Shown here piece after piece: positions 1 to 64,000 of a stretch of 64,000 nucleotides of DNA. Each line of letters begins with the position of its first letter. The first letter of the stretch is position 1. The position numbers and the translations under genes were made by a program. Origin of the DNA: Actinomycetes bacterium (lineage in GTDB: Bacteria; Actinomycetota; Acidimicrobiia; Acidimicrobiales; Acidimicrobilacustridaceae); contig JAKOVR010000203.1 of assembly GCA_029782025.1 (NCBI GenBank), forward strand, positions 1 to 64,000, in the 5' to 3' direction. The notes below the pieces were generated by a model, which had not been told where the DNA came from, did no database searches, and saw only the letters and a list, made by a program, of their open reading frames with translations.

Positions 1-49
1 TGGTGCGCGTTCGCGAACATTCCCCACCCACGGGAGAACGAGGGTGGGG

Positions 50-721
50 TCAGCGGGCCCGGTTCCGGCCCTGGCCGTAGGTGAGGGGCGCCCGGTAGGA
101 GCCGCCGACGAAGGGGCGGCCGGCCCGGCGGGCGAATCGCCACTGGATCGACACCCGGGGCGCCACCGCCGTGCCGGGCAGGTAGGGGACCGAGTGTTGC
201 CAGTCGGCCTGGCAGCGGCCGCCCATCACCAACAGGTCGCCGGCGGCGGGGGCCAGGTCGTGGCTGGCCCCTTTGTCCGGGGCGTCGGAGTGGCGCTCGG
301 CGTGGGGCCGGAGGAGCCAGGGCCGGGTCGCCCCGAAGGTCAGGACGGCGATGAGCGTGTCATCGAGCCAGCGCATGTCGGTGTCACGGTGGAAGGCCTG
401 CCCGTCGCCGCCGTCGCGGTAGAGGAGCATGGCGAAGCCGTCGAAGGTCACGCCGTACCGGTGCTGGAGGAGGCGGGTGGCCTCGCCCAGCACGGGGTGG
501 GGCAGCGGGCGGCCGGGCGCCCAACCGGAGCCCAGCCGTCGCTCCTCCACGGCGTGGTCGTAGCGGAACAACTGGCTCGTCTCCCACGCCACCGTCGAGC
601 GCAGCTGGTCACCCACCTCGTCGGCCCCCACGACCCAGCCCCGGGCCACGTCGACCCACGAGCCCTCGCCGAGGTCGATCCGCTCGAACTCGACGGCCCG
701 GTCGATGTGGGGCTCGACCAT
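50..721 (-). CDS. AlkB-like 2OG-Fe(II) dioxygenase
   Basis: The 223-residue protein has the AlkB-type iron and 2-oxoglutarate layout: HRD at H111/D113, a distal His at H176 (WQHSVP), and the Arg pair R189...R195 (RVSIQWR). AlkB proteins remove alkyl groups from nucleic-acid bases by oxidative dealkylation in the cytoplasm. The ATG shares one base with the stop of the upstream thioesterase (TGATG), so the two are probably translationally coupled. The substrate (DNA, RNA or another molecule) cannot be told from sequence. Confidence 0.85.
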   Translation of the reverse strand: MVEPHIDRAVEFERIDLGEGSWVDVARGWVVGADEVGDQLRSTVAWETSQLFRYDHAVEERRLGSGWAPGRPLPHPVLGEATRLLQHRYGVTFDGFAMLLYRDGGDGQAFHRDTDMRWLDDTLIAVLTFGATRPWLLRPHAERHSDAPDKGASHDLAPAAGDLLVMGGRCQADWQHSVPYLPGTAVAPRVSIQWRFARRAGRPFVGGSYRAPLTYGQGRNRAR

Positions 722-1518
722 CAGCTCCCGGCCAGGTCGCGGCGGGAACGGAGGAGCACCTCCTGGGTGACCGTGGCGATGTGGTCCCCCGCGGGGGTGA
801 ACACCTCGCCCACGGCCAGGCCCCGGGAGCTGAGCAGACCGTGACAGGAGAAGGCCTGCAGGTGCCAGGCGTCGGCCTGCACCGGGCGGTGGAACCAGAT
901 GGCGTGGTCGAGGCTGGCACTGAAGAAGGGGTACTCGTCGCTGCCGGGCACCCGAGCGGGGTGGAGGGCGGCCACGGCGTCGGTGGGCAGGTCGTCGGAG
1001 AGGTAGGCCAGCGCGCAGGCCTGGACGATCGGGTCGTCGCCGATCGGGACGGCCATCTGGAACCACGCCGTCGACCGGCCCGCCCGGCCGCCGACGTCGA
1101 CGGTGCGCCGGTCGAACACCGGACTCCAGCTGCCCGGGGCGAGCTCGTCGGGTGACGGGACATCGCCCATCACCGCGGTCTGCACCTCGGGCCCGGCCTC
1201 GGGCACCTGGAAGGACGCGTCGAGGTTGAGGATGGCGCCCACGGCCTGGCGGGCCACCACCCGGCGGGTGACGAAGGTCCGGCCATTGCGCAGCCGGTCG
1301 ACCTCGAACCGGATGGGCTCGTCGGCGTCGCCGAGCCGGATGAAGTAGGCGTGGAGCGACTGCACCGCGAAGGCCGGGTCCACGGTGTGGGCGGCGGCCC
1401 GCAGGGCCTGGGCCACGATCTGGCCGCCGTAGAGGCCGCCCCACGGATAGCGCGGCCCGACCCCGACCCAGGTGTCGGGCCCGTGCTGTTCGAGGGTCAT
1501 CATCGTCGCGAAGTCCAT
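721..1518 (-). CDS. acyl-CoA thioesterase family protein (TesB-like double hotdog)
   Basis: The 265-residue protein has a TesB-type N-terminal hotdog: a GGLYGGQIVAQAL helix and SLHAYFIRLGD. The C-terminal half ends in LLSSRGLAVGEVFT, the second hotdog, as in acyl-CoA thioesterase II. The family cleaves acyl-CoA to fatty acid and CoA. I chose the ATG at 1518 (MDFATMM) because the residues upstream look non-conserved and would run into the divergent P450 promoter. It forms a two-gene unit with the AlkB-like gene downstream. Confidence 0.8.
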   Translation of the reverse strand: MDFATMMTLEQHGPDTWVGVGPRYPWGGLYGGQIVAQALRAAAHTVDPAFAVQSLHAYFIRLGDADEPIRFEVDRLRNGRTFVTRRVVARQAVGAILNLDASFQVPEAGPEVQTAVMGDVPSPDELAPGSWSPVFDRRTVDVGGRAGRSTAWFQMAVPIGDDPIVQACALAYLSDDLPTDAVAALHPARVPGSDEYPFFSASLDHAIWFHRPVQADAWHLQAFSCHGLLSSRGLAVGEVFTPAGDHIATVTQEVLLRSRRDLAGS

Positions 1519-1588
1519 CCCCGCCAGTCTCGGGTGCCAGCGACCACCGTGTCGAACCGCGGCGCTATCGTCGGCGCCGGAGGTGCCC

Positions 1589-2800
1589 GTGGACGGACCG
1601 GCCCAGCTCGACCCCATGGCCTACCTTGCCGACGCCGACGCGGAGATGGCCCGCTGCCAGGCGGCGCACTGGTACGCCGACGGCATCGACGCCCGCCTCC
1701 GGCCGATGCCGATCGTGCTGTCCTACGAGGCCGTCCGCGACGTCCTCGCCGACCGGCGCCTCTCGCCCCGCTCCTTCGTGGACGAGATGCGGGCCAACGG
1801 GCTGTCGGAGCGCACGGCCCACCAGTTCACGCCGCTGTTCCGGCGTCACGGCGATGACCACCGCCGCTTCCGGGCCCTGCTGTCGGTCGCCTTCACGCCC
1901 CGCAGCGTGGAGCGGCTGCGCCCCGTCGCGGCCGAGGTCGCGGCCCGGTTGGCCGACGCCGTCGCCGACCGGGGCGGGCGCTGCGAGATCGTGGCCGACA
2001 TCGCCGGACCGCTCCCGCCCGAGGTGTTCGCCGTGCTCTTCGGCCTCCCGGTGGAGGACCGCGACCGCCTGGCCGGCTGGGCCAGCCGGGTGGCCCCCGC
2101 CTTCCTCCCGGTGCTGGCGCCCGAGCAGGTGGCCGACATCGAAGCGGTGGCGGCCGAGCTGCGGGCCTACGGCGACGCGCTCATCGCCGCTCGCCGGACC
2201 GAGCCCGCCGACGACCTGGTCACCCGCCTCCTCGAGGCGGAGGTCGAGGGGGAGCGGCTCGACGACACGGAGGTGGTCGCCCTCATCTCGGGGTTCGTCT
2301 TCGCCGGGGCCGAGACCACCCGCCGCCAGCTCACCGCCCTCGTCCTCGAGCTGGCGGACCACCCGGAGCTGTGGGAGCGCATGGCGGCCGAGCCCGCCCT
2401 CGTGGCCGCCGTGGTGGAGGAGGGCCTTCGCCACCGCCCGATCGTGCCGGGGCTCACGCGGCGGGCCGAGGAGGTCTACGACCGCGCCGATCTCCACCTC
2501 GACGCCGGCACCGGGCTGATGGTGTCGTTCGTCGCCGCCAACCACGATCCGGACCAGTACCCCGATCCCCATCGCTTCGACCCGGACCGGGCCGGCGCCG
2601 CCACCCACGTGACCTTCGGGTGGGGCCCGCACTTCTGCGTCGGCGCCGGTCTCGCCCGCATGGAGCTCCAGGAGGCACTGGCGGCGCTGGTCGCCCGGTT
2701 CGGTCCCCCGGCGGTGGAGGGTGCCGGCCCCGTCACCGGTCTGCAGGCGCCGGACTCGCTCGACGTCCGCTTCCCGGTCCGGCGGCGGTCCGGAGGGTGA
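1589..2800 (+). CDS. cytochrome P450
   Basis: The 403-residue soluble bacterial P450 shows all family hallmarks: the oxygen-activation motif AGAETT near residue 240, an ExxR in EEGLR, and the heme-thiolate loop FGWGPHFCVG with the ligand Cys near 349. A GTG at 1589 follows GGAGG (1579-1583) by 5 nt, which decides the start. A later ATG at 1616 is less well supported. No ferredoxin is adjacent, so electron partners must be elsewhere. The substrate is unknown. It is divergent from the thioesterase/AlkB pair. Confidence 0.88.
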   Translation: MDGPAQLDPMAYLADADAEMARCQAAHWYADGIDARLRPMPIVLSYEAVRDVLADRRLSPRSFVDEMRANGLSERTAHQFTPLFRRHGDDHRRFRALLSVAFTPRSVERLRPVAAEVAARLADAVADRGGRCEIVADIAGPLPPEVFAVLFGLPVEDRDRLAGWASRVAPAFLPVLAPEQVADIEAVAAELRAYGDALIAARRTEPADDLVTRLLEAEVEGERLDDTEVVALISGFVFAGAETTRRQLTALVLELADHPELWERMAAEPALVAAVVEEGLRHRPIVPGLTRRAEEVYDRADLHLDAGTGLMVSFVAANHDPDQYPDPHRFDPDRAGAATHVTFGWGPHFCVGAGLARMELQEALAALVARFGPPAVEGAGPVTGLQAPDSLDVRFPVRRRSGG

Positions 2801-2804
2801 GCCG

Positions 2805-5042
2805 ATGAGGGACGGAGGTGGGTGGTGGACCAGGGGTCGTCGGGTCGCGGTCGGGGCCGTGGTCGCGTTGGTGTTGGCCTCGCCCGGTACCGGCGGCGTC
2901 GCCGTCGCCGCCCCGCCGCCGAACCCGCTGCCGTGGACCCGCACGTATGTGGGCGACGTGGTGCTGACCACCGACGAGCTGTTCCAGGAGCTCTTCGACG
3001 CCTGCCGCACGGACGTGGATCGCGGCCTGCGCGACAACGGCGTGGCCGGGGCCCCGGTGCTGGCCGTGGTCGGCGATTCGGTGCAGGTGCAGACCCGCCT
3101 GCCCGCGATGGGCGACACCGCCTTCCGGTGGGTGTACTCGGCCCACTGTGGCGAGCAGTACCGCTCCGTGATCGACTCGGGACGGCTCGACGACGCCGTG
3201 TCGGTGCGCCCGGACGTCCTGATCGACGGCATCGGCTCCAACGACCTGTCCTACTTCTTCCATTACGACGCTGCCCGCCTGCCGGGTGCCGTGGCCGCCT
3301 TCGGCGAGTTCCTCGACCGCACCGACGCGGTGCCGTGCCGGGTGATCATCAACCTGCCCGAGCAGGTGTCCGACCCGCTCGTCGCCTCCTTGCACCACCA
3401 GATGAACGAGGTGTTCCGGCAGGCGGCGGCCACCCGACCGGGCGTGCACCTCGCCGATTGGAACCTGCTCACCGCCGTGGCCCCGGGGCTGCGCTACGAC
3501 GACCAGCACCTCACCCACGCCGGCATCGACGCCCGCATCAACCTCGGCCTGGCCACGGCCCGTCAGTGCCTCGTCCCCGACACGCCGACCGGGCTCGACG
3601 CCGTCGCCGGCAACGGCACGGCGACGGCGTGGTGGAATCCCCTCCCCGCCCCCGAAGGCATCACGGGCTACCGGGTCGAGGTGTCGGACGGGCGCACCGT
3701 CACCACCAGCGCGCCCACGGTGAACATCGGCGGGCTCCAGAACGGCGTGCCGGTGTCGTTCCGGGTGTCGGCCCTGAACGTCGCCGGGGTCGGCGACCCG
3801 ACGGCGTGGAGCGCGCCGGTGGTGCCGGCGCCGGCTGGGGCTCGGTTCCACCCGTTGGCCCCGGTCCGGGTGATCGACACCCGCGACGGCACGGGCGGGC
3901 GGTCGGGAGCGCTCGGTCCCGGCGGTTCGTTCACCGTGGCGCTGGCGGCCACCGTCCCTGCGCTGGCCGGGGCGTCGGCCGTGATGCTCAACGTCACCGC
4001 CACCGGCGCCACGACCGACTCGTTCGTGACCGTGTGGCCCGGCGGGCAGAGCCGTCCCCTCACCTCCAACCTCAACCCCAGCCCGGCCCTGGGGGCCGCC
4101 CCGGCCATGGTCACGTCCCGCGTCGGCCCCGGGGCCTCGGTGTCGCTGTACAACAACTCGGGGTCGGTGCACCTGGTGGCCGATGTCGTCGGCTGGTACG
4201 ACCAGCCCGGATCGGGGACCGGCGCGCTGTACGTCCCCGGAGGGCCGAGCCGCGTCCTCGACACCCGGGACGGCACCGGCGGGAAGCAGGGGCCCTTCGG
4301 CGCGGCGGCGTCGTACACGCTGCCGCTGCCCGGGGTGCCGGCCGGCGCCACCGCCGCCGTCCTCAACGTCACGTCGGTGAACACCACCCACGACTCGTTC
4401 GTCACGTTGTGGCCGTCGGGCCAGCCCCGCCCGCGGGCCTCCAACGCCAACCCCGCCACCGGGCGGGTCCGGGCCAACCTCACCGCGGTGGCCGTTGGCG
4501 CGGCCGGCGCGGTCGATGTGTTCAACAACTCGGCCAGCACCGACCTCGTGATCGATCTCGTGGGCTGGTACACGCCGCTCGGCGCGGCGACGGGCGGTGC
4601 GGCGTACTTCCCGCTCTCCCCCGAGCGCGTCTTCGACACGCGCGACGGGACCGGGGGCGTGCAGGGTCCGGTGGCCAACGCGGCGCCGACCGTGGCCGTG
4701 TTCCCCGGTCGCGGCGCCCTGCCCGCCTCGGCCACGGCCGTCTCCGCCGTCGACGCCAACGTCACCGTCGTGCACCCCACGGCGGCGGGGCACACCACCG
4801 TGTGGCCGGGTGGCCCCACGCCGGTGGCCTCGACCCTCAACTACGTCGCCGCCGAGGTCGTCCCCAACCGGGATCTCATCGCCATCGACCCCGCCTCTGG
4901 CGCCGCCGACCTCTGGTCCGTGGCGCCGTCGGTCGACTACGTGATCGATGTCAGCGGCTGGTTCGGTCCGCTGCAGCTCACCGCACTGCAGTGGCGAGCC
5001 CGCGCCGCCGGCGCAGCACCACCGCTGCCGCCGTCGCGCTGA
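2805..5042 (+). CDS. secreted SGNH/GDSL hydrolase with FnIII domain and three DTR repeats
   Basis: The 745-residue protein opens with a signal peptide (RGRRVAVGAVVALVLAS, Ala-rich end near residue 33). The SGNH esterase domain has GDS (Ser92), SNDL, and the catalytic DxxH (D232/H235, DDQHLTHAG). A fibronectin-III-like segment follows (about residues 265-350), then three roughly 125-residue repeats starting at about 356, 483 and 609. Each repeat begins with [VS]RV[IL]DTRDGTGG or a close variant and ends in a GW[YF] motif. These repeats occur in exported actinobacterial proteins and may bind the cell surface. Its 3' end overlaps the convergent gene by 65 bp. The start is the first ATG after the P450 stop. 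Confidence 0.82.
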   Translation: MRDGGGWWTRGRRVAVGAVVALVLASPGTGGVAVAAPPPNPLPWTRTYVGDVVLTTDELFQELFDACRTDVDRGLRDNGVAGAPVLAVVGDSVQVQTRLPAMGDTAFRWVYSAHCGEQYRSVIDSGRLDDAVSVRPDVLIDGIGSNDLSYFFHYDAARLPGAVAAFGEFLDRTDAVPCRVIINLPEQVSDPLVASLHHQMNEVFRQAAATRPGVHLADWNLLTAVAPGLRYDDQHLTHAGIDARINLGLATARQCLVPDTPTGLDAVAGNGTATAWWNPLPAPEGITGYRVEVSDGRTVTTSAPTVNIGGLQNGVPVSFRVSALNVAGVGDPTAWSAPVVPAPAGARFHPLAPVRVIDTRDGTGGRSGALGPGGSFTVALAATVPALAGASAVMLNVTATGATTDSFVTVWPGGQSRPLTSNLNPSPALGAAPAMVTSRVGPGASVSLYNNSGSVHLVADVVGWYDQPGSGTGALYVPGGPSRVLDTRDGTGGKQGPFGAAASYTLPLPGVPAGATAAVLNVTSVNTTHDSFVTLWPSGQPRPRASNANPATGRVRANLTAVAVGAAGAVDVFNNSASTDLVIDLVGWYTPLGAATGGAAYFPLSPERVFDTRDGTGGVQGPVANAAPTVAVFPGRGALPASATAVSAVDANVTVVHPTAAGHTTVWPGGPTPVASTLNYVAAEVVPNRDLIAIDPASGAADLWSVAPSVDYVIDVSGWFGPLQLTALQWRARAAGAAPPLPPSR

Positions 5043-6900
5043 GCACGTGGCCCACCGGCGGTGCGCCGGGGAGCGAGTACATCCACCGCGTGCCGTGGTG
5101 GGCGAAGCTGGCGGAGCAGCCGGGAGCGCGGCCCGATTCGTTGCCCTGGGCGATGTCGAGGACCGGGTTGATGCCGCTGAACACCCCCCACGGGCTCTCG
5201 CAGCCGGGCACCACCCAGGCGTGGCTCATCCAGAGGTAGCGGCCGTCGAGGATCGTGCCCCCCATGGCCTTGCACTGCTCCTCGGTCATGGTGGAGTCGC
5301 CGATGGTGACGTTGTCCTTGAAGCACAGCGTCATGTGGCGGTGGTAGTGGTCGTTGCGGCCGGCGAACCCGACCGTCGGCTCGGTGTCGTGCTTCCAGTG
5401 CATCTCGTAGGACAGCCCGATGACGTTGGCGTTCTCGTCGTTGCCGTCGTAGAGGATCATCTCGGGTTGGGTGATGTCGAACGTCTCATCGATGAGCTCG
5501 TCCTTCACCCAGTGGGCCCCGATCCCCATCACGTAGGGGGTGGCCTGCTTGTAGCCCGCCTTCTCGGCGTCCTTGGCGCGGGGGTAGCGCATGGCCACGG
5601 CTCGGGCGGTGGCCAGCTGGTCGGCCAGGAGCTGGCAGGTGGCGGGATCGGTGATGGCCTTCCACGCCTGCGGGCCGCTGTGGTGGTCGGGGCCGCTGGC
5701 GAGGAGGTCGCCGGTGGCGGCTGACGTGTGGGCGTGGTCGTGCCCACCGGCGCGCTGGAGCCAGGCGTAGTAGTCGCTGTCGGGAACGGTGGCGAGGTTC
5801 TGGACGAGCCTCGCCGTGTCGACCTCGCTCATCGTGTGGGGGGCGTTGAGGTCGGCGTCGGTGGGGCCGTGCACGATGTCGACGCCGGCCAGCATCGCGT
5901 CGCGCCAGTAGCCGCGGATGTTGAAGCCCTTGTCGCACCGGGTGTCGTCGCCCCACACGATGGGTGTCGCCGCGGGGTCGACCGTGGGCGTGGCCCCGCC
6001 GTGCCCGTGGTCGGCCGAGTGGTCGGCGGGGTGGCCGGCGCCGGCCGAGTGGTCCATCGGGTGACCGGTCCCAGTGGCGCCGTGGTCGTGCCCGGCCGTG
6101 GGCCCAGCGGCGTGCCCGGCCGTGCCGTGGCCGTGGTCCATGGCGCCCCCGGTGTGGTCCATCGCACCGTGGTCGCCGGCCGCGGCGTGGCCGGCGCCGT
6201 GGTCGCCGCCGTGGTCCATGGTGTGGTCGGCGGTGCCGTGGCCATCGGTCGCCGCGCCGTGGTCCATGGTGTGGTCCCCGGCGTGGGTGGCGCCGTGGTC
6301 GGTGCCGTGGTCCATGGGCGAGCCGTGGTCGCCGTGGTCGCCGTGCACGGTCGTGCTGGAGCGGGGAGGTGCCGTCGTGGCCGGGGGGGCGGCGATAGGG
6401 CCGGCGCCGGTGGCGAGCTCACCGCCGGTGGGGCGCTCGCCGGTTCCGGGCACGGCGATGGCCACGGTCGACGCGCCGAGGACGGCGGCGGCCGCCACGG
6501 CCGAGACCGAGACGGGGAGGCCGAGCACCACCCGACGCTCGGGGAGCCGGGCCAGTGCGCCGGCGACGAACCCCGTGGCGAGGAGGGTGGCCACGGTCTC
6601 GGGGCCGCCGCCGGTGCGGGCGGCGATCCACTGGAGGGCGATGGCGGCGTTGAGGGCGATCCCGGCGAGGAGCTGGGGTCGGCGGGGGGCGACGAGGACG
6701 GCCAGGGCGACGAAGAGCTGGGCCCAGCCGGCCAGGGAGTAGCCCCACGCGACGCCGGCGCTGGCCGCGCCTCGCGACGGGGCCAGGGCGAGGTGGATCG
6801 CCCCGGCGGCGGCGGCCACGGCCGCCAGCACGATGGGGCTGCTGGGCTTCAGGAGCGGCGCGGCGGGTCCGCCGATCGCGCCGGGTGCGGGACTGGTCAC
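4978..6900 (-). CDS. membrane protein with Asp-His-Gly-rich metal-binding stretch and extracytoplasmic domain
   Basis: The 640-residue protein has three parts. The N-terminal 165 residues hold about five hydrophobic helices. Residues about 185-315 are extremely His-rich, built from DHG, MDHG and MDHS units, a likely divalent-metal (Cu, Zn, Ni) binding segment. The C-terminal domain (about 320-620) is Trp/His/Cys-containing, with NDHYHRHMTLC and WMSHAWVVPGCESPWGVF, and I do not recognise its fold. The GTG at 6900 follows AGGGGGA by 4 nt. Function is unknown; metal storage or sensing is inference from the His content only. Confidence 0.75.
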   Translation of the reverse strand: MTSPAPGAIGGPAAPLLKPSSPIVLAAVAAAAGAIHLALAPSRGAASAGVAWGYSLAGWAQLFVALAVLVAPRRPQLLAGIALNAAIALQWIAARTGGGPETVATLLATGFVAGALARLPERRVVLGLPVSVSAVAAAAVLGASTVAIAVPGTGERPTGGELATGAGPIAAPPATTAPPRSSTTVHGDHGDHGSPMDHGTDHGATHAGDHTMDHGAATDGHGTADHTMDHGGDHGAGHAAAGDHGAMDHTGGAMDHGHGTAGHAAGPTAGHDHGATGTGHPMDHSAGAGHPADHSADHGHGGATPTVDPAATPIVWGDDTRCDKGFNIRGYWRDAMLAGVDIVHGPTDADLNAPHTMSEVDTARLVQNLATVPDSDYYAWLQRAGGHDHAHTSAATGDLLASGPDHHSGPQAWKAITDPATCQLLADQLATARAVAMRYPRAKDAEKAGYKQATPYVMGIGAHWVKDELIDETFDITQPEMILYDGNDENANVIGLSYEMHWKHDTEPTVGFAGRNDHYHRHMTLCFKDNVTIGDSTMTEEQCKAMGGTILDGRYLWMSHAWVVPGCESPWGVFSGINPVLDIAQGNESGRAPGCSASFAHHGTRWMYSLPGAPPVGHVLSATAAAVVLRRRRGLATAVR

Positions 6901-6984
6901 GTTCCCCCTTTTGCGCTCAGTCCGGGCGTCGCCCGCCAGGCTAGGGGATCGGCCGTATGGCGACCATACGGGATGTGCCCGCCG

Positions 6985-7548
6985 TCACACGGCGGGCGTG
7001 GTCGGCGCGGCGGCGGCCGTCGCCGGGGTGTGGGCCACGTCGGCCTCGCCGAAGACCTTGGTGAGCGCCGCGAACTCGAGGAGGATCCCGTCGGGGTCCT
7101 GGAAGTAGATCGACTTCACGAACACGTCGGGGTGCATCGCCTCGGCGAAGCCCCACTCGCTGTCGTCGTGCATGACGACCTCGGTGCAGCGCACGCCCCG
7201 GTCGACGAGCTTCTGGCGGTAGGCCTCGAGCTGCTCCTCCGGGACGTGGAAGGCGACGTGGTTCATCGAGCCGACGGCGCTGGTGGCGTCGCCCTTGTAG
7301 GGCAGGTCCACGGGGGCGGCCACGCCCGGCGCGTCGTCGGGCCGCTCGGGGAACCAGAAGAAGGCCAGGAGGTTGCCGCCCCCGCAGTCGAAGAAGAAGT
7401 GCTGCCCCATGCCGATGGGGAGCTCGACGGTCTTGACGAGCGGCATGCCGAGGACGTTCTGGTAGAAGTCGACGGTGCGGGCCATGTCACGGCAGCACAG
7501 GGCGAGGTGGTTGATGCCACGCAGCTCGAAGGGCGGGGTGTCGGCCAT
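6985..7548 (-). CDS. VOC-family (glyoxalase/dioxygenase fold) protein
   Basis: The 187-residue protein has the two paired beta-alpha-beta modules of the vicinal-oxygen-chelate fold. The first is NHLALCCRDMARTVDFYQNVLG with FFFDCGGGNLLAFF. The second is NHVAFHVPEEQLEAYRQKL ending in FQDPDGILLEF, where Glu is the usual metal ligand. Members include glyoxalase I, extradiol dioxygenases and epimerases; the exact reaction is not clear. The ATG at 7548 is the only plausible start. It sits alone between the His-rich gene and the GDT1-like gene, all on the minus strand. Confidence 0.8.
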   Translation of the reverse strand: MADTPPFELRGINHLALCCRDMARTVDFYQNVLGMPLVKTVELPIGMGQHFFFDCGGGNLLAFFWFPERPDDAPGVAAPVDLPYKGDATSAVGSMNHVAFHVPEEQLEAYRQKLVDRGVRCTEVVMHDDSEWGFAEAMHPDVFVKSIYFQDPDGILLEFAALTKVFGEADVAHTPATAAAAPTTPAV

Positions 7549-7580
7549 GGGTTCGACGATAGGCGCGGCGGCGCCCGCCG

Positions 7581-8153
7581 TCAGCCCCGCGCCGCCTCGG
7601 CGAGGAGGAGCAGGCCGAAGACCACGAAGGCCAGCGTGGCGCCGATGCGGATGGCCCGCTCCGGGAGGCGGGATCCGAGGCGGGCGCCGACGAGGATGGC
7701 GAGGGCGTCGGCCGCCACCATGCCGACCGTGGAGCCGGCCCACGTGCCGACCGGGCCCTCACGGGTGGCCAGGGTGATCGTGGCCAGCATGGTCTTGTCA
7801 CCCAACTCGGACAGGAAGAAGGCGGCGCTGGCGGCCACGATGGCGGAGTGGCCCGTGCGCTCGACGCGCGCCTCGTCGTCCTCGTCGAGGGTGTCGCCCC
7901 GCCACGTCCACGCCGCGAACCCGAGGAAGGCGAGGCCGCCGAGGACGGCGATGGGGCGGGTGGGGAGCTGGGCGCCGATCACCGCCCCGACGCCGACGGA
8001 CACGGCGTGCACGAGCGCGGTGGCGACGGTGATGCCGATGAGGATCGGGACCGGCTTGTAGCGGGTGGCGAAGGCGAGCGCCATCAGCTGGCTCTTGTCG
8101 CCCAGCTCGGCGACGAAGATCACCCAGAAGCTGATGAAGAAGGCCTCGATCAC
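7581..8153 (-). CDS. GDT1/UPF0016-family cation exporter
   Basis: The 190-residue membrane protein has six predicted helices in two halves, each with the family signature E-x-G-D-K-[ST]: AELGDKS at residues 15-21 and SELGDKT at 115-121. The acidic residues form the transport site. Family members (yeast Gdt1, TMEM165, bacterial MneA-type proteins) move Mn2+ or Ca2+ out of the cytoplasm. The GTG at 8153 follows GGAAGG by 7 nt and overlaps the stop of the upstream thioesterase (GTGA), indicating a shared mRNA. Confidence 0.88.
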   Translation of the reverse strand: MIEAFFISFWVIFVAELGDKSQLMALAFATRYKPVPILIGITVATALVHAVSVGVGAVIGAQLPTRPIAVLGGLAFLGFAAWTWRGDTLDEDDEARVERTGHSAIVAASAAFFLSELGDKTMLATITLATREGPVGTWAGSTVGMVAADALAILVGARLGSRLPERAIRIGATLAFVVFGLLLLAEAARG

Positions 8154-8608
8154 GACAGGGCCTTCCACCGTGCCGTGGCGGTGGTCAGCGGCTCGTCGGG
8201 CGCGTCGGCCAGGACGATGCGCCCGTCGACGTGGAAGTAGGGGAGGTCGATCTCGACGATCTCGGCCTGGACCAGCAGGGGTCGGCCGGTCGGGGTGGGT
8301 CGACGGTAGCGGAGGGCCAGCTCCACGGTGGCCATGTTCGGCTCGGGTCCGAGGACGGTGCGCAGTGCGTAGCCCATGGTCTCGTCGAGCAGGGTGGCCT
8401 GCAGCCCCCCGTGGATCACCCCGGGGGCGCCGCCGGTCCAGCCGGGGGCCTCCCACCGGCACTCGGCCCGGTGCGCACCCGTCTGCACGAAGCGGAGGTG
8501 CAGGCCGTGCTCGTTGGCCGGTCCGCAGGCGAAGCAGGTGCTGAGGTCGTCGGGCGGGTCCATCGGCGTGCCGTCCACGGACGGGTCTTCCGTGGGCGGA
8601 TCGTCCAT
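8150..8608 (-). CDS. PaaI-type hotdog thioesterase
   Basis: The 152-residue single-hotdog protein carries the PaaI/YdiI-type signature GVIHGGLQATLLDETMG, where the HGG and the helix Asp/Glu make the active site. A small CFACGP segment near the N-terminus is typical of actinobacterial PaaI-like proteins. It likely hydrolyses an acyl- or aryl-CoA. It is first in a two-gene unit with the GDT1-like exporter (4-nt overlap), although no functional link between the two is obvious. Confidence 0.85.
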   Translation of the reverse strand: MDDPPTEDPSVDGTPMDPPDDLSTCFACGPANEHGLHLRFVQTGAHRAECRWEAPGWTGGAPGVIHGGLQATLLDETMGYALRTVLGPEPNMATVELALRYRRPTPTGRPLLVQAEIVEIDLPYFHVDGRIVLADAPDEPLTTATARWKALS

Positions 8609-8629
8609 GGACGCATCGTACGGAGGCGA

Positions 8630-9769
8630 TCAGAGCGAGGCGAAGACGGCGTCGATCAGGGCCCGGTTGCGGGGGTTCTGCCACCGGGGCCCGAGCTGGT
8701 TCATCACGTACCCCATCGCCACCCCGGTGTCTGGATGGCAGAAGCCCACGGACCCGCCGGCGCCGAAGTGGCCGAAGCCGCTCTCGGCGGGCCCGAGGGG
8801 GCGCTCGCCCTGGGTGAGCTGGAACCCGAGCCCGAAGCGGGTCACCCGCTCGAGGACCAGGTCGGGGCCGTGCACCTGCTCGGCGGTGGCCGCGGCGAGG
8901 GCGTCCGGGTCGACCACCCGCACGCCGTCGAGCGCGCCGCCGGCGGCCAGGGCGGCGTAGATGCGGGCCACCCCGCGGGCGCTGGCGTGGGTGTTGGTCG
9001 AGGGCAGCTCCGCCGCCCGCCAGGACCGGCTGTTGACCACTCCGGCGCCCGAGACGGTGGGCGGGTTGAAGTAGGTGTTGAATCGCATGAGGTCGACGCC
9101 GGTGACCTCCGGGTCGGGCCGGCCGGGGGGATCGCCGGGCCACAGGAACTCGGCCGTGCGGGCGTCGTGCTCGGGGGCCAGGCCGAGGTGGACGTCGGCC
9201 CCGAGCGGCCCGGCCAGCTCCGTCCGCAGCAGGTCGCCGGGACGCCGCCCGGTGACCCGACGCAGCAGCTCGCCCACGAGCAGGCCATAGGTGTTGACGT
9301 GGTAGCCGTGGGCCGTGCCCGGCTCCCACCACGGGGCCTCGGCCGCCAGTCGGCCGGTCATGGCCGCCCAGTCGTAGAGCTCGGCGGCCGGGACGGGCGC
9401 ACGCAGGGCGGGCAGGCCGGCCTGGTGGGACAGGAGCTGGCGGGCGGTGATCGCCGCCTTGCCGGCGGCCTCGAACTCGGGCCAGGCCCGGCCCACCGGC
9501 GCATCGAGGTCGAGCCGGCCGCGGCCGGCGGCCTGGGCCGCCAGCACGGCGAGGAAGCCCTTGCCCACCGAGAAGGCGTTGACGAGCGTGTCGGGCCCCC
9601 ACGGCCGGGTGGCCGCCGCGTCGGCCCAGCCGCCCCAGAGGTCGACCACCGTCGTGCCGCCCACCACGACGCACACCGCCGCGCCGACCTCGCCCCTGGT
9701 CGCGAAGTTGTCGCGGAAGGCGTCGCCCACGGCGGCGAAGGCGGGGTCGACCGCACCCTCGATGTGCAC
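8630..9769 (-). CDS. beta-lactamase-fold serine hydrolase (esterase EstB/LACTB type)
   Basis: The 379-residue protein has the class-C beta-lactamase/DD-peptidase fold: nucleophile motif SVGK (S67-K70), a Tyr-containing GYHVNTYG in place of YxN, and FGHFGAGGS in place of the KTG strand. No signal peptide is visible, so it is probably a cytoplasmic esterase rather than an antibiotic-resistance enzyme. Homologues act on small esters or acyl chains. The natural substrate is not known. Confidence 0.85.
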   Translation of the reverse strand: MHIEGAVDPAFAAVGDAFRDNFATRGEVGAAVCVVVGGTTVVDLWGGWADAAATRPWGPDTLVNAFSVGKGFLAVLAAQAAGRGRLDLDAPVGRAWPEFEAAGKAAITARQLLSHQAGLPALRAPVPAAELYDWAAMTGRLAAEAPWWEPGTAHGYHVNTYGLLVGELLRRVTGRRPGDLLRTELAGPLGADVHLGLAPEHDARTAEFLWPGDPPGRPDPEVTGVDLMRFNTYFNPPTVSGAGVVNSRSWRAAELPSTNTHASARGVARIYAALAAGGALDGVRVVDPDALAAATAEQVHGPDLVLERVTRFGLGFQLTQGERPLGPAESGFGHFGAGGSVGFCHPDTGVAMGYVMNQLGPRWQNPRNRALIDAVFASL

Positions 9770-9858
9770 GGATGCAGTCTGCCTCCTGCCGTGACCTTCG
9801 GCCCTAGGGTGGGCGATCGGACCGGCCTACGCTCCGCTCCGATCACAGGGGGAACGAC

Positions 9859-11319
9859 ATGACCGAGCACGACCGACCGCTGCGCTTCGCCGTCGTCGGC
9901 GCCGGGATGGCGGGGCTGCTCAGCGCCATCAAGCTGCGCGAGGCCGGCTGCACCGACGTGACGATCTACGAGAAGGCCGATCGCATCGGTGGCACGTGGC
10001 GGGAGAACACCTACCCGGGCCTGAGCTGCGACGTGCCCTCGCACCTCTACAGCTACTCCTTCGAGCTCAACCCCGACTGGAGTCACCAGTTCTCGCCGGG
10101 GGCCGAGATCCAGGCCTACTTCGAGCACGTCGTCGAGAAGTACGACCTGGCCCCGCTCATCCGGTTCTCGGAGGACGTCACATCGCTGGCCTGGGCCGAC
10201 GGCCGGTGGCACCTCGACACCGCCGCCGGACACCACGACGAGGCCGATGTCGTGATCGCCGCCACGGGGGTGCTGCGCGTCCCCCGCTACCCCGACATCG
10301 AGGGGATCGACACCTTCGCCGGCGCCTGCTTCCACAGCGCCCGGTGGGACCACGCCGTCCCCCTGGCCGGCCGGCGGGTGGGGATCATCGGCACCGGCTC
10401 GACGGCGGTGCAGATCGTGTCGGCCATCGTGGGCGAGGTCGGGCACCTCGACCTCTTCCAGCGCACCCCCCAGTGGGTGCTGCAGCAGCCCAACCCGGCC
10501 TACGACGAGCCAACCCGGGCCGACTACCGGGCCCATCCCGAGAAGCTCGAGGCGCTGCACAAAGGGCTGAGCCAGCTCTTCGCCGAGGGGTTCGCCAACG
10601 CCATCGTGGATGCCGACTCGCCCCAGGTCCAGGGCATCCAGGCCGCATGCCTGGCCAACCTCGAGAACAACGTGAAGGACCCGGAGCTGCGGGAGCGGCT
10701 CCGTCCGACCTACCGGGCGGCCTGCAAGCGGCTCATCGTCTCCCCCGACTTCTACGAGGCGATCCAGCAGCCCAACGCCTCGCTCGTCACCGATCCGATC
10801 GTCGCCGTCGAACCCGGGGGCGTGCGCACGGCCGACGGCACCCTCCACGAGCTCGACGTGCTCGTGCTGGCCACGGGCTTCCGTGCCGACGCCTTCATGC
10901 GGCCCATGCAGATCATCGGCCGGGGCGGGGTCACCCTCGAGACGGCCTGGACGCCGCGGCCCGAGGCCTATCTCTCGATCAGCATCCCGGACTTCCCCAA
11001 CCTGTTCATGCTCAACGGCCCGAACGGCCCGGTCGGCAACTTCTCGCTGATCGAGGTGGCCGAGCTGCAGTTCGGCTACATCCTCCAGCTGGTCGACCAG
11101 CTGCGCTCGGGGGCGTGCCGGGAGATCAGCGCCCGGGCCGACGTGCTCGCCGTCTTCGAAGCCGAGCGGGAGGAGGCGGCGAGGCACACCGTCTGGGTCA
11201 CCGGCTGCCAGAGCTGGTACCTCGACGACCGGGGGATCCCGGCGGTGTGGCCCTTCACCTTCGACCGCTTCCGGGCCGAGATGGCGGCCCCGGACCTCGA
11301 CGCCTACGAACGCGCGTGA
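9859..11319 (+). CDS. flavin-containing Baeyer-Villiger-type monooxygenase
   Basis: The 486-residue protein has an N-terminal FAD site VVGAGMAGL (residues 12-20), GGTWREN, the Baeyer-Villiger fingerprint FxGxxxHxxxW[PD] as FAGACFHSARWD (153-164), and a second Rossmann site GTGSTAVQ for NADPH. Such enzymes insert oxygen into ketones or hydroxylate organic substrates in the cytosol. The ATG follows AGGGGGA by 5 nt. It ends 23 nt before the CrtQ-like gene and could be cotranscribed, but nothing ties its substrate to carotenoids. Confidence 0.87.
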   Translation: MTEHDRPLRFAVVGAGMAGLLSAIKLREAGCTDVTIYEKADRIGGTWRENTYPGLSCDVPSHLYSYSFELNPDWSHQFSPGAEIQAYFEHVVEKYDLAPLIRFSEDVTSLAWADGRWHLDTAAGHHDEADVVIAATGVLRVPRYPDIEGIDTFAGACFHSARWDHAVPLAGRRVGIIGTGSTAVQIVSAIVGEVGHLDLFQRTPQWVLQQPNPAYDEPTRADYRAHPEKLEALHKGLSQLFAEGFANAIVDADSPQVQGIQAACLANLENNVKDPELRERLRPTYRAACKRLIVSPDFYEAIQQPNASLVTDPIVAVEPGGVRTADGTLHELDVLVLATGFRADAFMRPMQIIGRGGVTLETAWTPRPEAYLSISIPDFPNLFMLNGPNGPVGNFSLIEVAELQFGYILQLVDQLRSGACREISARADVLAVFEAEREEAARHTVWVTGCQSWYLDDRGIPAVWPFTFDRFRAEMAAPDLDAYERA

Positions 11320-11330
11320 CGTTCCGATGA

Positions 11331-11342
11331 TTTAGTGCTAAA
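11331..11342. promoter_or_regulatory. AT-rich inverted repeat just upstream of crtQ-like start
   Basis: The 12 bases TTTAG-TG-CTAAA form a perfect 5-bp inverted repeat in an otherwise very GC-rich region, ending directly at the GTG of the CrtQ-like gene. It could be a core promoter element of a leaderless transcript, an operator for the CarH-like protein encoded downstream, or chance. Its position between the monooxygenase stop and the carotenoid genes is the main support. Confidence 0.35.
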
Positions 11343-12452
11343 GTGAGGGCCGTGGACGCCTGGATGTTGATCGTCGGATGGTTGGCCGGATGGGTGCTGC
11401 TGTGGCGCCTGCCCGGGCTCCGTCGGCCCCCGGCGCCGACGGAGGCGGATCTCCCGGCCTACGCGGTGGTGATCCCGGCCCGCGACGAGGCCCACAACCT
11501 CGGCCCGCTGCTCGCGCAGCTCCAGCACCAGACCGTGGCGCCGGCCGAGATCGTGGTGGTCGACGACCACTCCAGCGACGGCACCGCCGACGTGGCCGCC
11601 GCCGCCGGGGCCCGCGTGGTGCCCTCGCGGTCGCTGCCCCCGGGCTGGGTGGGCAAGACCTGGGCCTGCCAACAGGGCGCCGACGCCACCGACGCCCCCG
11701 TGTTGGTGTTCCTCGACGCCGACGTGAGGCTGGCGCCCGACGCCATGGCGGCGGTGGTGTCCGAGCAGGCCCGTCGCGGCGGCCTGCTGTCGGTCGCCCC
11801 CTGGCACACGGTGCGGCGACCCTACGAGTGGTTCTCGCTCGTGTTCGGCATCGTGGCGCTGATGGGGGTGGGCGCGGCCACGCCGGGGGCCCGCCGGGTG
11901 CGGGGCGCCTTTGGTCCCTGCATCGTCCTGCGTCGGCGTGATTACGACGCCTTCGGTGGGCACGCCTCGGTGGCGGGACAGGTGGTGGAGGACCTGGCGC
12001 TGGCCGACCAGGCCACGGCCCACGGGCTGACGGTGTCGGTGCTCGGCGGCCGACCGCTCCTCACCTACCGGATGTACCCCCAGGGGATGCGCTCGCTGCT
12101 CGAGGGCTGGACGAAGAACATCGCCACCGGCGCCCGCCGGTCCGACCCGCTGCGGTCGGTCCTCGCCGCCACCTGGATCGCCGGCGGCATCGTGGCCTCG
12201 TGGCAAGGGCTCACCGGCGGGTGGGTCGGCGCCGTCGTGCTGGCGCTGTGGCTCGTCCAGGTGGCGCGCATGAGCCGCCAGATCGGTTCGTTCCCGGTGT
12301 TCGCGCTGCTGGCCTTCCCCCTGCTGCTGGCCTGGTTCCTGTTCGTGTTCGTGCGGTCGGTCATCCTCACCTCCCTCCGCCACGAGGTGCAGTGGCGGGG
12401 ACGCCACATCCCGGTGACGCGGGGAGCCGTGACCGTGGCGGAGCGGTGCTGA
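11343..12452 (+). CDS. crtQ: CrtQ-like glycosyltransferase family 2 (carotenoid glycosylation)
   Basis: The 369-residue protein has one N-terminal membrane helix, a GT-A domain and about three C-terminal helices. Visible motifs are VVIPARDEAHNLGPLL, VVDDHSSDGTADVA, GWVGKTWAC and FLDADV (metal-binding DxD), plus VVEDLALAD. GW[VT]GK.WAC together with the C-terminal helices is typical of the CrtQ group, which glucosylates a carotenoid acid at the membrane. The CrtO-like acyltransferase follows after 1 nt. The start is GTG 11343; a second in-frame GTG at 11352 is possible. Confidence 0.72.
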   Translation: MRAVDAWMLIVGWLAGWVLLWRLPGLRRPPAPTEADLPAYAVVIPARDEAHNLGPLLAQLQHQTVAPAEIVVVDDHSSDGTADVAAAAGARVVPSRSLPPGWVGKTWACQQGADATDAPVLVFLDADVRLAPDAMAAVVSEQARRGGLLSVAPWHTVRRPYEWFSLVFGIVALMGVGAATPGARRVRGAFGPCIVLRRRDYDAFGGHASVAGQVVEDLALADQATAHGLTVSVLGGRPLLTYRMYPQGMRSLLEGWTKNIATGARRSDPLRSVLAATWIAGGIVASWQGLTGGWVGAVVLALWLVQVARMSRQIGSFPVFALLAFPLLLAWFLFVFVRSVILTSLRHEVQWRGRHIPVTRGAVTVAERC

Positions 12453-12453
12453 C

Positions 12454-12936
12454 ATGGCCCTCGACCCCGGCCCCGCCCTCGTGGCCGACATCGTGGCGTG
12501 GACCGTCCTCGGTCTCGGCACCGGCTACCACCACCACCGGCTCCCGCTGGAGCGCCTCGCCGACGACACCTGGCTGACCACCCTCCGGTCGTGGGAGCGG
12601 GGCGGTGCGATCTACCAGGACCGGTTCCGGATCAAGGCCTGGAAGGACCGCCTGCCCGAGGCCGGCGCCTTCTTCCGTGGCGGGCTGTCCAAGCGGGCCC
12701 TGCCCGGCCGGAGCCGGCCCGCCCTCGAGCGGTTCGCGGCCGAGACCCGCCGGGCCGAACGGGTCCACTGGTCGCTGCTGCTCGCCGGCCCGGCCTTCCT
12801 CCTGTGGAACCCGCCCGACCTCGGGGCGGTGATGGTGGCCTACGCAGTGGTCGCCAACGCGCCGTTCATCGCCATCCAGCGCTACAACCGCGGCCGGATC
12901 CAGGCCATCCTGCGCCGCAAGGTGCTGGCCCGGTGA
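12454..12936 (+). CDS. crtO: CrtO-like glycosyl-carotenoid acyltransferase
   Basis: The 160-residue membrane-associated protein matches the small glycosyl-4,4'-diaponeurosporenoate acyltransferase of Staphylococcus. Shared features are an early GYHHHRLP segment, an RIKAWKDRLPE block, the RAERVHW motif, a hydrophobic helix pair, and the near-invariant VANAPFIAIQRYNRGR. CrtO attaches a fatty acid to the sugar of the glycosylated carotenoid. It lies between the CrtQ-like gene and the CarH-like regulator, overlapping the latter by GTGA. No crtM, crtN or crtP is in the window, so the carotenoid acid would come from elsewhere. Confidence 0.75.
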   Translation: MALDPGPALVADIVAWTVLGLGTGYHHHRLPLERLADDTWLTTLRSWERGGAIYQDRFRIKAWKDRLPEAGAFFRGGLSKRALPGRSRPALERFAAETRRAERVHWSLLLAGPAFLLWNPPDLGAVMVAYAVVANAPFIAIQRYNRGRIQAILRRKVLAR

Positions 12937-13748
12937 GCCCGGCCGACCTGTCGTTGCGCGACGCCGCCGACCTCCTCGGTGTGCACTACATGACCGCGTA
13001 CAAGTACGTGCGCACCGGACAGCTCCCGGCCACCAAGGCCGGGGCCGAGTGGCGGGTCCGCACCGCCGACGTCGAAGCGTTGCGCGCCGCCCCGGCCGTC
13101 CCCCGGGGTCGGGGCGGTCGTCGCGTCGACTACGCCGGTCGGCTCACGGCGAGGCTCATGGCCGGCGACGAGGCCGGGGCCTGGGCCGTGATCGAGATGG
13201 CGCTGTCGGCCGGGCTCGAGCCGGTCCAGGTGTACCTGGAGCTCCTCATCCCGGCCATGCAGGCCGTGGGGGAGGGATGGGCCACGGGCACGGTGACGGT
13301 GGCCGAGGAGCACCGGGCGTCGGTCACGGTGCAGCGTCTGATCGGACGCTTCGGCCCCCGCCTCCGGCGTCGCGGACGGGCGCGGGGCACCATCGTGCTC
13401 GGGGCGCCCGCCTCCGACACCCACAGCCTCCCGGTGGCCCTGATGGCCGACCTCGTCCGCAGCCTCGGCTTCGATGTCGTGGATCTGGGGGCCGACGTCC
13501 CGGCGGTGTCCTTCGCCGAGGCCGCGGCCGAGGCCGATCGCTTGGTGGCCGTCGGCATCGGGGCCTCGACCCCGGGAAACGAGGCCCAGGTCCAGGCGGC
13601 CATCGAGGCGGTCCGGGCGGTGGCGACGGTGCCGGTGCTCGTGGGCGGCGGGGCGGTGGCCGGCGAGGAAGCGGCCCTCGGCCTGGGGGCCGACGCGTTC
13701 GTACCCCCGGGGGCGGCCGGGCTGGCCGTCTTCGACGCGCTGACCTGA
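12933..13748 (+). CDS. B12-binding HTH regulator with CarH photoreceptor signature
   Basis: The 271-residue protein has an N-terminal excisionase-type helix-turn-helix (residues about 4-45, DAADLLGVHYMTAYKYVRTG), then a helical cap domain, then a Rossmann cobalamin-binding domain. The cap has W116-x9-E126-H127 (WATGTVTVAEEH), the arrangement that in CarH packs over adenosylcobalamin. The lower axial ligand is H164 in SDTHSLP, where Pro replaces the usual Gly. CarH-type proteins bind DNA in the dark and release it in light, inducing carotenoid genes. Here the DNA-binding part is HTH_17-like rather than MerR. It is cotranscribed with CrtQ/CrtO-like genes. Confidence 0.8.
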   Translation: MSPADLSLRDAADLLGVHYMTAYKYVRTGQLPATKAGAEWRVRTADVEALRAAPAVPRGRGGRRVDYAGRLTARLMAGDEAGAWAVIEMALSAGLEPVQVYLELLIPAMQAVGEGWATGTVTVAEEHRASVTVQRLIGRFGPRLRRRGRARGTIVLGAPASDTHSLPVALMADLVRSLGFDVVDLGADVPAVSFAEAAAEADRLVAVGIGASTPGNEAQVQAAIEAVRAVATVPVLVGGGAVAGEEAALGLGADAFVPPGAAGLAVFDALT

Positions 13749-13760
13749 GCGCGGTCGATC

Positions 13761-15326
13761 TCAGCCGATGCCTCGGCCGTGCTCCTCCCAGTAGGGGGCA
13801 CGAAGGTCCTTCTTCAGCACCTTCATCGCGCCCGACAGGGGGAGGGGCTCGGCCCGGAACTCGACCGACTTGGGGAGCTTGTAGCCGGCGATGGCCAGCC
13901 GGGCGTGCTCGATGATGTCGTCCTCGGTGGCCTCGGCCCCGTCGTGGAGCACCACGATGGCGTGCACGGCCTCGCCCCACACCTCGTGCGGGATGCCGAT
14001 CACGGCGACCTGGGCCACCGCCGGATGGGTGGCGATGGCGTTCTCGACCTCCACCGAGTACACGTTCTCGCCGCCGGTGACGATCATGTCCTTCACCCGG
14101 TCGACGAGGAAGAGGTAGCCCTCGTCGTCGAGGTAGCCGGCGTCGCCCGAGTGGTACCAGCCGCCGCGGAACGCCTCGGCCGTGGCCTCGGGCTTGTTCC
14201 AGTACTCGCGCATGAAGTTGCCGGCCCGGGCGCACACCTCACCGATCGTGCCCTTGGGCAGGATGTTGCCGTCGGGGTCCTGGATGCTGAGCATGACCCC
14301 CGGGGCGGCCCGCCCGGCCGACTTGAGCAGGTCGCCGCCCTTGCGGTGCTCCTCGGGGCCGAGCACGGTGAGGATGGCCGAGGCCTCGGTCATGCCGTAG
14401 CCCTGGTACACCTTCAGGTCGGGGTACAGGTCGAGCAGGCGGGTGAGCAGCGCCGTGGGCATGGGCGACGCGCCGTAGGTGAGGGTCTCGAGGCTGGCCA
14501 GCTTCTCGGGGGCGAAGTCGGGGTGGTTCAGCGTGAGCCCGATCATCGTGGGCACCATCACCGTGAAGTTCACGTGGTGGGTGGCCACGGCATCGAGCAC
14601 CTTGGCCGGGTCGAACAGCGGCACGTAGGTGGACAGGCCGCCGACGGCGGGGACGCCGAGCACGCCGCCCATCGCCGCGGCGTGGAACATCGGGACCTGG
14701 TTGAGGTTGACCATGTGCTCGTCGAGGCCCCACCGCATGGCCACGTGGTAGAGGTTCAGCATCTCGGCCCGGTGCTCGAGCAGCACGCCCTTGGGCAGAC
14801 CCGTGGTGCCCCCGGTGTACATGAGCACCGCGGGGTCGGTCTCCTCCGGCTCGTCGGGCATCACCGGCGTCGCGGCGGCGAGCAGGTCTTCGTACTCGGC
14901 CTCGTGGCGGATGTCGCCCGGCCCGATGAGGATCACGTGCTCGATGCCGGCCTCGTCGCGGATCTGGTCGATGAGCCCGCCGAAGAGGAAGTCGGTGAAC
15001 ACCACCTTGGTGCCCGAGTCCTGGAGGATGTAGGTCAGCTCCTTGGCCGCGAGGCGGAGGTTCAGCGGGTTGATCACCCCGGCGCCGAGGAAGGCGGCGT
15101 GCCAGAGCTCCATGTAGGCCTGGCTGTTGAGCGAGAACACGGCGAAGCGGTCCTGCGGCCCGATGCCGAGGCCGCGCAGGGCGCCGGTGAGGCGCTGGAC
15201 CCGGTCGAGGTGCTCGGCGTAGGTGAAGCGCCGGTCACCGTCGACGAAGCCGACCTTGTCGGGCGTGCGTTCGATCTGGGGGAGGAGCATGCGGGCGTAG
15301 ACGAGTTCCTTCATGGGCTTACTCAT
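13761..15326 (-). CDS. fatty-acid--CoA ligase (ANL superfamily)
   Basis: The 521-residue adenylate-forming enzyme has the P-loop MYTGGTTGLPKG, the YGMTEA adenine-binding motif, YHSGDAGYLD, the hinge DRVKDMIVTGGENVYS, and a C-terminal catalytic Lys in LSGAMKVLKKDLR. It converts a carboxylic acid, ATP and CoA into acyl-CoA. It faces the FAD-dependent oxidoreductase across a 50-bp divergent intergenic gap. Chain-length preference cannot be read from sequence. Confidence 0.88.
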   Translation of the reverse strand: MSKPMKELVYARMLLPQIERTPDKVGFVDGDRRFTYAEHLDRVQRLTGALRGLGIGPQDRFAVFSLNSQAYMELWHAAFLGAGVINPLNLRLAAKELTYILQDSGTKVVFTDFLFGGLIDQIRDEAGIEHVILIGPGDIRHEAEYEDLLAAATPVMPDEPEETDPAVLMYTGGTTGLPKGVLLEHRAEMLNLYHVAMRWGLDEHMVNLNQVPMFHAAAMGGVLGVPAVGGLSTYVPLFDPAKVLDAVATHHVNFTVMVPTMIGLTLNHPDFAPEKLASLETLTYGASPMPTALLTRLLDLYPDLKVYQGYGMTEASAILTVLGPEEHRKGGDLLKSAGRAAPGVMLSIQDPDGNILPKGTIGEVCARAGNFMREYWNKPEATAEAFRGGWYHSGDAGYLDDEGYLFLVDRVKDMIVTGGENVYSVEVENAIATHPAVAQVAVIGIPHEVWGEAVHAIVVLHDGAEATEDDIIEHARLAIAGYKLPKSVEFRAEPLPLSGAMKVLKKDLRAPYWEEHGRGIG

Positions 15327-15376
15327 CGGCGGCGCCGCCGGGCACTGAAGGGCCCGGCCTGGGCAATACTCGGCGG

Positions 15377-16738
15377 ATGCGGACCCTGACCGTCGCTGCC
15401 CGGGAGGCCGAGGTGATCCTCGACGTCGACGTCGTGGTGTGCGGGGCCGGTCCGGCCGGCCTCGGGGCGGCGCTGGCCGCGGCCCGCGCTGGCGCCCGGG
15501 TGGCGCTGCTCGAGCGCTACGGGTTCCTGGGCGGCAACTTCACGGTGGCGTCGGTGGGGACCATGTGCGGCCTCTACGTGCGCACCGCGCCGGGCGCCTT
15601 CGACCTCGTCACCGGTGGCCTGGCCCGGCGCTTCGCCGATGCGCTGGCCGATCGGGGGGCCGCGCTCGGGCCCTACCCGTTCAAGGACACGGCGGTGCTG
15701 CTCTACGTGCCGTGGGCGGCCAAGCGGCTGGCCGACCACCTGGTGACCGAGGCCGACGGACGCGACCGCATCGCCCTGCTGCTGCACGCACTGGTCAGCG
15801 ACGTCGTGGTCGATCCCGACAGCGGGGCCGTCACCGGGGTGATCGTGGCCTCGAAGCAGGGGCCCAAGGCGGTGTGCGCCAAGGTGGTGATCGACGCCAC
15901 CGGCGACGCCGACGTGGCGGTCGCCGCCGGGGTGGCCACGGTGACCGGTGGGCCCGGGTCGCGCCAGTTCGGCTCGATGCAGTTCGTGCTCCAGCACGTC
16001 GACGTCGACGCCGCCATGGCTGCGGGCCTCGCCCGCCTCGGCGAGGAGATCGCCGCGCACGGGGCCCACCTCTCGCGCGACGGGGGCGCCGTGATCCCCA
16101 CCTTCCGACCCGGCGAGGTGATCGGGGCGATGGTGCGGCTCGCCCGCGACGGGGCGCCGCTCGACGCCACCGACCTGTTCGACCTCACCTGGGGCGAGCT
16201 CGAGGGCCGCCGCCGGGCCGAGGAGGCCACCGCCTTCCTCCGGGAGCACGTGCCCGGCTTCGCCGACGCCTTCCTGGCCGACACCGCCACGCAGCAGGGT
16301 GTGCGCGAGACCCGGCACATCGCCGGCCGGGTCACCCTGGCCGGGGCCGACGTGGTCGCGGCACGGCGGTGGCCCGATGCCGTGGCGGCGGCGGCGTGGC
16401 CGCAGGAGTACCACGTGCGCGGCCGGTCGACCGAGTACGAGTTCCTGCCCGACGGGGCCAGCTACCAGATCCCCTACGGCGCCCTCGTGCCGGCCGCGGG
16501 CGGCCCGCCGAACCTGCTCGTGGCCGGGCGCTGCATCTCGGCCGACCACGACGCCCTGGCGTCGTGCCGGGTGATGGCGCCGTGCATGGCGATGGGGGAG
16601 GCGGCCGGGGAGGCGGCGGCGCTGGCCGTGCGGGCGGCCGCCGGGCGGGGGGACGAGCCGGCCGATGTCGCCGCCGTCGATGTCGCCGAGCTGCGGGCGA
16701 GGCTCACCGACGCGGGCGCGATCGGCCTCCAGCCCTGA
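15377..16738 (+). CDS. FAD-dependent oxidoreductase
   Basis: The 453-residue protein has the dinucleotide-binding CGAGPAGLGAALAAARAG with LLERYGFLGGNFT, a conserved DATGDADVA segment and a C-terminal LLVAGRCISADHDALASCRVM motif. These are typical of the FAD_oxidored family, which includes fumarate-reductase-like and hydroxylating enzymes of unknown substrate. The first ATG is used. It is divergent from the acyl-CoA ligase. Confidence 0.8.
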   Translation: MRTLTVAAREAEVILDVDVVVCGAGPAGLGAALAAARAGARVALLERYGFLGGNFTVASVGTMCGLYVRTAPGAFDLVTGGLARRFADALADRGAALGPYPFKDTAVLLYVPWAAKRLADHLVTEADGRDRIALLLHALVSDVVVDPDSGAVTGVIVASKQGPKAVCAKVVIDATGDADVAVAAGVATVTGGPGSRQFGSMQFVLQHVDVDAAMAAGLARLGEEIAAHGAHLSRDGGAVIPTFRPGEVIGAMVRLARDGAPLDATDLFDLTWGELEGRRRAEEATAFLREHVPGFADAFLADTATQQGVRETRHIAGRVTLAGADVVAARRWPDAVAAAAWPQEYHVRGRSTEYEFLPDGASYQIPYGALVPAAGGPPNLLVAGRCISADHDALASCRVMAPCMAMGEAAGEAAALAVRAAAGRGDEPADVAAVDVAELRARLTDAGAIGLQP

Positions 16739-16772
16739 GGGCCGGTGACCAGGCCGATGAGCAGGTCGGCGG

Positions 16773-17954
16773 TCAGGCCAGCGGTCGGGCCAGCGCGGCG
16801 GCGTTGGCGTACATGACCTTGTCGATGTCGTCGGCGCTGTAGCCGGCGGCGGTGAGGTCCTCGACGTAGGACAGGGGGTCGGAGAGGCCCTCGGCGTGGG
16901 GGTAGTCGCTGCCGAAGACGATGCGGTCGATGCCGATCATCGACTTCAGGCCCTCCAGGTCGTCCTCGTAGAACGGCGCCACCCACACGTGACGGCGGAA
17001 GGTGTCGCGCGGGTCCTCGGGGAACATCGGCCCCCGCATCTGCCAGACCTTCTTGAGCTTGCCCATGAGAGGGTGCACCCAGTCGGCCCCGTTCTCGATG
17101 GTGGCGAGGCGAAGTCGGGGGAAGCGGTGGAACACGCCGTCGGCGATGAAGGAGGCCACCGTGTCGCTGATCGGCGACATGGTGAGGAGCTGGAACAGCG
17201 CCGGGATGCGGAAGGCCTGGAACTCGGGGTTCACGCCCCACTGCTCGAGCATGAAGCCGTAGCCGGCGTCGCCGGCGTGGAAGGCCACCGTGATCCCGGC
17301 CTCGTTCACCCGGGCCCAGAAGGGATCGTGGCTGGGGTGCCCGAAGGAGCGGTTGCCGTTGGGGTCGCTGATGGGGCCGGGCCGCATGTTGATGGCCCGG
17401 GCGCCGTGGGCGAGCACGAACTCGAGCTCCTCGACGGCCCAGTCGACGTCGGCCAGGGTGAGGTGCGGGGTGGCGAAGATGCGGCCCTGGTAGTCGTAGG
17501 TCCAGTCGTCGAGGAGCCACCGGTTGAAGGCCCGGAAGGCGGTGAGCATCGCCGGGCGGTCGTGGGCCAGGGCGCTCTCCATGCCCACGCCGAGGGTGGG
17601 GAAGAGGAACGTGCCGTCGAGGCCCTGCTCGTCCATCACGGCGAGGCGGGCGGCCGGGTCGCGGTAGGCGGGGCTGATGGGGTCGAGCTCACCGAAGGCC
17701 GAGTGCAGGTTCGAGATGGAGGTCTTGCCCCGGAAGTAGTCGATGAGGGCGCCGGGCTTGGCGCAGGGGTCGAAGGTGGGGTTCGGGATGAAGCGGTTGA
17801 TCTTGCCCCCCACCAACAGGCGCTTCTTGCCGTCGATCTCGGCCCACCGCATGCACCGGTTGCGCATCTTCGGCTCGACGTGGCGGATGAACGCGTCCTC
17901 GGCCTCGTAGTAGTGGTTGTCGGCGTCGAAGGCACGGCTCGGTCGGGTGCTCAT
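16773..17954 (-). CDS. amidohydrolase-family (TIM-barrel) metal hydrolase, paralogue 1
   Basis: The 393-residue protein starts with the metal-binding DADNHYYE motif. It has AFHAGDAGYG in mid-barrel and the C-terminal IVFGSDYPHAEG with the catalytic Asp, as in ACMSD-like/amidohydrolase_2 proteins, which hydrolyse or decarboxylate cyclic or aromatic acids. It is clearly related along its length to the gene at 36166-37350 (same DADNHYYEA, RPAYRD, FRAFNRWL and NEAGIT blocks). It stands alone, with its 5' end facing the SnoaL-like gene. Confidence 0.85.
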   Translation of the reverse strand: MSTRPSRAFDADNHYYEAEDAFIRHVEPKMRNRCMRWAEIDGKKRLLVGGKINRFIPNPTFDPCAKPGALIDYFRGKTSISNLHSAFGELDPISPAYRDPAARLAVMDEQGLDGTFLFPTLGVGMESALAHDRPAMLTAFRAFNRWLLDDWTYDYQGRIFATPHLTLADVDWAVEELEFVLAHGARAINMRPGPISDPNGNRSFGHPSHDPFWARVNEAGITVAFHAGDAGYGFMLEQWGVNPEFQAFRIPALFQLLTMSPISDTVASFIADGVFHRFPRLRLATIENGADWVHPLMGKLKKVWQMRGPMFPEDPRDTFRRHVWVAPFYEDDLEGLKSMIGIDRIVFGSDYPHAEGLSDPLSYVEDLTAAGYSADDIDKVMYANAAALARPLA

Positions 17955-18004
17955 GGCGGCATGGTACGACGCGAGCCGCCCCCCGTCCCGGGGTACGGTC
18001 GGGC

Positions 18005-18460
18005 ATGGCCCGCTTCCCCCGTGACGAGATCGCCGCCGCCTTCGCCGACTACATGGCCCGGGCCGAGGAAGCCGGGCGCACCGGCGACTGGGCGCGGTGG
18101 TCCGAGCAGTTCACCGAGGACGCCGTGTACGTGGAGCACCACTACGGCGAGTTCCGTGGGCGCGAGGCCATCCGGGCGTGGATCACCGAGACCATGAGCA
18201 CCCCGCCGGGGTCGTGGATGCCCGAGTTCCCGGTGGAGTGGTGGGTGATCGACGAGGAGCGGGACCGGGTGATCTGCTGGGTGTGGAACCGGATGGAGGA
18301 CCCGGGCGACGGGAGCATCCACCAGGAGGGCAACGTCACGCTCCTCGACTACGCCGGCAACGGCCTCTGGTCGCGGGAGGAGGACGTCTACAACCCGGCC
18401 CGGTTCGGTGAGATGCTCGGTCGCTGGCAGGCCGCCCGGGACGCGAGCCGCGGACGGTGA
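18005..18460 (+). CDS. SnoaL-like (NTF2-fold) protein
   Basis: The 151-residue protein has the cone-shaped NTF2/SnoaL layout: a helical start (AFADYMARAEEAGRTGDWARW), FTEDAVYVEHHYGEFRGREAI, and later strands WWVIDEERDRVICWVWNRM. Members are polyketide cyclases, isomerases or limonene-epoxide-hydrolase-like enzymes. No catalytic residues can be assigned. The next gene starts within its stop codon (GTGA), so the two are coupled. Confidence 0.75.
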   Translation: MARFPRDEIAAAFADYMARAEEAGRTGDWARWSEQFTEDAVYVEHHYGEFRGREAIRAWITETMSTPPGSWMPEFPVEWWVIDEERDRVICWVWNRMEDPGDGSIHQEGNVTLLDYAGNGLWSREEDVYNPARFGEMLGRWQAARDASRGR

Positions 18461-19377
18461 CGCCCGTCCGGCCGCGACCGGCCCGGTCCCGCGGCTCGGC
18501 CCGGCTCGTCGCCGCCCTGGTCGTCGCGGCGCTGGTGGCGGCCGGCTCGGCGTGCCGGCAGCCCACCGACCGGTTCGTGCGGCTCGACGGGAACCCCGAG
18601 CCGGTCACCGGGGACGACGTGCGGTGGGCCCGCGCCCCGACGGCCACAACCCGCCAGGTGCTGGTGGGCCTGGTGCGGGCGGCCACGCCCCCCGCTGCCG
18701 GACGGGAGTTGCTGGTGCTGATCCCCGGCTCCGACGGGCTCAGCACCACCTACGTCGACGTCGCCCGGGAGCTGGCGACCAAGGGCCTCGATGTGGCCTT
18801 CGGGTGCTGGTTCGACGCCGGCGAGCGCTCGGGACCCGACGACCCTGCCATCGCCTGCCCCGACGGGCCCGAGTTCGTGGGCGTGCAGAACGACGCCGTC
18901 ACTGCGGTGGACGCCATCGTCGAGACGGCCCGCCGCCTCGACGAGGACCCGCGCATCCCGGTCGCCGTCTACGGCTACAGCCGGGGCGGCGGCGTCGTGG
19001 CGCTCCGGGCCGTCCAAGGGGCCAAGGAGCCCTGGATCGACGTGTCCGGGCTGGTCGAGCCCAGCTCCTCGCTCGGCATCAAGGCCGGCGAGGTCGACGT
19101 GGTGGCCCAGATCAAGGACAAGACGCCTCCTGCGCTCCTGCTGCACGGCGACACCGACGGGGCGGTCGACGTGGGGCAGACCCGCCGCCTCGCCGCCGCC
19201 CTCCGGAAGGTGGGCACCGACGTCACCGCGCACGAGTACAAGGGGGCGGGGCACGGCCTGATGATGGTGCCGGACATCCGGGCCGACATCGAGCGCCGCG
19301 TCGTCGCCTTCGTGCACGCCCGGCTCCACCCGACCCGCGGTCCGGCGACGACCCGCGGTCCGGCGACGACCCGCTGA
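18457..19377 (+). CDS. exported alpha/beta hydrolase (dienelactone-hydrolase-like)
   Basis: The 306-residue protein has an N-terminal hydrophobic signal (about residues 16-32) followed by Cys33, a possible but weak lipobox (GSAC). The hydrolase triad is visible: nucleophile in GYSRGG, Asp in HGDTDGAV, His in GAGHGL. It likely acts on an ester or peptide outside the membrane. The last 14 codons contain a tandem duplication of an 18-bp unit (TRGPAT twice). The GTG start overlaps the SnoaL-like stop by 4 nt. Confidence 0.75.
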   Translation: MTPVRPRPARSRGSARLVAALVVAALVAAGSACRQPTDRFVRLDGNPEPVTGDDVRWARAPTATTRQVLVGLVRAATPPAAGRELLVLIPGSDGLSTTYVDVARELATKGLDVAFGCWFDAGERSGPDDPAIACPDGPEFVGVQNDAVTAVDAIVETARRLDEDPRIPVAVYGYSRGGGVVALRAVQGAKEPWIDVSGLVEPSSSLGIKAGEVDVVAQIKDKTPPALLLHGDTDGAVDVGQTRRLAAALRKVGTDVTAHEYKGAGHGLMMVPDIRADIERRVVAFVHARLHPTRGPATTRGPATTR

Positions 19378-19412
19378 TCCCGCCCCGGACCTCGCCGCGG
19401 CGGGGGAGGGCG

Positions 19413-19784
19413 TCACCCGTGCCGCAGCACGGCCAGCACGGCGCCGGCCTGGCCGAGGACGAGCATGGCGCCGAGGGCGGAGAGGCCCGGTCGGGGCCGC
19501 CGGGTGAGGAACAGGGCCACGCCGGTCGGGCCGAGGAGAGCGGCGGCGGCGAAGGCGACGGTGATCACCCGGTCGACGGTGGCCGCCCGCGACGTCGCCA
19601 CGGCCAGCAGGGCGAACAGGGCGCCGAACCAGGCGCCGGTGGCGGCGACCCCCAGCCGCAGCGCCGGCTCGGGGCGGCGCAGGCGGGCCGGCGTGCGGCG
19701 GTAGACGGCGACGACGGTGCGGACCTGACGGGGCGCGGCGACCACCCGATCGGTGAGGGACGGTCGCTCGGCGACGAGGGGCAT
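19413..19784 (-). CDS. small three-helix membrane protein
   Basis: The 123-residue protein has a basic N-terminus (RQVRTVVAVYRRTPARLRR) and three hydrophobic segments (about 42-62, 70-90 and 99-118). The ATG at 19784 has GAGG 9 nt upstream. I do not recognise a family. It follows the thiolase-like gene on the same strand after 71 bp and could share its transcript. Confidence 0.6.
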   Translation of the reverse strand: MPLVAERPSLTDRVVAAPRQVRTVVAVYRRTPARLRRPEPALRLGVAATGAWFGALFALLAVATSRAATVDRVITVAFAAAALLGPTGVALFLTRRPRPGLSALGAMLVLGQAGAVLAVLRHG

Positions 19785-19855
19785 GGCGGGACCTCGGTGG
19801 CTTGGTGCGCCGCCCCGGGGCCCCACGCGTCGGACGGGCCGATCGTAGTGCGGGA

Positions 19856-21394
19856 TCAGCCGAGGACGAGCCGGGCCGGGTCGTCCGGCGCCGTGGCCAC
19901 CGCCGCCCCGATCCAGTCGCCCTCGAGCATGGCCGCCACTGCGGCGGGATCGTCGGTGGTGGCGATCGTGCGGGTGTCGGACGGCGTGTCGAGCACGGCG
20001 ACGGCGCGCTGGGGCTCGCCGCCAGCGTGGACCACGGTCCAGGAGGCGACGGTGGCCGGGCCGTTGTGGTCGGCGTCGATGACGCGGGCGCCCTCGGCGG
20101 CGTCGATCAGGTCGGCGACCTCGGTCGAGACGTCGTCGTGGGCGAAGGGCCCGCCGGCGCCCGTGGTCGGGGCCGGCGGAGGCGAGGCCGACCAGAGCGA
20201 GAACCCTTGCTTCACCAGGAACCCGCTGACCGAGCTCGACAGCCCGACGGCGCCGGGATCGCGCCGCAGCGCCGGCACCATCGTGGCCAGCGCGTGGAGC
20301 ACGTAGCTGTTGAGGGGGCCGCCGAAGAAGGCCATCCCGCCGGTGACGGTCAGGCCGCGGGGATCGTCGAGAGCGAGGCCGAGGGCGGCGGCGTACACCT
20401 CCACCGCGGCGGGGAAGCAGCTGTAGAGGTCGATGACGGCGACGTCGTCGATCCCGAGGCCGGCGAGGGCCAGGACCCGCCGTCCGGCCCGTTCGGCGCC
20501 GGGGGCGAGGTGCAGGTCGCCGCGCGCGACCACCGGGAGGGCGTGGTTGCTCGCGGTCGCGGCCCAGGGGAACACCCATCGGTCCCGCGGCACACCGTGG
20601 CGTTCGGCCTCGGCCGCCGAGCACAGCACGAGGGCCACGGCCTGGTCGACGTTCCACTGCGAGCAGCAGCGCTTCGTGTAGGGCGTGGCGATCATCCGGT
20701 TGCCGGGCGCCCGCGGGTCGACGATGGCATCGGCGACGGGACCGCTCCGGTCCCACGCCTCGGGGACCCCGGCGGCGACCTCGGCGAAGCGGGCCCACAG
20801 GTCGCCGACGGCCAGGCGGTGCTCGGCCGGTGTCCGGCCGGCGGCGTGGCCGATGGCCTGCTCGATGAGGGCGTAGGAGGTGGGGGGATCGACGGCGTAG
20901 CGCAGGATCTCCACGTCGTCGACGCCGAGGGACGGGGCGGCCCAGACCCGATCGGCGGTGGTGCCCTCGGGCTGCGCGGTCTCGGGCTGGTCGAGACCGG
21001 CGATCCTGGCCTGTTGGGCCCGGTACCTGGCCTCGCCCCCGGCGACGAGGGCGACGCCGACCTCCCCGGCGGCGATGCGGGCACAGGCGTCGGTGAGCAC
21101 GTCCTGCTGGAGGACGCCGAGCTCGGCCAACGTGGTGCGGGCGTCGGCGGCGCCGAGGCGGGCGGCGAGCAGCCGGCCGGGGTCGGGGTAGGACCACATG
21201 CCCTGCGGGACGGCGACGTGGGTGGCGTCGGCCAGCAGGGCGGCGGACGCGCCGGCGTCGGCGACGGCCCGGTGGGCGGCCTCGACCATCAGCTCGAGGG
21301 CGTCGACCCCGGCGGCCGGCCCGCCGAGCTCGTCGATCCGCTGGGTGACCTGACCGGCGCCGACGAGGACGGGGGTGCGAGGGTCGAGGCTCAC
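19856..21394 (-). CDS. acetyl-CoA acetyltransferase-like (SCP-x/thiolase) protein
   Basis: The 512-residue protein has the thiolase-superfamily start DPRTPVLVGAGQVTQR, a ALELMVEAAHRAVADAG helix, VALVAGGEA, PYTKRCCSQWNVDQA, IDLYSCFPAAV and TGGMAFFGGPLNSYVLHA. This is the pattern of actinobacterial SCP-x-like thiolases, which lack some canonical Cys/His residues and often act in beta-oxidation of sterols or branched chains. The GTG at 21394 precedes the conserved start. It is divergent from kup. Confidence 0.78.
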   Translation of the reverse strand: MSLDPRTPVLVGAGQVTQRIDELGGPAAGVDALELMVEAAHRAVADAGASAALLADATHVAVPQGMWSYPDPGRLLAARLGAADARTTLAELGVLQQDVLTDACARIAAGEVGVALVAGGEARYRAQQARIAGLDQPETAQPEGTTADRVWAAPSLGVDDVEILRYAVDPPTSYALIEQAIGHAAGRTPAEHRLAVGDLWARFAEVAAGVPEAWDRSGPVADAIVDPRAPGNRMIATPYTKRCCSQWNVDQAVALVLCSAAEAERHGVPRDRWVFPWAATASNHALPVVARGDLHLAPGAERAGRRVLALAGLGIDDVAVIDLYSCFPAAVEVYAAALGLALDDPRGLTVTGGMAFFGGPLNSYVLHALATMVPALRRDPGAVGLSSSVSGFLVKQGFSLWSASPPPAPTTGAGGPFAHDDVSTEVADLIDAAEGARVIDADHNGPATVASWTVVHAGGEPQRAVAVLDTPSDTRTIATTDDPAAVAAMLEGDWIGAAVATAPDDPARLVLG

Positions 21395-23546
21395 CGGCGC
21401 GACCCTACCGGCCCGCGAGACTGGGGCCATCGACGACGAGACCCCGCTCGACCCGCCGACGCCGGCCCCCGACCCGGGGGCTGGGCCCGCGTCCGCTGCT
21501 GGGGGAGCCGATGGGGCTCGGGCCCGTCGGCGTCGTGGCCGGCGCCGTCCCGAGCCGCTGTCGCCCACCGGTGTGGTGGAGCTCATCCGTCCCGGGCACG
21601 AGGCCAGCGACCGGGTGGAGGAGCTCCGGCGGGAGCGGCGAGCCCCGCTCGCCCTGCTCGGGCTCGGTGCGCTGGGCGTCGTCTTCGGCGACATCGGGAC
21701 GTCGCCGCTCTACGCCATCCACAGCCTGGTCTACGGCTCGGGCGTGCTCGACCCGCGGTCCGACGACGACGTGCTCGGCGCCATCTCGCTCGTCGTGTGG
21801 ATCCTCGTCGTCGTCGTGGCGCTCAAGTACCTGGTGCTCGTGCTGCGGGCCGACTACGAGGGGGAGGGAGGCGTGTTCGCGTTGTACGCGCTGCTGCGCC
21901 CGCACCGGACCCGCCTCGTGCTGATCGCGCTCCCCCTCCTGCTCCTGGCCGCCGGGCTGCTGCTCGGCGACGGGCTGATCACGCCGGCGATCTCGGTGCT
22001 GGCCGCGGTCGAGGGCCTCGAAGCGCTGGCGCCGTCGCTGTCGTCCTGGGTCGTCCCGATCGTCGTCGCGCTGCTCTTCGTCGTGTTCTTCGTGCAGAGC
22101 AGGGGCACGGCCCGCATCGGGTCGTTCTTCGGTCCCGTGATGCTGGTGTGGTTCGTCGCCATCGCCGTCTTCGGGCTGCGGGCGATCGTCGCCCATCCCG
22201 GCATCCTCGCCGCCGTGAACCCGCTCCATGCCGTTCGGGTGATCGGCCGGACCTCGATCCCCGACCTGGCCCGCATCCTCGGGGCGGCCATCCTCGTGGC
22301 CACGGGCGCCGAAGCGATGTTCGCCGATCTCGGCCACTTCGGCCGCCGCCCGATCCGGGTGGCGTGGACCCTCGTCGTCTTCCCGGCGCTGCTGCTCAAC
22401 TACCTCGGGCAGGGCGCCCATGTGCTCGGTGGTGAACCCGTCGAGGGGGTCAGCCTGTTCTTCGCCACCGTGCCCTCACCGCTTCTGGCGCCGATGATCG
22501 TGCTGGCCACCGCCGCCACGGTGATCGCCTCGCAGGCCCTGATCTCCGGCGCGTTCTCCCTCGTCTCCCAGGGCATGGCCCTCGAGCTGTTCCCTCGGGT
22601 GCAGGTGGTGCACACCCATCACGAGCACCGGGGGCAGATCTATCTGCCCGCCGTGAACTGGATGCTCTTCGTCGGCAGCACGATGCTGGTCTTGGCCTTC
22701 CGGTCGAGCGAGGCGCTGGCCGGCGCCTACGGGGCGGCGGTCGCCGGCGTCATGCTCTGCACCACCCTCGGCGTCGGCCTGGTGGCGCGGCACCGGTGGC
22801 GTTGGGCCCCGGCGATCGCCACGGCGGTCGCCCTGCCCTTCCTGCTGGTCGACCTGTGCTTCGTGATGAGCGCGTTCGACAAGCTCCTCGACGGCGCCTG
22901 GGTGCCGATCGGCATGGGCTCGGTGCTCGCCGTCACCATGCTCACGTGGCAGTGGGGTCGCAACCAGGTCCGCACGTCGATGCTGCGCCACTCCACCCTC
23001 ACCGTGCGCGACCTGCTCGAGGTGAAGCGGAGGGGCGAGCACCACTTCCCCAAGTCGATGATCCTGCTCTCGAACCACCACGTGCGTCGCCTGTCCGATC
23101 CCGCCCCGCCGATCGCCGAGCTGTTCCTCCGCCGGTTCCGGGAGCTCCCCAAGCACGTGATCCTCCTCACCATCCGCCAGACCAACCGGCCCTACGTGCG
23201 GGGCAAGGAGCGGTACGAGATCGAGATCTTCGAGAACGACCCCGACCAGGACGTCTCGTTCCTCTCGGTGGAGGCCAGCTTCGGGTTCATGGAGGAGCCC
23301 GATGTCGAGGCGGTGATCGCCGACCTGGCCGCCGACGAGTCGCTCACCCCCGGCCAGGACCTCAGCGACTGGATCATCCACGCCACCAAGGAGCGGGTGG
23401 TGATCGGGGAGGGCGCCGGGGCGTGGTCCCGGCTGCGCTTCGAGCTGTTCCGTCTCCTGGCCCGCAACGCCGAGCCGAGCTGGACCTACTTCGGTCTCGG
23501 CGACGACACCCGCCTCACCGTCGAGTACGTCCCCGTCCAGCTCTGA
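21375..23546 (+). CDS. kup: Kup potassium transporter
   Basis: This K+ uptake protein has about 12 transmembrane helices: GVVFGDIGTSPLYA in the first helix, LKYLVLVLRADYEGEGGVFALYAL, GDGLITPAISVL and NYLGQGA are all Kup signatures. A roughly 160-residue cytoplasmic tail follows (to 23546). The start is uncertain. GTG 21375 has GAGGA 5 nt upstream but overlaps the divergent thiolase by 20 bp and gives an 80-residue Pro/Arg-rich N-terminus (723 aa total). GTG 21573 would give 657 aa, closer to the family length. Family members use K+/H+ symport. Confidence 0.92.
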   Translation: MRGSRLTGATLPARETGAIDDETPLDPPTPAPDPGAGPASAAGGADGARARRRRGRRRPEPLSPTGVVELIRPGHEASDRVEELRRERRAPLALLGLGALGVVFGDIGTSPLYAIHSLVYGSGVLDPRSDDDVLGAISLVVWILVVVVALKYLVLVLRADYEGEGGVFALYALLRPHRTRLVLIALPLLLLAAGLLLGDGLITPAISVLAAVEGLEALAPSLSSWVVPIVVALLFVVFFVQSRGTARIGSFFGPVMLVWFVAIAVFGLRAIVAHPGILAAVNPLHAVRVIGRTSIPDLARILGAAILVATGAEAMFADLGHFGRRPIRVAWTLVVFPALLLNYLGQGAHVLGGEPVEGVSLFFATVPSPLLAPMIVLATAATVIASQALISGAFSLVSQGMALELFPRVQVVHTHHEHRGQIYLPAVNWMLFVGSTMLVLAFRSSEALAGAYGAAVAGVMLCTTLGVGLVARHRWRWAPAIATAVALPFLLVDLCFVMSAFDKLLDGAWVPIGMGSVLAVTMLTWQWGRNQVRTSMLRHSTLTVRDLLEVKRRGEHHFPKSMILLSNHHVRRLSDPAPPIAELFLRRFRELPKHVILLTIRQTNRPYVRGKERYEIEIFENDPDQDVSFLSVEASFGFMEEPDVEAVIADLAADESLTPGQDLSDWIIHATKERVVIGEGAGAWSRLRFELFRLLARNAEPSWTYFGLGDDTRLTVEYVPVQL

Positions 23547-23548
23547 TC

Positions 23549-23595
23549 CCTTGGGTGCGTAAGGGCGCGCATAGCGCACCCTTACGCACCCAAGG
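23549..23595. terminator. 22-bp hairpin between convergent genes
   Basis: Arms 23549-23570 and 23574-23595 pair over 22 bp with one C-A mismatch and an ATA loop. It lies 3 bp after the kup stop and 5 bp before the stop of the convergent copper-type protein gene. It probably ends transcription from both sides, but it has no T-tract, so Rho-independent termination of the classical kind is not certain. It could also be a dispersed REP-like palindrome. Confidence 0.65.
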
Positions 23596-23599
23596 ATGA

Positions 23600-24235
23600 T
23601 CAGCCGTCCGAGCCGTGGACCTCGTGGCGGGCCCGCCAGGCCAGGCCGGCGACGACGGCGAGGGCGATCACGGCGCCGACGATCAGAAGGGGGAGGAGCG
23701 AGGTGCCCGAGGCGGGGTCGGCGGGGGGTGGCGGGGACGGGACGGTGGTCGTTGGGCCGGCGGTCGGGGCCGGCGCCGAAGTGGCGGGCCCGGCGGTGGT
23801 GGGGGCCACGGCCGACGAGGGTGGGGCGCTGCCTGTGGTCGTCCCGGCGCCCGCGCCCACGGCCACGGTGGCCTCGGCGGAGGCGGCGGGGTCCTTGGAC
23901 ACGATGGCGATCTTCCACGCGCCGTCGGCCGGCACCGTGACGGTGCCGGTGTAGCGGGCGCTCTCGGCGTTGGCGGCGGTGAGGGTGACGGGCCCGGCCG
24001 TGGCGCCGGCCGGCCCGGTGAGGGTGGCGGTGACCGTGGCGCCGGTGACCAGGTCGCTGTCGTTGGCGAACGTGAGGCCGACCTCGATCGTGACCGTGCG
24101 CCCGTTGGCCTCGGCCTTGGTGATCTTCATGTCGGCCTTGGTGCCGTGGGCGCCGGCCGTCCGGACCCCCGCCGTCAGGCAGAGGCCGGTGACGCCGACC
24201 AGCAGAAGCACGGCGCGCACGAATCGGTCGATCAC
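23600..24235 (-). CDS. exported CopC/YtkA-like protein with C-terminal membrane anchor
   Basis: The 211-residue protein has a signal peptide (residues 8-29, ending TAGA) so that His30 would be the mature N-terminus (HGTKADM), as in copper-binding CopC-like proteins. An Ig-like domain (about 35-125) follows, then a Thr/Pro/Ala-rich linker and a C-terminal membrane helix (about 180-202). A role in metal handling at the cell surface is inference. The GTG start overlaps the upstream small gene by GTGA. Confidence 0.65.
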   Translation of the reverse strand: MIDRFVRAVLLLVGVTGLCLTAGVRTAGAHGTKADMKITKAEANGRTVTIEVGLTFANDSDLVTGATVTATLTGPAGATAGPVTLTAANAESARYTGTVTVPADGAWKIAIVSKDPAASAEATVAVGAGAGTTTGSAPPSSAVAPTTAGPATSAPAPTAGPTTTVPSPPPPADPASGTSLLPLLIVGAVIALAVVAGLAWRARHEVHGSDG

Positions 24236-24651
24236 GGGCGGGAGCGTACCCCCGTGGCCCTTCCGGCGGCATACGCCACCACACCGGCGGCGGCGGCGAT
24301 CGTGGCCACTCGACCCCGGTTCGGACGGGCGCCTGACGACCGGGGGACGGCGGCCGGGCCGGTCGCCGCGGGAGTGGCAGCGCCGACCGAGGTCGGTGCC
24401 CCTGCCGGCGCCACCGCTGGTCGCGCCGAAGCTGCACGCGTCGCCCGTGGTCGCGTCGGCGTTGGTCGCGCCGCCGAGGCCACCGGCCCGGCATCGGCGT
24501 CGTCCTCATCGGTCGCGGCCGGGGTCGGCTCGCGCCGGGCCCAGCCGAGCCACATCATGAGCAGCAGCAGGATGGCCCGGATGCCCCACTCGCCCACGGT
24601 CAGCTCCGGCCCGTCACCGAGGTCGAGGGTGTCCGCGACGGTGGGCTCCAT
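24232..24651 (-). CDS. small low-complexity membrane protein
   Basis: The 139-residue protein has one hydrophobic segment (ILLLLMMWLGWA, about residues 26-38), a long Ala/Pro/Arg/Thr-rich stretch and a weak second hydrophobic stretch near the C-terminus. I do not recognise a family. Its GTGA overlap with the CopC-like gene supports it being real and cotranscribed. Confidence 0.5.
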   Translation of the reverse strand: MEPTVADTLDLGDGPELTVGEWGIRAILLLLMMWLGWARREPTPAATDEDDADAGPVASAARPTPTRPRATRAASARPAVAPAGAPTSVGAATPAATGPAAVPRSSGARPNRGRVATIAAAAGVVAYAAGRATGVRSRP

Positions 24652-24692
24652 GGCCGGGATCGTAGCGACACCGCCGCGCTAGGTTGCCGCCC

Positions 24693-26918
24693 ATGGCCGA
24701 CCCAGACCCCGCCCGCCCGCTCGCATCGGGCACCCTCGTGCCGGGGGTCGAGACCCTGACCGTCACCGATGCTGCGCCCGGCACCCCGTTGCGGGTCGTT
24801 GAGGCCGGGTCGGGTCGCGACGTGGTGACGGTCGTGGCCGACGCCGCCGGCAACGCCCACGTGGCCTTCGTGCTCCCCGAGCACACGGTGCTGGCCACCA
24901 AGGACGACCTCGTGCGGGCCGTCGCCGGTGGGCACACTCTGGCGCCGGGGCCCTACGAGGTGTTCGACGACAGCGGCACCGAGCCCCGCCTGGTGGGGTC
25001 GGCCACCGTCCTCGGCGTCGACGACCACCCGGACCCGTCGCTCTACGACCAAGAGCTGCCCGAGGGCTTCGGCTACCTGCGCGTGCGCGACGGCATCACC
25101 TTGTCGGTGATGGTCCGCTTCCCCAACGAGAACCTCTACGGCCCGGGCCCCTGGCCCACCGTCGTGGAGTACTCGGGCTACGGGCCGTCCAACCCCGACG
25201 CCCCGCAGCCGGGCACGCTGCTGGCCAACCTCCTCGGCTTCGCCGTGGTGGGCGTGAACATGCGGGGCACGGGGTGCAGCGGCGGCGTGTTCGACGTGTT
25301 CAGCCCGGCCCAGTCGGCCGACGGCTACGACGTGATCGAGACCGTGGCCCGCCAGCCCTGGGTGCTCCACGGCAAGGTGGGCATGGTCGGGCTCAGCTAC
25401 CCCGGCATCTCCCAGCTCTTCGTGGCCGCCACCCGCCCGCCCAGCCTGGCCGCCGTCACCCCGCTGTCGGTGATCGACGACCTCTGGCGCCAGCAGTGGC
25501 CGGGCGGTACCTACAACTCGGGTTTCACGCGGGCCTGGCTGGCCCAGCGCGACGCCGAGACGAAGGTGGGTGGCATGGCGTGGGACCAGGCCCGCATCGA
25601 CGCCGGCGACGCGCAGGCGGCGGCCAACCAGCGCATCCGTAGCCTCGAGCTCGACTTCGAGACCTTCGGCAAGGCCATCGACACGTTCCGGCCCGCTCTC
25701 GAAGCCCGTCGGATCGCCCACGCCGTGCACCGCATCGACGTGCCCGTGTACCTCACCGGGGCGTGGCAGGACGAGCAGACCGGCTCGCGGTTCGCCCTGA
25801 TGCTCGAGGAGTTCGACGCCTCGCCCCACGTGGTGTTCACCTTGTTCAACGGCCACCACCCCGACGGCTACAGCCCGATGGTGATCTCGCGGTGGTTCGA
25901 GTTCCTGTCGTTCCACGTGGCCCGGCGGGTGCCGGTGGTGCCCGAACTGATCCGGATGTTCGCGCCGGCCCAGTTCGCGGAGCACTTCGGCTACACCGCC
26001 GAGATCGAGGCCGACCGCTTCGGCGACCTGGTCGACGACTTCGACGCGGCGCTGGCCCGCTACCTCGACGAGCCCCCGGTGCGCATCCTGTTCGAGTCGG
26101 GCGCGGCGGGCGAGGTGGCCGGCGCACCGGGCCACCGCTACGAGGTGACCACCACGTCCTTCCCGCCTCCGGGCACCACGGCCCGCCGCTGGTGGTGCGG
26201 TCCGGGCGGGGAGCTGGCCGACGCCGTCCCGGGCGTCGCCGGCGCCGACGAGTACGTCGACGACCCGGCGGCCGGCCCCATCTGCTACGCCCTCACCGAC
26301 GTCTTCAACGACTTCATCCGCCCCACCGTCCCCATCGAGTGGACGTACTTCCCCGACGAGTGCACGGCGGCCTACGAGACGGCGCCGCTCCCGGCCGCGG
26401 TGACCGTGGCCGGGCAGGGCCATGCCGACCTGTGGCTCCGGCCCGGCACCGACGACACCTCGGTGCAGGTCACCCTCACCGAGATCCGCCCCGACGGCAA
26501 GGAGTTGCGGGTGCAGTCGGGCTGGCACCGCCCCGTCCACCGCCAGGAGGACCCCGCCCACTCCGACGAGCTCCGCGTCGACTACACGTTCCACCCCGAC
26601 CACCGGGAGCCGCTGGTGCCGGGCGAGTGGATCCACTTCCGGGTGCCGCTCATGCCGGTCGTCCATGTGTTCCGGCCGGGGTCGCGGTTGCGGCTCACCG
26701 TGTCCACCCCGGGGCGAGACAGCCCGTTCTGGTGCTTCGACAACCCGGTCGTCCCCGGCGCCGCCCACCTCGTGGGCTGGGGCGGGGAGCGGGCGTCGTC
26801 GCTGGTGCTCCCGGTGTGGGACGGCGTGGACCCGCTGCACGACCACCCCGACGCCGGCGCCGTGCGGGGCCAGCCGTCACGTCCCGCCCGCCCGATCCGC
26901 AACGTCGTGTCGGCCTGA
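24693..26918 (+). CDS. CocE/NonD-family hydrolase (X-prolyl dipeptidyl-peptidase-like)
   Basis: The 741-residue protein has an N-terminal beta-rich region, then an alpha/beta-hydrolase core with nucleophile elbow GLSYPG, preceded by GVNMRGTGCSGG and QSADGYDVIETVARQPW, all hallmarks of CocE/PepX enzymes. A C-terminal jelly-roll follows (about 540-740). Family members cleave esters, amides or X-Pro dipeptides. The ATG at 24693 is preferred over a TTG three codons earlier. No signal peptide is visible. Confidence 0.85.
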   Translation: MADPDPARPLASGTLVPGVETLTVTDAAPGTPLRVVEAGSGRDVVTVVADAAGNAHVAFVLPEHTVLATKDDLVRAVAGGHTLAPGPYEVFDDSGTEPRLVGSATVLGVDDHPDPSLYDQELPEGFGYLRVRDGITLSVMVRFPNENLYGPGPWPTVVEYSGYGPSNPDAPQPGTLLANLLGFAVVGVNMRGTGCSGGVFDVFSPAQSADGYDVIETVARQPWVLHGKVGMVGLSYPGISQLFVAATRPPSLAAVTPLSVIDDLWRQQWPGGTYNSGFTRAWLAQRDAETKVGGMAWDQARIDAGDAQAAANQRIRSLELDFETFGKAIDTFRPALEARRIAHAVHRIDVPVYLTGAWQDEQTGSRFALMLEEFDASPHVVFTLFNGHHPDGYSPMVISRWFEFLSFHVARRVPVVPELIRMFAPAQFAEHFGYTAEIEADRFGDLVDDFDAALARYLDEPPVRILFESGAAGEVAGAPGHRYEVTTTSFPPPGTTARRWWCGPGGELADAVPGVAGADEYVDDPAAGPICYALTDVFNDFIRPTVPIEWTYFPDECTAAYETAPLPAAVTVAGQGHADLWLRPGTDDTSVQVTLTEIRPDGKELRVQSGWHRPVHRQEDPAHSDELRVDYTFHPDHREPLVPGEWIHFRVPLMPVVHVFRPGSRLRLTVSTPGRDSPFWCFDNPVVPGAAHLVGWGGERASSLVLPVWDGVDPLHDHPDAGAVRGQPSRPARPIRNVVSA

Positions 26919-26981
26919 CGGCCCCGCCGGGGCAGGGCGCAGCGTGCCGGCGGCGTCGGAGGCCCGGCCGGCGTGCCGTCG

Positions 26982-27379
26982 TCAGGCCGGGCTGGGCAGC
27001 TGCCGGGAAGCTTCGATGGCCTCTCGCACCACGGTCTCGACGTGGTCGTGGTCGATGCCGAGGGCGGCGCCGATGTGGATGGCCCAGATCTCGGCCCGCA
27101 GGTTCGTCTCGAAGTCGAGCTCGGCCCGCAGGTCCGAGCGGGCGGCCTGCCGGTTCTGGCTGACCATCACGAACGTCGACAGGAAGATGGCCTCGAGGCT
27201 GACGATCATCGTGAGCAGCCCGAAGGGGAACGGGTCGAACCGGGCGGCCTCGCCGAACAGGCCCACGTTGAGCGCCACCCAGATGAAGAACCACACCGAG
27301 TGCAGGTAGACGAACTTCAGTGACCCGGCGAACAGGCGAGCGGCGAGGCGGCGGCCTCGCCGGATCGGACGTCGGTCAT
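26982..27379 (-). CDS. DUF1003 membrane protein, 5' end apparently frameshifted
   Basis: The conserved part reads FAGSLKFVYLHSVWFFIW, FDPFPFGLLTMIVSLEAIFLS, MVSQNRQA, then a charged tail with LDFETNLRAEIWAIHI. This is a short version of the two-helix DUF1003 family. The only good start, ATG 27379 with GGGAGGG 3 nt upstream, opens a different frame that stops after 20 codons. The DUF1003 frame itself offers only CTG codons there. A single-base indel around 27320-27370 would join them. It may be a real mutation or an assembly error. Confidence 0.6.
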
Positions 27380-27488
27380 GGTCCCTCCCCAGCGATCCGG
27401 ACGGCAGAGTATCGCACGGCGCGTGGCCGACCGGGCGTCGCCCACCGGACTGGCGGTGCCGTCGGGGACCCTCGGTAGCCTGGCGGGC

Positions 27489-27875
27489 ATGGCCGTCACC
27501 CTCCTCGTCCACGACGATTCGATCGACTTGCAGATCACCGGCTGGTTCGACCGAGCGATGTGTCTGTCGTCGGGCCTCACCCTGCCGCTGACGGAGATCA
27601 CGGGCGCCCGGCTGGTGGGCTTCGACGAGGCCAAGGCGTCGATCGCCCTCCGCGTCGGCGGCACGTGGGTGCCGGGGCTCATCGCCACGGGCTGGTACGC
27701 CGTGCGGGGCCGCCGGGGCGCCCGCGAGCTGTGGGCCGTGTTCCGCGACCGCGAGCAGGTGCTGGTGATCGACACCACGCTCGACCGTCCGTGCCGCATC
27801 GTCCTCGGCCACCCAGATCGCGAGCGGCTCGCCTGGTGGATCAACGAGCGCCTGGCCGGCGCTCCCGCCGCCTGA
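27489..27875 (+). CDS. conserved hypothetical protein, possibly PH-like fold
   Basis: The 128-residue soluble protein is rich in alternating strands (SIDLQITGWFDRAM, GTWVPGLIATGWYAVRG, ELWAVFRDREQVLVIDT, RIVLGHPDRERLAWWINERL). The strand pattern with a C-terminal helix resembles bacterial PH-like domains, but I do not recognise a named family. Start ATG 27489. The next gene, an F420 oxidoreductase, begins 10 bp later. Confidence 0.6.
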   Translation: MAVTLLVHDDSIDLQITGWFDRAMCLSSGLTLPLTEITGARLVGFDEAKASIALRVGGTWVPGLIATGWYAVRGRRGARELWAVFRDREQVLVIDTTLDRPCRIVLGHPDRERLAWWINERLAGAPAA

Positions 27876-27885
27876 CCGGCGAACC

Positions 27886-28764
27886 GTGCGCATCGGGGCG
27901 GTCCTGCCGCAGACCGAGCTCGGCGCCGACGCCGGTGCGGTGCGGGCCTACGGCCAGGCCGTGGAGGAGCTCGGCTTCGCCCACGTGCTGGCCTACGACC
28001 ACGTGCTCGGCGCCGACCCCGCGGTGCACCGCGGATGGGCCGGCCCCTACGACGTCGACACCACCTTCCACGAGCCCTTCGTGCTCTTCGGGTTCCTCGC
28101 TGCCGTCACCGCCCTGGAGCTGGTCACCGGCGTGATCGTGCTCCCGCAGCGCCAGACCGCGCTGGTGGCCAAGCAGGCGGCCGAGGTCGACCTGCTGGCC
28201 GGCGGGCGCTTCCGCCTGGGTGTCGGCGTGGGTTGGAACGCGGTCGAGTACGAGGCCCTCGGCCAACCCTTCGACCGGCGGGGCCGGCGCATGGACGAGC
28301 AGATCGGGCTGCTCCGACGGTGGTGGACCGAGCGGTCGGTGACCTTCGACGGCCGCTTCGACCGGTCGACCGGGGCGGGGATCGCGCCGCGCCCGGTGCA
28401 GCGGCCGATCCCGGTGTGGGTCGGGGCGGCCTCCGACCCCGGGTTCCGCCGGGCCGGCCGGCTCGGCGACGGGTGGTTCCCCATGCTCCCGCCCGGCCCG
28501 GACCTCGAACGGGCCAGAGCCGTGGTGGCCGCGGCGGCGGTCGAGGCCGGCCGCGACCCTGCCGCCATCGGCATGGAGGGGCGCATCCGGTGGAAGCCCG
28601 GCGACGAGGCCGCCTTCGCGGCGCGGCTGGCCGAGTGGCGGGCCGCCGCGCCGACCCACCTCACCGTCGACACCATGCGGGCTGGACTCGACACCGTCGA
28701 CGACCACATCGCCGCGCTGGCCCGCGCCGCGGCGCTGTGCGGCCTCACCGGCCCAAGTCGGTAG
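27886..28764 (+). CDS. LLM-class F420-dependent oxidoreductase
   Basis: The 292-residue luciferase-like TIM-barrel protein has GVLPQTELG-type strand 1 (MRIGAVLPQTE), LPQRQTALVAKQAAEVDLLAGGRFRLGVGVGWN and WVGAASDPGFRRAGRLGDGWFP. This pattern is typical of mycobacterial-type F420 enzymes (TIGR03619-like). It uses F420H2 or FMN to reduce or oxidise an unknown substrate. GTG start. It is followed by a second LLM gene 24 bp on. Confidence 0.85.
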   Translation: MRIGAVLPQTELGADAGAVRAYGQAVEELGFAHVLAYDHVLGADPAVHRGWAGPYDVDTTFHEPFVLFGFLAAVTALELVTGVIVLPQRQTALVAKQAAEVDLLAGGRFRLGVGVGWNAVEYEALGQPFDRRGRRMDEQIGLLRRWWTERSVTFDGRFDRSTGAGIAPRPVQRPIPVWVGAASDPGFRRAGRLGDGWFPMLPPGPDLERARAVVAAAAVEAGRDPAAIGMEGRIRWKPGDEAAFAARLAEWRAAAPTHLTVDTMRAGLDTVDDHIAALARAAALCGLTGPSR

Positions 28765-28788
28765 GGGATCGGCGCGACACTTGCCGTC

Positions 28789-29814
28789 GTGCCCCTCGCC
28801 ATCACCGTCCCCACCCTCGACCCCCGCGACGCGGGGCGCGTGTTCGCCGAGCTCGAGGCTGCCGGCTACGACACCGGCTTCACCTTCGAGTCCAGCCACG
28901 ACCCGTTCCTGCCGTTGGCCGTGGCGTCCCACACCACCGAGCACCTCCGCCTCGGCACCGCGGTGGCGATCGGGTTCGCCCGCAACCCCATGGTGCTGGC
29001 CAACATCGGCTACGACCTGCAGGCGATGAGCAGCGGCCGGTTCGTGCTGGGGTTGGGATCCCAGATCAAGCCCCACATCGAGAAGCGCTACAGCGAGACG
29101 TGGTCGCGTCCGGCGGCCCGCATGCGGGAGATGGTGCAGGCGATCCGGGCCATCTGGGCGTCGTGGGAGACCGGGGCCCCGCTGCGCTTCGAAGGGGAGC
29201 TCTACCGGCACACGCTGATGACCCCTGCGTTCGACCCCGGCCCCAACCCGTTCGGCCCGCCGCCGATCTTCGTCGGGGGGTACGGGCCCCGGATGGTGGG
29301 CGTGGCCGGCGAGGTGGCTGACGGCCTGACGGTGCACCCGTTCAACACCCGCCGGTCGATGGAGGAGCTGGTGCTGCCCGCCCTCGACACCGGGCTGGCC
29401 CGGGCCGGCCGGGCGCGGGACGACATCGAGGTGGTGTGGGTGGTCAACGTGGTCACCTGGCCCGACGGCGACGACGCCGCCCGGGAGGAGGCCATGCTCT
29501 CGATCCGGGGCCAGTTCGCCTTCTACGGCTCGACCCCGGCCTACGCCAAGGTGCTCGACCTCCACGGCTACGGCGACCTGCACCACGAGCTCAACGCGCT
29601 CTCGAAGGAGGGCCGCTGGCTGGACATGGCGTTGCGCTTCCCCGAGGAGCTGGTGCCCGAGCTGGCCGCCGTCGGTCCGCGCGACGAGCTGGCGGGGCAG
29701 ATCCTCGACCGGGTCACGGGGATCACCCGATCGGTCGGTCTGGTCAACAGCCGCAACCCCGATCCGACCCACTTCGCCGACGTGGTGGTGGCGTTGCGGG
29801 CGGCCGGGCTCTGA
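28789..29814 (+). CDS. LLM-class F420-dependent oxidoreductase (TIGR03617-like)
   Basis: The 341-residue protein has an F420-type luciferase-like barrel: FTFESSHDPFLPLAVAS, GFARNPMVLANIGYDLQAMSSGRFVLGLGSQIKPHIEKRY and VGGYGPRMVGVAGEVADGLTVHPF. It is only distantly related to its upstream neighbour, so this is not a recent duplication. GTG start at 28789. The two may act on related substrates since they are adjacent and codirectional. Confidence 0.85.
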   Translation: MPLAITVPTLDPRDAGRVFAELEAAGYDTGFTFESSHDPFLPLAVASHTTEHLRLGTAVAIGFARNPMVLANIGYDLQAMSSGRFVLGLGSQIKPHIEKRYSETWSRPAARMREMVQAIRAIWASWETGAPLRFEGELYRHTLMTPAFDPGPNPFGPPPIFVGGYGPRMVGVAGEVADGLTVHPFNTRRSMEELVLPALDTGLARAGRARDDIEVVWVVNVVTWPDGDDAAREEAMLSIRGQFAFYGSTPAYAKVLDLHGYGDLHHELNALSKEGRWLDMALRFPEELVPELAAVGPRDELAGQILDRVTGITRSVGLVNSRNPDPTHFADVVVALRAAGL

Positions 29815-29864
29815 GCCTCGCCTGATTCGGCGCCGGGCCGGTCGACCGGCCAATCTGATGGGTG

Positions 29865-30782
29865 ATGGCAGCGAACGAACGGAAGCAGGGCGGGGGCCGC
29901 ACCACCGCCAAGGGCACCCAGCCCCCTCCCCGCAAGCGGGGGCCGCAGACCGGCCCCGCCGGGATGGGCGGCGGCGGGCGGGCGCTCGGTCCCCAGTCGG
30001 TCGGCGGGGGTGGAGCCGGTGGCGGCATCCCGACCGTGAACCGCCAGATGCGCCGCGCCGGCATCGAGGTGCCCGACCAGTCCGAAGCGGAGGCCCAGCA
30101 GAAGAAGCGGCTGCGCCTGGTGCTGATCGGCGGGGGCGCCCTCCTGGCCGTGATGACCGTGGTGGCCATCGTGTCGTTCGGGGTGAGCGGCACGTGGATC
30201 GGCCTCCTCGGGGCGGCCGCCGGCCTCGGGGTCGGCTTCGCCGTCACCACCGGGAAGACGTTCCTGGCCAAGCAGGGGCTCCCGGCCGCGATCGCCATCG
30301 GCGTCGTGGGTGTGGTCGCCGCCGCCCTGGGCGGGGCGAAGGTCGTGAACATGCACTGGCCCTTCTTCGCCGTGTTCGGCTGCGGGGTCGGGGCCTTCCT
30401 GGCCTGGGTGTCGGCCCAGCAGATGACCTCGCCGCCCGATCCGCCGGCGGGCGCCCTGGCCCTGTTGCGCCGCAACGGCGCGCAGATGCTCGAGGCCCCG
30501 GGCGCCGGGAGCTGCGTGTGGGCCATGCCCGACGGGCGCATCCGCGTGGTGGTGGGGGCCGAGGCGGCCGACGGCGTCACCGCGGACGACGTCCTGCGCG
30601 ACAAGAGCGTGCTCAAGGCCCGCCAGCAGGCCACGATCCTGGTGCGGCGGATGGCGGCGGCGGGCATCGACAGCGGCTACCTCCTGGTGCTCGACCAGGG
30701 CATCCAGACCGTGCGGGACGGCGACGCCACGATCTGCTCGGTGTCCCAGCTCAACAAGGTGCTGGGCCGGGCCTCGCGATGA
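29865..30782 (+). CDS. hypothetical membrane protein
   Basis: The 305-residue protein has a Gly/Pro/Lys-rich N-terminus, a QMRRAGIEVPDQ segment, and three to four hydrophobic helices between about residues 85 and 190. A soluble C-terminal domain follows (LRRNGAQMLEAPGAGSCVWAMPDGRIRVVV to the end). I do not recognise the family. The C-terminal domain contains a possible Cys/Trp core but no catalytic motif. Its stop overlaps the next start (ATGA). GTG 29862 is an alternative start one codon earlier. Confidence 0.6.
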   Translation: MAANERKQGGGRTTAKGTQPPPRKRGPQTGPAGMGGGGRALGPQSVGGGGAGGGIPTVNRQMRRAGIEVPDQSEAEAQQKKRLRLVLIGGGALLAVMTVVAIVSFGVSGTWIGLLGAAAGLGVGFAVTTGKTFLAKQGLPAAIAIGVVGVVAAALGGAKVVNMHWPFFAVFGCGVGAFLAWVSAQQMTSPPDPPAGALALLRRNGAQMLEAPGAGSCVWAMPDGRIRVVVGAEAADGVTADDVLRDKSVLKARQQATILVRRMAAAGIDSGYLLVLDQGIQTVRDGDATICSVSQLNKVLGRASR

Positions 30783-31675
30783 CCGCCGACCTGGCGGCGT
30801 GGGAGGCGACGGGGCGCCGGGTCGCCACGCCCCACGGGTCGGTGTGGGCGGCCCGGTTCCCGGCCGCCGACGGCGGGGTGGGGGAGCACGACCCGCTCCT
30901 GGTGCTCCACGGTTTCCCGACGTCCTCCCACGACTGGCGCCACGTGCTCCCCGCGCTCGGCGCCGACCGCGACGTGGTGGTGCTCGACTTCCTCGGGTTC
31001 GGGCTCAGCGACAAGCCCGACCACCGCTACTCGATCGAACAGCAGGCCGATGCGGCCGAGGCGGTGGCCTCAGCCTTCGGGCTCACGGCCGTGGCGCTCC
31101 TCTCCCACGACATGGGCAACTCCGTGGGCGGCGAGCTGCTGGCCCGCTCGATCGACGGCACGCTGCCCTTCACGGTGACCCGCCGGGTGTTGACCAACGG
31201 GAGCATCTACATCGACCTGGCCCAGCTCACGACCGGCCAGCAGATGCTGCTCGGTCTCGATGACGCCGCCATCGACATCGGCGACACCGACGGGGCGCTG
31301 TTCAAGGCCGGGGTGCAGGGCACGTACTCGCCGGACCATCCGGCCAGCGACGAGGAGCTCGACGCGGCGTGGCGGCTGACCGAGCGGGCGGGTGGCCACC
31401 TCCTGTTGGCCCGGACCATCCGCTACGTCGAGGACCGCCGGGCCAACGAGGCCCGCTACACCGGCGCCATCGAGCGCCACCCGTCGCCCCTCGGGGTGGT
31501 GTGGGGGCGCCTCGACCCGGTGGCCGTGCACGCCATGGCGGAGCGAGTGGTGGCGGCCCGACCGGGCACGCCGCTGGTGGTGCTCGACGATGTGGCCCAC
31601 TGGCCCATGGTCGAAGCGCCGGACCGCTTCGTCGCCGCCGTGCGCTCGCTCCTCGCCCCGGCGGCGACGGCCTGA
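30779..31675 (+). CDS. alpha/beta hydrolase with Asp nucleophile (epoxide hydrolase/haloalkane dehalogenase type)
   Basis: The 298-residue protein has an oxyanion HGFPTSSHDWRH motif, LDFLGFGLSDKP, a nucleophile elbow SHDMGNS with Asp instead of Ser, and a C-terminal DVAHWP with the catalytic His. An Asp nucleophile is the mark of epoxide hydrolases and haloalkane dehalogenases, which form an ester intermediate. Which of the two reactions it performs cannot be told here. It overlaps the upstream membrane-protein gene by ATGA. Confidence 0.82.
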   Translation: MTADLAAWEATGRRVATPHGSVWAARFPAADGGVGEHDPLLVLHGFPTSSHDWRHVLPALGADRDVVVLDFLGFGLSDKPDHRYSIEQQADAAEAVASAFGLTAVALLSHDMGNSVGGELLARSIDGTLPFTVTRRVLTNGSIYIDLAQLTTGQQMLLGLDDAAIDIGDTDGALFKAGVQGTYSPDHPASDEELDAAWRLTERAGGHLLLARTIRYVEDRRANEARYTGAIERHPSPLGVVWGRLDPVAVHAMAERVVAARPGTPLVVLDDVAHWPMVEAPDRFVAAVRSLLAPAATA

Positions 31676-31687
31676 ACCGCGCCGGCG

Positions 31688-32119
31688 CTACGCGTCGGGG
31701 CCGGGGAGCTCGGTGCGCAGGCCGAAGCGGGCGAAGCCGCGGTCGGACGTCACCACCCGCGCCCCGTGCTCGATGGCGATGGCGGCCAGGTAGGCGTCGG
31801 GGATGTCGTTCCCCTTCACGGCGAGCGAACGGCAGAGGTCGGTGAAGATCGACCAGTGGCGCTCGCCGGGCTCGAGCGCCACCACCGCAGGGGAGCGGTG
31901 CAGGGCGTCGACGAAGGCGAGCGCGGTCCGGATCGGCGTGGGTTCCTTGAACACCCGTGGGTGGGTGACCACCCGAAGGAACCCACTGGCGACGAGAGAC
32001 GGGAGCCCGATCGGTTCGCCCCGCTGGCGGGCCTGCTGCAGCCACCCGAGGACCGCCTCGTGGTTGGGTGCGTCGGGTCGGTGGGCGTCGACGAGGACGT
32101 TGACGTCAACGCAGCGCAT
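31688..32119 (-). CDS. PIN-domain toxin (VapC type)
   Basis: The 143-residue PIN ribonuclease has the first acidic residue in CVDVNVLVDAH, an ESF-like helix region, the central NDIPDAYLAAIAIEHGARV, and the final TSDRGFARF. These supply the metal-binding Asp/Glu set. VapC toxins cleave tRNA or rRNA. It is preceded by the ribbon-helix-helix antitoxin gene with a 14-bp overlap, forming a VapBC module. TPIRTALAFVDAL and HPRVF are typical of the mycobacterial VapC subgroup. Confidence 0.85.
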   Translation of the reverse strand: MRCVDVNVLVDAHRPDAPNHEAVLGWLQQARQRGEPIGLPSLVASGFLRVVTHPRVFKEPTPIRTALAFVDALHRSPAVVALEPGERHWSIFTDLCRSLAVKGNDIPDAYLAAIAIEHGARVVTSDRGFARFGLRTELPGPDA

Positions 32120-32372
32120 CGAGGGGCGTGCCCATGTCCATGACGTCGCGCAACGACTTGGCGTCGTCGAGGTCGACCCCTGGGAGGACCCCGCCGTGGC
32201 CGAAGGTGGGGAGCTCGGGGAGGTCGTCGGCGTCCCGGGGGAGCGGTCGGAGGGCCGCCCGCACCGCGTCCTCGATGAGCTGCCCGACCGTCACCCCCTG
32301 CCGTGCGGCCGAGGCCTTGGCCCGTCGATAGAGGTTGTCGTCGATCCGGATCGTGGTCCGCACGAGTGTCAT
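32106..32372 (-). CDS. ribbon-helix-helix antitoxin (VapB type)
   Basis: The 88-residue protein has an N-terminal RHH strand and helices (VRTTIRIDDNLYRRAKASAA, GVTVGQLIEDAVRAAL), which bind DNA as a dimer. The acidic, disordered C-terminal tail is the usual toxin-masking part. It is upstream of and overlaps the VapC gene, so it is made first and probably represses the operon. Confidence 0.83.
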   Translation of the reverse strand: MTLVRTTIRIDDNLYRRAKASAARQGVTVGQLIEDAVRAALRPLPRDADDLPELPTFGHGGVLPGVDLDDAKSLRDVMDMGTPLDALR

Positions 32373-32442
32373 CTTAGTGTCCGGAGGTGATGCTTTGTCA
32401 TCAGTTGTGGCGGACGCGAGCCTCGTCCGCCTCGGCTATGGT

Positions 32443-32459
32443 CCTGACGAGTCGTCAGG
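32443..32459. promoter_or_regulatory. 17-bp palindrome upstream of enoyl-CoA hydratase gene
   Basis: CCTGACGA-G-TCGTCAGG is a perfect palindrome with 8-bp arms and one central base, ending 22 bp before the hydratase ATG. This is the size and spacing of a TetR- or GntR-family operator, a common way to control beta-oxidation genes. The regulator is not in view. Confidence 0.45.
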
Positions 32460-32481
32460 TATGGAGCGAAGGGGGACCCGC

Positions 32482-33261
32482 ATGGCCGGCACGGTGCACC
32501 TGGAGATCGACGGGCACGTCGCGACCCTCACCAACGACAACCCGGAGAAGCACAACGCCTTCGATGACGACATGGACGTGGCGCTCTTCTCGGCCTTCGG
32601 GGAGATCGCGGCCAACCCCGACATCCGGGCCGTGATCTGGCGGGCCGAGGGCAAGAGCTTCTCCTCGGGCCGTGACGTCGGGTCGATCGGGACCAACAAG
32701 ACCGAGCTCACCCACCACCAGCTCATGCAGCGGGGACACCGCGGGATCCTGCAGGTGCTCGACATGGACGTGCCGGTCATCGTCGCCTGCAAGGGCTGGA
32801 CCATCGGGGGATCGTTCCAGCGGGCCCTGCTCTGCGACATCCGCGTGGCGGCCGAGGGCGCCCGGTTCATGCTGCCCGAGGCCACCCACGGCGTGATCCC
32901 CGACACCGGGGGCGTGGCCCGGTTGTTCCAGATGGCCGGCCACGGCGTCGTGTCGGACATGGTGCTCACCGGACGGGCCATGAGCGCGGAGGAGGCGTTG
33001 GCCTACGGCGTCGTGAGCCGCATCGTGCCGGCCGACGACCTCGACGCCACCGTGCGGGAGATGGCCGACAAGATCGCCGCCGCCCCGCCCCTGACCATCA
33101 AGCTGGCCCGACGCGTGATCGGCAACCTCGCCTCGCCGGAGGTGCGGGCGTCGATGGAAGAGGAGCTGCTGGCCCAGACCGTGGTGGCCAACAGCCACGA
33201 CTTCCGCGAGTTCAAGGCCGCCCGCGCCGGCGACCACCAGCCCGACTACCGGCGCGGCTGA
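32482..33261 (+). CDS. enoyl-CoA hydratase/isomerase family protein
   Basis: The 259-residue crotonase has the oxyanion-hole segments WRAEGKSFSSGRDVG and VACKGWTIGGSFQRALLCDIRVAAEGARFMLPEATHGVIPDTGG. Crotonases hydrate or isomerise enoyl-CoA esters. The ATG at 32482 follows GGGGGA by 5 nt; an upstream ATG at 32461 is less likely. It is followed after 23 bp by a dienoyl-CoA-reductase-like SDR, suggesting a catabolic operon. Confidence 0.87.
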   Translation: MAGTVHLEIDGHVATLTNDNPEKHNAFDDDMDVALFSAFGEIAANPDIRAVIWRAEGKSFSSGRDVGSIGTNKTELTHHQLMQRGHRGILQVLDMDVPVIVACKGWTIGGSFQRALLCDIRVAAEGARFMLPEATHGVIPDTGGVARLFQMAGHGVVSDMVLTGRAMSAEEALAYGVVSRIVPADDLDATVREMADKIAAAPPLTIKLARRVIGNLASPEVRASMEEELLAQTVVANSHDFREFKAARAGDHQPDYRRG

Positions 33262-33284
33262 CCGGCCGCCCGAAGGAGCGCACC

Positions 33285-34172
33285 ATGGGATTGCCCGAAC
33301 CCCCCGAGCTCGGCGCCGCCGCCCTCCCGGCCGGCACCTACGCCGGCACCACCGTGTTCGTCACCGGCGGTGGCACCGGGCTGGGCAAGGCCATCGCCAC
33401 CGAGTTCGCCCGGTTGGGCGCGTCGATCGCGGTGGCCAGCCGCAAGGCCGAGCACCTCGACGCCGCCGTCGCCGACCTCACGCCCGTCGCCGACGCCGCC
33501 GGCCACGGTGGTCGGGTCATGGTGACCACCTGCGACATCCGCGACCCCGATTCGGTGGCCGCGGCCTTCGACGCCGTCGAGGCCGAGCTCGGGCTCCCGG
33601 GCGTGCTGATCAACAACGCTGCGGCCAACTTCCCGGTGCCGGCCGAGGAGATGAGTCCCAACGCCTGGCGCACGGTCGTCGACATCACCCTCAACGGCAC
33701 CTTCTTCTGCGCCCGGGAGTTCGGCCGCCGCCACATCCTCGCCGGCGTCCCCGGGTCGATCGTCAACATCGGGGCCTCCTACGCATGGACCGGCGGCCCC
33801 GGGTTCGCCCACTCCGCCGCGGCCAAGGCCGGCGTCAAGAACATGGTGGAGAGCCTGGCCGTGGAGTGGGGGCCCTACGGGATCCAGGTCAACGGCCTGG
33901 TGCCGGGCCTGTTCCCCCACGAGGACATGACGGCCGACATCAAGGGCAACCTGGCCCGGACCCACGAGAAGGACGCCTGCCAGCCCGCCATGCGGGTGGG
34001 CCGGGTGCGGGAGCTGGGGTGGGCGGCGACGTTCCTGGCCTCGCCCTACGCCCGGTTCATCAGCGGCCACACCCTCGTGGTCGACGGCGCCAACTGGCAG
34101 CGGCGGACCCTCACCAATCCGCCCGTGGTCACCGTGCGCGACCAGATGGGGATGGGGCCCTTCACCGGGTAG
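33285..34172 (+). CDS. SDR-family oxidoreductase, 2,4-dienoyl-CoA-reductase-like
   Basis: The 295-residue Rossmann protein has TGGGTGLGKAIA (residues about 27-38), the NNAAANFPVP motif and HSAAAKAGVKNM. The usual SDR YxxxK Tyr is absent before the Lys, as in the 2,4-dienoyl-CoA reductases, which reduce unsaturated fatty-acyl-CoA with NADPH. It sits directly behind an enoyl-CoA hydratase, supporting a role in unsaturated-acid beta-oxidation. Confidence 0.82.
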   Translation: MGLPEPPELGAAALPAGTYAGTTVFVTGGGTGLGKAIATEFARLGASIAVASRKAEHLDAAVADLTPVADAAGHGGRVMVTTCDIRDPDSVAAAFDAVEAELGLPGVLINNAAANFPVPAEEMSPNAWRTVVDITLNGTFFCAREFGRRHILAGVPGSIVNIGASYAWTGGPGFAHSAAAKAGVKNMVESLAVEWGPYGIQVNGLVPGLFPHEDMTADIKGNLARTHEKDACQPAMRVGRVRELGWAATFLASPYARFISGHTLVVDGANWQRRTLTNPPVVTVRDQMGMGPFTG

Positions 34173-34206
34173 GCCGTGCCGTCGGCTCGGGGGGCGGCGC
34201 CGACGC

Positions 34207-34641
34207 TCAACCGACCCCGGGCGCGACCTCGATCCACGCCGGCAGCCGGCCCGGCCGGCCCGTGGCGTCGACGCAGCCGTGGACCGTGACGCCGGTGGCG
34301 CGGCGCTCGCCGTCGACGGTGAGCAGGTAGCCGAGCTGGAACGTGGCCCGGGTGACCTTGCCCACCAGCACGTGGACGTCGACCACGTCGTCGAAGCGGA
34401 GCGGCACCTCGTAGCGGACGAAGGCCTCGATGACGGTGAAGTCGATGCCGTCCTCGTCGCGGATGCGGGTGTAGGGCCGGTCGATGTGGCGGAGGTAGGC
34501 GACCCTGGCCTCCTCGAGGTAGGGGAGGTAGGCGGCGTGGTGGACGATGCCCATGGCGTCGGTCTCGGCGAAGCGCACGCGGATGGGGTGGGCGAAGGGG
34601 TAGGCCGTGGGGTCGGTCGGCGGGGTGATGGCCAGGCGCAT
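34207..34641 (-). CDS. YbgC/FadM-type acyl-CoA thioesterase
   Basis: The 144-residue single-hotdog protein has the signature VRFAETDAMGIVHHAAYLPYLEEAR, in which the ETD Asp is catalytic. YbgC-like thioesterases release free acids from acyl- or hydroxybenzoyl-CoA. It lies 33 bp behind soxR on the same strand and is probably cotranscribed with it. Confidence 0.86.
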   Translation of the reverse strand: MRLAITPPTDPTAYPFAHPIRVRFAETDAMGIVHHAAYLPYLEEARVAYLRHIDRPYTRIRDEDGIDFTVIEAFVRYEVPLRFDDVVDVHVLVGKVTRATFQLGYLLTVDGERRATGVTVHGCVDATGRPGRLPAWIEVAPGVG

Positions 34642-34674
34642 CCGCCATCCTCGCGCCTTTGTCCGGCGCCGCGC

Positions 34675-35130
34675 TCAGCCTCCGTCCGGGGTGTCGCCGA
34701 GGAGGTACCGCGGGCCGGACCCGAGCGACGCGGCCCGGTCGGCGGGGTTGTAGAGGTGGCAGGCCTGGAGCGAGAGGCAGCCGCAGCCGATGCAGGAGTC
34801 GAGCTTGTCGCGCAGTCCGACCAGCGCCACCACCTGCTCGTCGAGCCGGGTCCGCCAGGCCCTCGACAGCCGTTCCCAGTCGCGCTTGGTGGGGGCGCGG
34901 TCGGTGGGCAGGGTGGCCAGGGCGGCGGCGATCTCGTCGAGGGACAGCCCCACCTGCTGGGCCACCCGGATGAAGGCCACTCGCCGCAGCTCGTCGCGGT
35001 GGTACCGGCGCTGGTTGCCGGCGCTGCGCACCGACCGGACGAGTCCGCGCTGCTCGTAGAAGCGCAGGGCCGAAGGGGCCAGCCCGGTGCGGTCGGCCAC
35101 CTCCCCGATGGTCAGCAGCTCGGCGGTCAT
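34675..35130 (-). CDS. soxR: SoxR redox-sensing MerR-family regulator
   Basis: The 151-residue protein has an N-terminal MerR helix-turn-helix (LTIGEVADRTGLAPSALRFYE), a dimerisation helix and the [2Fe-2S] ligands C113, C116, C118 and C124 (CIGCGCLSLQAC), the SoxR hallmark. SoxR activates promoters with an overlong spacer when its cluster is oxidised. In actinobacteria it responds mainly to redox-active small molecules such as quinones. It is divergent from the questin-oxidase-like gene, and a matching SoxR box lies between them. Confidence 0.95.
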   Translation of the reverse strand: MTAELLTIGEVADRTGLAPSALRFYEQRGLVRSVRSAGNQRRYHRDELRRVAFIRVAQQVGLSLDEIAAALATLPTDRAPTKRDWERLSRAWRTRLDEQVVALVGLRDKLDSCIGCGCLSLQACHLYNPADRAASLGSGPRYLLGDTPDGG

Positions 35131-35160
35131 GCCGGCCAGCCTAACCGCAAGCCGAGGGAC

Positions 35161-35198
35161 TTGACTTCAAGTGAACTTGAAGTCGTACGGTGCGGGCA
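35161..35198 (+). promoter_or_regulatory. SoxR-activated promoter with SoxR box, leaderless
   Basis: TTGACT (-35, 35161-35166) and TACGGT (-10, 35186-35191) are separated by 19 bp, the overlong spacing that MerR-type activators correct by bending DNA. Within it lies a perfect palindrome, ACTTCAAGT-GA-ACTTGAAGT (35164-35183). Its core, TCAAGTnnACTTGA, equals the known SoxR operator core. Transcription would start about 7 nt after the -10, at the A of the ATG (35198), giving a leaderless mRNA. Confidence 0.88.
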
Positions 35199-36169
35199 TG
35201 ATCACCGACACCACCCTGAGCGGCGCCCTCGACGAGGCGCTCGATCGCATCCACACCAAGGGCGAGGAGTGGCACGGCGGCCTGACCAGCCACGCGCCCA
35301 TGGTGGCCGAGGCCCTGGACTTCGCCGGGCGGGCCCACGCGATCGGACCGTGGATCGATGGCTACCTCGGCCGCCTCGCCGACCCGATGCCCGAGACCGA
35401 ACCGATCGACCCGGCCCGCTGGCGCCTGCGGCTCGGCCACCACGCCTCGACGGCCGACTGGGCCGCCTTCTTCCGCCGGGAGATCGCCGATCACGGGTGG
35501 GCGGCGACGGTGGCCACGTGGGTGCCCCGCTTCGTCCCCGGGGTGATCACAGCCGCCACCCACGGCGTGATCCGCACCAGCCACGCCGTGCGGGCCCTCG
35601 ATCGGGCCGACACCGGCCCCCGGCGGGAGGAGTTGGCCCGGGCCCTCGGCTACTGGGCCGCCAGCTACGCCACCCTCCCGCCGGTCATGCCCCAGGGCGA
35701 TCTCCCCTTCGCCGATGCGCTGGCCCTGGTCCCGATGGTTCCCGACCGCGACCGGACCGACTGGCTCATCAGCGACCGGGTCGGCCGCATCGACGCCGAC
35801 CGGTTCGCGGCGGCGATCCGGGCCGCGGCCCGCCCTGCCGACGCGGTGGCCGGCGCGGTCGAGGTGGCGGCGCTCGGCCGGCGGCTGCTGGCCGCCGTGC
35901 CCTCGGCCGAGATCGCCTTCACCCACGCCGTCACCGCGCCGGCATCGCTCCTCGCCCTCGCCCCTCACCTCGCGCCGCACGTGGCCACGGCCGCCGTCGG
36001 GGAGGCCTTCAAGGCGGCGGCGGCGCTGTGGGCGGGCTACGGCACCGCCCCGCTGGCGGTGGATCCAGGCGCGGTGCCGGTGCCCGACATCGACGCCGCC
36101 ATCGCCGATGGAGACGAGCACCGGATCAAGCTGGCGGTCGCGGTGCACGCCCTTACACTCGGTCCATGA
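35198..36169 (+). CDS. questin-oxidase-like protein (DUF4243)
   Basis: The 323-residue soluble protein matches the questin oxidase family: ALDEALDRIHTKGEEW, LTSHAPMVAEALDFAGRA, IGPWIDGYLGRL, WVPRFVPGVITAATHGVIRTSHAVRAL and LARALGYWAASYATLPP. The fungal founder oxidatively opens an anthraquinone (questin). The bacterial role is unknown. The gene is under a SoxR-type promoter and overlaps the next amidohydrolase gene by ATGA, so the pair forms a redox-induced operon. Quinone or polyketide breakdown is a reasonable inference. Confidence 0.82.
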   Translation: MITDTTLSGALDEALDRIHTKGEEWHGGLTSHAPMVAEALDFAGRAHAIGPWIDGYLGRLADPMPETEPIDPARWRLRLGHHASTADWAAFFRREIADHGWAATVATWVPRFVPGVITAATHGVIRTSHAVRALDRADTGPRREELARALGYWAASYATLPPVMPQGDLPFADALALVPMVPDRDRTDWLISDRVGRIDADRFAAAIRAAARPADAVAGAVEVAALGRRLLAAVPSAEIAFTHAVTAPASLLALAPHLAPHVATAAVGEAFKAAAALWAGYGTAPLAVDPGAVPVPDIDAAIADGDEHRIKLAVAVHALTLGP

Positions 36170-37350
36170 GCGATCTCGGCCACCCCGTCCACGACGCCGA
36201 CAACCACTACTACGAGGCCCTCGACGCCTTCACCCGCCACCTCGACCCGGCCCTCGGGTCCCGGTGCGTCCAGTGGTGCGAGATCGACGGCCGGAAGTAC
36301 CACGTGCTTGGTGGCCGGGTGAGCCGGGCCGTCACCAACGCCACCTTCGACCCGGTGTCGAAGCCGGGCATCCTGGCCAGCTACTTCCGGGGCAACCCCG
36401 ACAACGTCAACCCGCTCGAGCTGCTGCGCGACCACGAGCCCATCCGCCCGGCCTACCGCGACGCCGCCGCCCGCCTCGCCACGCTCGACCAGCACGGCCT
36501 CGAGTCGTGCTGGATGTTCCCCACGCTCGGGATGATCTACGAGACGCCCCTGCGTGAGGACCCCTTCGCCGTGTGCGCCACCTTCCGGGCCTTCAACCGC
36601 TGGCTGGCCGACGACTGGCCCTTCGCCTACCACGACCGCATCTTCACCGCGCCGTACATCACCCTGGCCGATCCGGCCTGGGCGGTGGAGGAGCTCGAGT
36701 GGGCCCTCGACCAGGGCGCCCGGCTCATCGTGATGCTCCCCACCGCGCCGGTCACCGCCACGGGCCGGGTGTCGCCCTTCGACCGGCGCTTCGATCCCTT
36801 CTGGTCGCGCGTCAACGAGGCCGGCATCACCGTGGTGCTCCACGCCGGCGACAGCGGCACGTCCTCCGACGGCTTCGCCGTCGACGGGTTCGCCGCCAAC
36901 TTCAGCGGCGGGTTCGGCCCTTCGATCAAGTTCTTCGCCATCGAGGACGCCGTGCACCGCTGGATGCTGGCCATGATGCTCGACAACCTGTGCGCCCGGT
37001 TCCCGAACCTGCGGTTCGCGTCGGTGGAGAACGGGGCCGAGTTCCTGGGCGACGTGTTCCGCAAGCTCCGATCGATCACCAAGAAGGTGCCGGGGTGGTT
37101 CGCCGACGACCCGGTGGAGATCTTCCGCCGCCACGTGTGGATCAACCCGTTCTGGGAGGACGACATCCACACCGTGATCGACCTCATGGGCGCCGACCGC
37201 GTGCTCTTCGGGAGCGACTGGCCCCACATCGAGGGCATGCCGGCCCCGCTCGACTACCTCGTCGAGATCAAGGACCTCGACGAGGTCACCCGCCGCCGGG
37301 TGCTCTGGGACAACGCCCGGGAGCTCACCCGGCCCGCTCCCGGAATCTGA
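36166..37350 (+). CDS. amidohydrolase-family metal hydrolase, paralogue 2
   Basis: The 394-residue TIM-barrel protein has the metal-binding start DADNHYYEALDAF, TVVLHAGDSG, SVENGAEF and the C-terminal VLFGSDWPHIEGMP with the catalytic Asp. It is a clear paralogue of the gene at 16773-17954. It overlaps the questin-oxidase-like gene (ATGA) and is thus in the SoxR operon. Its last roughly 115 bp are repeated, slightly diverged, at 41707-41828 on the far side of the recombinase element. Confidence 0.86.
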   Translation: MSDLGHPVHDADNHYYEALDAFTRHLDPALGSRCVQWCEIDGRKYHVLGGRVSRAVTNATFDPVSKPGILASYFRGNPDNVNPLELLRDHEPIRPAYRDAAARLATLDQHGLESCWMFPTLGMIYETPLREDPFAVCATFRAFNRWLADDWPFAYHDRIFTAPYITLADPAWAVEELEWALDQGARLIVMLPTAPVTATGRVSPFDRRFDPFWSRVNEAGITVVLHAGDSGTSSDGFAVDGFAANFSGGFGPSIKFFAIEDAVHRWMLAMMLDNLCARFPNLRFASVENGAEFLGDVFRKLRSITKKVPGWFADDPVEIFRRHVWINPFWEDDIHTVIDLMGADRVLFGSDWPHIEGMPAPLDYLVEIKDLDEVTRRRVLWDNARELTRPAPGI

Positions 37351-37425
37351 TGACCGTTCTCCGCCGATAGCACCGTTTCCGGTCAACAGAAGATGGAGTT
37401 GGAGCTGACCTGACGACCCTCGAGC

Positions 37426-37441
37426 GGGGCCGATCGGCCCC
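37426..37441. repeat. 16-bp perfect palindrome at left edge of recombinase element
   Basis: GGGGCCGATCGGCCCC (37426-37441) is a perfect palindrome immediately before the left inverted repeat of the recombinase element. It overlaps the left half of the putative attachment site (37422-37441). Confidence 0.5.
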
Positions 37442-37458
37442 TATACGGGTGATCCCCC
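37442..37458 (+). repeat. left terminal inverted repeat of recombinase element
   Basis: The sequence TATACGGGTGATCCCCC is mirrored at 39864-39880. An 11-bp part of it, TACGGGTGATC (37444-37454), recurs in direct orientation at 39902-39912, just past the right flank. It is probably a recombinase-binding motif. Confidence 0.6.
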
Positions 37459-37520
37459 TCCTGGGATAGGCGTCCGGGGAGTCTTCCTCGGACGAGTGTC
37501 CGTCGAGAGGAAGGTGGATC

Positions 37521-38564
37521 GTGATGTGGTCTCCGGTGTTCGAGCGGGTCGTGGCTGATGGCGACGGTCCGGGGTATCGGGTCGGGCATGTGCTGGTCGA
37601 TGAGTTCTTGGAGTTCGCTCGGGTTCGGTGTCGGCCGAACACGGTGCGCTGCTACGCGCATGACCTGAAGGTGTTCTTCACGGTGGTGGGCAAGGACCCG
37701 GTGGACGTCACGGCGCGTGATGTGTTGGCGTTCGTGTCGGCGCAGCGGCGGCCGAGGGCTGGCGTGGAGAACGTGGTGCGGATCTCCGACGGCGAGGCGG
37801 GCCTGGCGGTGTCGACGGTGAAGCGGCGACTGGCGGCGGTGTCGAGCTTGTATGCGTATCTGGTGGTTCGCGGTGACGTGGAGGTGAACCCGGTGCCGCG
37901 TGGTCTGCCGGCTCGGGGGCCTCGCCGGGCGGGGAAGCGGGCGATGCCGTTGGTGCGGGGTGTGCGTCAGTTGCCGAGGATCCTGAACCCCGACGAGGTC
38001 GACGCGTTGGTCGGCGCGTTGCGCACGGACCGGGACCGGGCGATGGTCCAGGCGATGCTGCTCGGCGGTCTGCGCCGTTGTGAGGTGCTCGGTCTCCGGC
38101 TCGAGGATCTGCGGTTGGGTGAGTGGCGGGTTTTCATCGACAACGGCAAGGGCGGTCATCAACGGTTGGTGCCGGTGTCGGCGACGTTCTTTGCGATGTT
38201 GGCCGACTACTTCAACGGGGAACGCCCGGCGGGGGTGTCGACGGACCGGGTGTTCGTCGCGTTGAAGGGACCCCGTCGGGGTGAGCCGCTGTCCGCCGAC
38301 GGACTCGCCGAGGTGCTTGCCGCGGCAAGGCGGCGGGCGGGGTTGGCGCACGGGACGTGTCACGAGTTGCGTCACACGTGCCTGACTCGGCTGCGGGAAG
38401 CGGGGATGCCGATCGAAGCGGTGCAGGCGCAGGCCGGGCACCGGTCGATCGCGTCGACTCGGATCTACCTGCACCTCGGCGCTGACTGGCTCGCCGACGA
38501 GTATCGCCGAGCGTGTGAAGCGGTCGAAGCGCAGGCCACCGTCGGCACGGCGGTCGCCCGATGA
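37521..38564 (+). CDS. tyrosine recombinase/integrase (first of pair)
   Basis: The 347-residue protein has an N-terminal SAM-like core-binding domain (about 20-115, RPNTVRCYAHDLKVFFTVVG) and a catalytic domain. The catalytic set is a first Arg in GGLRRCEVL (near 190), H281-x-x-R284 in HELRH, the AGHRS His, and nucleophile Y316 in TRIYLHL. Start GTG 37521 (or ATG 37524) follows AGGAAGG by 6 nt. Codon use shows more T at third positions than neighbours (for example gtgttcgagcgggtcgtggctgat), which fits recent acquisition. Its stop overlaps the next gene's ATG. Confidence 0.92.
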   Translation: MMWSPVFERVVADGDGPGYRVGHVLVDEFLEFARVRCRPNTVRCYAHDLKVFFTVVGKDPVDVTARDVLAFVSAQRRPRAGVENVVRISDGEAGLAVSTVKRRLAAVSSLYAYLVVRGDVEVNPVPRGLPARGPRRAGKRAMPLVRGVRQLPRILNPDEVDALVGALRTDRDRAMVQAMLLGGLRRCEVLGLRLEDLRLGEWRVFIDNGKGGHQRLVPVSATFFAMLADYFNGERPAGVSTDRVFVALKGPRRGEPLSADGLAEVLAAARRRAGLAHGTCHELRHTCLTRLREAGMPIEAVQAQAGHRSIASTRIYLHLGADWLADEYRRACEAVEAQATVGTAVAR

Positions 38565-39835
38565 GCGCCCAACCCGAGATCAGCCCGGCGGCGTCGCAGC
38601 GGTCCGCCGCCGAGTTCCCGTGGACGGCCAGCGCGGCGCACGCCCCGCAGCTGGTGGCGACGATGACCCAGTATTTGGACCAGTTGGCGGTCTCTGCCCG
38701 CCCGGGGACCGTGTCGGCGTATGACATCACGCTGCGCCAGTTCGCGGCGTGCGTCATCGAGACCGACCCGACGTGCCGGCGGGTCGCGGACATCGACCGC
38801 CGCCACATCGAGTACTACAAGCTGTGGCTCAAGGACCGCCGCCGCGCCGGCGGCACCGCCCTCGCCGCGAAGACCGTCCGACACCGACTGGGGTTGTTGC
38901 GGGTGTTCTTCGAACGGGTCATCGAGTGGGGCTACGACGACGCCCCCGCCCGCGTGCCGATCTACCCGGGCGACCTGCCCGAGGTCGACGACCCGCTCCC
39001 CAAGTTCCTCGACGACGCCACCGCCGCGCAGTTCATGGCCGCGCTCGCCACCGAGACCACACCAGCCAAACGGCTCCTCGTCGAGCTGTTGGCCCGCACC
39101 GGGATGCGCGTCAGCGAAGCCGGTCAACTCGACGACGACGCCATGGTCCGCATCGGCGACACCCACTGGCTGCGCGTCCCGGTCGGCAAGCTCCACAACG
39201 ACCGCTACGTCCCGTTGCACCCCATCCTCGTCGATCTCATCGACACCTACCGGCGCGAACGAGGACGGTCCCGAACCGGCAAGCTCCTCGAACGCGCTGA
39301 CGGCAGGCCCGTGGACCGGCGCACCGCCTACCGTTGGGTCCAAGCCGTCGCCCGACGCGCCGGCGTCGGACCCGTGCACCCGCACCAGCTCCGCCACACC
39401 CTCGCCACCCAAGCGATCAACCGTGGCATGAGCCTCGAAGCGATCGCCGCACTGCTCGGTCACCGCTCCATGCGCATGACCCTCACCTACGCCCGCATCA
39501 CCGACCGCACCGTCGCCGACGAGTACTTCCGCGTCACCGCCGCCGTCGAAGCCAACTACCAGCAACGACACGACCTCCCCGACGACACCGCCGGCGACAA
39601 CATGCACCGCATCGCTGCGGACCACCGCCGCCTCCTCGGCAACGGACACTGCACCCGCCCCGTCGCGCTCGACTGCCAGTTCGAAACCATCTGCGAACGC
39701 TGCGGCTTCTACGAGACCGGACCCGAGTTCGTGCCCGTCCTCCTCCGCCAACGCGACCACGCCGCCACCAACGACCAGCACGACCGCGCCCAGATCTACA
39801 CCCGCCTCCTCGCCGACCTCGACGACACCACCTGA
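38561..39835 (+). CDS. tyrosine recombinase with C-terminal Cys-rich tail (second of pair)
   Basis: The 424-residue protein has a core-binding domain (about 30-150) and a catalytic domain with R183 (GMRVSEAG), H275-x-x-R278 (HQLRH), GHRS and nucleophile Y310 (LTYARI). A tail with Cys at CTRP, LDCQ and CERCGFY (about residues 363-386) resembles the zinc-finger-like ends of Tn554-type recombinases. The ATGA overlap couples it to the first recombinase. Only two recombinases are present, so this is not a complete recombinase trio. Confidence 0.92.
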   Translation: MSAQPEISPAASQRSAAEFPWTASAAHAPQLVATMTQYLDQLAVSARPGTVSAYDITLRQFAACVIETDPTCRRVADIDRRHIEYYKLWLKDRRRAGGTALAAKTVRHRLGLLRVFFERVIEWGYDDAPARVPIYPGDLPEVDDPLPKFLDDATAAQFMAALATETTPAKRLLVELLARTGMRVSEAGQLDDDAMVRIGDTHWLRVPVGKLHNDRYVPLHPILVDLIDTYRRERGRSRTGKLLERADGRPVDRRTAYRWVQAVARRAGVGPVHPHQLRHTLATQAINRGMSLEAIAALLGHRSMRMTLTYARITDRTVADEYFRVTAAVEANYQQRHDLPDDTAGDNMHRIAADHRRLLGNGHCTRPVALDCQFETICERCGFYETGPEFVPVLLRQRDHAATNDQHDRAQIYTRLLADLDDTT

Positions 39836-39863
39836 CCGTGCTTCCATGGCACCCACTAGGACG

Positions 39864-39880
39864 GGTGGATCACACGTATA
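39864..39880 (-). repeat. right terminal inverted repeat of recombinase element
   Basis: The minus strand reads TATACGTGTGATCCACC, matching the left end at 15 of 17 positions. It also pairs imperfectly (13 of 15) with 39899-39913, giving an inverted repeat around a 15-nt centre. Confidence 0.6.
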
Positions 39881-39933
39881 ACAACCCATTTGCCCGCGTT
39901 GTACGGGTGATCGTGCCGGGTTATTGCCCGCGG

Positions 39934-40263
39934 TCAGGCGGCGGTGTCCTTGCCGAGATGGATCGGCACGCGGCGGTCTTCGTCGTCAAAGACGGCGACG
40001 AGCTCGAGCCTCGCGCCGAGGGCCTCGAGGTACTGGCGAAGCGTCGACACCCGCACGTCTTCGGAGTGTTCCAGCTTGGAGATCGCGCCTTGGGTGACCT
40101 CGAGCCGGCCAGCGAGCTCGACTTGGCTGACGGCTTCGCGGTGGCGCAGTTCATACAGGCGGATCTCTTCGAGGGTTTCGGCTCGCTTGGCGGCCAGACG
40201 CTTCGCCGCGCCCGGACGCGCCTCGACTTGCTTGCGGAGCTCGGAGAAGTTCTTGCGTGCCAT
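39934..40263 (-). CDS. higA: XRE-family antitoxin (HigA type)
   Basis: The 109-residue protein has a Cro/C1-type helix-turn-helix (VSQVELAGRLEVTQGAISKLEH, about residues 45-66), followed by DVRVSTLRQYLEALGARLELVAVF as in HigA2/XRE antitoxins. It is the second gene of the pair, coupled to the toxin by TGATG. The toxin-first order is typical of HigBA. It likely represses the operon through the palindrome at 40646-40661. Confidence 0.87.
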   Translation of the reverse strand: MARKNFSELRKQVEARPGAAKRLAAKRAETLEEIRLYELRHREAVSQVELAGRLEVTQGAISKLEHSEDVRVSTLRQYLEALGARLELVAVFDDEDRRVPIHLGKDTAA

Positions 40264-40619
40264 CAGATCAATCCTTCCGCCTTGAGTTCGGCCAGGTAGT
40301 CGTCATAGAGGTCATCGGCAAGCGGGATCGCGACCTGGTACCACGCTTCCCATTCACCGGTCTTGTCGCCTCCCACGAGCAGGATGACGTGTCGGCGCGG
40401 GTCGAACATGAACAGGACGCGCAAGGCGCCGCCCCGGCTGGCCCGCAGCTCCTTCATGTTGTGATGCCGCGAGCCCGCGATCCGGTCCACGACAGGTCGC
40501 CCCAGATCGGGGCCATGTTCGGCCAAGAGGTCGACACGGTCCGTGACCGACTCCTGCTGGTCCACGGTGAGCTCGTCCCACCAGCCGATGAACTCGTCGG
40601 TCACCTCGATGTCCCACAC
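40263..40619 (-). CDS. higB: RelE/HigB-type toxin
   Basis: The 118-residue protein of the HigB (phage gp49-like) family reads WDIEVTDEFIGWWDEL, ELRASRGGALRVLFMFDPRRHVILLVGGDKTG and YDDYLAELK. These toxins cleave mRNA on the ribosome. The GTG start at 40619 coincides with the predicted transcription start of a promoter at 40626-40654, so the mRNA is probably leaderless. Confidence 0.87.
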   Translation of the reverse strand: MWDIEVTDEFIGWWDELTVDQQESVTDRVDLLAEHGPDLGRPVVDRIAGSRHHNMKELRASRGGALRVLFMFDPRRHVILLVGGDKTGEWEAWYQVAIPLADDLYDDYLAELKAEGLI

Positions 40620-40625
40620 CGACCC

Positions 40626-40661
40626 AGTATGACTTGCGCCTCATAATGAGTCAAGACTCAT
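40626..40661 (-). promoter_or_regulatory. higBA promoter and operator
   Basis: On the minus strand, TTGACT (40654-40649) and CATACT (40631-40626) are spaced by 17 bp. A palindrome ATGAGTC-AA-GACTCAT (40646-40661) covers the -35, with a further CTCAT half-site at 40640-40644. This is the arrangement expected for an autorepressed XRE antitoxin operon. Confidence 0.6.
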
Positions 40662-40889
40662 GTAGCGCTGCTACGCCGAGTCCCGATTCCTTGGCCAACT
40701 TCCACGGCCTGGAAGGGCCTCGTCGGATCGCCATCACAGGTAGAGGCTACGCCTCGGCATGTCCCATGTCGCCGAGCCCCAAGAGTGTCCCCGAAGACGC
40801 GGGCCGTATCACGCCCCGGACTGACGGAGCCGCGTCACCGATCGCCGGCATGGCGCTCAGCTCGGAGTTCGCCTCGGTCCTCAAGGTGA
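40662..40889. other. gap with no recognised gene
   Basis: Between the higBA promoter and the next minus-strand gene I see no convincing coding sequence. A plus-strand reading frame here is interrupted in conserved character and matches nothing I know. Confidence 0.5.
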
Positions 40890-41312
40890 CTACGGGTCGG
40901 TCAGGTTCCACTCTGGTTCGTTGTGAATGCGGCGCAGGAACTCCCTGCCGGGCGCCCGGAGGCCGAAGTCGTTGTCAACGACCGTGGGGAGCAGCGGGAG
41001 CAGCAGCAGGAGGAACTTCCTCAACAGGTCGGCGTCGCCATAGCGGATCCACACGCAGTACGGATCCCGTACACCCGTCGTGACCTCGAACTCCGAACGA
41101 AGAGCGTCTTCGGTGACCCCTTCTTCCTCCGCCAACCACGAGAGTGGTTCTGTCCCTTCGCCGACGAAGAGGCTGCGATGGTGGCCCTCGAGGCAGAGGG
41201 CAGGTGCGCCATCGGGGCCTCGATCTACGAAGCCGCTTGATCGGAGCACGTCGTTCAACGCGGCGTCGAACCGCTCCTTGCTGTCCACGTAGATGACGAC
41301 GGTTTCAGACAC
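40890..41312 (-). CDS. hypothetical protein in accessory island
   Basis: The 140-residue acidic protein has an alternating strand/helix start (ETVVIYVDSKERFDAALNDVL) and a Leu-rich helix (LLRKFLLLLLPLLP, about residues 94-107) followed by NDFGLRAPGREFLRRI. I do not recognise the family. Its island location and size would suit an immunity or defence accessory protein, but that is only context. GTG start, no clear ribosome-binding site. Confidence 0.55.
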   Translation of the reverse strand: MSETVVIYVDSKERFDAALNDVLRSSGFVDRGPDGAPALCLEGHHRSLFVGEGTEPLSWLAEEEGVTEDALRSEFEVTTGVRDPYCVWIRYGDADLLRKFLLLLLPLLPTVVDNDFGLRAPGREFLRRIHNEPEWNLTDP

Positions 41313-41344
41313 GAGGCGATTCTGACTCGCGGCAGATCACCAGA

Positions 41345-41593
41345 TCAGTCCGCGCCACGAGAACGCGCAGTACGCCGGTAGTGCAGCACTCCCTGCCGGC
41401 CGGGCGCGCGGTGGTCGGTGATCCATCGGGGCTGTCGAATTCGCCGTCTCAGCACGTTGATCAAAGGTGGGTACCTGGGGTCCTGCCCTCGCCAAGCAAG
41501 GCTCGCCGCCCGGATGAACCGGTAGTAGACGAGCGTGATGTGGGCGGCGTAGACGACGAAGGCGGGGTCGATCGCCGGTGGCATCCAAGCCAC
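41345..41593 (-). CDS. small hypothetical protein, possibly a gene fragment
   Basis: The 82-residue reading frame begins MAWMPPAIDPAFVVYAAHIT and has a plausible amphipathic helix region (YYRFIRAASLAWRGQ). No family is recognised and no ribosome-binding site is seen. It may be a remnant. GTG 41593 or ATG 41584 could start it. Confidence 0.35.
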   Translation of the reverse strand: MAWMPPAIDPAFVVYAAHITLVYYRFIRAASLAWRGQDPRYPPLINVLRRRIRQPRWITDHRAPGRQGVLHYRRTARSRGAD

Positions 41594-41706
41594 CTGCGTT
41601 GGACACGGTCCCAGCTCCTGAGCTCCGCGCCCATGACCTCGGCGCGGGCCAAACGCGCGAAGCCGCCGTCACCTAGTGCACCGCTGGATGCTGGTGATAA
41701 TCCTCG

Positions 41707-41828
41707 ACATCGAGGGCATGCCGGCCCCGCTCGACTACCTCGTCGAGATCAAGAACCTCGACGACGCCACCCGCCGTCGGGTGCTCTGGGACAACGCCCG
41801 GGAGCTCAGCCGGCCGGCTGCGCCTTGA
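41707..41828 (+). pseudogene. 3'-terminal fragment of an amidohydrolase gene
   Basis: This stretch repeats the last roughly 115 bp of the intact gene ending at 37350 (37226-37340), with only about 7-8 differences. It encodes the HIEGMP-PLDYLVEIK region and RRRVLWDNAREL up to its own TGA. The rest of the gene is missing. The differences are mostly synonymous or conservative, so it is a former paralogue or diverged duplicate, not a fresh target duplication. The neighbouring lipoprotein gene ends inside it on the other strand. Confidence 0.8.
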
Positions 41829-42924
41829 GGTAGGCGGTGAGCCACGGCTCGGCGATGTCGGGCCGCGGGGTGATCACGATGCCGACCACCTTCGTGTCGG
41901 GCCACTGCCAGACGAAGAGGGTGCCGGTCTTCCCGTAGACCAGGCGGCGCGCGGTGATCGGGCCGGCGGACAGATCGGCGCCGCGGGTCGGGGTGGGGGC
42001 GGCCGAGAGGCTGAGCTCGTCCATCCACTGCTCGGCGAGGGAGGCCAGCTCGTCCGGGGTGTGGGCCTGGTCGGTGCCGACGAGCAGGATCGAGGCGAAC
42101 GAGTGGCTGCGGTCGAAGACGTAGTGCTCCGACGCGTCACCTTTCGGGAACACGGCGAAGGCGGCATCGAGGTCGTCGGTGCGATCGACGGCGTTGGTGT
42201 AGCTGTAGCCCGGGACCTCGACCATCCGCTGCCCGAGCACCGGGTCCTCGGCGCCGAGGAACGGCACGGCGAAGAAGGCGGTGAGGAAGGCGTCGACGGC
42301 GGCGCCGTCGGGGCCGTCGACGAAGCCGACGGTGCCGTGGCGCAGCCACGCGTACTGGTAGCGGGAGTTGGGCTGGTCGGGTGCTTCGGCGAACCACACC
42401 GCCTGGGACCCGAACCGACGGTCCTTCGCCGTCGGGCCCAGGGCCCAGCGCCCGAAGGCGGCGGCCTGGTCGGGAGCGTGCATGGCGTCCATCGGATCGG
42501 GGACGGTGAGGACCAGGAAGGCGACCTCCTTGCCGGTCGTCTTGTCGATCACGCCGTGGAAGGCCGCGGCGCTCACGCTGTCCGGCAGCCTGGCGAGCTG
42601 GGCCTTCCGCTCGGCCTCGCTGATGTCCTGGTAGTCGTAGCCCGACACCGCGACCAGCTCGGCCGCCAACTGCATGGTCTCGCCCTTGCTGAGGTCACGT
42701 TGGTGCCGCGTGCCGTCGGGCGCCGTGGCCGGTGGCCGGGTGGATGGCGCGGCCGTGGCGGGTGGGGCGGTGGCCGGTGGGGCCGTGGCGGGTGGGGCGG
42801 TGGCCGGTGGCGCCGAGGTGGTTGGCGGGGAGGACGACGGGGACGCCGAGCAGGCCGCGGCGAAGGCGACCGCGGCGGCGGCCGCCAGTGCTGGCCGCGT
42901 TCGGGATCGATGGTTGTTCCTCAT
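41806..42924 (-). CDS. exported lipoprotein of unknown function
   Basis: The 372-residue protein has a signal sequence ending at AFAAAC (Cys25, lipobox). A low-complexity linker follows (about 30-65) of pentapeptide APPAT repeats, then a folded domain with MVEVPGYSYTNAVD, HYVFDRSHSFASILLVGTD and LFVWQWPDTKVVGIVIT. I do not recognise the domain. Its last residues are encoded opposite the amidohydrolase fragment (23-bp overlap), which suggests that it or the fragment was brought in by rearrangement. Confidence 0.7.
   Translation of the reverse strand: MRNNHRSRTRPALAAAAAVAFAAACSASPSSSPPTTSAPPATAPPATAPPATAPPATAAPSTRPPATAPDGTRHQRDLSKGETMQLAAELVAVSGYDYQDISEAERKAQLARLPDSVSAAAFHGVIDKTTGKEVAFLVLTVPDPMDAMHAPDQAAAFGRWALGPTAKDRRFGSQAVWFAEAPDQPNSRYQYAWLRHGTVGFVDGPDGAAVDAFLTAFFAVPFLGAEDPVLGQRMVEVPGYSYTNAVDRTDDLDAAFAVFPKGDASEHYVFDRSHSFASILLVGTDQAHTPDELASLAEQWMDELSLSAAPTPTRGADLSAGPITARRLVYGKTGTLFVWQWPDTKVVGIVITPRPDIAEPWLTAYLKAQPAG
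42745..42825. repeat. 15-bp tandem repeats encoding PPATA units
   Basis: Alternating gtggcgggtggggc and gtggccggtggggc units encode the APPAT linker of the lipoprotein. Such runs vary in length by slippage. Confidence 0.7.
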
Positions 42925-43244
42925 GGATCCATGGTGCGCCTCTCGTGTTCGACCGGGCAGGGCCGAAGGGCACGCGGTGGAGGGACGCTCGGGTCATCGG
43001 CTGACTGCTCGGTCGCTGGGCGGGTATGAGCTGGCGTGGAGCTGATCGGAGCTCTTTCGAACCACACGTTGGTTCGACGTCGTTCGCTTCTTGTCGAGTC
43101 CGCTCGTGAGCGCCGCTCGGCGATGAGCATGGAGCCGGGCAGATCGGCCCCATTTGCCCGCGCACGTCGACGTGGTCGGGCGTGGTTCTGGAACAGGCGA
43201 TAAGTAGGCGATAGCCGTCGGAGGGGTGTGCTAGCGTGAGGACG
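42925..43244. other. 320-bp non-coding stretch containing the attachment-like site
   Basis: No credible gene is seen. It holds the divergent upstream regions of the lipoprotein and the VapB-like gene, and the 31-bp sequence 43132-43162 related to both flanks of the recombinase element. Confidence 0.5.
43132..43162. other. putative unoccupied attachment site (attB-like)
   Basis: The left 20 bases (GAGCCGGGCAGATCGGCCCC) match 18 of 20 with the left flank of the recombinase element (37422-37441). The right 11 bases (ATTTGCCCGCG), and in fact 14 from CCC, are identical to its right flank (39885-39898). Inside it, CGGGCA (43136-43141) and TGCCCG (43155-43160) form an inverted repeat 13 nt apart, as expected of a tyrosine-recombinase core site. 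Confidence 0.6.
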
Positions 43245-43493
43245 ATGCCGACACAGAAGGTCTCTGTCACGCTCGAGTCGACCTCGATCGAGCGGGCGCG
43301 GAAGGCGGCTGGGCCACGAGGCCTGTCGTCGTATCTCGATGCTGCTTTGGAGGAGAAGCTCGAGCGCGACGAGCGGCGGCAAGCGCTTCTCGAGTACCTC
43401 GACGAGCTCGAACGGGCGGACCCCACCCCGGAGCTCACGAAGCGGCGCGCGAGTCGACGTGCCGACAAGGTCCGGGAATCCGCGACGAGGTGA
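43245..43493 (+). CDS. antitoxin of VapBC-like pair
   Basis: The 82-residue protein has an N-terminal strand-helix (KVSVTLESTSIERARKAAGPRGLSSYLDAAL), like RHH/CopG-type antitoxins, and a long charged C-terminal helix (EEKLERDERRQALLEYLDELERADPTP). The next gene overlaps it by GTGA and encodes a PIN-domain protein. The start could also be GTG 43236. Confidence 0.75.
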   Translation: MPTQKVSVTLESTSIERARKAAGPRGLSSYLDAALEEKLERDERRQALLEYLDELERADPTPELTKRRASRRADKVRESATR

Positions 43494-43894
43494 GCGAGCC
43501 GCGAGTCGTTCTGGATTCCGGTGTGATCGACCTGGCGGAGACGAACCAGGAGTTTCGCTGGGTGCTGCGCGACCTCGTCGAGGGCGGGTGGGAACCGGTG
43601 ATCCCGACAGTGGTGCTCGCCGAGGCGGTGACGGGTCGACCGGATGACGCGCCGGTGAATAGGGTGCTCAAGCGGCTCGGTACGACGGACACGACCCAGG
43701 CGATCGCTCGCCGTGCCGGGCAACTGCGCTTCGCAGTGAAGCGGTCCGGTGCTCCTCGAGTTCCCAGCGGGATCGATGCCATCGTCGCAGCTCACGCCGC
43801 CGACGCTGGAGCGGGCGTCGTCTTCACGACAGATCCGACAGATCTGCGACGTCTCCTCTCGGACTTCCCGCGCATCGGGGTCGAACGCCCCTAA
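43490..43894 (+). CDS. PIN-domain toxin of VapBC-like pair
   Basis: The 134-residue protein has the first Asp in VVLDSGVIDLAE, an acidic helix VLAEAVTG, GIDAIVAAHAADAGAGVVFTTDPTDLRRLL as the central and final metal-binding part, and the expected PIN length. It is predicted to be an RNase toxin silenced by the preceding antitoxin. Confidence 0.8.
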   Translation: MSEPRVVLDSGVIDLAETNQEFRWVLRDLVEGGWEPVIPTVVLAEAVTGRPDDAPVNRVLKRLGTTDTTQAIARRAGQLRFAVKRSGAPRVPSGIDAIVAAHAADAGAGVVFTTDPTDLRRLLSDFPRIGVERP

Positions 43895-43941
43895 CCGCGC
43901 GTCACCTGACAACGCATGGCGAGCGCGGCTGATCGCCGGTC

Positions 43942-44110
43942 GTGGACGTACCGAGCGTCGCGGTACAGACCGTCGCGGAGCTGCGGTTCGGTGCACTGGT
44001 CGCCGAGTGGGGCGAGCCGCGACGAGCGCGGTTGGAGGAGGCGATCGCGTCCACCACGGTGATCCCGGTGTCGGACTCGTTGGTCACGGAGGTCGCTCGG
44101 CTCCACGTCA
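43942..44110 (+). pseudogene. VapC (PIN-domain) remnant
   Basis: The frame encodes VAVQTVAELRFGALVAEWG, RRARLEEAIASTTVIPVSDSLV and TEVARL, which is the middle of a typical actinobacterial VapC (the TLAELRFGAL...VIPV block). The start with the first catalytic Asp and the C-terminal GRPLSDHDAW/ATA-type part are missing in all frames. It is therefore a broken toxin gene without antitoxin, another trace of turnover in the island. Confidence 0.7.
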
Positions 44111-44260
44111 GCTGCCGATCGACAGCCGCCCGATGCCAACGAACGCCGGACCGGCCACACCACGCGGTTCGAGCGATGGCGTTCCGGCGACCTCGCAGTC
44201 GTGGAGCGGGTCACCGGCGACCATCGGTGTGTCCTGGCGGGTGTCACCTACGCTCGCCCC

Positions 44261-44899
44261 ATGCCGCTGACCGACGACGCCCTCTTCGCTGCCATCGCCG
44301 ACGAGCGACGCGCCTTCGCCGACGAACTCGAGGCGCTCGAGCCGCAGGAGTGGGACGTCCCCAGCCTGTGCGACGCCTGGACGGTGCGGGGGATCGCCGG
44401 TCACCTGCTGATGCCGCTCGTCCTCCCCGGGCCGAAGTTCCTCTTGGCCATGGTCGCGAGCGGGTTCAACTTCAACAAGGCCAGCGTGAAGCTCTCCAAC
44501 GAGGTCGCCGAGAAGGACCCGGCCGAGCTCGTCGCTCTCCTCCGCCAGCACGCCGAGCACCGCTTCACCCCGCCCGGATCCGGGCCGGCAGCGCCGCTCA
44601 CCGACGTGCTCGTCCACGGCCAGGACGCCCGCCGGCCCCTCGGGCATACAAGGGCGTTCGATCCCGAGCGCGTGACCGCCGTCCTCGGGCACCTGGCGGC
44701 CGCGCCTCGCGGTTTCGTCCCTCGGAAGCGGGTCGAGGGCCTGCGCTTCGTCGCCACCGACGTCGACTGGTCCAACGGCGAGGGCCCAGTGGTGGAGGGA
44801 CCGGCCGAGGCCCTGATGATGGCGCTGGCCGGGCGGCGGGTCGCCCTGGCCGAGCTCGCGGGCGACGGGCTCGCCACCCTCGACTCGCGCCTGGCCTGA
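44261..44899 (+). CDS. mycothiol-dependent maleylpyruvate isomerase/DinB-fold protein
   Basis: The 212-residue protein has the four-helix bundle of the MDMPI/DinB superfamily, with W-x-V-x-S-L-C-D-A-W (WDVPSLCDAW), a metal-binding His in RGIAGHLL, and VLVHGQDARRPLG holding two more His-region ligands. Such proteins use mycothiol in isomerisation or S-transfer. Presence of this family fits an actinobacterial host. ATG 44261 is used. Confidence 0.82.
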   Translation: MPLTDDALFAAIADERRAFADELEALEPQEWDVPSLCDAWTVRGIAGHLLMPLVLPGPKFLLAMVASGFNFNKASVKLSNEVAEKDPAELVALLRQHAEHRFTPPGSGPAAPLTDVLVHGQDARRPLGHTRAFDPERVTAVLGHLAAAPRGFVPRKRVEGLRFVATDVDWSNGEGPVVEGPAEALMMALAGRRVALAELAGDGLATLDSRLA

Positions 44900-44921
44900 C
44901 CGCCCTGCGAGACTGGCGGTC

Positions 44922-45548
44922 ATGGAGTTCGACCTGGCCCAGACCGACGCGCTGCTCACCACCACCCGCTCGGTGCGCAAGCGCCTCGACCTGGACCGCC
45001 CGGTCCCCAGAGAGGTGATCCTCGACTGCATCCGCATCGCCGCCCAGGCTCCGACCGGAGGCAACGCCCAGGGCTGGCGCTGGCTGGTGCTCGACGACCC
45101 CGAGGCCAAGGCCACCGCGGCCGACCTCTACCGGCGGTCCGGACGCGAGTACCTGGCCTCCTACCGCAGCCGCCCGCTCGACGACCAGACCGGGAAGGTG
45201 ATCGACTCGGCCGACTACCTCCTCGAGATCCTCGACCGGGTCCCGGCCCTGGTGATCCCTTGCATCAAGGGTCGCGTCGACGACCCGGCGCCGTTCTGGC
45301 AGGCCAGCCATCTCGGCTCGATCATCCCGGCGGTGTGGAGCTTCCAGCTGGCCCTGCGCAGCCGGGGCCTCGGGAGCTGCTTCACCACCCTGCACCTGGC
45401 CCACGAGGCCGAGGCGGCCGAGGCGTTCGGCATCCCGGCCGGCATGACCCAGGTGGCGCTGCTGCCGGTGGCCTACACCAAGGGCACCGACTTCAAGCCG
45501 GCCGAGCGGCGGCCGGCCGACCACATCACCCACTGGAACCACTGGTAG
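44922..45548 (+). CDS. nitroreductase-family protein
   Basis: The 208-residue FMN-binding fold has the RSVRKRLDLDRPVPREVI start, APTGGNAQGWRWLV, a GSIIPAVWSFQLALRSRGLGSCF helix-loop and a C-terminal LLPVAYTKG. These flavoenzymes reduce nitro-aromatics, quinones or enones with NAD(P)H. It begins 22 bp after the mycothiol-dependent gene and ends 10 bp before the CapA-like gene, so an operon is likely. Confidence 0.85.
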   Translation: MEFDLAQTDALLTTTRSVRKRLDLDRPVPREVILDCIRIAAQAPTGGNAQGWRWLVLDDPEAKATAADLYRRSGREYLASYRSRPLDDQTGKVIDSADYLLEILDRVPALVIPCIKGRVDDPAPFWQASHLGSIIPAVWSFQLALRSRGLGSCFTTLHLAHEAEAAEAFGIPAGMTQVALLPVAYTKGTDFKPAERRPADHITHWNHW

Positions 45549-45558
45549 AACGGTCGCC

Positions 45559-46848
45559 GTGATCCCCTCTCCCCGCACCGGGCTGGCCGCGGCCGGCGCG
45601 GCCACACTCCTCCTCCTCACGTCCTGCGGCCTCGTGGGCGGTGGGTCGTCCGGTGGGAAGCAGGCGGCCAACCGCACGCCGGCCACCGACGCCACCGGCC
45701 GCACCCTGCCGCCGGAGCAGCAGCCCTCGGGCGGCGACGCTGGTGGGGACCCTCCCGAAGGTGGCGACGAGACCCCCCAGACCCCCACCACCCACGCGCC
45801 GCGGCACTTCAGCATCGGCGGGTCCGGCGACATCCTCCTCCACAACAACGTGATCCAATCGGGCGCGGCCAACGCCAAGACCAAGGGCCCCAACGGCGCC
45901 ACCGCCTACGACTTCCGGCCCATGTTCGACGACGTGCGGGCCCTGATCTCCGGGGTGGACGTGGCCATCTGCCACCAGGAGACGCCGATCGCCAAGGACA
46001 ACAAGAACCTCACCGTGCCCCGCACGCTCAGCTTCAACGCCCCCCACGAGATCGCCGACGCCCTGAAGGATGCCGGGTTCGACGGGTGCGAGAACAGCTC
46101 CAACCACCTCTGGGACCGCCAGCTCTCCGGCATGATCGCCACCAACGACGTGCTCGAGTCGGCGGGGCTCAAGCACACCGGGAGCGCCCGCACGGCGGCT
46201 GAGGCCGACCAGCCGCCGATCTACGAGGTCAACGGCGTGAAGATCGGCCACCTCGCTTACACGTACACGATCTACAACAACGCCGGGCCCAACACCCAGG
46301 TGCCGCCCGAGGCGCCGTGGATGAAGAACTACCTGTGGCCGGCGCTCGGGGCCGACGGGATCAAGGGCCAGGCCGGCAAGCTCAAGTCCCGCGGTGCCGA
46401 CTTCATCGTGGTCAGCATGCACTGGGGCGACCAGTACCTCCACCAGCCCAACGCCCAGCAACGCCAGCTGGCCAAGGATCTCCTGGCCTCGCCCGACATC
46501 GATCTGATCCTCGGCGACCACGTCCACGTGGTGCAGCCGTGCGAGAAGATCGGCGACAAGTACGTCACCTACGGGATGGGGAACTTCCTCTCCAACCAGT
46601 CACCGAGCCAGGACCGCACGCTCGTGTCCGACAACCAGGACGGCACCTGGCAGCAGTTCACCGTCGACGAGGTCGAGCAGGGCAAGTTCCGGGTGACCAA
46701 GATGCAGTACGCGCCCACGTGGGTGGTGATCCCCGGGCACAAGGTCACGCGGGCCACGCCCGACAAGTTCAAGGACTCCTACACCCGCACGGTGAAGAAC
46801 ATGAACCTGCTCGGCCCCGGCACCTGTGACGCCACGCCGATGTACTGA
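45559..46848 (+). CDS. CapA-family (PGA synthesis-type) lipoprotein
   Basis: The 429-residue protein is exported and lipidated (LLLLTSC, Cys23). A Pro/Gly-rich linker follows, then the CapA metallophosphatase-like domain: GGSGDILLHNNVIQSG, CHQETPIAKDNKN, NSSNHLWDR, VSMHWGDQYLHQP and LILGDHVHVVQPCE. CapA proteins are part of poly-gamma-glutamate capsule systems, but no capBC genes are here, so a different polymer or role is possible. It is followed 13 bp later by an acyl-CoA synthetase. Confidence 0.83.
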   Translation: MIPSPRTGLAAAGAATLLLLTSCGLVGGGSSGGKQAANRTPATDATGRTLPPEQQPSGGDAGGDPPEGGDETPQTPTTHAPRHFSIGGSGDILLHNNVIQSGAANAKTKGPNGATAYDFRPMFDDVRALISGVDVAICHQETPIAKDNKNLTVPRTLSFNAPHEIADALKDAGFDGCENSSNHLWDRQLSGMIATNDVLESAGLKHTGSARTAAEADQPPIYEVNGVKIGHLAYTYTIYNNAGPNTQVPPEAPWMKNYLWPALGADGIKGQAGKLKSRGADFIVVSMHWGDQYLHQPNAQQRQLAKDLLASPDIDLILGDHVHVVQPCEKIGDKYVTYGMGNFLSNQSPSQDRTLVSDNQDGTWQQFTVDEVEQGKFRVTKMQYAPTWVVIPGHKVTRATPDKFKDSYTRTVKNMNLLGPGTCDATPMY

Positions 46849-46861
46849 TGGAGGTGCCGCG

Positions 46862-48466
46862 ATGAGCCGCTCGTTCCAGTTCGCCGACGTCATCGAGTGC
46901 GTGGTCGACCGCGTCCCCGACAACGTCGCCCTGTCCGTCAACGGACAGCGGTTCACCTATCGCGAGCTCGAGGACCGGGCCAACCGGCTGGCCCACCACT
47001 TCGCGTCCCTCGGCGTCGGCCACGGCGACTGGATCGCCTGCTACGTCGACAACCACCCCGACCACGCCATCGCCCTGTTCGCCGCCTTCAAGCTCGGCGC
47101 GGTGCCCATCAACGTCAACTTCCGGTACAGCGCCACCGAGCTCGCCGCCCTGCTCGACGACGCCCGCCCCGCCGCCGTCCTCTTCGACCCGGCCACCCGG
47201 TCCACGGTCGACGCCGCGCTCGCCGCCGCCGCCCTCCCGGCCACCCCGGCGCTCGTGGCCGTCGGGCCCGAGCTCGACGCCGCCCTCGCCGCCGCGCCGG
47301 CCGACCGCCCGGCGCCGGGCGCCCGCTCGCCCGAGGACCTCTACGTCATCTACACCGGTGGCACCACCGGCCACCCGAAGGGGGTGGTGTGGCGCCAGGA
47401 GGACGCGTTCTTCACCTGCCTCGGGGGCTGCGACATGACCCGGCTCGAAGGGTTCGTCGAGACACCCGAGCAGATCCCGTCCCGCATCCTGTCCTGGTCC
47501 CTCGCCCTCTTCCCGGTGGCGCCCCTCATGCACGCGGCGGCGCAGTGGCAGGTGCTGGCGTGCTGGACGGTCGGCGCCAAGGCCGTGCTCCAGCGCGGCC
47601 CCCTCGACCCGGCCGCCGTCTGGCGGATGGTGGAGGAGGAGCAGGTGAACTCGCTCGTCGTGGTGGGCGACGCCGTGGGCGGCCCGGTGCTCGACGCCTA
47701 CCTGGCCCGGGCCGAGGCCGGCGACCCACCCGACGTGTCGTCGCTGCTGTCGATCGGGTCAGGCGGCGCACCGCTGTCGCCCGCCCTGCGCCGCCGCATC
47801 GCCGCCGCCCTGCCCAACGTCCTCATCATCAACGGCTACGGCTCGTCGGAGACCGGCACCCAGGCCGTGAGCCGCACCCCGGCGGCCGAGGCCACCGGCG
47901 AGCTGGCCAGCGGCCTGGCCCCCCTCGGCGACGTGCGGGTGATCGACGACGACGGCAACGTGGTGGCGCCGGGCTCCGGGCTGGTCGGTCGCCTCGTGGC
48001 CGGCGGGCGGCTCCCGCTGCGGTACCACAACGACCCCGAGCGCACCTCGGCCAGCCTGGTGGAGCTCGAAGGGCGTCGCTGGTTCGTGACCGGCGACCAC
48101 GCCAGCATCGAGGCCGACGGCACCGTCACGTTGCGGGGCCGGGGGTCGGCCTGCATCAACACCGGCGGCGAGAAGGTGTTCGTCGAAGAGGTCGAGGGTG
48201 CGCTGATCGGCCACCCGGCCGTGGCCGACGTCGTGGTCGTCGGCGTGCCCGACGAGCGCTGGGGGGCGGCCGTCACCGCCGTGGTGAAGCCGGTCCCCGG
48301 CCAGGCGATCACCCTCGACGACCTGCGCGAGCACGGGCGCCAGACCCTGGCCGGCTACAAGCTGCCCAAGCACCTCGTGGTGGTCGACGAGATCCGCCGT
48401 TCGCCGGCGGGCAAGGCCGACTACCGCTGGGCCGCCGATGCGGCCGCGGCCGGCGTCACGGGGTGA
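46862..48466 (+). CDS. acyl-CoA synthetase (ANL superfamily)
   Basis: The 534-residue enzyme has the P-loop IYTGGTTGHPKG, the adenine-site GYGSSETG, WFVTGDHAS, and C-terminal GRGSACINTGGEKVFVEEVE with the hinge and a Lys in SPAGKADYR. This is the FadD/VibE-like form common in mycobacterial steroid or fatty-acid metabolism. GGAGG lies 7 nt before ATG 46862. Its end overlaps the convergent alkylsulfatase gene by 11 bp. Confidence 0.87.
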   Translation: MSRSFQFADVIECVVDRVPDNVALSVNGQRFTYRELEDRANRLAHHFASLGVGHGDWIACYVDNHPDHAIALFAAFKLGAVPINVNFRYSATELAALLDDARPAAVLFDPATRSTVDAALAAAALPATPALVAVGPELDAALAAAPADRPAPGARSPEDLYVIYTGGTTGHPKGVVWRQEDAFFTCLGGCDMTRLEGFVETPEQIPSRILSWSLALFPVAPLMHAAAQWQVLACWTVGAKAVLQRGPLDPAAVWRMVEEEQVNSLVVVGDAVGGPVLDAYLARAEAGDPPDVSSLLSIGSGGAPLSPALRRRIAAALPNVLIINGYGSSETGTQAVSRTPAAEATGELASGLAPLGDVRVIDDDGNVVAPGSGLVGRLVAGGRLPLRYHNDPERTSASLVELEGRRWFVTGDHASIEADGTVTLRGRGSACINTGGEKVFVEEVEGALIGHPAVADVVVVGVPDERWGAAVTAVVKPVPGQAITLDDLREHGRQTLAGYKLPKHLVVVDEIRRSPAGKADYRWAADAAAAGVTG

Positions 48467-50342
48467 CGATCGGGAAGCCCATCGTGAAGGTGTCGAGCCG
48501 GCTGAGCAGGCCGTCGAGCACCGATCGGTCCCCGTCGACGACCGGCCCGTCCTCGTCGAGGACGGCGGTGTCGCCGGCGGCGAGGCGGGCGAGGTCGAAC
48601 CGGCTGATGGTGAGGTGCACGGGCGCGTCGGCATCGTGCCGGCCGGCCCGGGCGTGCAGCGTGCCGTTGCTGACCTCGGCCAGCCAGGGCTCGCCGTCGA
48701 CGGTGACGTTCATCCGCATCGGGTGATCGGCGGCGCGGGGGCCGTCGAGCCGCACGGCCAGGAGATCGAAGAGCATCTCGGTGGTCATGGCCCGGAGCAC
48801 CTCGACGTTGGAGGCGAGGGCGCCGGGGAGGGGCGGCGTGCCCGTACGGAGCTCCTGCGCTCCCGTGAGGTAGAAGTCGCGCCACGGGCCGGACTCGGCC
48901 TGGTAGCCGAGCTGCTCGAGCGTGTCGGCCTGCAGCGCCAGGGCCTCGGCGTTGTCGGGCTCGGCGAACACGAGGTGGTTGACCAGCTCGGCCACCCACC
49001 GGTAGTCGCCGGCGTCGTAGGCCTCCCGGGCCGCGGCGAGCAGGGCCTCGGCCCCGCCGGCCAGAGCCACGTAGCGGGCCCCGGCGTCGGTGGGGGGCAG
49101 CGGGTGGAGGTGGGCGGGGTTGGCGTCGAACCACCCGAGGTAGCGCTGGTAGACGGCCTTGACGTTGTGGCTGACCGTGCCGTAGTAGCCCCGCACGTGG
49201 GCGTGGCGGGCGAGGCCGGGCGGGAGCTCGAGCTGCTCGGCGATCTCCACCGCGGTGTGGCCGTGGTTGGCCAGCCGCATGGTCTGGTCGTGCAGGTAGC
49301 GGTAGGCGTCGCGCTGCTCGACCAGGTAATCGCGCACCGCCTTGGCGCCCCAGCGGGGCCAGTGGTGGCTGGCGAACTCGGTGTCGGTGTCGGCGGCGAA
49401 GAGCTCGATGGCCTCGTCGATGTAGCGGCTCCAGGCCAGCGCGTCGCGGACCTGGGCACCGCGGGGCGTGTAGACGTTGTGGAGCGTGCCGGAGCAGTTC
49501 TCGGCCATGCACAGGAGGCGCAGGTCGGGGAAGAAGAAGTTCATCTCCGCCGGGGCCTCGGTGTCGGGGGTGACCTGGAAGACCATGCGTACCCCGTCGA
49601 CCTCCAGCTCGGTGCCGGTGGTGGCCACCTCCTCGGTGGGGGCGATCAGGCCGAAGGTGCCGAGGAGCGGGATGGCCTTGCCCAGCCCGCAGTCGATGTG
49701 GGCGTCGGGGGCGGCGGGCAGGAGCCGCCCGTACATGTAGGACGCCCGCCGGGCCATGACGGTGCCGGCGATGACGTTCTCGCTGATGGCGGCGTGGAGG
49801 AAGCCTTCGGGCGCGATGACCCGGACGCGGCCGGCCTCGACGTCGGCCTCGTCGATCACGCCCCGTACCCCGGCGAAGTGGTCGAGGTGGCTGTGGGTGT
49901 AGATGACGGCGGTGACCGGTCGCGGATCGACGTGCCGGTGGAGCAGGTCGAGGGCGGCGGCGGCCGTCTCGGCCGCACTCAACGGGTCGATGACCACCCA
50001 GCCCTCCGCCCCGGCCACGAAGGTGATGTTGGAGATGTCGATGCCCCGGACCTGGTAGACGCCCGGCACCACTTCGAAGAGGCCGGCGACGGCATTGAGG
50101 CGGGCCTGGCGCCACAGGCTGGGATTGGCCGTGGGCGGCGCGGCCGGCGCGTCGAGGAACGAGAAGTCCTCCATGTTCCACACGTTGTGGCCGATCAGCG
50201 GATGGGTGACCGGCCCGGGCAAGGGGGCGATGCGCTGGCGGGACGCCAGGGCGAGGTCGCCGTCTTCGTCGTCGGGGAGGGAGGCGGCGGCGTTGACCGC
50301 GGCGGTGTGGGGCGAGGCGGGCTTGCGGCTGAAGTCGGGCAT
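48456..50342 (-). CDS. alkylsulfatase-type metallo-beta-lactamase-fold hydrolase
   Basis: The 628-residue protein resembles SdsA1/BDS1 alkyl sulfatases: dizinc motif THSHLDHFAG (149-158), EAPAEMNFFFPDLRLLCMAENC with bridging Glu, LHNVYTPRGAQVRDALAW, and the C-terminal SCP2-like domain (about 510-628) for binding alkyl chains. These enzymes release alcohols and sulfate from sulfate esters. Unlike SdsA1, no signal peptide is seen, so it is probably cytoplasmic. It is divergent from the GGDEF-EAL gene. Confidence 0.85.
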   Translation of the reverse strand: MPDFSRKPASPHTAAVNAAASLPDDEDGDLALASRQRIAPLPGPVTHPLIGHNVWNMEDFSFLDAPAAPPTANPSLWRQARLNAVAGLFEVVPGVYQVRGIDISNITFVAGAEGWVVIDPLSAAETAAAALDLLHRHVDPRPVTAVIYTHSHLDHFAGVRGVIDEADVEAGRVRVIAPEGFLHAAISENVIAGTVMARRASYMYGRLLPAAPDAHIDCGLGKAIPLLGTFGLIAPTEEVATTGTELEVDGVRMVFQVTPDTEAPAEMNFFFPDLRLLCMAENCSGTLHNVYTPRGAQVRDALAWSRYIDEAIELFAADTDTEFASHHWPRWGAKAVRDYLVEQRDAYRYLHDQTMRLANHGHTAVEIAEQLELPPGLARHAHVRGYYGTVSHNVKAVYQRYLGWFDANPAHLHPLPPTDAGARYVALAGGAEALLAAAREAYDAGDYRWVAELVNHLVFAEPDNAEALALQADTLEQLGYQAESGPWRDFYLTGAQELRTGTPPLPGALASNVEVLRAMTTEMLFDLLAVRLDGPRAADHPMRMNVTVDGEPWLAEVSNGTLHARAGRHDADAPVHLTISRFDLARLAAGDTAVLDEDGPVVDGDRSVLDGLLSRLDTFTMGFPIVTP

Positions 50343-50384
50343 CGGCCCGACCCTACCCGTCGCCGCCGTCCTACCATCGGGGTC

Positions 50385-52631
50385 GTGCTCGATCGTCCGG
50401 TCCTCGATCTCCTCTTCGAGAGGATCGACGAGATGGTGCTGTGCTGCACCGGCGACGGCGTCGTCACCTACGTGAGCCCGGCCTGCCGGATCCTGACCGG
50501 CTTCGAGCCCGACGACGTGATCGGGCACAACATCTTCGAGTTCCTGCACCCCGACGAGCACGAGGAGGTGCTCGAGGGGCTGGCCCGCTGGCAGCACCGG
50601 AAGGGCGAGCCGCGCGGGCAGGTGCAGCGGGTGTCGACCAGCGACGGTCGTTGGGTCGAGCTCGACTACGACGCCGTGATCGATCCCGGGCTGGACCTGC
50701 TCGGGTCGGTGGTGGTCACCTTCCGGCCGGCGGGATCCACCGACCACGATCGGCGCGACCTCCTCCAGCGGGTGCTGAACGAGGACCGGCTGGTGCGGTT
50801 GGCGTCGACCTTCCTCCGCCACGGCTCCCAGGACTTCGACGCCGGGGTGGCGCGGGCCCTCCGGGATCTGGCCGAGCTGGAATGGGTGACCAGGCTGTCG
50901 GTGTGGGTCAACCGCCCCGACACCGACGCCGACCGCGGTGCCGACGGCGGGCCGGACCCGGCGGGAGCCGAGCCGGCGCTGCGCCCGCACACCGTGTGGT
51001 CCGCCCCGCACGACGCGCCCGTCGGGGAGCTCCCGTCGCCGATGCACACCGCCTGGCCCCGCCTGGCCGGCCGGCTCGGGGCGCTGGAGGAGACCCACCT
51101 CCGCTCGGTGGCCCACCTCCCCGACGAGTGGGAGCGGGAACGCAAGTGGTTGGAGGCGGCCGGGGTGCAGTCGCTGCTCGCCGTCCCGATGGTGGCCGAC
51201 GACGAGCTGCGCGGGTGCGTCATGGCCGAGGTCACCGTCAGCCCCATCGGCTTCGACATCACCCACCTCTCGGCCCTCCGGGCGGCCGCCGCCATCCTGT
51301 CGGCGGCGTTCGAGCGCGACGGGGTCGAGCAGGAGATGCACCGTCGGGCCCGCACCGACGTGCTCACCGGCCTGGCCAACCGCTGGACGATGGAGGACCG
51401 GCTCCACGAGGCGCTCGGGGCCATGGCCCGAGGCGAGAGCCCGGGCGTGGGCGTGGCCACGGTGAACCTCGACCAGTTCGCCCAGATGAACCAGGCCCTC
51501 GGCCGGGAGGCGGGCGACGAGCTGCTGCGGCGGGTGGCGGCCCGGCTGGCCCGGGCCGACGACGACGCCTGGGTGGCGCGGCTGCACGGCGACGAGTTCG
51601 TGGTCGTGTGGGAGCAGGCGCCGACCGCGGCCGAGGCCCGCCGGCGGTCCGACGCGCTGCTCGAGGTGTTCGACGCTCCGTTCGACATCGACGGTCGCCT
51701 CGTGTGGCTCTCGGCCTCCGTCGGCGTGGCTCACGCGTCGGTCGTCACGGCCGACGACGTCGCCAGCCTCCTCGGCCGGTCCGACGTCGCCAGCCGGCGG
51801 GCCCGCAGCCTCGGTGGGGCGCGGGTGGAGGTGGAGGAGGCGGGAGGCGGCGCGGCGTGGGATCGCAACCACCACATCGACCAGGTGACCCAGCTCCGGG
51901 CGGCGCTGAGCGCCGAGGAGATCGTCGTGCACTACCAGGCCGAGTGGGACCTCGCCGGCGGGGGCATCGTCGGGGCGGAGGCGCTGGCCCGTTGGCAGCA
52001 CTCCGGTCTCGGGCTCCTGTCCGCCTCGTCGTTCATCCCCCTGGCCGAGGGCATCGGGGTGATCGAGCGGCTGGGCGCGCACGTGCTGCGGGTGGCCTGC
52101 GCCGATGCGGCGGCGTGGCCCGAGGTCGAGGGAGCACCGCTCGTCGTGCGGGTCAACCTCTCGCCCAACCAGCTGCTCCGCCAGGACGTGATCAGCCTGG
52201 TCGGTCAGGCCCTCGCCGACTCGGGGCTCCCACCCGCCCGCCTCACCCTCGAGCTCACCGAGAACGCGCTGCTGGTCGACCCCGACCGGGCCGTCGAGGT
52301 GCTGGGCCAGCTCCGGGCGCTCGGCTGCGGCGTCGCCATCGACGACTTCGGCACCGGCTACTCGTCCCTGCTGTACCTCAAGCGTCTCCCGGTGACGTCG
52401 CTCAAGATCGACAAGGCCTTCGTGGATGGGCTGCCCGATTCCGAGGACGACCTCGCCATCGTGGAGGCCATCCTCAAGCTGGCCGGCACCTTCGGCGTGC
52501 CCGTCACGGCCGAAGGCGTCGAGCAACAGGCCCAGGCCGACCTCCTCGCGTCGATGGGCTGTCCGTTCGCCCAGGGCTTCCTGCTCGGTCGGCCCGAGCC
52601 CCACGCCGACTTCATGGCCCGCCTGCGCTAG
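50385..52631 (+). CDS. PAS-GAF-GGDEF-EAL cyclic-di-GMP protein
   Basis: The 748-residue soluble protein has a PAS domain (about 10-125), a GAF-like domain (about 140-320), a GGDEF domain with the variant motif HGDEF (H401-F405), and an EAL domain (about 480-748). The EAL domain has E532-A-L, NLSPNQL, ELTEN, DDFGTGYSS, KIDKAFVDG and AEGVEQ, so its catalytic residues look intact. It most likely degrades cyclic-di-GMP, with the GGDEF part perhaps regulatory. GTG start. Confidence 0.88.
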   Translation: MLDRPVLDLLFERIDEMVLCCTGDGVVTYVSPACRILTGFEPDDVIGHNIFEFLHPDEHEEVLEGLARWQHRKGEPRGQVQRVSTSDGRWVELDYDAVIDPGLDLLGSVVVTFRPAGSTDHDRRDLLQRVLNEDRLVRLASTFLRHGSQDFDAGVARALRDLAELEWVTRLSVWVNRPDTDADRGADGGPDPAGAEPALRPHTVWSAPHDAPVGELPSPMHTAWPRLAGRLGALEETHLRSVAHLPDEWERERKWLEAAGVQSLLAVPMVADDELRGCVMAEVTVSPIGFDITHLSALRAAAAILSAAFERDGVEQEMHRRARTDVLTGLANRWTMEDRLHEALGAMARGESPGVGVATVNLDQFAQMNQALGREAGDELLRRVAARLARADDDAWVARLHGDEFVVVWEQAPTAAEARRRSDALLEVFDAPFDIDGRLVWLSASVGVAHASVVTADDVASLLGRSDVASRRARSLGGARVEVEEAGGGAAWDRNHHIDQVTQLRAALSAEEIVVHYQAEWDLAGGGIVGAEALARWQHSGLGLLSASSFIPLAEGIGVIERLGAHVLRVACADAAAWPEVEGAPLVVRVNLSPNQLLRQDVISLVGQALADSGLPPARLTLELTENALLVDPDRAVEVLGQLRALGCGVAIDDFGTGYSSLLYLKRLPVTSLKIDKAFVDGLPDSEDDLAIVEAILKLAGTFGVPVTAEGVEQQAQADLLASMGCPFAQGFLLGRPEPHADFMARLR

Positions 52632-52639
52632 AAACGACC

Positions 52640-54478
52640 ATGGCTGATCCGGTCGTGTCGCCGCTCGTGGGGACGCTCGTGCGCGTCCCGGTGTCCGCGG
52701 GCGACGAGGTCGTGGCCGGCCAGGTCGTGGCCGTGGTCGAGTCGATGAAGATGGAGCACGCGGTCGAGGCGCCGACGGCCGGGCGGGTGGTGGCCGTGGC
52801 CGAGGGCATCGGCCCCGGGGCCCAGGTGGCCGCCGGTCAGCTGCTCCTCACCCTCGAGCCCGTGGACGCCCCGGCGGCGGTGGCGGCGGCCGAGGACGCC
52901 CCGGCCGGTTCCGCCGGCTCGGCCGGCCTCCGGCCCGACGTGGCCGAGGTGCTCGACCGCCACGCCGTCGGCCTCGATGAACGCCGCCCGGAGGCCGTGG
53001 CCAAGCGCCACGGGCGGGGGCAGCGCACGGCCCGGGAGAACATCGCCGACCTCGTCGATCCCGGCAGCCTCGTGGAGTACGGGCCGCTGGCCATCGCCGC
53101 CCAGCGCCGCCGCCGCTCCCTCGAGGAGCTCGTCGAGCGGACGCCGGCCGACGGCCTGGTCGGCGGGATCGCCACCGTCGACGGGGCGCCGGCGATGGTG
53201 GTGTCCTACGACTACACCGTGCTGGCCGGCACCCAGGGGTTCCAGAACCACCGCAAGAAGGACCGGCTGTTCGCCCTGGCCGACGACCTCCGGCTCCCGG
53301 TGGTGTTCTTCACCGAGGGCGGCGGTGGCCGGCCCGGCGACACCGACGCCACCGGGCCCACGGGCCTCGACTGCCTCGCCTTCCGGCTCTTCGCCGAGCT
53401 GAGCGGGCGGGCCCCGCTCGTGGGCATCGTGTCGGGGCGCTGCTTCGCCGGCAACGCCGCCCTCCTCGGCTGCTGCGACGTGGTCATCGCCACCGCCGGG
53501 GCCAACATCGGCATGGGTGGCCCGGCCATGATCGAGGGCGGTGGGCTCGGCGTGTTCCCGCCCGAGGCGGTCGGCCCCCTGTCGGTGCAGGTGGCCAACG
53601 GCGTGGTCGACGTCGCCGTGGCCGACGAGGCCGAAGCGGTGGCGGCGGCCAAGCAGTACCTCGGCTACTTCCACGGCCCCGTCCCGGACTGGGCGTGCGC
53701 TCCCCAGGAGGCCCTGCGCGACGCGGTCCCGGCCGACCGGAAGCGGGTCTACGACGTCCGCCGGGTGATCGACGGCCTGTTCGACACCGGATCGGTCCTC
53801 GAGCTCCGGGGCGGGTGGGGGGCCGGCATGGTCACGGCGCTGGCCCGGGTCGAGGGCCGCCCGGTCGGGGTCATCGCCAACAACCCGATGCACCTCGGCG
53901 GGGCCATCGACGCCGACGCCGCCGACAAGGCGGCCCGCTTCCTGCAGCTGTGCGACGCCTTCGACCTCCCGGTGGTGTCGCTGTGCGACACGCCCGGGTT
54001 CATGGTCGGCCCGGCGGCCGAGGAGACGGCGCTGGTGCGCCACGTGTCGCGCCTCTTCGTCACCGCCGCCAGCATGACGGTGCCCCTGGTGACCGTGGTG
54101 CTGCGCAAGGGCTACGGCCTCGGTGCCCAGTCGATGGCCGGCGGGAGCTTCAAGGCCCCCCTGTTCCTCGTGGGCTGGCCCACCAGCGAGTTCGGCGGCA
54201 TGGGCCTCGAAGGGGCGGTGACCCTGGGCTACCGCCGCGAGCTCGAGGCCGTGGCCGACCCCGACGAGCGGGCCGCCCTCTTCGACCGGCTGGTGGCCCG
54301 GGCCTACGAGGTGGGCCGGGGCCTGTCCACCGCCACCTTCTTCGAGATCGACGACGTGATCGACCCGGCTGACACCCGGCGCTGGATCACCACCGCGCTG
54401 CTCGCCGCGCCCCCGCCCGAAGGGGGCGGCTGGCGCACCCGCCCGGCGCCCAAGCGCCCGATGGTCGACACCTGGTGA
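52640..54478 (+). CDS. biotinyl domain-carboxyltransferase fusion (acyl-CoA carboxylase)
   Basis: The 612-residue protein begins with a biotinyl (BCCP) domain of about 75 residues, with the acceptor Lys37 in ESMKMEH. A Pro/Ala linker follows, then a full carboxyltransferase domain: RHGRGQRTARENIADLVDPGSLVEYG, GSL, DTPGFMVGPAAEE and GGWPTSEFGGMG-like VGWPTSEFGGMG. In most actinobacterial acyl-CoA carboxylases the biotinyl domain is on the alpha (biotin-carboxylase) chain, so this arrangement is unusual. No biotin carboxylase gene lies nearby. It starts 8 bp after the GGDEF-EAL stop. Confidence 0.85.
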   Translation: MADPVVSPLVGTLVRVPVSAGDEVVAGQVVAVVESMKMEHAVEAPTAGRVVAVAEGIGPGAQVAAGQLLLTLEPVDAPAAVAAAEDAPAGSAGSAGLRPDVAEVLDRHAVGLDERRPEAVAKRHGRGQRTARENIADLVDPGSLVEYGPLAIAAQRRRRSLEELVERTPADGLVGGIATVDGAPAMVVSYDYTVLAGTQGFQNHRKKDRLFALADDLRLPVVFFTEGGGGRPGDTDATGPTGLDCLAFRLFAELSGRAPLVGIVSGRCFAGNAALLGCCDVVIATAGANIGMGGPAMIEGGGLGVFPPEAVGPLSVQVANGVVDVAVADEAEAVAAAKQYLGYFHGPVPDWACAPQEALRDAVPADRKRVYDVRRVIDGLFDTGSVLELRGGWGAGMVTALARVEGRPVGVIANNPMHLGGAIDADAADKAARFLQLCDAFDLPVVSLCDTPGFMVGPAAEETALVRHVSRLFVTAASMTVPLVTVVLRKGYGLGAQSMAGGSFKAPLFLVGWPTSEFGGMGLEGAVTLGYRRELEAVADPDERAALFDRLVARAYEVGRGLSTATFFEIDDVIDPADTRRWITTALLAAPPPEGGGWRTRPAPKRPMVDTW

Positions 54479-54552
54479 ACGCGGGCCCGTCGGCCTTCGA
54501 CCGTCATGGTGAGGCGGCCCATCCAGGTGAGGGTTGCTCGTAGGCTTGGCCG

Positions 54553-54951
54553 ATGGATGGCGTGCGACTGCCGCGGGTGCGTCTGGCCGCCGTGCCGGAG
54601 GACGCGTTGTTGGTGGTTCGTGGCGATGAGCTGCTGGCCGAGATCCTCGAGCGCGACGCTCGGCGATTCCGGCGACGCTTCAACGAGTGGGGCCGCTACG
54701 GGGTGTCGGGGTTCTTGGCCGTCGACGACAGAGAGGTCGATGCGCTGTGTGAGACTCGGCTCGTGCTGTTCGCGACAGTGGTCGTGTTCGGCCGGACCGA
54801 TCTGACCGCCAAGGGGATCGAGGTCGTCCCGACGTTCCGCCGGCCTCATGTCACCCTGGCTCATGTCGAGCTCGATGCGCTCGTCTCGGGGGTCCAATCG
54901 TGCGAACATAGGCAGCTGGAGAACCCGTACTTCGAAGGGAGATCGTCATGA
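54553..54951 (+). CDS. hypothetical protein, first of coupled pair
   Basis: The 132-residue protein has a mixed alpha/beta pattern: RGDELLAEILERDARRFRRRFNEWGRYGVSGFLAVDDREVDALCETRLVLFATVVVF and RPHVTLAHVELDALVSG. I do not recognise the family, though the VSGFLAVDDREVDALC block looks conserved and not random. It shares ATGA with the next gene. A gene pair of this size with no other context could be a toxin-antitoxin-like module; this is unproven. Confidence 0.55.
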   Translation: MDGVRLPRVRLAAVPEDALLVVRGDELLAEILERDARRFRRRFNEWGRYGVSGFLAVDDREVDALCETRLVLFATVVVFGRTDLTAKGIEVVPTFRRPHVTLAHVELDALVSGVQSCEHRQLENPYFEGRSS

Positions 54952-55199
54952 CCAGCGATACGTTTCGCATCGACCTGGTCGTCGACTTGAACTCAGAGGA
55001 CGATTCCGGGCTTCCATGGACTTTCCTGGACGAAGCCCGCGACCCGGCGCTGATCCGAGAGGGTGCATGGATCGTCGTCGGCGAAGGATCGGTGCGGGCA
55101 GTCGCGCAGGTGATCGAGATCGATGGCGAGATCGTGCGTGTCCGGCCGTTACCGGGACCGGTCGACAAGTACCGTCACCTGTTGAGCCACGTGGCGTGA
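54948..55199 (+). CDS. hypothetical protein, second of coupled pair
   Basis: The 83-residue acidic protein has a strand-rich core (FRIDLVVDLNSEDDSGLPWTFLDEARDPALIREGAWIVVG, VRAVAQVIEIDGEIVRVRPLPG). The layout recalls a small SH3-like or beta-barrel domain. It starts inside the stop of the preceding gene. Function unknown. Confidence 0.55.
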   Translation: MTSDTFRIDLVVDLNSEDDSGLPWTFLDEARDPALIREGAWIVVGEGSVRAVAQVIEIDGEIVRVRPLPGPVDKYRHLLSHVA

Positions 55200-55202
55200 A
55201 CG

Positions 55203-55334
55203 ATGTTCTCGCTGTTCGTCATCCTGGGCCTTGCGGCGCGCGTCGTGGCGGCGCTCTCTGGGACGCTCGGGGTGGCGTGGTCCGACGTCGTCAGGCCGAG
55301 GCAGACCTGTTCGGCACCGGGGTCTACCGACTGA
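55203..55334 (+). CDS. possible 43-residue hydrophobic peptide
   Basis: A short frame from ATG 55203 to TGA 55334 encodes MFSLFVILGLAARVVAALSG and a polar tail. It begins 3 bp after the preceding stop and ends 4 bp before the next ATG, which suits a small membrane peptide in an operon. There is no good ribosome-binding site, so it may be chance. Confidence 0.3.
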   Translation: MFSLFVILGLAARVVAALSGTLGVAWSDVVRPRQTCSAPGSTD

Positions 55335-55338
55335 ACCA

Positions 55339-55776
55339 ATGAGGGCGCTCCGGCGTGCCGGTTGGGTGCTGGGAGCACTGCTGGTGGCTTCGTCATGTAC
55401 GCCGGATGCTCAGCCGAGAGCAACGGAATCGGTCACCACTGGCATGTCGACGACAACGTCATGGCGACCGCCTTGTGCGCAGTTCGATGCGCGAACGGAG
55501 ATCTTGGGTTGTCTCGATGCCGAGCTGCGCTTGAGCGATGAGACGCTGGGCGTGGTCGTCAACGACGTGAACCAGATGGGCCCGCTGGTTGCGGAACGAG
55601 TTGCTGTGGCTCAGCGCGCCTGGAGCAGCTTCCGAACCGCCGAGTGCCAACTCGAGGCGGCGCATGTTGCAGGCGGCAGTCAGGAGGCGGTCGAGGAACG
55701 AACGTGCCAGTTGCGGCTCGGGAATGAGCGCGCCGAACAGCTGGAGAAGTTGAAGACCGAGCTATCCCGAAGGTGA
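55339..55776 (+). CDS. LprI-family lipoprotein
   Basis: The 145-residue protein has a short signal ending LLVASSC (Cys20) and a C-terminal LprI/DUF1311 domain with CLDAELRLSDETLGVVVNDV, AQRAWSSFRTAECQLEA and ERTCQLRLGNERAEQLEKL. The W..FR..EC and C..R motifs are diagnostic. The M. tuberculosis LprI inhibits lysozyme. Start ATG 55339, directly after the hypothetical cluster. Confidence 0.75.
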   Translation: MRALRRAGWVLGALLVASSCTPDAQPRATESVTTGMSTTTSWRPPCAQFDARTEILGCLDAELRLSDETLGVVVNDVNQMGPLVAERVAVAQRAWSSFRTAECQLEAAHVAGGSQEAVEERTCQLRLGNERAEQLEKLKTELSRR

Positions 55777-55914
55777 CTCAGCTGGCGTGGTCGACGGCGG
55801 CGAGCATGCGTCGTTTGGTGAGAAGGTGCGACGCACCGGCGGAGACGCTCGAACATGGCGCCAGACGGTAGGGGCCGCGGTCGGGTGGGCCGGTCCGCGA
55901 CCGGCCCACCAGGG

Positions 55915-57396
55915 TCAGATCGGGGCCATGGCGAAGTCGCCGGCCACCGCGTCGACCGCCCCGGCCACATCGAGGAGCCAGCGGTCGCGCAGCCACGGCC
56001 CCACGAGGGCGGCACCGACCGGGAGCCCGTCGGGCGTGCGCCCGGTGGGGAGCACCACGACCGGCAGCAGCATCACGCCGATGCCTCCCGGCCAGGCCGT
56101 CATGTCGAGGTGGGGGACCGCGCGGCCGTCGATGTCGACCACCCGCTCGGCGAAGGTGCGGTCGATGTCGTGGGGGAAGGCGGGGGTGGCCATCGGCGGG
56201 ACGAGGACCACGTCGTGGTGCTCGAAGTGGGCGGCCCAGGCCCGGCGCTGCTCCTGGCGGCGCTGCTCGGCGGCGTTGACGTCGCGCCAGCGGAGGGCGA
56301 GGCCGCGGGCGGCGCCGAGGCCGATGTCGTCGCCGGGGACGAGGTCGGCGAAGCCCGTGAACGCCTCGAAGGTCTCGTCGGGGAGCATGGCGCCGATCTG
56401 GGGGAGGACGAGGTCCTGCCAGGACCGGAAGGCGTCGATCAGCGGGACGGGGAGCGGTGCCTCCTCGACCCGGGCCCCGGCCGCGGCCAGCTTGTCGGCG
56501 AAGGCGCGGAGCCGCTCGCGGACGGCGGTGGCCACGCCGAAGCGGGCGTCGTCGAACACGGCGGCGACCCGCAGGCCGGCCAGCGAGCCGGGCTCGGCGG
56601 CGGCCGGGTCCCAGGCGCCGTGGGCCGGCCCGGACGGCAGGTCGAGGTGCCAGGCCACCGCGTCGTCGGGGAGCGGACCGGCGATCACGTCGAGGCCGAG
56701 GCGGAGGTCGGCGACCGAGCGGGCCATCGGGCCGCCGCAGTTGACGTCGTTCTCGATCAGGGTGCCGGGCCGGTAGGGGATGTGGCCGCGGCTGGGCACC
56801 AGGCCCCACGAAGGCTTCAGGCCGTAGACGCCGCAGGCGTGGGCGGGCGTGCGGATCGACCCGCCGATGTCTGAGCCGAGCTCGAGCGGGGTGCACCCGG
56901 CGGCCAGCGCCGCCGCCGCCCCGCCCGACGAGCCGCTGGCCGTGCGGCTCGGGTCCCACGGGTTGCGGGTGAGGCCGTAGACCTCGTTGTAGGTCTGGTC
57001 GTCGCCGGCCCACAGCGGCGTGTTGGTCTTGCCGAAGACGACGGCCCCGGCGGCCTTCAGGCGGCCGACGGCCAGCGCGTCGGTGAGGGGCACGTGCTCG
57101 CGCAGCTCGACGGCGCCGGCGGTGGTGACGAGGCCTTCGGTCTCCCACACGTCCTTGACGGTGATCGGGACGCCGTGGAGCGGGCCGAGCGACCGCCCCC
57201 GCGTGGTGAGCGAGTCGGCGGTGCGGCACAGGGCCCGGGCCCGATCGGCGTCGAGGGCGACGACGGCGTTGATGGTGGGGTTGACCGCGTCGATGCGGGC
57301 CAGCAGCGCGTCGAGGCACTCCTCGCTCGACAGCTCGCCGGCGGCGATGGCCGCGGCCAGCTCGGTGGCGGTGGCGGTGGTGGGGTCAGCCGACAT
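55915..57396 (-). CDS. amidase signature-family enzyme
   Basis: The 493-residue protein has the Ser-cisSer-Lys triad: K81 in TVKDVW, S156 in GSSGG and nucleophile S180 in GSDIGGSIRTPA. These enzymes hydrolyse amides, including aryl-acyl amides and carbamates. The ATG at 57396 overlaps the end of the P450 gene by 11 bp, so they are cotranscribed. The true substrate is unknown; pairing with a P450 and ferredoxin suggests xenobiotic or secondary-metabolite breakdown. Confidence 0.87.
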   Translation of the reverse strand: MSADPTTATATELAAAIAAGELSSEECLDALLARIDAVNPTINAVVALDADRARALCRTADSLTTRGRSLGPLHGVPITVKDVWETEGLVTTAGAVELREHVPLTDALAVGRLKAAGAVVFGKTNTPLWAGDDQTYNEVYGLTRNPWDPSRTASGSSGGAAAALAAGCTPLELGSDIGGSIRTPAHACGVYGLKPSWGLVPSRGHIPYRPGTLIENDVNCGGPMARSVADLRLGLDVIAGPLPDDAVAWHLDLPSGPAHGAWDPAAAEPGSLAGLRVAAVFDDARFGVATAVRERLRAFADKLAAAGARVEEAPLPVPLIDAFRSWQDLVLPQIGAMLPDETFEAFTGFADLVPGDDIGLGAARGLALRWRDVNAAEQRRQEQRRAWAAHFEHHDVVLVPPMATPAFPHDIDRTFAERVVDIDGRAVPHLDMTAWPGGIGVMLLPVVVLPTGRTPDGLPVGAALVGPWLRDRWLLDVAGAVDAVAGDFAMAPI

Positions 57397-58588
57397 GGAT
57401 CGGGAGCACCCGGGGCCCGCGCACCTGGCCACCCGACCACTGCACGCCGGCGGGATCGGCCAGCGAGAACTCGGGGAAGCGCTCGAGCCAGACCTCCAGC
57501 GCCACCCGCATCTCCATGCGGGCCAGGTTGGAGCCGGCACAGCGATGGATGCCGAGGCCGAAGGCGGCGTGGCGGTTCTCCTCCCGGTCGAGGATCACCT
57601 CGTCGGCGCGGTCGAAGGCGGCCGGGTCGCGGTTGGCCGACGGGAAGGGGAGCAGCACCCACTCGTCCTTCTTCATGGGGCAGCCGTGGAAGTCCATGTC
57701 GTCGACCACGAGCCGGGCCATCGTGACCGGCGCGTACGCCCGGAGGAACTCCTCGATGGCCAGCGGGAGCAGCTCGGGCTCGGCCACCAGGCGCTGGCGG
57801 TCGGCCGCGTGGCCGGCGAGGTGCCACAGCGAGGAACCGATGGCGCTCCACGTGGTGTCGATGCCGGCGAGCAGCAGCAACACGATGGTGCCGCCGACGT
57901 GCTCGGGTTGGAGGGGGGCGCCGTCCATCTCGGCGTCGAGCAGGAACGAGGTGAGGTCGTCGCGCGGGTGGGCGAGGTGGTCCTCCACCTGGGCGGTGAG
58001 GTAGGCGTCGAGCTCGAGGAAGTTCTCGAGCCGCCGCTCGATCGGGAGGTCGACCGATTCGAGGACGTCGTGGACGAACTTGCGGAAGGTGTCGGCGTCC
58101 TCGAGGGGGAAGCCGAGCATCTTGGCGATCACCCGCACGGGGATGTGCTGGCTGTAGTCGACGGCGCCGTCGATCACCTCCCGGCCGGCCACGGCGTCGA
58201 GCAGCTCGTGGCAGTAGGCCCGGGTGAACGGTTCGAGCTTCTCGATGGCCTTGGGCGAGAAGGCGGGCAGGAGGAGGCGGCGGGCGCCGTGGTGGAACGG
58301 CGGGTCCGACGAGATGGGCGGGGCGATGCCCTGGGGGGCCGGCGCCAGCGGGCGGCCCTCGGTGACGAGCACGCTCCGGGAGGTGAACCGCTCCGTGTCG
58401 TAGGCGATCTCGCTGACGAGCTCGTGGGTGGCAGGGAACCACACGCCGCCGTAGCGGTCGGAGTGGGCCACCGGGCAGCCCCGACCCCGGATCTCCTCCC
58501 AGATCGGGTAGGGGTCGGCGGCGTAGGTCGGGTCGGCGTGGTCGAAGTCGACGGACCAGTCCGTGACCGGCGGGTGGTTGCCGGTCAC
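57386..58588 (-). CDS. cytochrome P450
   Basis: The 400-residue P450 has LAGIDTT in the I-helix (about residues 240-246), EEFLRAY (ExxR) and the heme-binding FGLGIHRCAGSNLAR with ligand Cys near 349. HHGARRLLLPAFSPKAIEKLEP is typical of the soluble bacterial CYP subfamilies. The GTG at 58588 overlaps the ferredoxin stop (GTGA), showing that the pair is one functional unit. Confidence 0.9.
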   Translation of the reverse strand: MTGNHPPVTDWSVDFDHADPTYAADPYPIWEEIRGRGCPVAHSDRYGGVWFPATHELVSEIAYDTERFTSRSVLVTEGRPLAPAPQGIAPPISSDPPFHHGARRLLLPAFSPKAIEKLEPFTRAYCHELLDAVAGREVIDGAVDYSQHIPVRVIAKMLGFPLEDADTFRKFVHDVLESVDLPIERRLENFLELDAYLTAQVEDHLAHPRDDLTSFLLDAEMDGAPLQPEHVGGTIVLLLLAGIDTTWSAIGSSLWHLAGHAADRQRLVAEPELLPLAIEEFLRAYAPVTMARLVVDDMDFHGCPMKKDEWVLLPFPSANRDPAAFDRADEVILDREENRHAAFGLGIHRCAGSNLARMEMRVALEVWLERFPEFSLADPAGVQWSGGQVRGPRVLPIHVG

Positions 58589-58785
58589 GCATCCTCCTCG
58601 ATGATCACCGCGTACTCGGGACAGTTGGCGGCGGCGAGGCGGGCCTTCTCCTCGAGCCCGGGCGGCACGACCCCGTCGTTCAGCTCGTGGGCGTTGCCGT
58701 AGTCGTCGACGTCGAACAGCTCCGGCGCGAGCGAATAGCAGCGGTTGTGTCCCTGGCACTTGTCGCCATCGACTCGAACGCGCAT
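58585..58785 (-). CDS. small CYP-associated ferredoxin
   Basis: The 66-residue protein has cluster ligands C10, C16 and C54 (CQGHNRC and NCPEY), with His13 at the position of the third Cys of a classical 4Fe site. P450-partner ferredoxins of actinobacteria often have this C-x2-H-x2-C pattern with a 3Fe-4S or His-ligated cluster. It feeds electrons to the following P450 and precedes it with a 4-nt overlap. Confidence 0.88.
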   Translation of the reverse strand: MRVRVDGDKCQGHNRCYSLAPELFDVDDYGNAHELNDGVVPPGLEEKARLAAANCPEYAVIIEEDA

Positions 58786-58819
58786 CAGGCCCCCCTTGGT
58801 GTCGGTGTGGGGCAGGAGG

Positions 58820-60358
58820 TTAGCTCCGGCGCAGGGCGTGGGCGATCGGCTGCGTGGCGGCGAAGGCGGCGACGAACAGCTCGTGGTGCCGGTCGTAGCG
58901 GGCCCGCACCTCGGGATCGGCCGTCGGTTCCACCAGGTGGTCGGCGGGGAGGGCGGCCGGGAGGTCGCCGAGGGCGATGGCGCCGGTGCGGGCCAGGGCC
59001 AGCAGGGCGGCGGCGCGCCCGTTGGCGTGGGCGGGATCGGCGAGGCGGCGGACCGGACGGTCGAGCACGTCGGCCAGGATGGCGGTCCACGCCGCCGACC
59101 GTGCCCCGCCGCCGGAGAAGGCCAGGTGATCGAACCGTCGTCGGCAAAAGGTCTCGGCCGGCTCGAGGAGCCAGCGCAGGTTGTGGGCGACGCCCTCGAG
59201 CACGGCGCGGGCGAGGTCGGCCCTGGTGGTGTGGAGCGACACGCCGAGGAACCCGCCCCGCATCCGGGGATCGTCCACCGGGGCCATGGCCCCGCCGAGC
59301 CACGGCAGGAAGAGGGCGCCGCCGGCCCCGGGGGCGCTGCCGGCCACCAGCGGGTCGAGGTCGGCCAGATCGGCGCCGAGCAGCTCGCCCACGGCGTGGT
59401 CGAGGAGCTTCCCGCCGTTGCCGTTCTCGGCCATCAGCATGTGCCCCCCGAGCGGGCTCGGCATCGTGGCGAGCTGGTGGGTGGCGTCGAGGTCCTTCCG
59501 GTCGATCGCCGCGATGAGGACGCTCGTGGTGCCGATGCACATCCCGGCCCCGCCGCCGCCGAGCAGCGCGCCGGTGGCCACCCCGCCGATCTGGGTGTCG
59601 TTGAGCCCGGGCACGACCAGGGCGGCCGGCGAGATGCCGAGCACCTCGGCGACGTCGGGCCGGACCGGACCGAGGGGCTGGTCGACCGGCACGACCGGGG
59701 GGAGCCGGGTGGCGTCCACGCCGGCGAGCTCGACGAGCTCGGGGTGCCAGGCGTCCGGGGCGCCGTCGCGGTTGTCGGTGAGGAGCAGCATGAAGGCCGA
59801 GCACCGGGTCGCCGTGAGGCGGCCGGTGAGACGGGCGGTGACGTAGTCCATCGGCTCGACGTAGGCGGCGGTGGCCTCGTGGACCTCGGGCCGGTCGTGC
59901 TGGAGGTGGAGGAGGTGGCCGAGGGAGTCGGCGCCGCTGGGGAGCGGTGGGAGGCCGTGGACGTCGAGCCAGCGGAACAGCGCGTCGGGATGGCGCTCGA
60001 GCACGGCCCGGTTGTGGCTCCCGCCCCGCGTGTCCATCCACGTGAGCATCGGGCCGGTCGGGAGCCCGCCCGGCCCGACGGGCACGATCGAGGAGTACTG
60101 GCTGGTCACCCCGACGGCGGCCACACCGGCGCCCACCCCGCCCGCGGCGGCGAGCGCCTGCCGGGTGGCGTCGACCACGGCCAGCCACACCTGCCCGGGA
60201 TCCTGTTCCGCCGCCCCGCCGCGACCGCGGACAGTGGGCACCCGGTGACTCGCCGCACCCAAGAGGCGGCCGTCGGCGGCGAAGACGCCCACTTTCGGCC
60301 CGCTCGTGCCCAGGTCGATCCCGAGGGCGAGTGCCGAGCGACCGGCCGGGGCGTCCAC
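58820..60358 (-). CDS. FGGY-family carbohydrate kinase
   Basis: The 512-residue kinase has the N-terminal ALGIDLGTSGPKVGVF phosphate-binding motif, EQDPGQVW, TWMDTRG, a second GTTSVLIA phosphate motif and FSGGGARSAAWTAILADVLDRPV near the C-terminus. This is the xylulokinase/ribulokinase-like pattern. The sugar cannot be named. It begins 34 bp before the ferredoxin gene and may be the first gene of the same transcript. Confidence 0.85.
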   Translation of the reverse strand: MDAPAGRSALALGIDLGTSGPKVGVFAADGRLLGAASHRVPTVRGRGGAAEQDPGQVWLAVVDATRQALAAAGGVGAGVAAVGVTSQYSSIVPVGPGGLPTGPMLTWMDTRGGSHNRAVLERHPDALFRWLDVHGLPPLPSGADSLGHLLHLQHDRPEVHEATAAYVEPMDYVTARLTGRLTATRCSAFMLLLTDNRDGAPDAWHPELVELAGVDATRLPPVVPVDQPLGPVRPDVAEVLGISPAALVVPGLNDTQIGGVATGALLGGGGAGMCIGTTSVLIAAIDRKDLDATHQLATMPSPLGGHMLMAENGNGGKLLDHAVGELLGADLADLDPLVAGSAPGAGGALFLPWLGGAMAPVDDPRMRGGFLGVSLHTTRADLARAVLEGVAHNLRWLLEPAETFCRRRFDHLAFSGGGARSAAWTAILADVLDRPVRRLADPAHANGRAAALLALARTGAIALGDLPAALPADHLVEPTADPEVRARYDRHHELFVAAFAATQPIAHALRRS

Positions 60359-60456
60359 GGCCCGACCCTACATGGGGCGGACGACCCGCATCGTTCCTCA
60401 ATGCGGGGGCGATTGGGCCGATAGGACCAGGCACCACGAACCGCAGGAGCCCGCGC

Positions 60457-62004
60457 GTGACCGTCACGGCCACCCCCCAACCCGTCGATCTGTCGATGCC
60501 GCGCAGCATCGATGCGCTCGGCATCCCGCCCACCATGCTCCACGACCTCGTCGTCAAGGTGGCGATGTCGGAAGGCCGCACCTCGGTGGTGCGCCTCGCC
60601 GACCGTTTGTGCGTCAGCACCACCATCATCACCAGCGTGGTGGAGGAGCTCCGCGACCTCCGGTTCCTCGAGGTCCAGGGCGTCGACGGCCGCGACTACC
60701 TCCTCGCCCCGTCGGAAGCCGGCCGCCGCCAGGCCCAGGACCGGATGGCGATGTGCCGGTACATCGGTCCGGCGCCGGTCACCCTCGAGCAGTACACCGC
60801 CGTCATCAAGAGCCAGACGGCCAAGCCCCGCACCAACCTCACCGAGCTCCGCGAGGCCTTCAGCGACCTCGTCATCAGCGACGACCTGCTCAAGGAGATC
60901 GGCCCCGCCTCCTGCGCCAAGGGGGCCATGTTCCTCTACGGCCCTCCCGGCACCGGCAAGTCCTCCATCGCCGAGCGCCTGTTGCGGGTCTACGGCGACG
61001 ACGTGCTCGTGCCCTACGCCCTCGAGGTCGACAGCCAGATCATCACCGTGTTCGACCCGGTGGTGCACCACCCCGTGGCCGAGCAACCCCACGGCATCGA
61101 TCCCCGATGGGTGCTGTGCAAGCGGCCCTTCATCATCGTGGGCGGCGAGCTGAAGATGAGCATGCTCGACCTCGCCTACCAGCAGGGGTCGGGCGTGTAC
61201 CTCGCCCCGATCACCATGCAGGCCAACAACGGCATCCTGGTGATCGACGACTTCGGCCGTCAGGTGATGACCCCGCAGGAGCTGCTCAACCGCTGGATCG
61301 TCCCGCTCGACCGCCAGCGCGACTACCTCACGCTCGACTACGGCGTGAAGTTCGAGGTGCCCTTCGACTCCAAGGTGGTGTTCTCCACCAACCTCCAGCC
61401 CGAGGCCCTCGCCGACGAGGCCTTCTTCCGCCGGATCCAGAGCAAGGTCCTCATCCCCACCATCACCGACCGCCAGTTCGAGGAGGTGCTGCGCCGGGTG
61501 GCGGCCGCCCGCGGCGTCGAGCTCACGCCCGACGCCCCCACCACCCTGCGGTGGATGAGCCGGGAGATGGGCGACGGCGACCTTCGCCCCTACCTGCCCG
61601 GCGCTGTGATCTCCATCCTCCAGTCGATCTGCGCCTTCGACGAGGTGCCGCTCGTGCTCGACTCCGAGATGGTCAAGCGCATCGGCCACATGTTCTTCGT
61701 GCATCCCGAGGAGGAGAAGCCCGAGGACGCAGTGCCCGTGCAGTCGGTGGTGGCCAGCCTGGCCGACAGCCTTCCGGCCGGATCGCCGGCGTCGTCGAGC
61801 TCGTCGCTCTTCGGGGGCCGCTCGGCGGCGACGGAGAAGAAGGCAGTGCCCCAGTCGGACTGGACCTCAGCCGCCGTCAAGGCGGTGTCGTCGCTGAAGG
61901 ACGACGAGGTGGGCGACGACGATCACGCCCTCGACGACCTCGCCGACGACTTCGCCGACGACATCACCGGCGATTCGCAGGAGGCGAGCGGCGCCGTCTT
62001 CTGA
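60457..62004 (+). CDS. AAA+ ATPase with N-terminal winged-helix-like domain
   Basis: The 515-residue protein has an N-terminal helical domain (about 25-95, RTSVVRLADRLCVSTTIITSVVEELRDLRFLEVQG) resembling a winged helix. An AAA core follows with Walker A GPPGTGKS (162-169), Walker B ILVIDDFGR and an arginine-finger-type FFRRIQSK. The acidic, Ser-rich tail ends near 515. AGGAG lies 7 nt before the GTG. I do not recognise a specific family; some resemble ATPases near type IV/Tad pilus loci, but none are here. Confidence 0.75.
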   Translation: MTVTATPQPVDLSMPRSIDALGIPPTMLHDLVVKVAMSEGRTSVVRLADRLCVSTTIITSVVEELRDLRFLEVQGVDGRDYLLAPSEAGRRQAQDRMAMCRYIGPAPVTLEQYTAVIKSQTAKPRTNLTELREAFSDLVISDDLLKEIGPASCAKGAMFLYGPPGTGKSSIAERLLRVYGDDVLVPYALEVDSQIITVFDPVVHHPVAEQPHGIDPRWVLCKRPFIIVGGELKMSMLDLAYQQGSGVYLAPITMQANNGILVIDDFGRQVMTPQELLNRWIVPLDRQRDYLTLDYGVKFEVPFDSKVVFSTNLQPEALADEAFFRRIQSKVLIPTITDRQFEEVLRRVAAARGVELTPDAPTTLRWMSREMGDGDLRPYLPGAVISILQSICAFDEVPLVLDSEMVKRIGHMFFVHPEEEKPEDAVPVQSVVASLADSLPAGSPASSSSSLFGGRSAATEKKAVPQSDWTSAAVKAVSSLKDDEVGDDDHALDDLADDFADDITGDSQEASGAVF

Positions 62005-62015
62005 CGGGGCCGGCG

Positions 62016-62282
62016 CTAGCCGTGCTCCTCGAGCTCCCGGGCCTGGTCCATGGTCCGCTGGAGCTCGGACACGTCGAGATCGCCGGTGGCGCGACGCACA
62101 CGCTCGTTGGTGGCGTTGTGCGAGACGGTGCCCATCACGTGGCTGGGCTCCATGTCGGGGATGGCCTCGTCGAGGCGGCGGCGCGTCATCACCCGGGTGC
62201 GGTGGGTCTGGACGGCGCCGAGCATGATCACCATGCCGATGGCGATGACACCGATGGCGATGACCGCGACGACGGGGTTCAC
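62016..62282 (-). CDS. small single-helix membrane protein
   Basis: The 88-residue protein has an N-terminal helix (VVAVIAIGVIAIGMVIMLG) and a charged cytoplasmic tail (RRRLDEAIPDMEPSHV, ERVRRATGDLDVSELQRTMDQARELEE). No family is recognised. It is convergent with the AAA+ gene (stops 11 bp apart) and downstream of the AMIN-like lipoprotein on the same strand. Confidence 0.6.
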   Translation of the reverse strand: MNPVVAVIAIGVIAIGMVIMLGAVQTHRTRVMTRRRLDEAIPDMEPSHVMGTVSHNATNERVRRATGDLDVSELQRTMDQARELEEHG

Positions 62283-62328
62283 AACGGGGCAATCTAGTGC
62301 CCCGGCGCCGCCGGACCGGTAACCGCGG

Positions 62329-63096
62329 TCAGTGGTTGCCGACGTCGATCACGAGGCGGGGTGGGCCGGTGAGGGTGCGGACCCGGAACTCGACCTTGTC
62401 CTCGACCCCGATGGCCCAGTGCAGGACGGCCTCGAAGTCGCCGGTCTGCACGAGCTCCTTCACCTCGGGCGTGGCCGGGGTGAACCGTTTCGGGCCCGTG
62501 TAGATCTCGGTGTAGCCCTGGGGATCGCCGCTCGGGTTGGCCATGTCGACGCCCGAGGCGGGAGCGGCCCGGACGACGATGGCGAAGTTGCCGGCGAGGG
62601 CCACGGGCTCACCGGCGGCGTCGGAGAGGATCGGCTTGTTCTGGTAGCCGACGGTCCAGTCCGGCAGGTGCTCGACGAACTCGAGCACGACCCGGTCGTA
62701 GCCTTCGTGGCGCGCCGCCCGCACCGAGCGCAGGTGCGCCGGCCCCGATCCCGTCGCAGTGCCGGACTTCTCGGCCAGCGACGCGTCGGTCATCGGGTCG
62801 ATGCCCCCGTCGTTGTCGGGGGGCACGCTCGTCGCCGTTGTGCCTGTGCTCCCGGTGGTCGCGGTGCTGCCGGGCACCGTGCCCGTCGTCGGGCTGGAGG
62901 TGGTGCCCGGCCGGGCCGTGGTCCCCGGGCCCGTGGTGGCGGGCGCCGCCGTCGACCCGACGGTGCCCGAGGTGCCGGTGCCGGTCGTGCCGGCGCCGTT
63001 CTCGGTCTTGGAGCAGGCGGCCAGCCCCAGGGCCAGGACGCTGACGGTGGCGAGCCAGCGGTGCGGTCGGCGTGGTCGCAAGGGTGTCGATGTCAT
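62329..63096 (-). CDS. AMIN-like-domain lipoprotein
   Basis: The 255-residue protein has a lipobox LAAC (Cys28), a long Thr/Gly/Pro-rich linker (about 35-95) and a C-terminal domain: HLRSVRAARHEGYDRVVLEFV, GNFAIVVRA, YTGPKRFTP, FEAVLHWAIGVED and PPRLVIDVGNH. This is the AMIN-like pattern common in actinobacterial cell-wall lipoproteins. It probably binds peptidoglycan or other wall polymers. Confidence 0.78.
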   Translation of the reverse strand: MTSTPLRPRRPHRWLATVSVLALGLAACSKTENGAGTTGTGTSGTVGSTAAPATTGPGTTARPGTTSSPTTGTVPGSTATTGSTGTTATSVPPDNDGGIDPMTDASLAEKSGTATGSGPAHLRSVRAARHEGYDRVVLEFVEHLPDWTVGYQNKPILSDAAGEPVALAGNFAIVVRAAPASGVDMANPSGDPQGYTEIYTGPKRFTPATPEVKELVQTGDFEAVLHWAIGVEDKVEFRVRTLTGPPRLVIDVGNH

Positions 63097-63210
63097 GGCG
63101 CATCTCCGATCAGCCGGGAGTGGCTCTGTGTCCATGGTCCGCGGTCTTTCCCCCGCGGTCCAGGGCACTAGGTCCCTGGACGGGACGGCGTCGGCGAGCA
63201 GGATGGATCC

Positions 63211-64000
63211 ATGGAGCTCGCGATCAGCGTGCACGATCTGGTCAAGACCTTCGGCGCCACCCGGGCCCTCGACCGGCTCTCCCTCGAGGTCCGGGCCGGG
63301 GAGATCCACGGCTTCCTCGGCCCCAACGGGGCGGGCAAGACCACCACCCTGCGCATCCTCCTCGGCCTGGCCCGGGCCGACAGCGGCGAGGCCCGGCTGC
63401 TCGGCGGCGATCCGTGGCGCGACGCGGTGGCCCTCCACCGCCGGTTGGCCTACGTGCCGGGCGACGTGGCCCTCTGGCCCAACCTCTCGGGCGGGGAGGT
63501 GATCGACCTGCTCGGACGGCTGCGGGGCGGGCTCGACCCGGCCCGGCGGGCGGCCCTGATCGAACGGTTCGAGCTCGACCCCACGAAGAAGGGTCGCTCC
63601 TACTCCAAGGGCAACCGCCAGAAGGTGGCACTGGTCGCGGCCCTGGCGTCCGACGTCGAGCTGCTGCTCCTCGACGAGCCCACGGCCGGCCTCGACCCGC
63701 TGATGGAGGCGTCGTTCCGTGACTGCCTCCGGGAGGAGCGAGGGCGGGGGCGCACCGTGCTGCTGTCCAGCCACATCCTCGACGAGGTCGAGGCGGTCTG
63801 CGACCGGGTCACGATCATCCGCGAGGGGCGCACGGTGGAGACGGGGGCGCTGGCCGACCTGCGCCACCTCACCCACACCCACCTCGAAGCGGAGCTGGCC
63901 GGGCCGGTCCCCGCCGGGCTCGACGCTCTGGCCGGCGTGCACGAGCTGGTGGTGGACGGTCGGTCGGTGCGGTGCAGCGTCGACCCCGAGGCCCTCGACG
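63211..64000 (+). CDS. ABC transporter ATP-binding protein (partial at window end)
   Basis: The gene starts at ATG 63211 with AGGA 7 nt upstream and runs past base 64000. It has Walker [12 protein letters not shown]-loop region [17 protein letters not shown], signature [10 protein letters not shown] in place of LSGGQ, Walker B LLLLDEP and the H-loop SSHIL. This SKGNRQK type is found in ABC-2 exporters of antibiotics and lipids. The permease would follow beyond the window. Confidence 0.9.

Follow-up and report, generated by a model that had tools for sequence, protein, structure and literature searches.

The three-gene locus at positions 11343-13748 of a 64-kb window (the whole stretch of DNA analysed, 64,000 nucleotides on a 73.9 kb contig from an uncultured member of the Acidimicrobiales, whose draft genome of 4.63 Mb is 95.7% complete) raises the question of what a putative cobalamin-binding regulator controls when it is encoded together with two enzymes resembling those of staphyloxanthin synthesis. 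An earlier note on this DNA had read the locus as a light-induced operon for acyl-glycosyl-carotenoids. The three genes are real and share a strand; 1 nt separates the first two, the second overlaps the third by 4 nt (GTGA), and the tight unit described in that note is borne out by both gene coordinates and domain matches. The features of the locus are as follows.

11316..11344, + strand: possible promoter, GTGACG - 17 nt - TAAAGT, second hexamer overlapping the palindrome; seen by eye, the consensus promoter scan having reported none
11331..11342, no strand: perfect palindrome TTTAGTGCTAAA, candidate operator of the regulator; about 0.03 expected by chance per 64 kb
11343..12452, + strand: GT2 glycosyltransferase (CrtQ/CruG/HpnB-like), probable true start GTG 11352; Glycos_transf_2, 58.9 bits
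12454..12936, + strand: CrtO-family acyltransferase; PF18927, 99.6 bits against a cut-off of 27.3
12933..13748, + strand: helix-turn-helix (HTH) and B12-binding regulator, 271 aa, from domain, alignment and model evidence
12948..13082, + strand: excisionase-type HTH, residues 6-50; HTH_17, 3.7e-11; TIGR01764, 37.3 bits against a cut-off of 28.8
13140..13346, + strand: B12 cap, a four-helix bundle, residues 70-138, with W116, A117, E126 and H127; PF02607, 1.9e-15
13389..13715, + strand: B12-binding Rossmann domain, residues 153-261, with H164 and P167; PF02310, 2.8e-10, and Thermus CarH alignment

The first gene product has a GT2 fold and matches the CruG (102.6 bits) and HpnB models at approximately 103 bits, far under their cut-offs, while the second belongs to the CrtO family by its PF18927 score. 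The glycosyltransferase gene called previously stands, although its start probably does not: the homologue in locus L205 begins at the residue matching GTG 11352, 9 nt after its own palindrome, and the start is therefore more probably GTG 11352 than 11343. Upstream, a flavin monooxygenase gene (window 9859-11319), of Baeyer-Villiger type by its family matches, stops 23 nt short of where the glycosyltransferase gene is annotated to begin; as the palindrome sits between the two genes, the monooxygenase is probably a separate unit. No riboswitches or tRNAs were found within the window. We rejected the idea that the linkage of this glycosyltransferase-CrtO pair to the regulator is unique to the host genome: it was found in none of the first 44 loci, yet pair and regulator are adjacent or at most about 5 kb apart in four genomes of the same family (G175, G170, G176 and G178), and in G175 the three genes follow a palindrome in identical order.

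The regulator combines HTH_17/excise, B12-binding_2 and B12-binding domains. In CarH and class I LitR proteins a W-x9-E-H motif contacts the adenosyl group of the cofactor, His177 serves as the lower axial ligand and His132 as the upper ligand of the light state. Alignment with Thermus thermophilus CarH (L229) places W131, E141, H142 and H177 of that protein on W116, E126, H127 and H164, the pocket positions given in the earlier note, whereas His132 is replaced by A117 and G180 by P167, the latter being the proline previously remarked on in the DxHxxG motif. Because these residues are kept in 55-62 of 62 sequences (W116 in 57, E126 in 56, H127 in 59, H164 in all 62 and P167 in 55), their presence is not due to chance; the His132 position holds Ala in 41 of the sequences and His in two. 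The NCBIfam CarH model covers the B12 part only, scoring 49.9 bits against a cut-off of 400. A sequence search alone puts MttC and MetH first, whereas the AlphaFold model (pLDDT 84.7) ranks photocobilin, CtMerR and CarH ahead of methionine synthase, and CarH is the top PDB match of the B12 cap.

Judged by its sequence the regulator is not a CarH, as it lacks the MerR head and has Ala for His132. Domains, alignment and fold matches, with the TIGR01764 HTH model over its cut-off, instead support a branch separate from CarH/LitR in which a CarH-like B12 pocket is carried on an excisionase-type HTH, much as had been suspected. Its named relatives come from Acidimicrobiales or Actinomycetota metagenome-assembled genomes, and within the family it is present in 33 of the 37 genomes. 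A search of the open-access literature returned no paper on this HTH-B12 family or on the palindrome as an operator.

Whether the operon makes acyl-glycosyl-carotenoids, as proposed in the earlier note, depends on the carotenoid backbone, and here the proposal is not supported for the host: as far as the draft goes, the genome shows the lack of backbone genes that the note itself had named as refuting its reading. Six-frame searches of the genome, which depend on the assembly, gave no match to SQS_PSY (PF00494, phytoene/squalene synthase) and no CrtI/CrtN-family desaturase over the cut-off, the best TIGR02734 score being 49.3 bits against 238.1; the best partial desaturase matches inspected were, by eye, other FAD proteins. 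It is conceivable, if rather unlikely, that these carotenoids are made and that the backbone genes are merely absent from the draft. About 4% of the host genome is missing, 21 of the 27 CrtO-bearing genomes of the order have phytoene synthase, and in many genomes of the order the glycosyltransferase-CrtO pair adjoins phytoene synthase and desaturase genes (the desaturase and isomerase clusters being recognised by sequence). However, among the 37 family genomes CrtO occurs in 14 and the synthase in five, all within the 14, which leaves nine CrtO genomes with no synthase, too many for incompleteness alone, and in the host a desaturase over the cut-off is absent as well.

A separate subfamily of the pair in synthase-less genomes was not supported by the trees, which interleave both kinds and place the host pair as sister to that of G175. 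Two histories would fit this pattern: the synthase was lost repeatedly, leaving the pair to serve another or an imported lipid, or the pair has never acted strictly on carotenoids. A CrtQ/CrtO-like pair by itself is no safe sign of carotenoid synthesis. In G176 (C9:48926-49686; L190, L191) a phytoene synthase match is split over two frames, through either gene decay or an assembly error. Given a regulator in 33 and a phytoene synthase in five of the 37 family genomes, carotenoid control is not the common job of the regulator.

What the regulator may control is suggested by the palindrome, which was absent from the earlier note and stops directly ahead of the annotated glycosyltransferase start. 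Regulator loci spanning 979 kb contain 16 exact copies. Nineteen other palindromes with an identical base composition do not occur there at all, and the motif itself is absent from 369 kb around CrtO genes that are not near the regulator. Since inspection of regulator loci is what revealed the motif, counts of its proximity to the regulator do not test it independently, and the cleaner test is the scan of the whole 4.63 Mb host genome, which yielded four exact sites plus one near-site and nothing for the reversed control. All five host sites lie 8-14 nt ahead of a usable start codon, a spacing that again favours GTG 11352, as in L205. Aligned sites widen the motif to ATTTAGYRCTAAAT, so that conservation reaches beyond the core searched for. 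Across the family an exact site is present in 25 of the 37 genomes, mostly one in each, and since the reversed control gave one or two matches in each of eight genomes, such single sites need their context. Taken together, the palindrome looks like the operator of the regulator, for which it is our candidate.

In the host the exact sites precede the operon studied here, a fasciclin lipoprotein gene (C116), an FtsX-type permease operon (C175) and a gene for a secreted protein of no recognised family (C85), and the near-site precedes a small protein gene (C193). Genome G095 has one candidate operator between crtE and the lycopene cyclase gene, and a second between the regulator and a divergent gene of the FMN-dehydrogenase family, which we read as type-2 IPP isomerase. 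The link between regulator and carotenoids drawn in the earlier note is therefore upheld in relatives, by the G095 site and by the pairs beside crt genes, and not in the host. An amine oxidase gene lies behind the palindrome in L050, L063 and L073, and a fasciclin gene in G005. WhiB-like genes are often found near sites, one confirmed by Pfam (L055) and the others by sequence only. In L209 (G179:C18, 858-2473) a second paralogue of the regulator, of HYQ type, is divergent from a rhodopsin gene, with the palindromic core variant TTAGAACTAA between the two; this variant falls outside the exact palindrome pattern. Rhodopsin was not detected in the host genome. The sites inspected in genus g2 and G179 (L277, L280, L281, L270-L272, L278, L279 and L282) precede cobA-hemD, next to which comes a hemB-like gene identified by sequence only, and some lie between cobA-hemD and a WhiB-like gene adjoining photolyase. 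The putative targets would thus mostly form a light-response set, comprising crtE/lycopene cyclase, rhodopsin (with the core variant), WhiB, the photolyase neighbourhood, cobA-hemD-hemB and amine oxidase. In two genera fasciclin lipoprotein genes follow either the palindrome or just its core (L267, G000:C116, 7608-8702; L056, 9679-10288); among fasciclin proteins, the algal AstaP binds carotenoids (PMC10147662).

FtsX-type ABC permeases are connected with the pair as well, through shared palindromes in three genera. In G170 a single palindrome is followed, on a single strand, by genes for a permease, a second permease, an ABC ATPase, the regulator, the glycosyltransferase and CrtO; in G175 the palindrome separates the glycosyltransferase-CrtO-regulator genes from a divergent FtsX permease (26% identity to that of the host); and in the host the permeases follow a palindrome of their own on a different contig. 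This arrangement, together with the lack of detected CrtM/CrtN backbone genes, sets the host pair apart from staphyloxanthin CrtQ/CrtO, which it otherwise resembles, as it does CruG, in the adjacent genes for a GT2 enzyme and a CrtO-family acyltransferase. It is reasonable to suppose that the product may be exported, and an exported glycolipid, perhaps one other than a home-made carotenoid, is plausible. The host permease cluster (L268, G000:C175, 7702-13400) begins, after its palindrome, with a pair of FtsX-type permease genes and also includes what looks like an ABC ATPase gene, together with genes resembling those for radical-SAM enzymes and glycosyltransferases; it may be another operon for modifying a lipid or a peptide.

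As to the signal, putative control by light is our best reading. The regulator shares with CarH and class I LitR the B12 cap and Rossmann fold, the W, E and H residues and the lower His ligand, and carotenoid genes are also among its putative targets in relatives. It differs from CarH, apart from its HTH and the two substitutions described above, in that its candidate operator is a palindrome, whereas that of CarH consists of 11-bp direct repeats, nAnnTnnACAn. The nearest PDB folds, CtMerR and the photocobilins SasPcob and AbDPcob, likewise lack His at the His132 position (PMC11796333), although CtMerR has a MerR head and the photocobilins have a biliverdin-binding domain and no HTH. Among the light-type motifs of SignatureFinder (GxxW, EH, GxxH and GxxxP) three of four are present, the GxxH site reading S161-D-T-H here, with Gly in 54 of the 62 sequences. 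The HTH-CBD proteins of the SignatureFinder network, which we liken to the regulator by their description, likewise fuse a light-type cobalamin domain to an HTH, that network giving domain fusions only, neither operator nor regulon (PMC11796333).

Alternatively, the regulator could sense cobalamin itself, through its supply or redox state, acting as a repressor that responds to B12 or tetrapyrroles and has tetrapyrrole synthesis in its regulon. We regard this as unlikely, even though the site scanned in genus g2 stands ahead of cobA-hemD-hemB, the switch residue His132 is not kept, and almost every genome of the family, with or without pigments, carries the regulator. The adenosyl-contact pattern W-x9-EH is retained, and the targets found elsewhere are carotenoid genes, rhodopsin and the photolyase neighbourhood. 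While TtCarH carrying H132A is mostly tetrameric after light (PMC10442372), CtMerR is light-responsive with Arg at this position (PMC11796333), and A117 is therefore compatible with photochemistry. It is quite improbable that the palindrome belongs to a different regulator of the same genes, for example a WhiB-linked one, since, although WhiB genes often neighbour sites and G152 and G155 have a site and no detected regulator, these two assemblies are incomplete (78% and 92%), the palindrome core recurs at the promoter of the regulator itself in relatives (L052, L056, L061, L063, L204 and L209), and exact sites go with regulators whose recognition helix is of HYM type (13 of 48 loci) and not of HYQ type (0 of 13), in small numbers. 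No consistent alternative palindrome was found upstream of the HYQ-type homologues.

On balance we lean towards the explanation that 11343-13748 is an autoregulated operon for lipid glycosylation and acylation, under an AdoCbl-binding, probably light-responsive regulator of the separate branch that would act via the palindrome. The regulator would be an adenosylcobalamin-binding transcription factor that binds ATTTAGYRCTAAAT over or beside target promoters; by analogy with CarH, its AdoCbl form would repress in the dark and light would release it. The glycosyltransferase and the CrtO-like enzyme would then glycosylate and acylate a lipid, which a co-regulated FtsX-type ABC exporter may bring to the surface. 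As the host genome shows no backbone genes, this lipid need not be a carotenoid. More speculatively, the regulator may represent a His132-less B12 photoreceptor branch, core to one Acidimicrobiales family, that uses a palindromic operator for light responses in mostly carotenoid-free bacteria, and which here would govern the glycosyl/acyl modification and export of a surface lipid, either not a home-made carotenoid or a carotenoid acquired from neighbours.

If true, the family would provide a test case for whether CarH-type photochemistry can switch DNA binding with no His132 ligand, and its palindromic operator, being short, could be of use in green-light tools. It would also mean that an order which is abundant and for the most part uncultured has a B12-type light regulator of its own, whose DNA target is defined and whose target genes can be read off: pigments, rhodopsin, the photolyase neighbourhood and tetrapyrroles.
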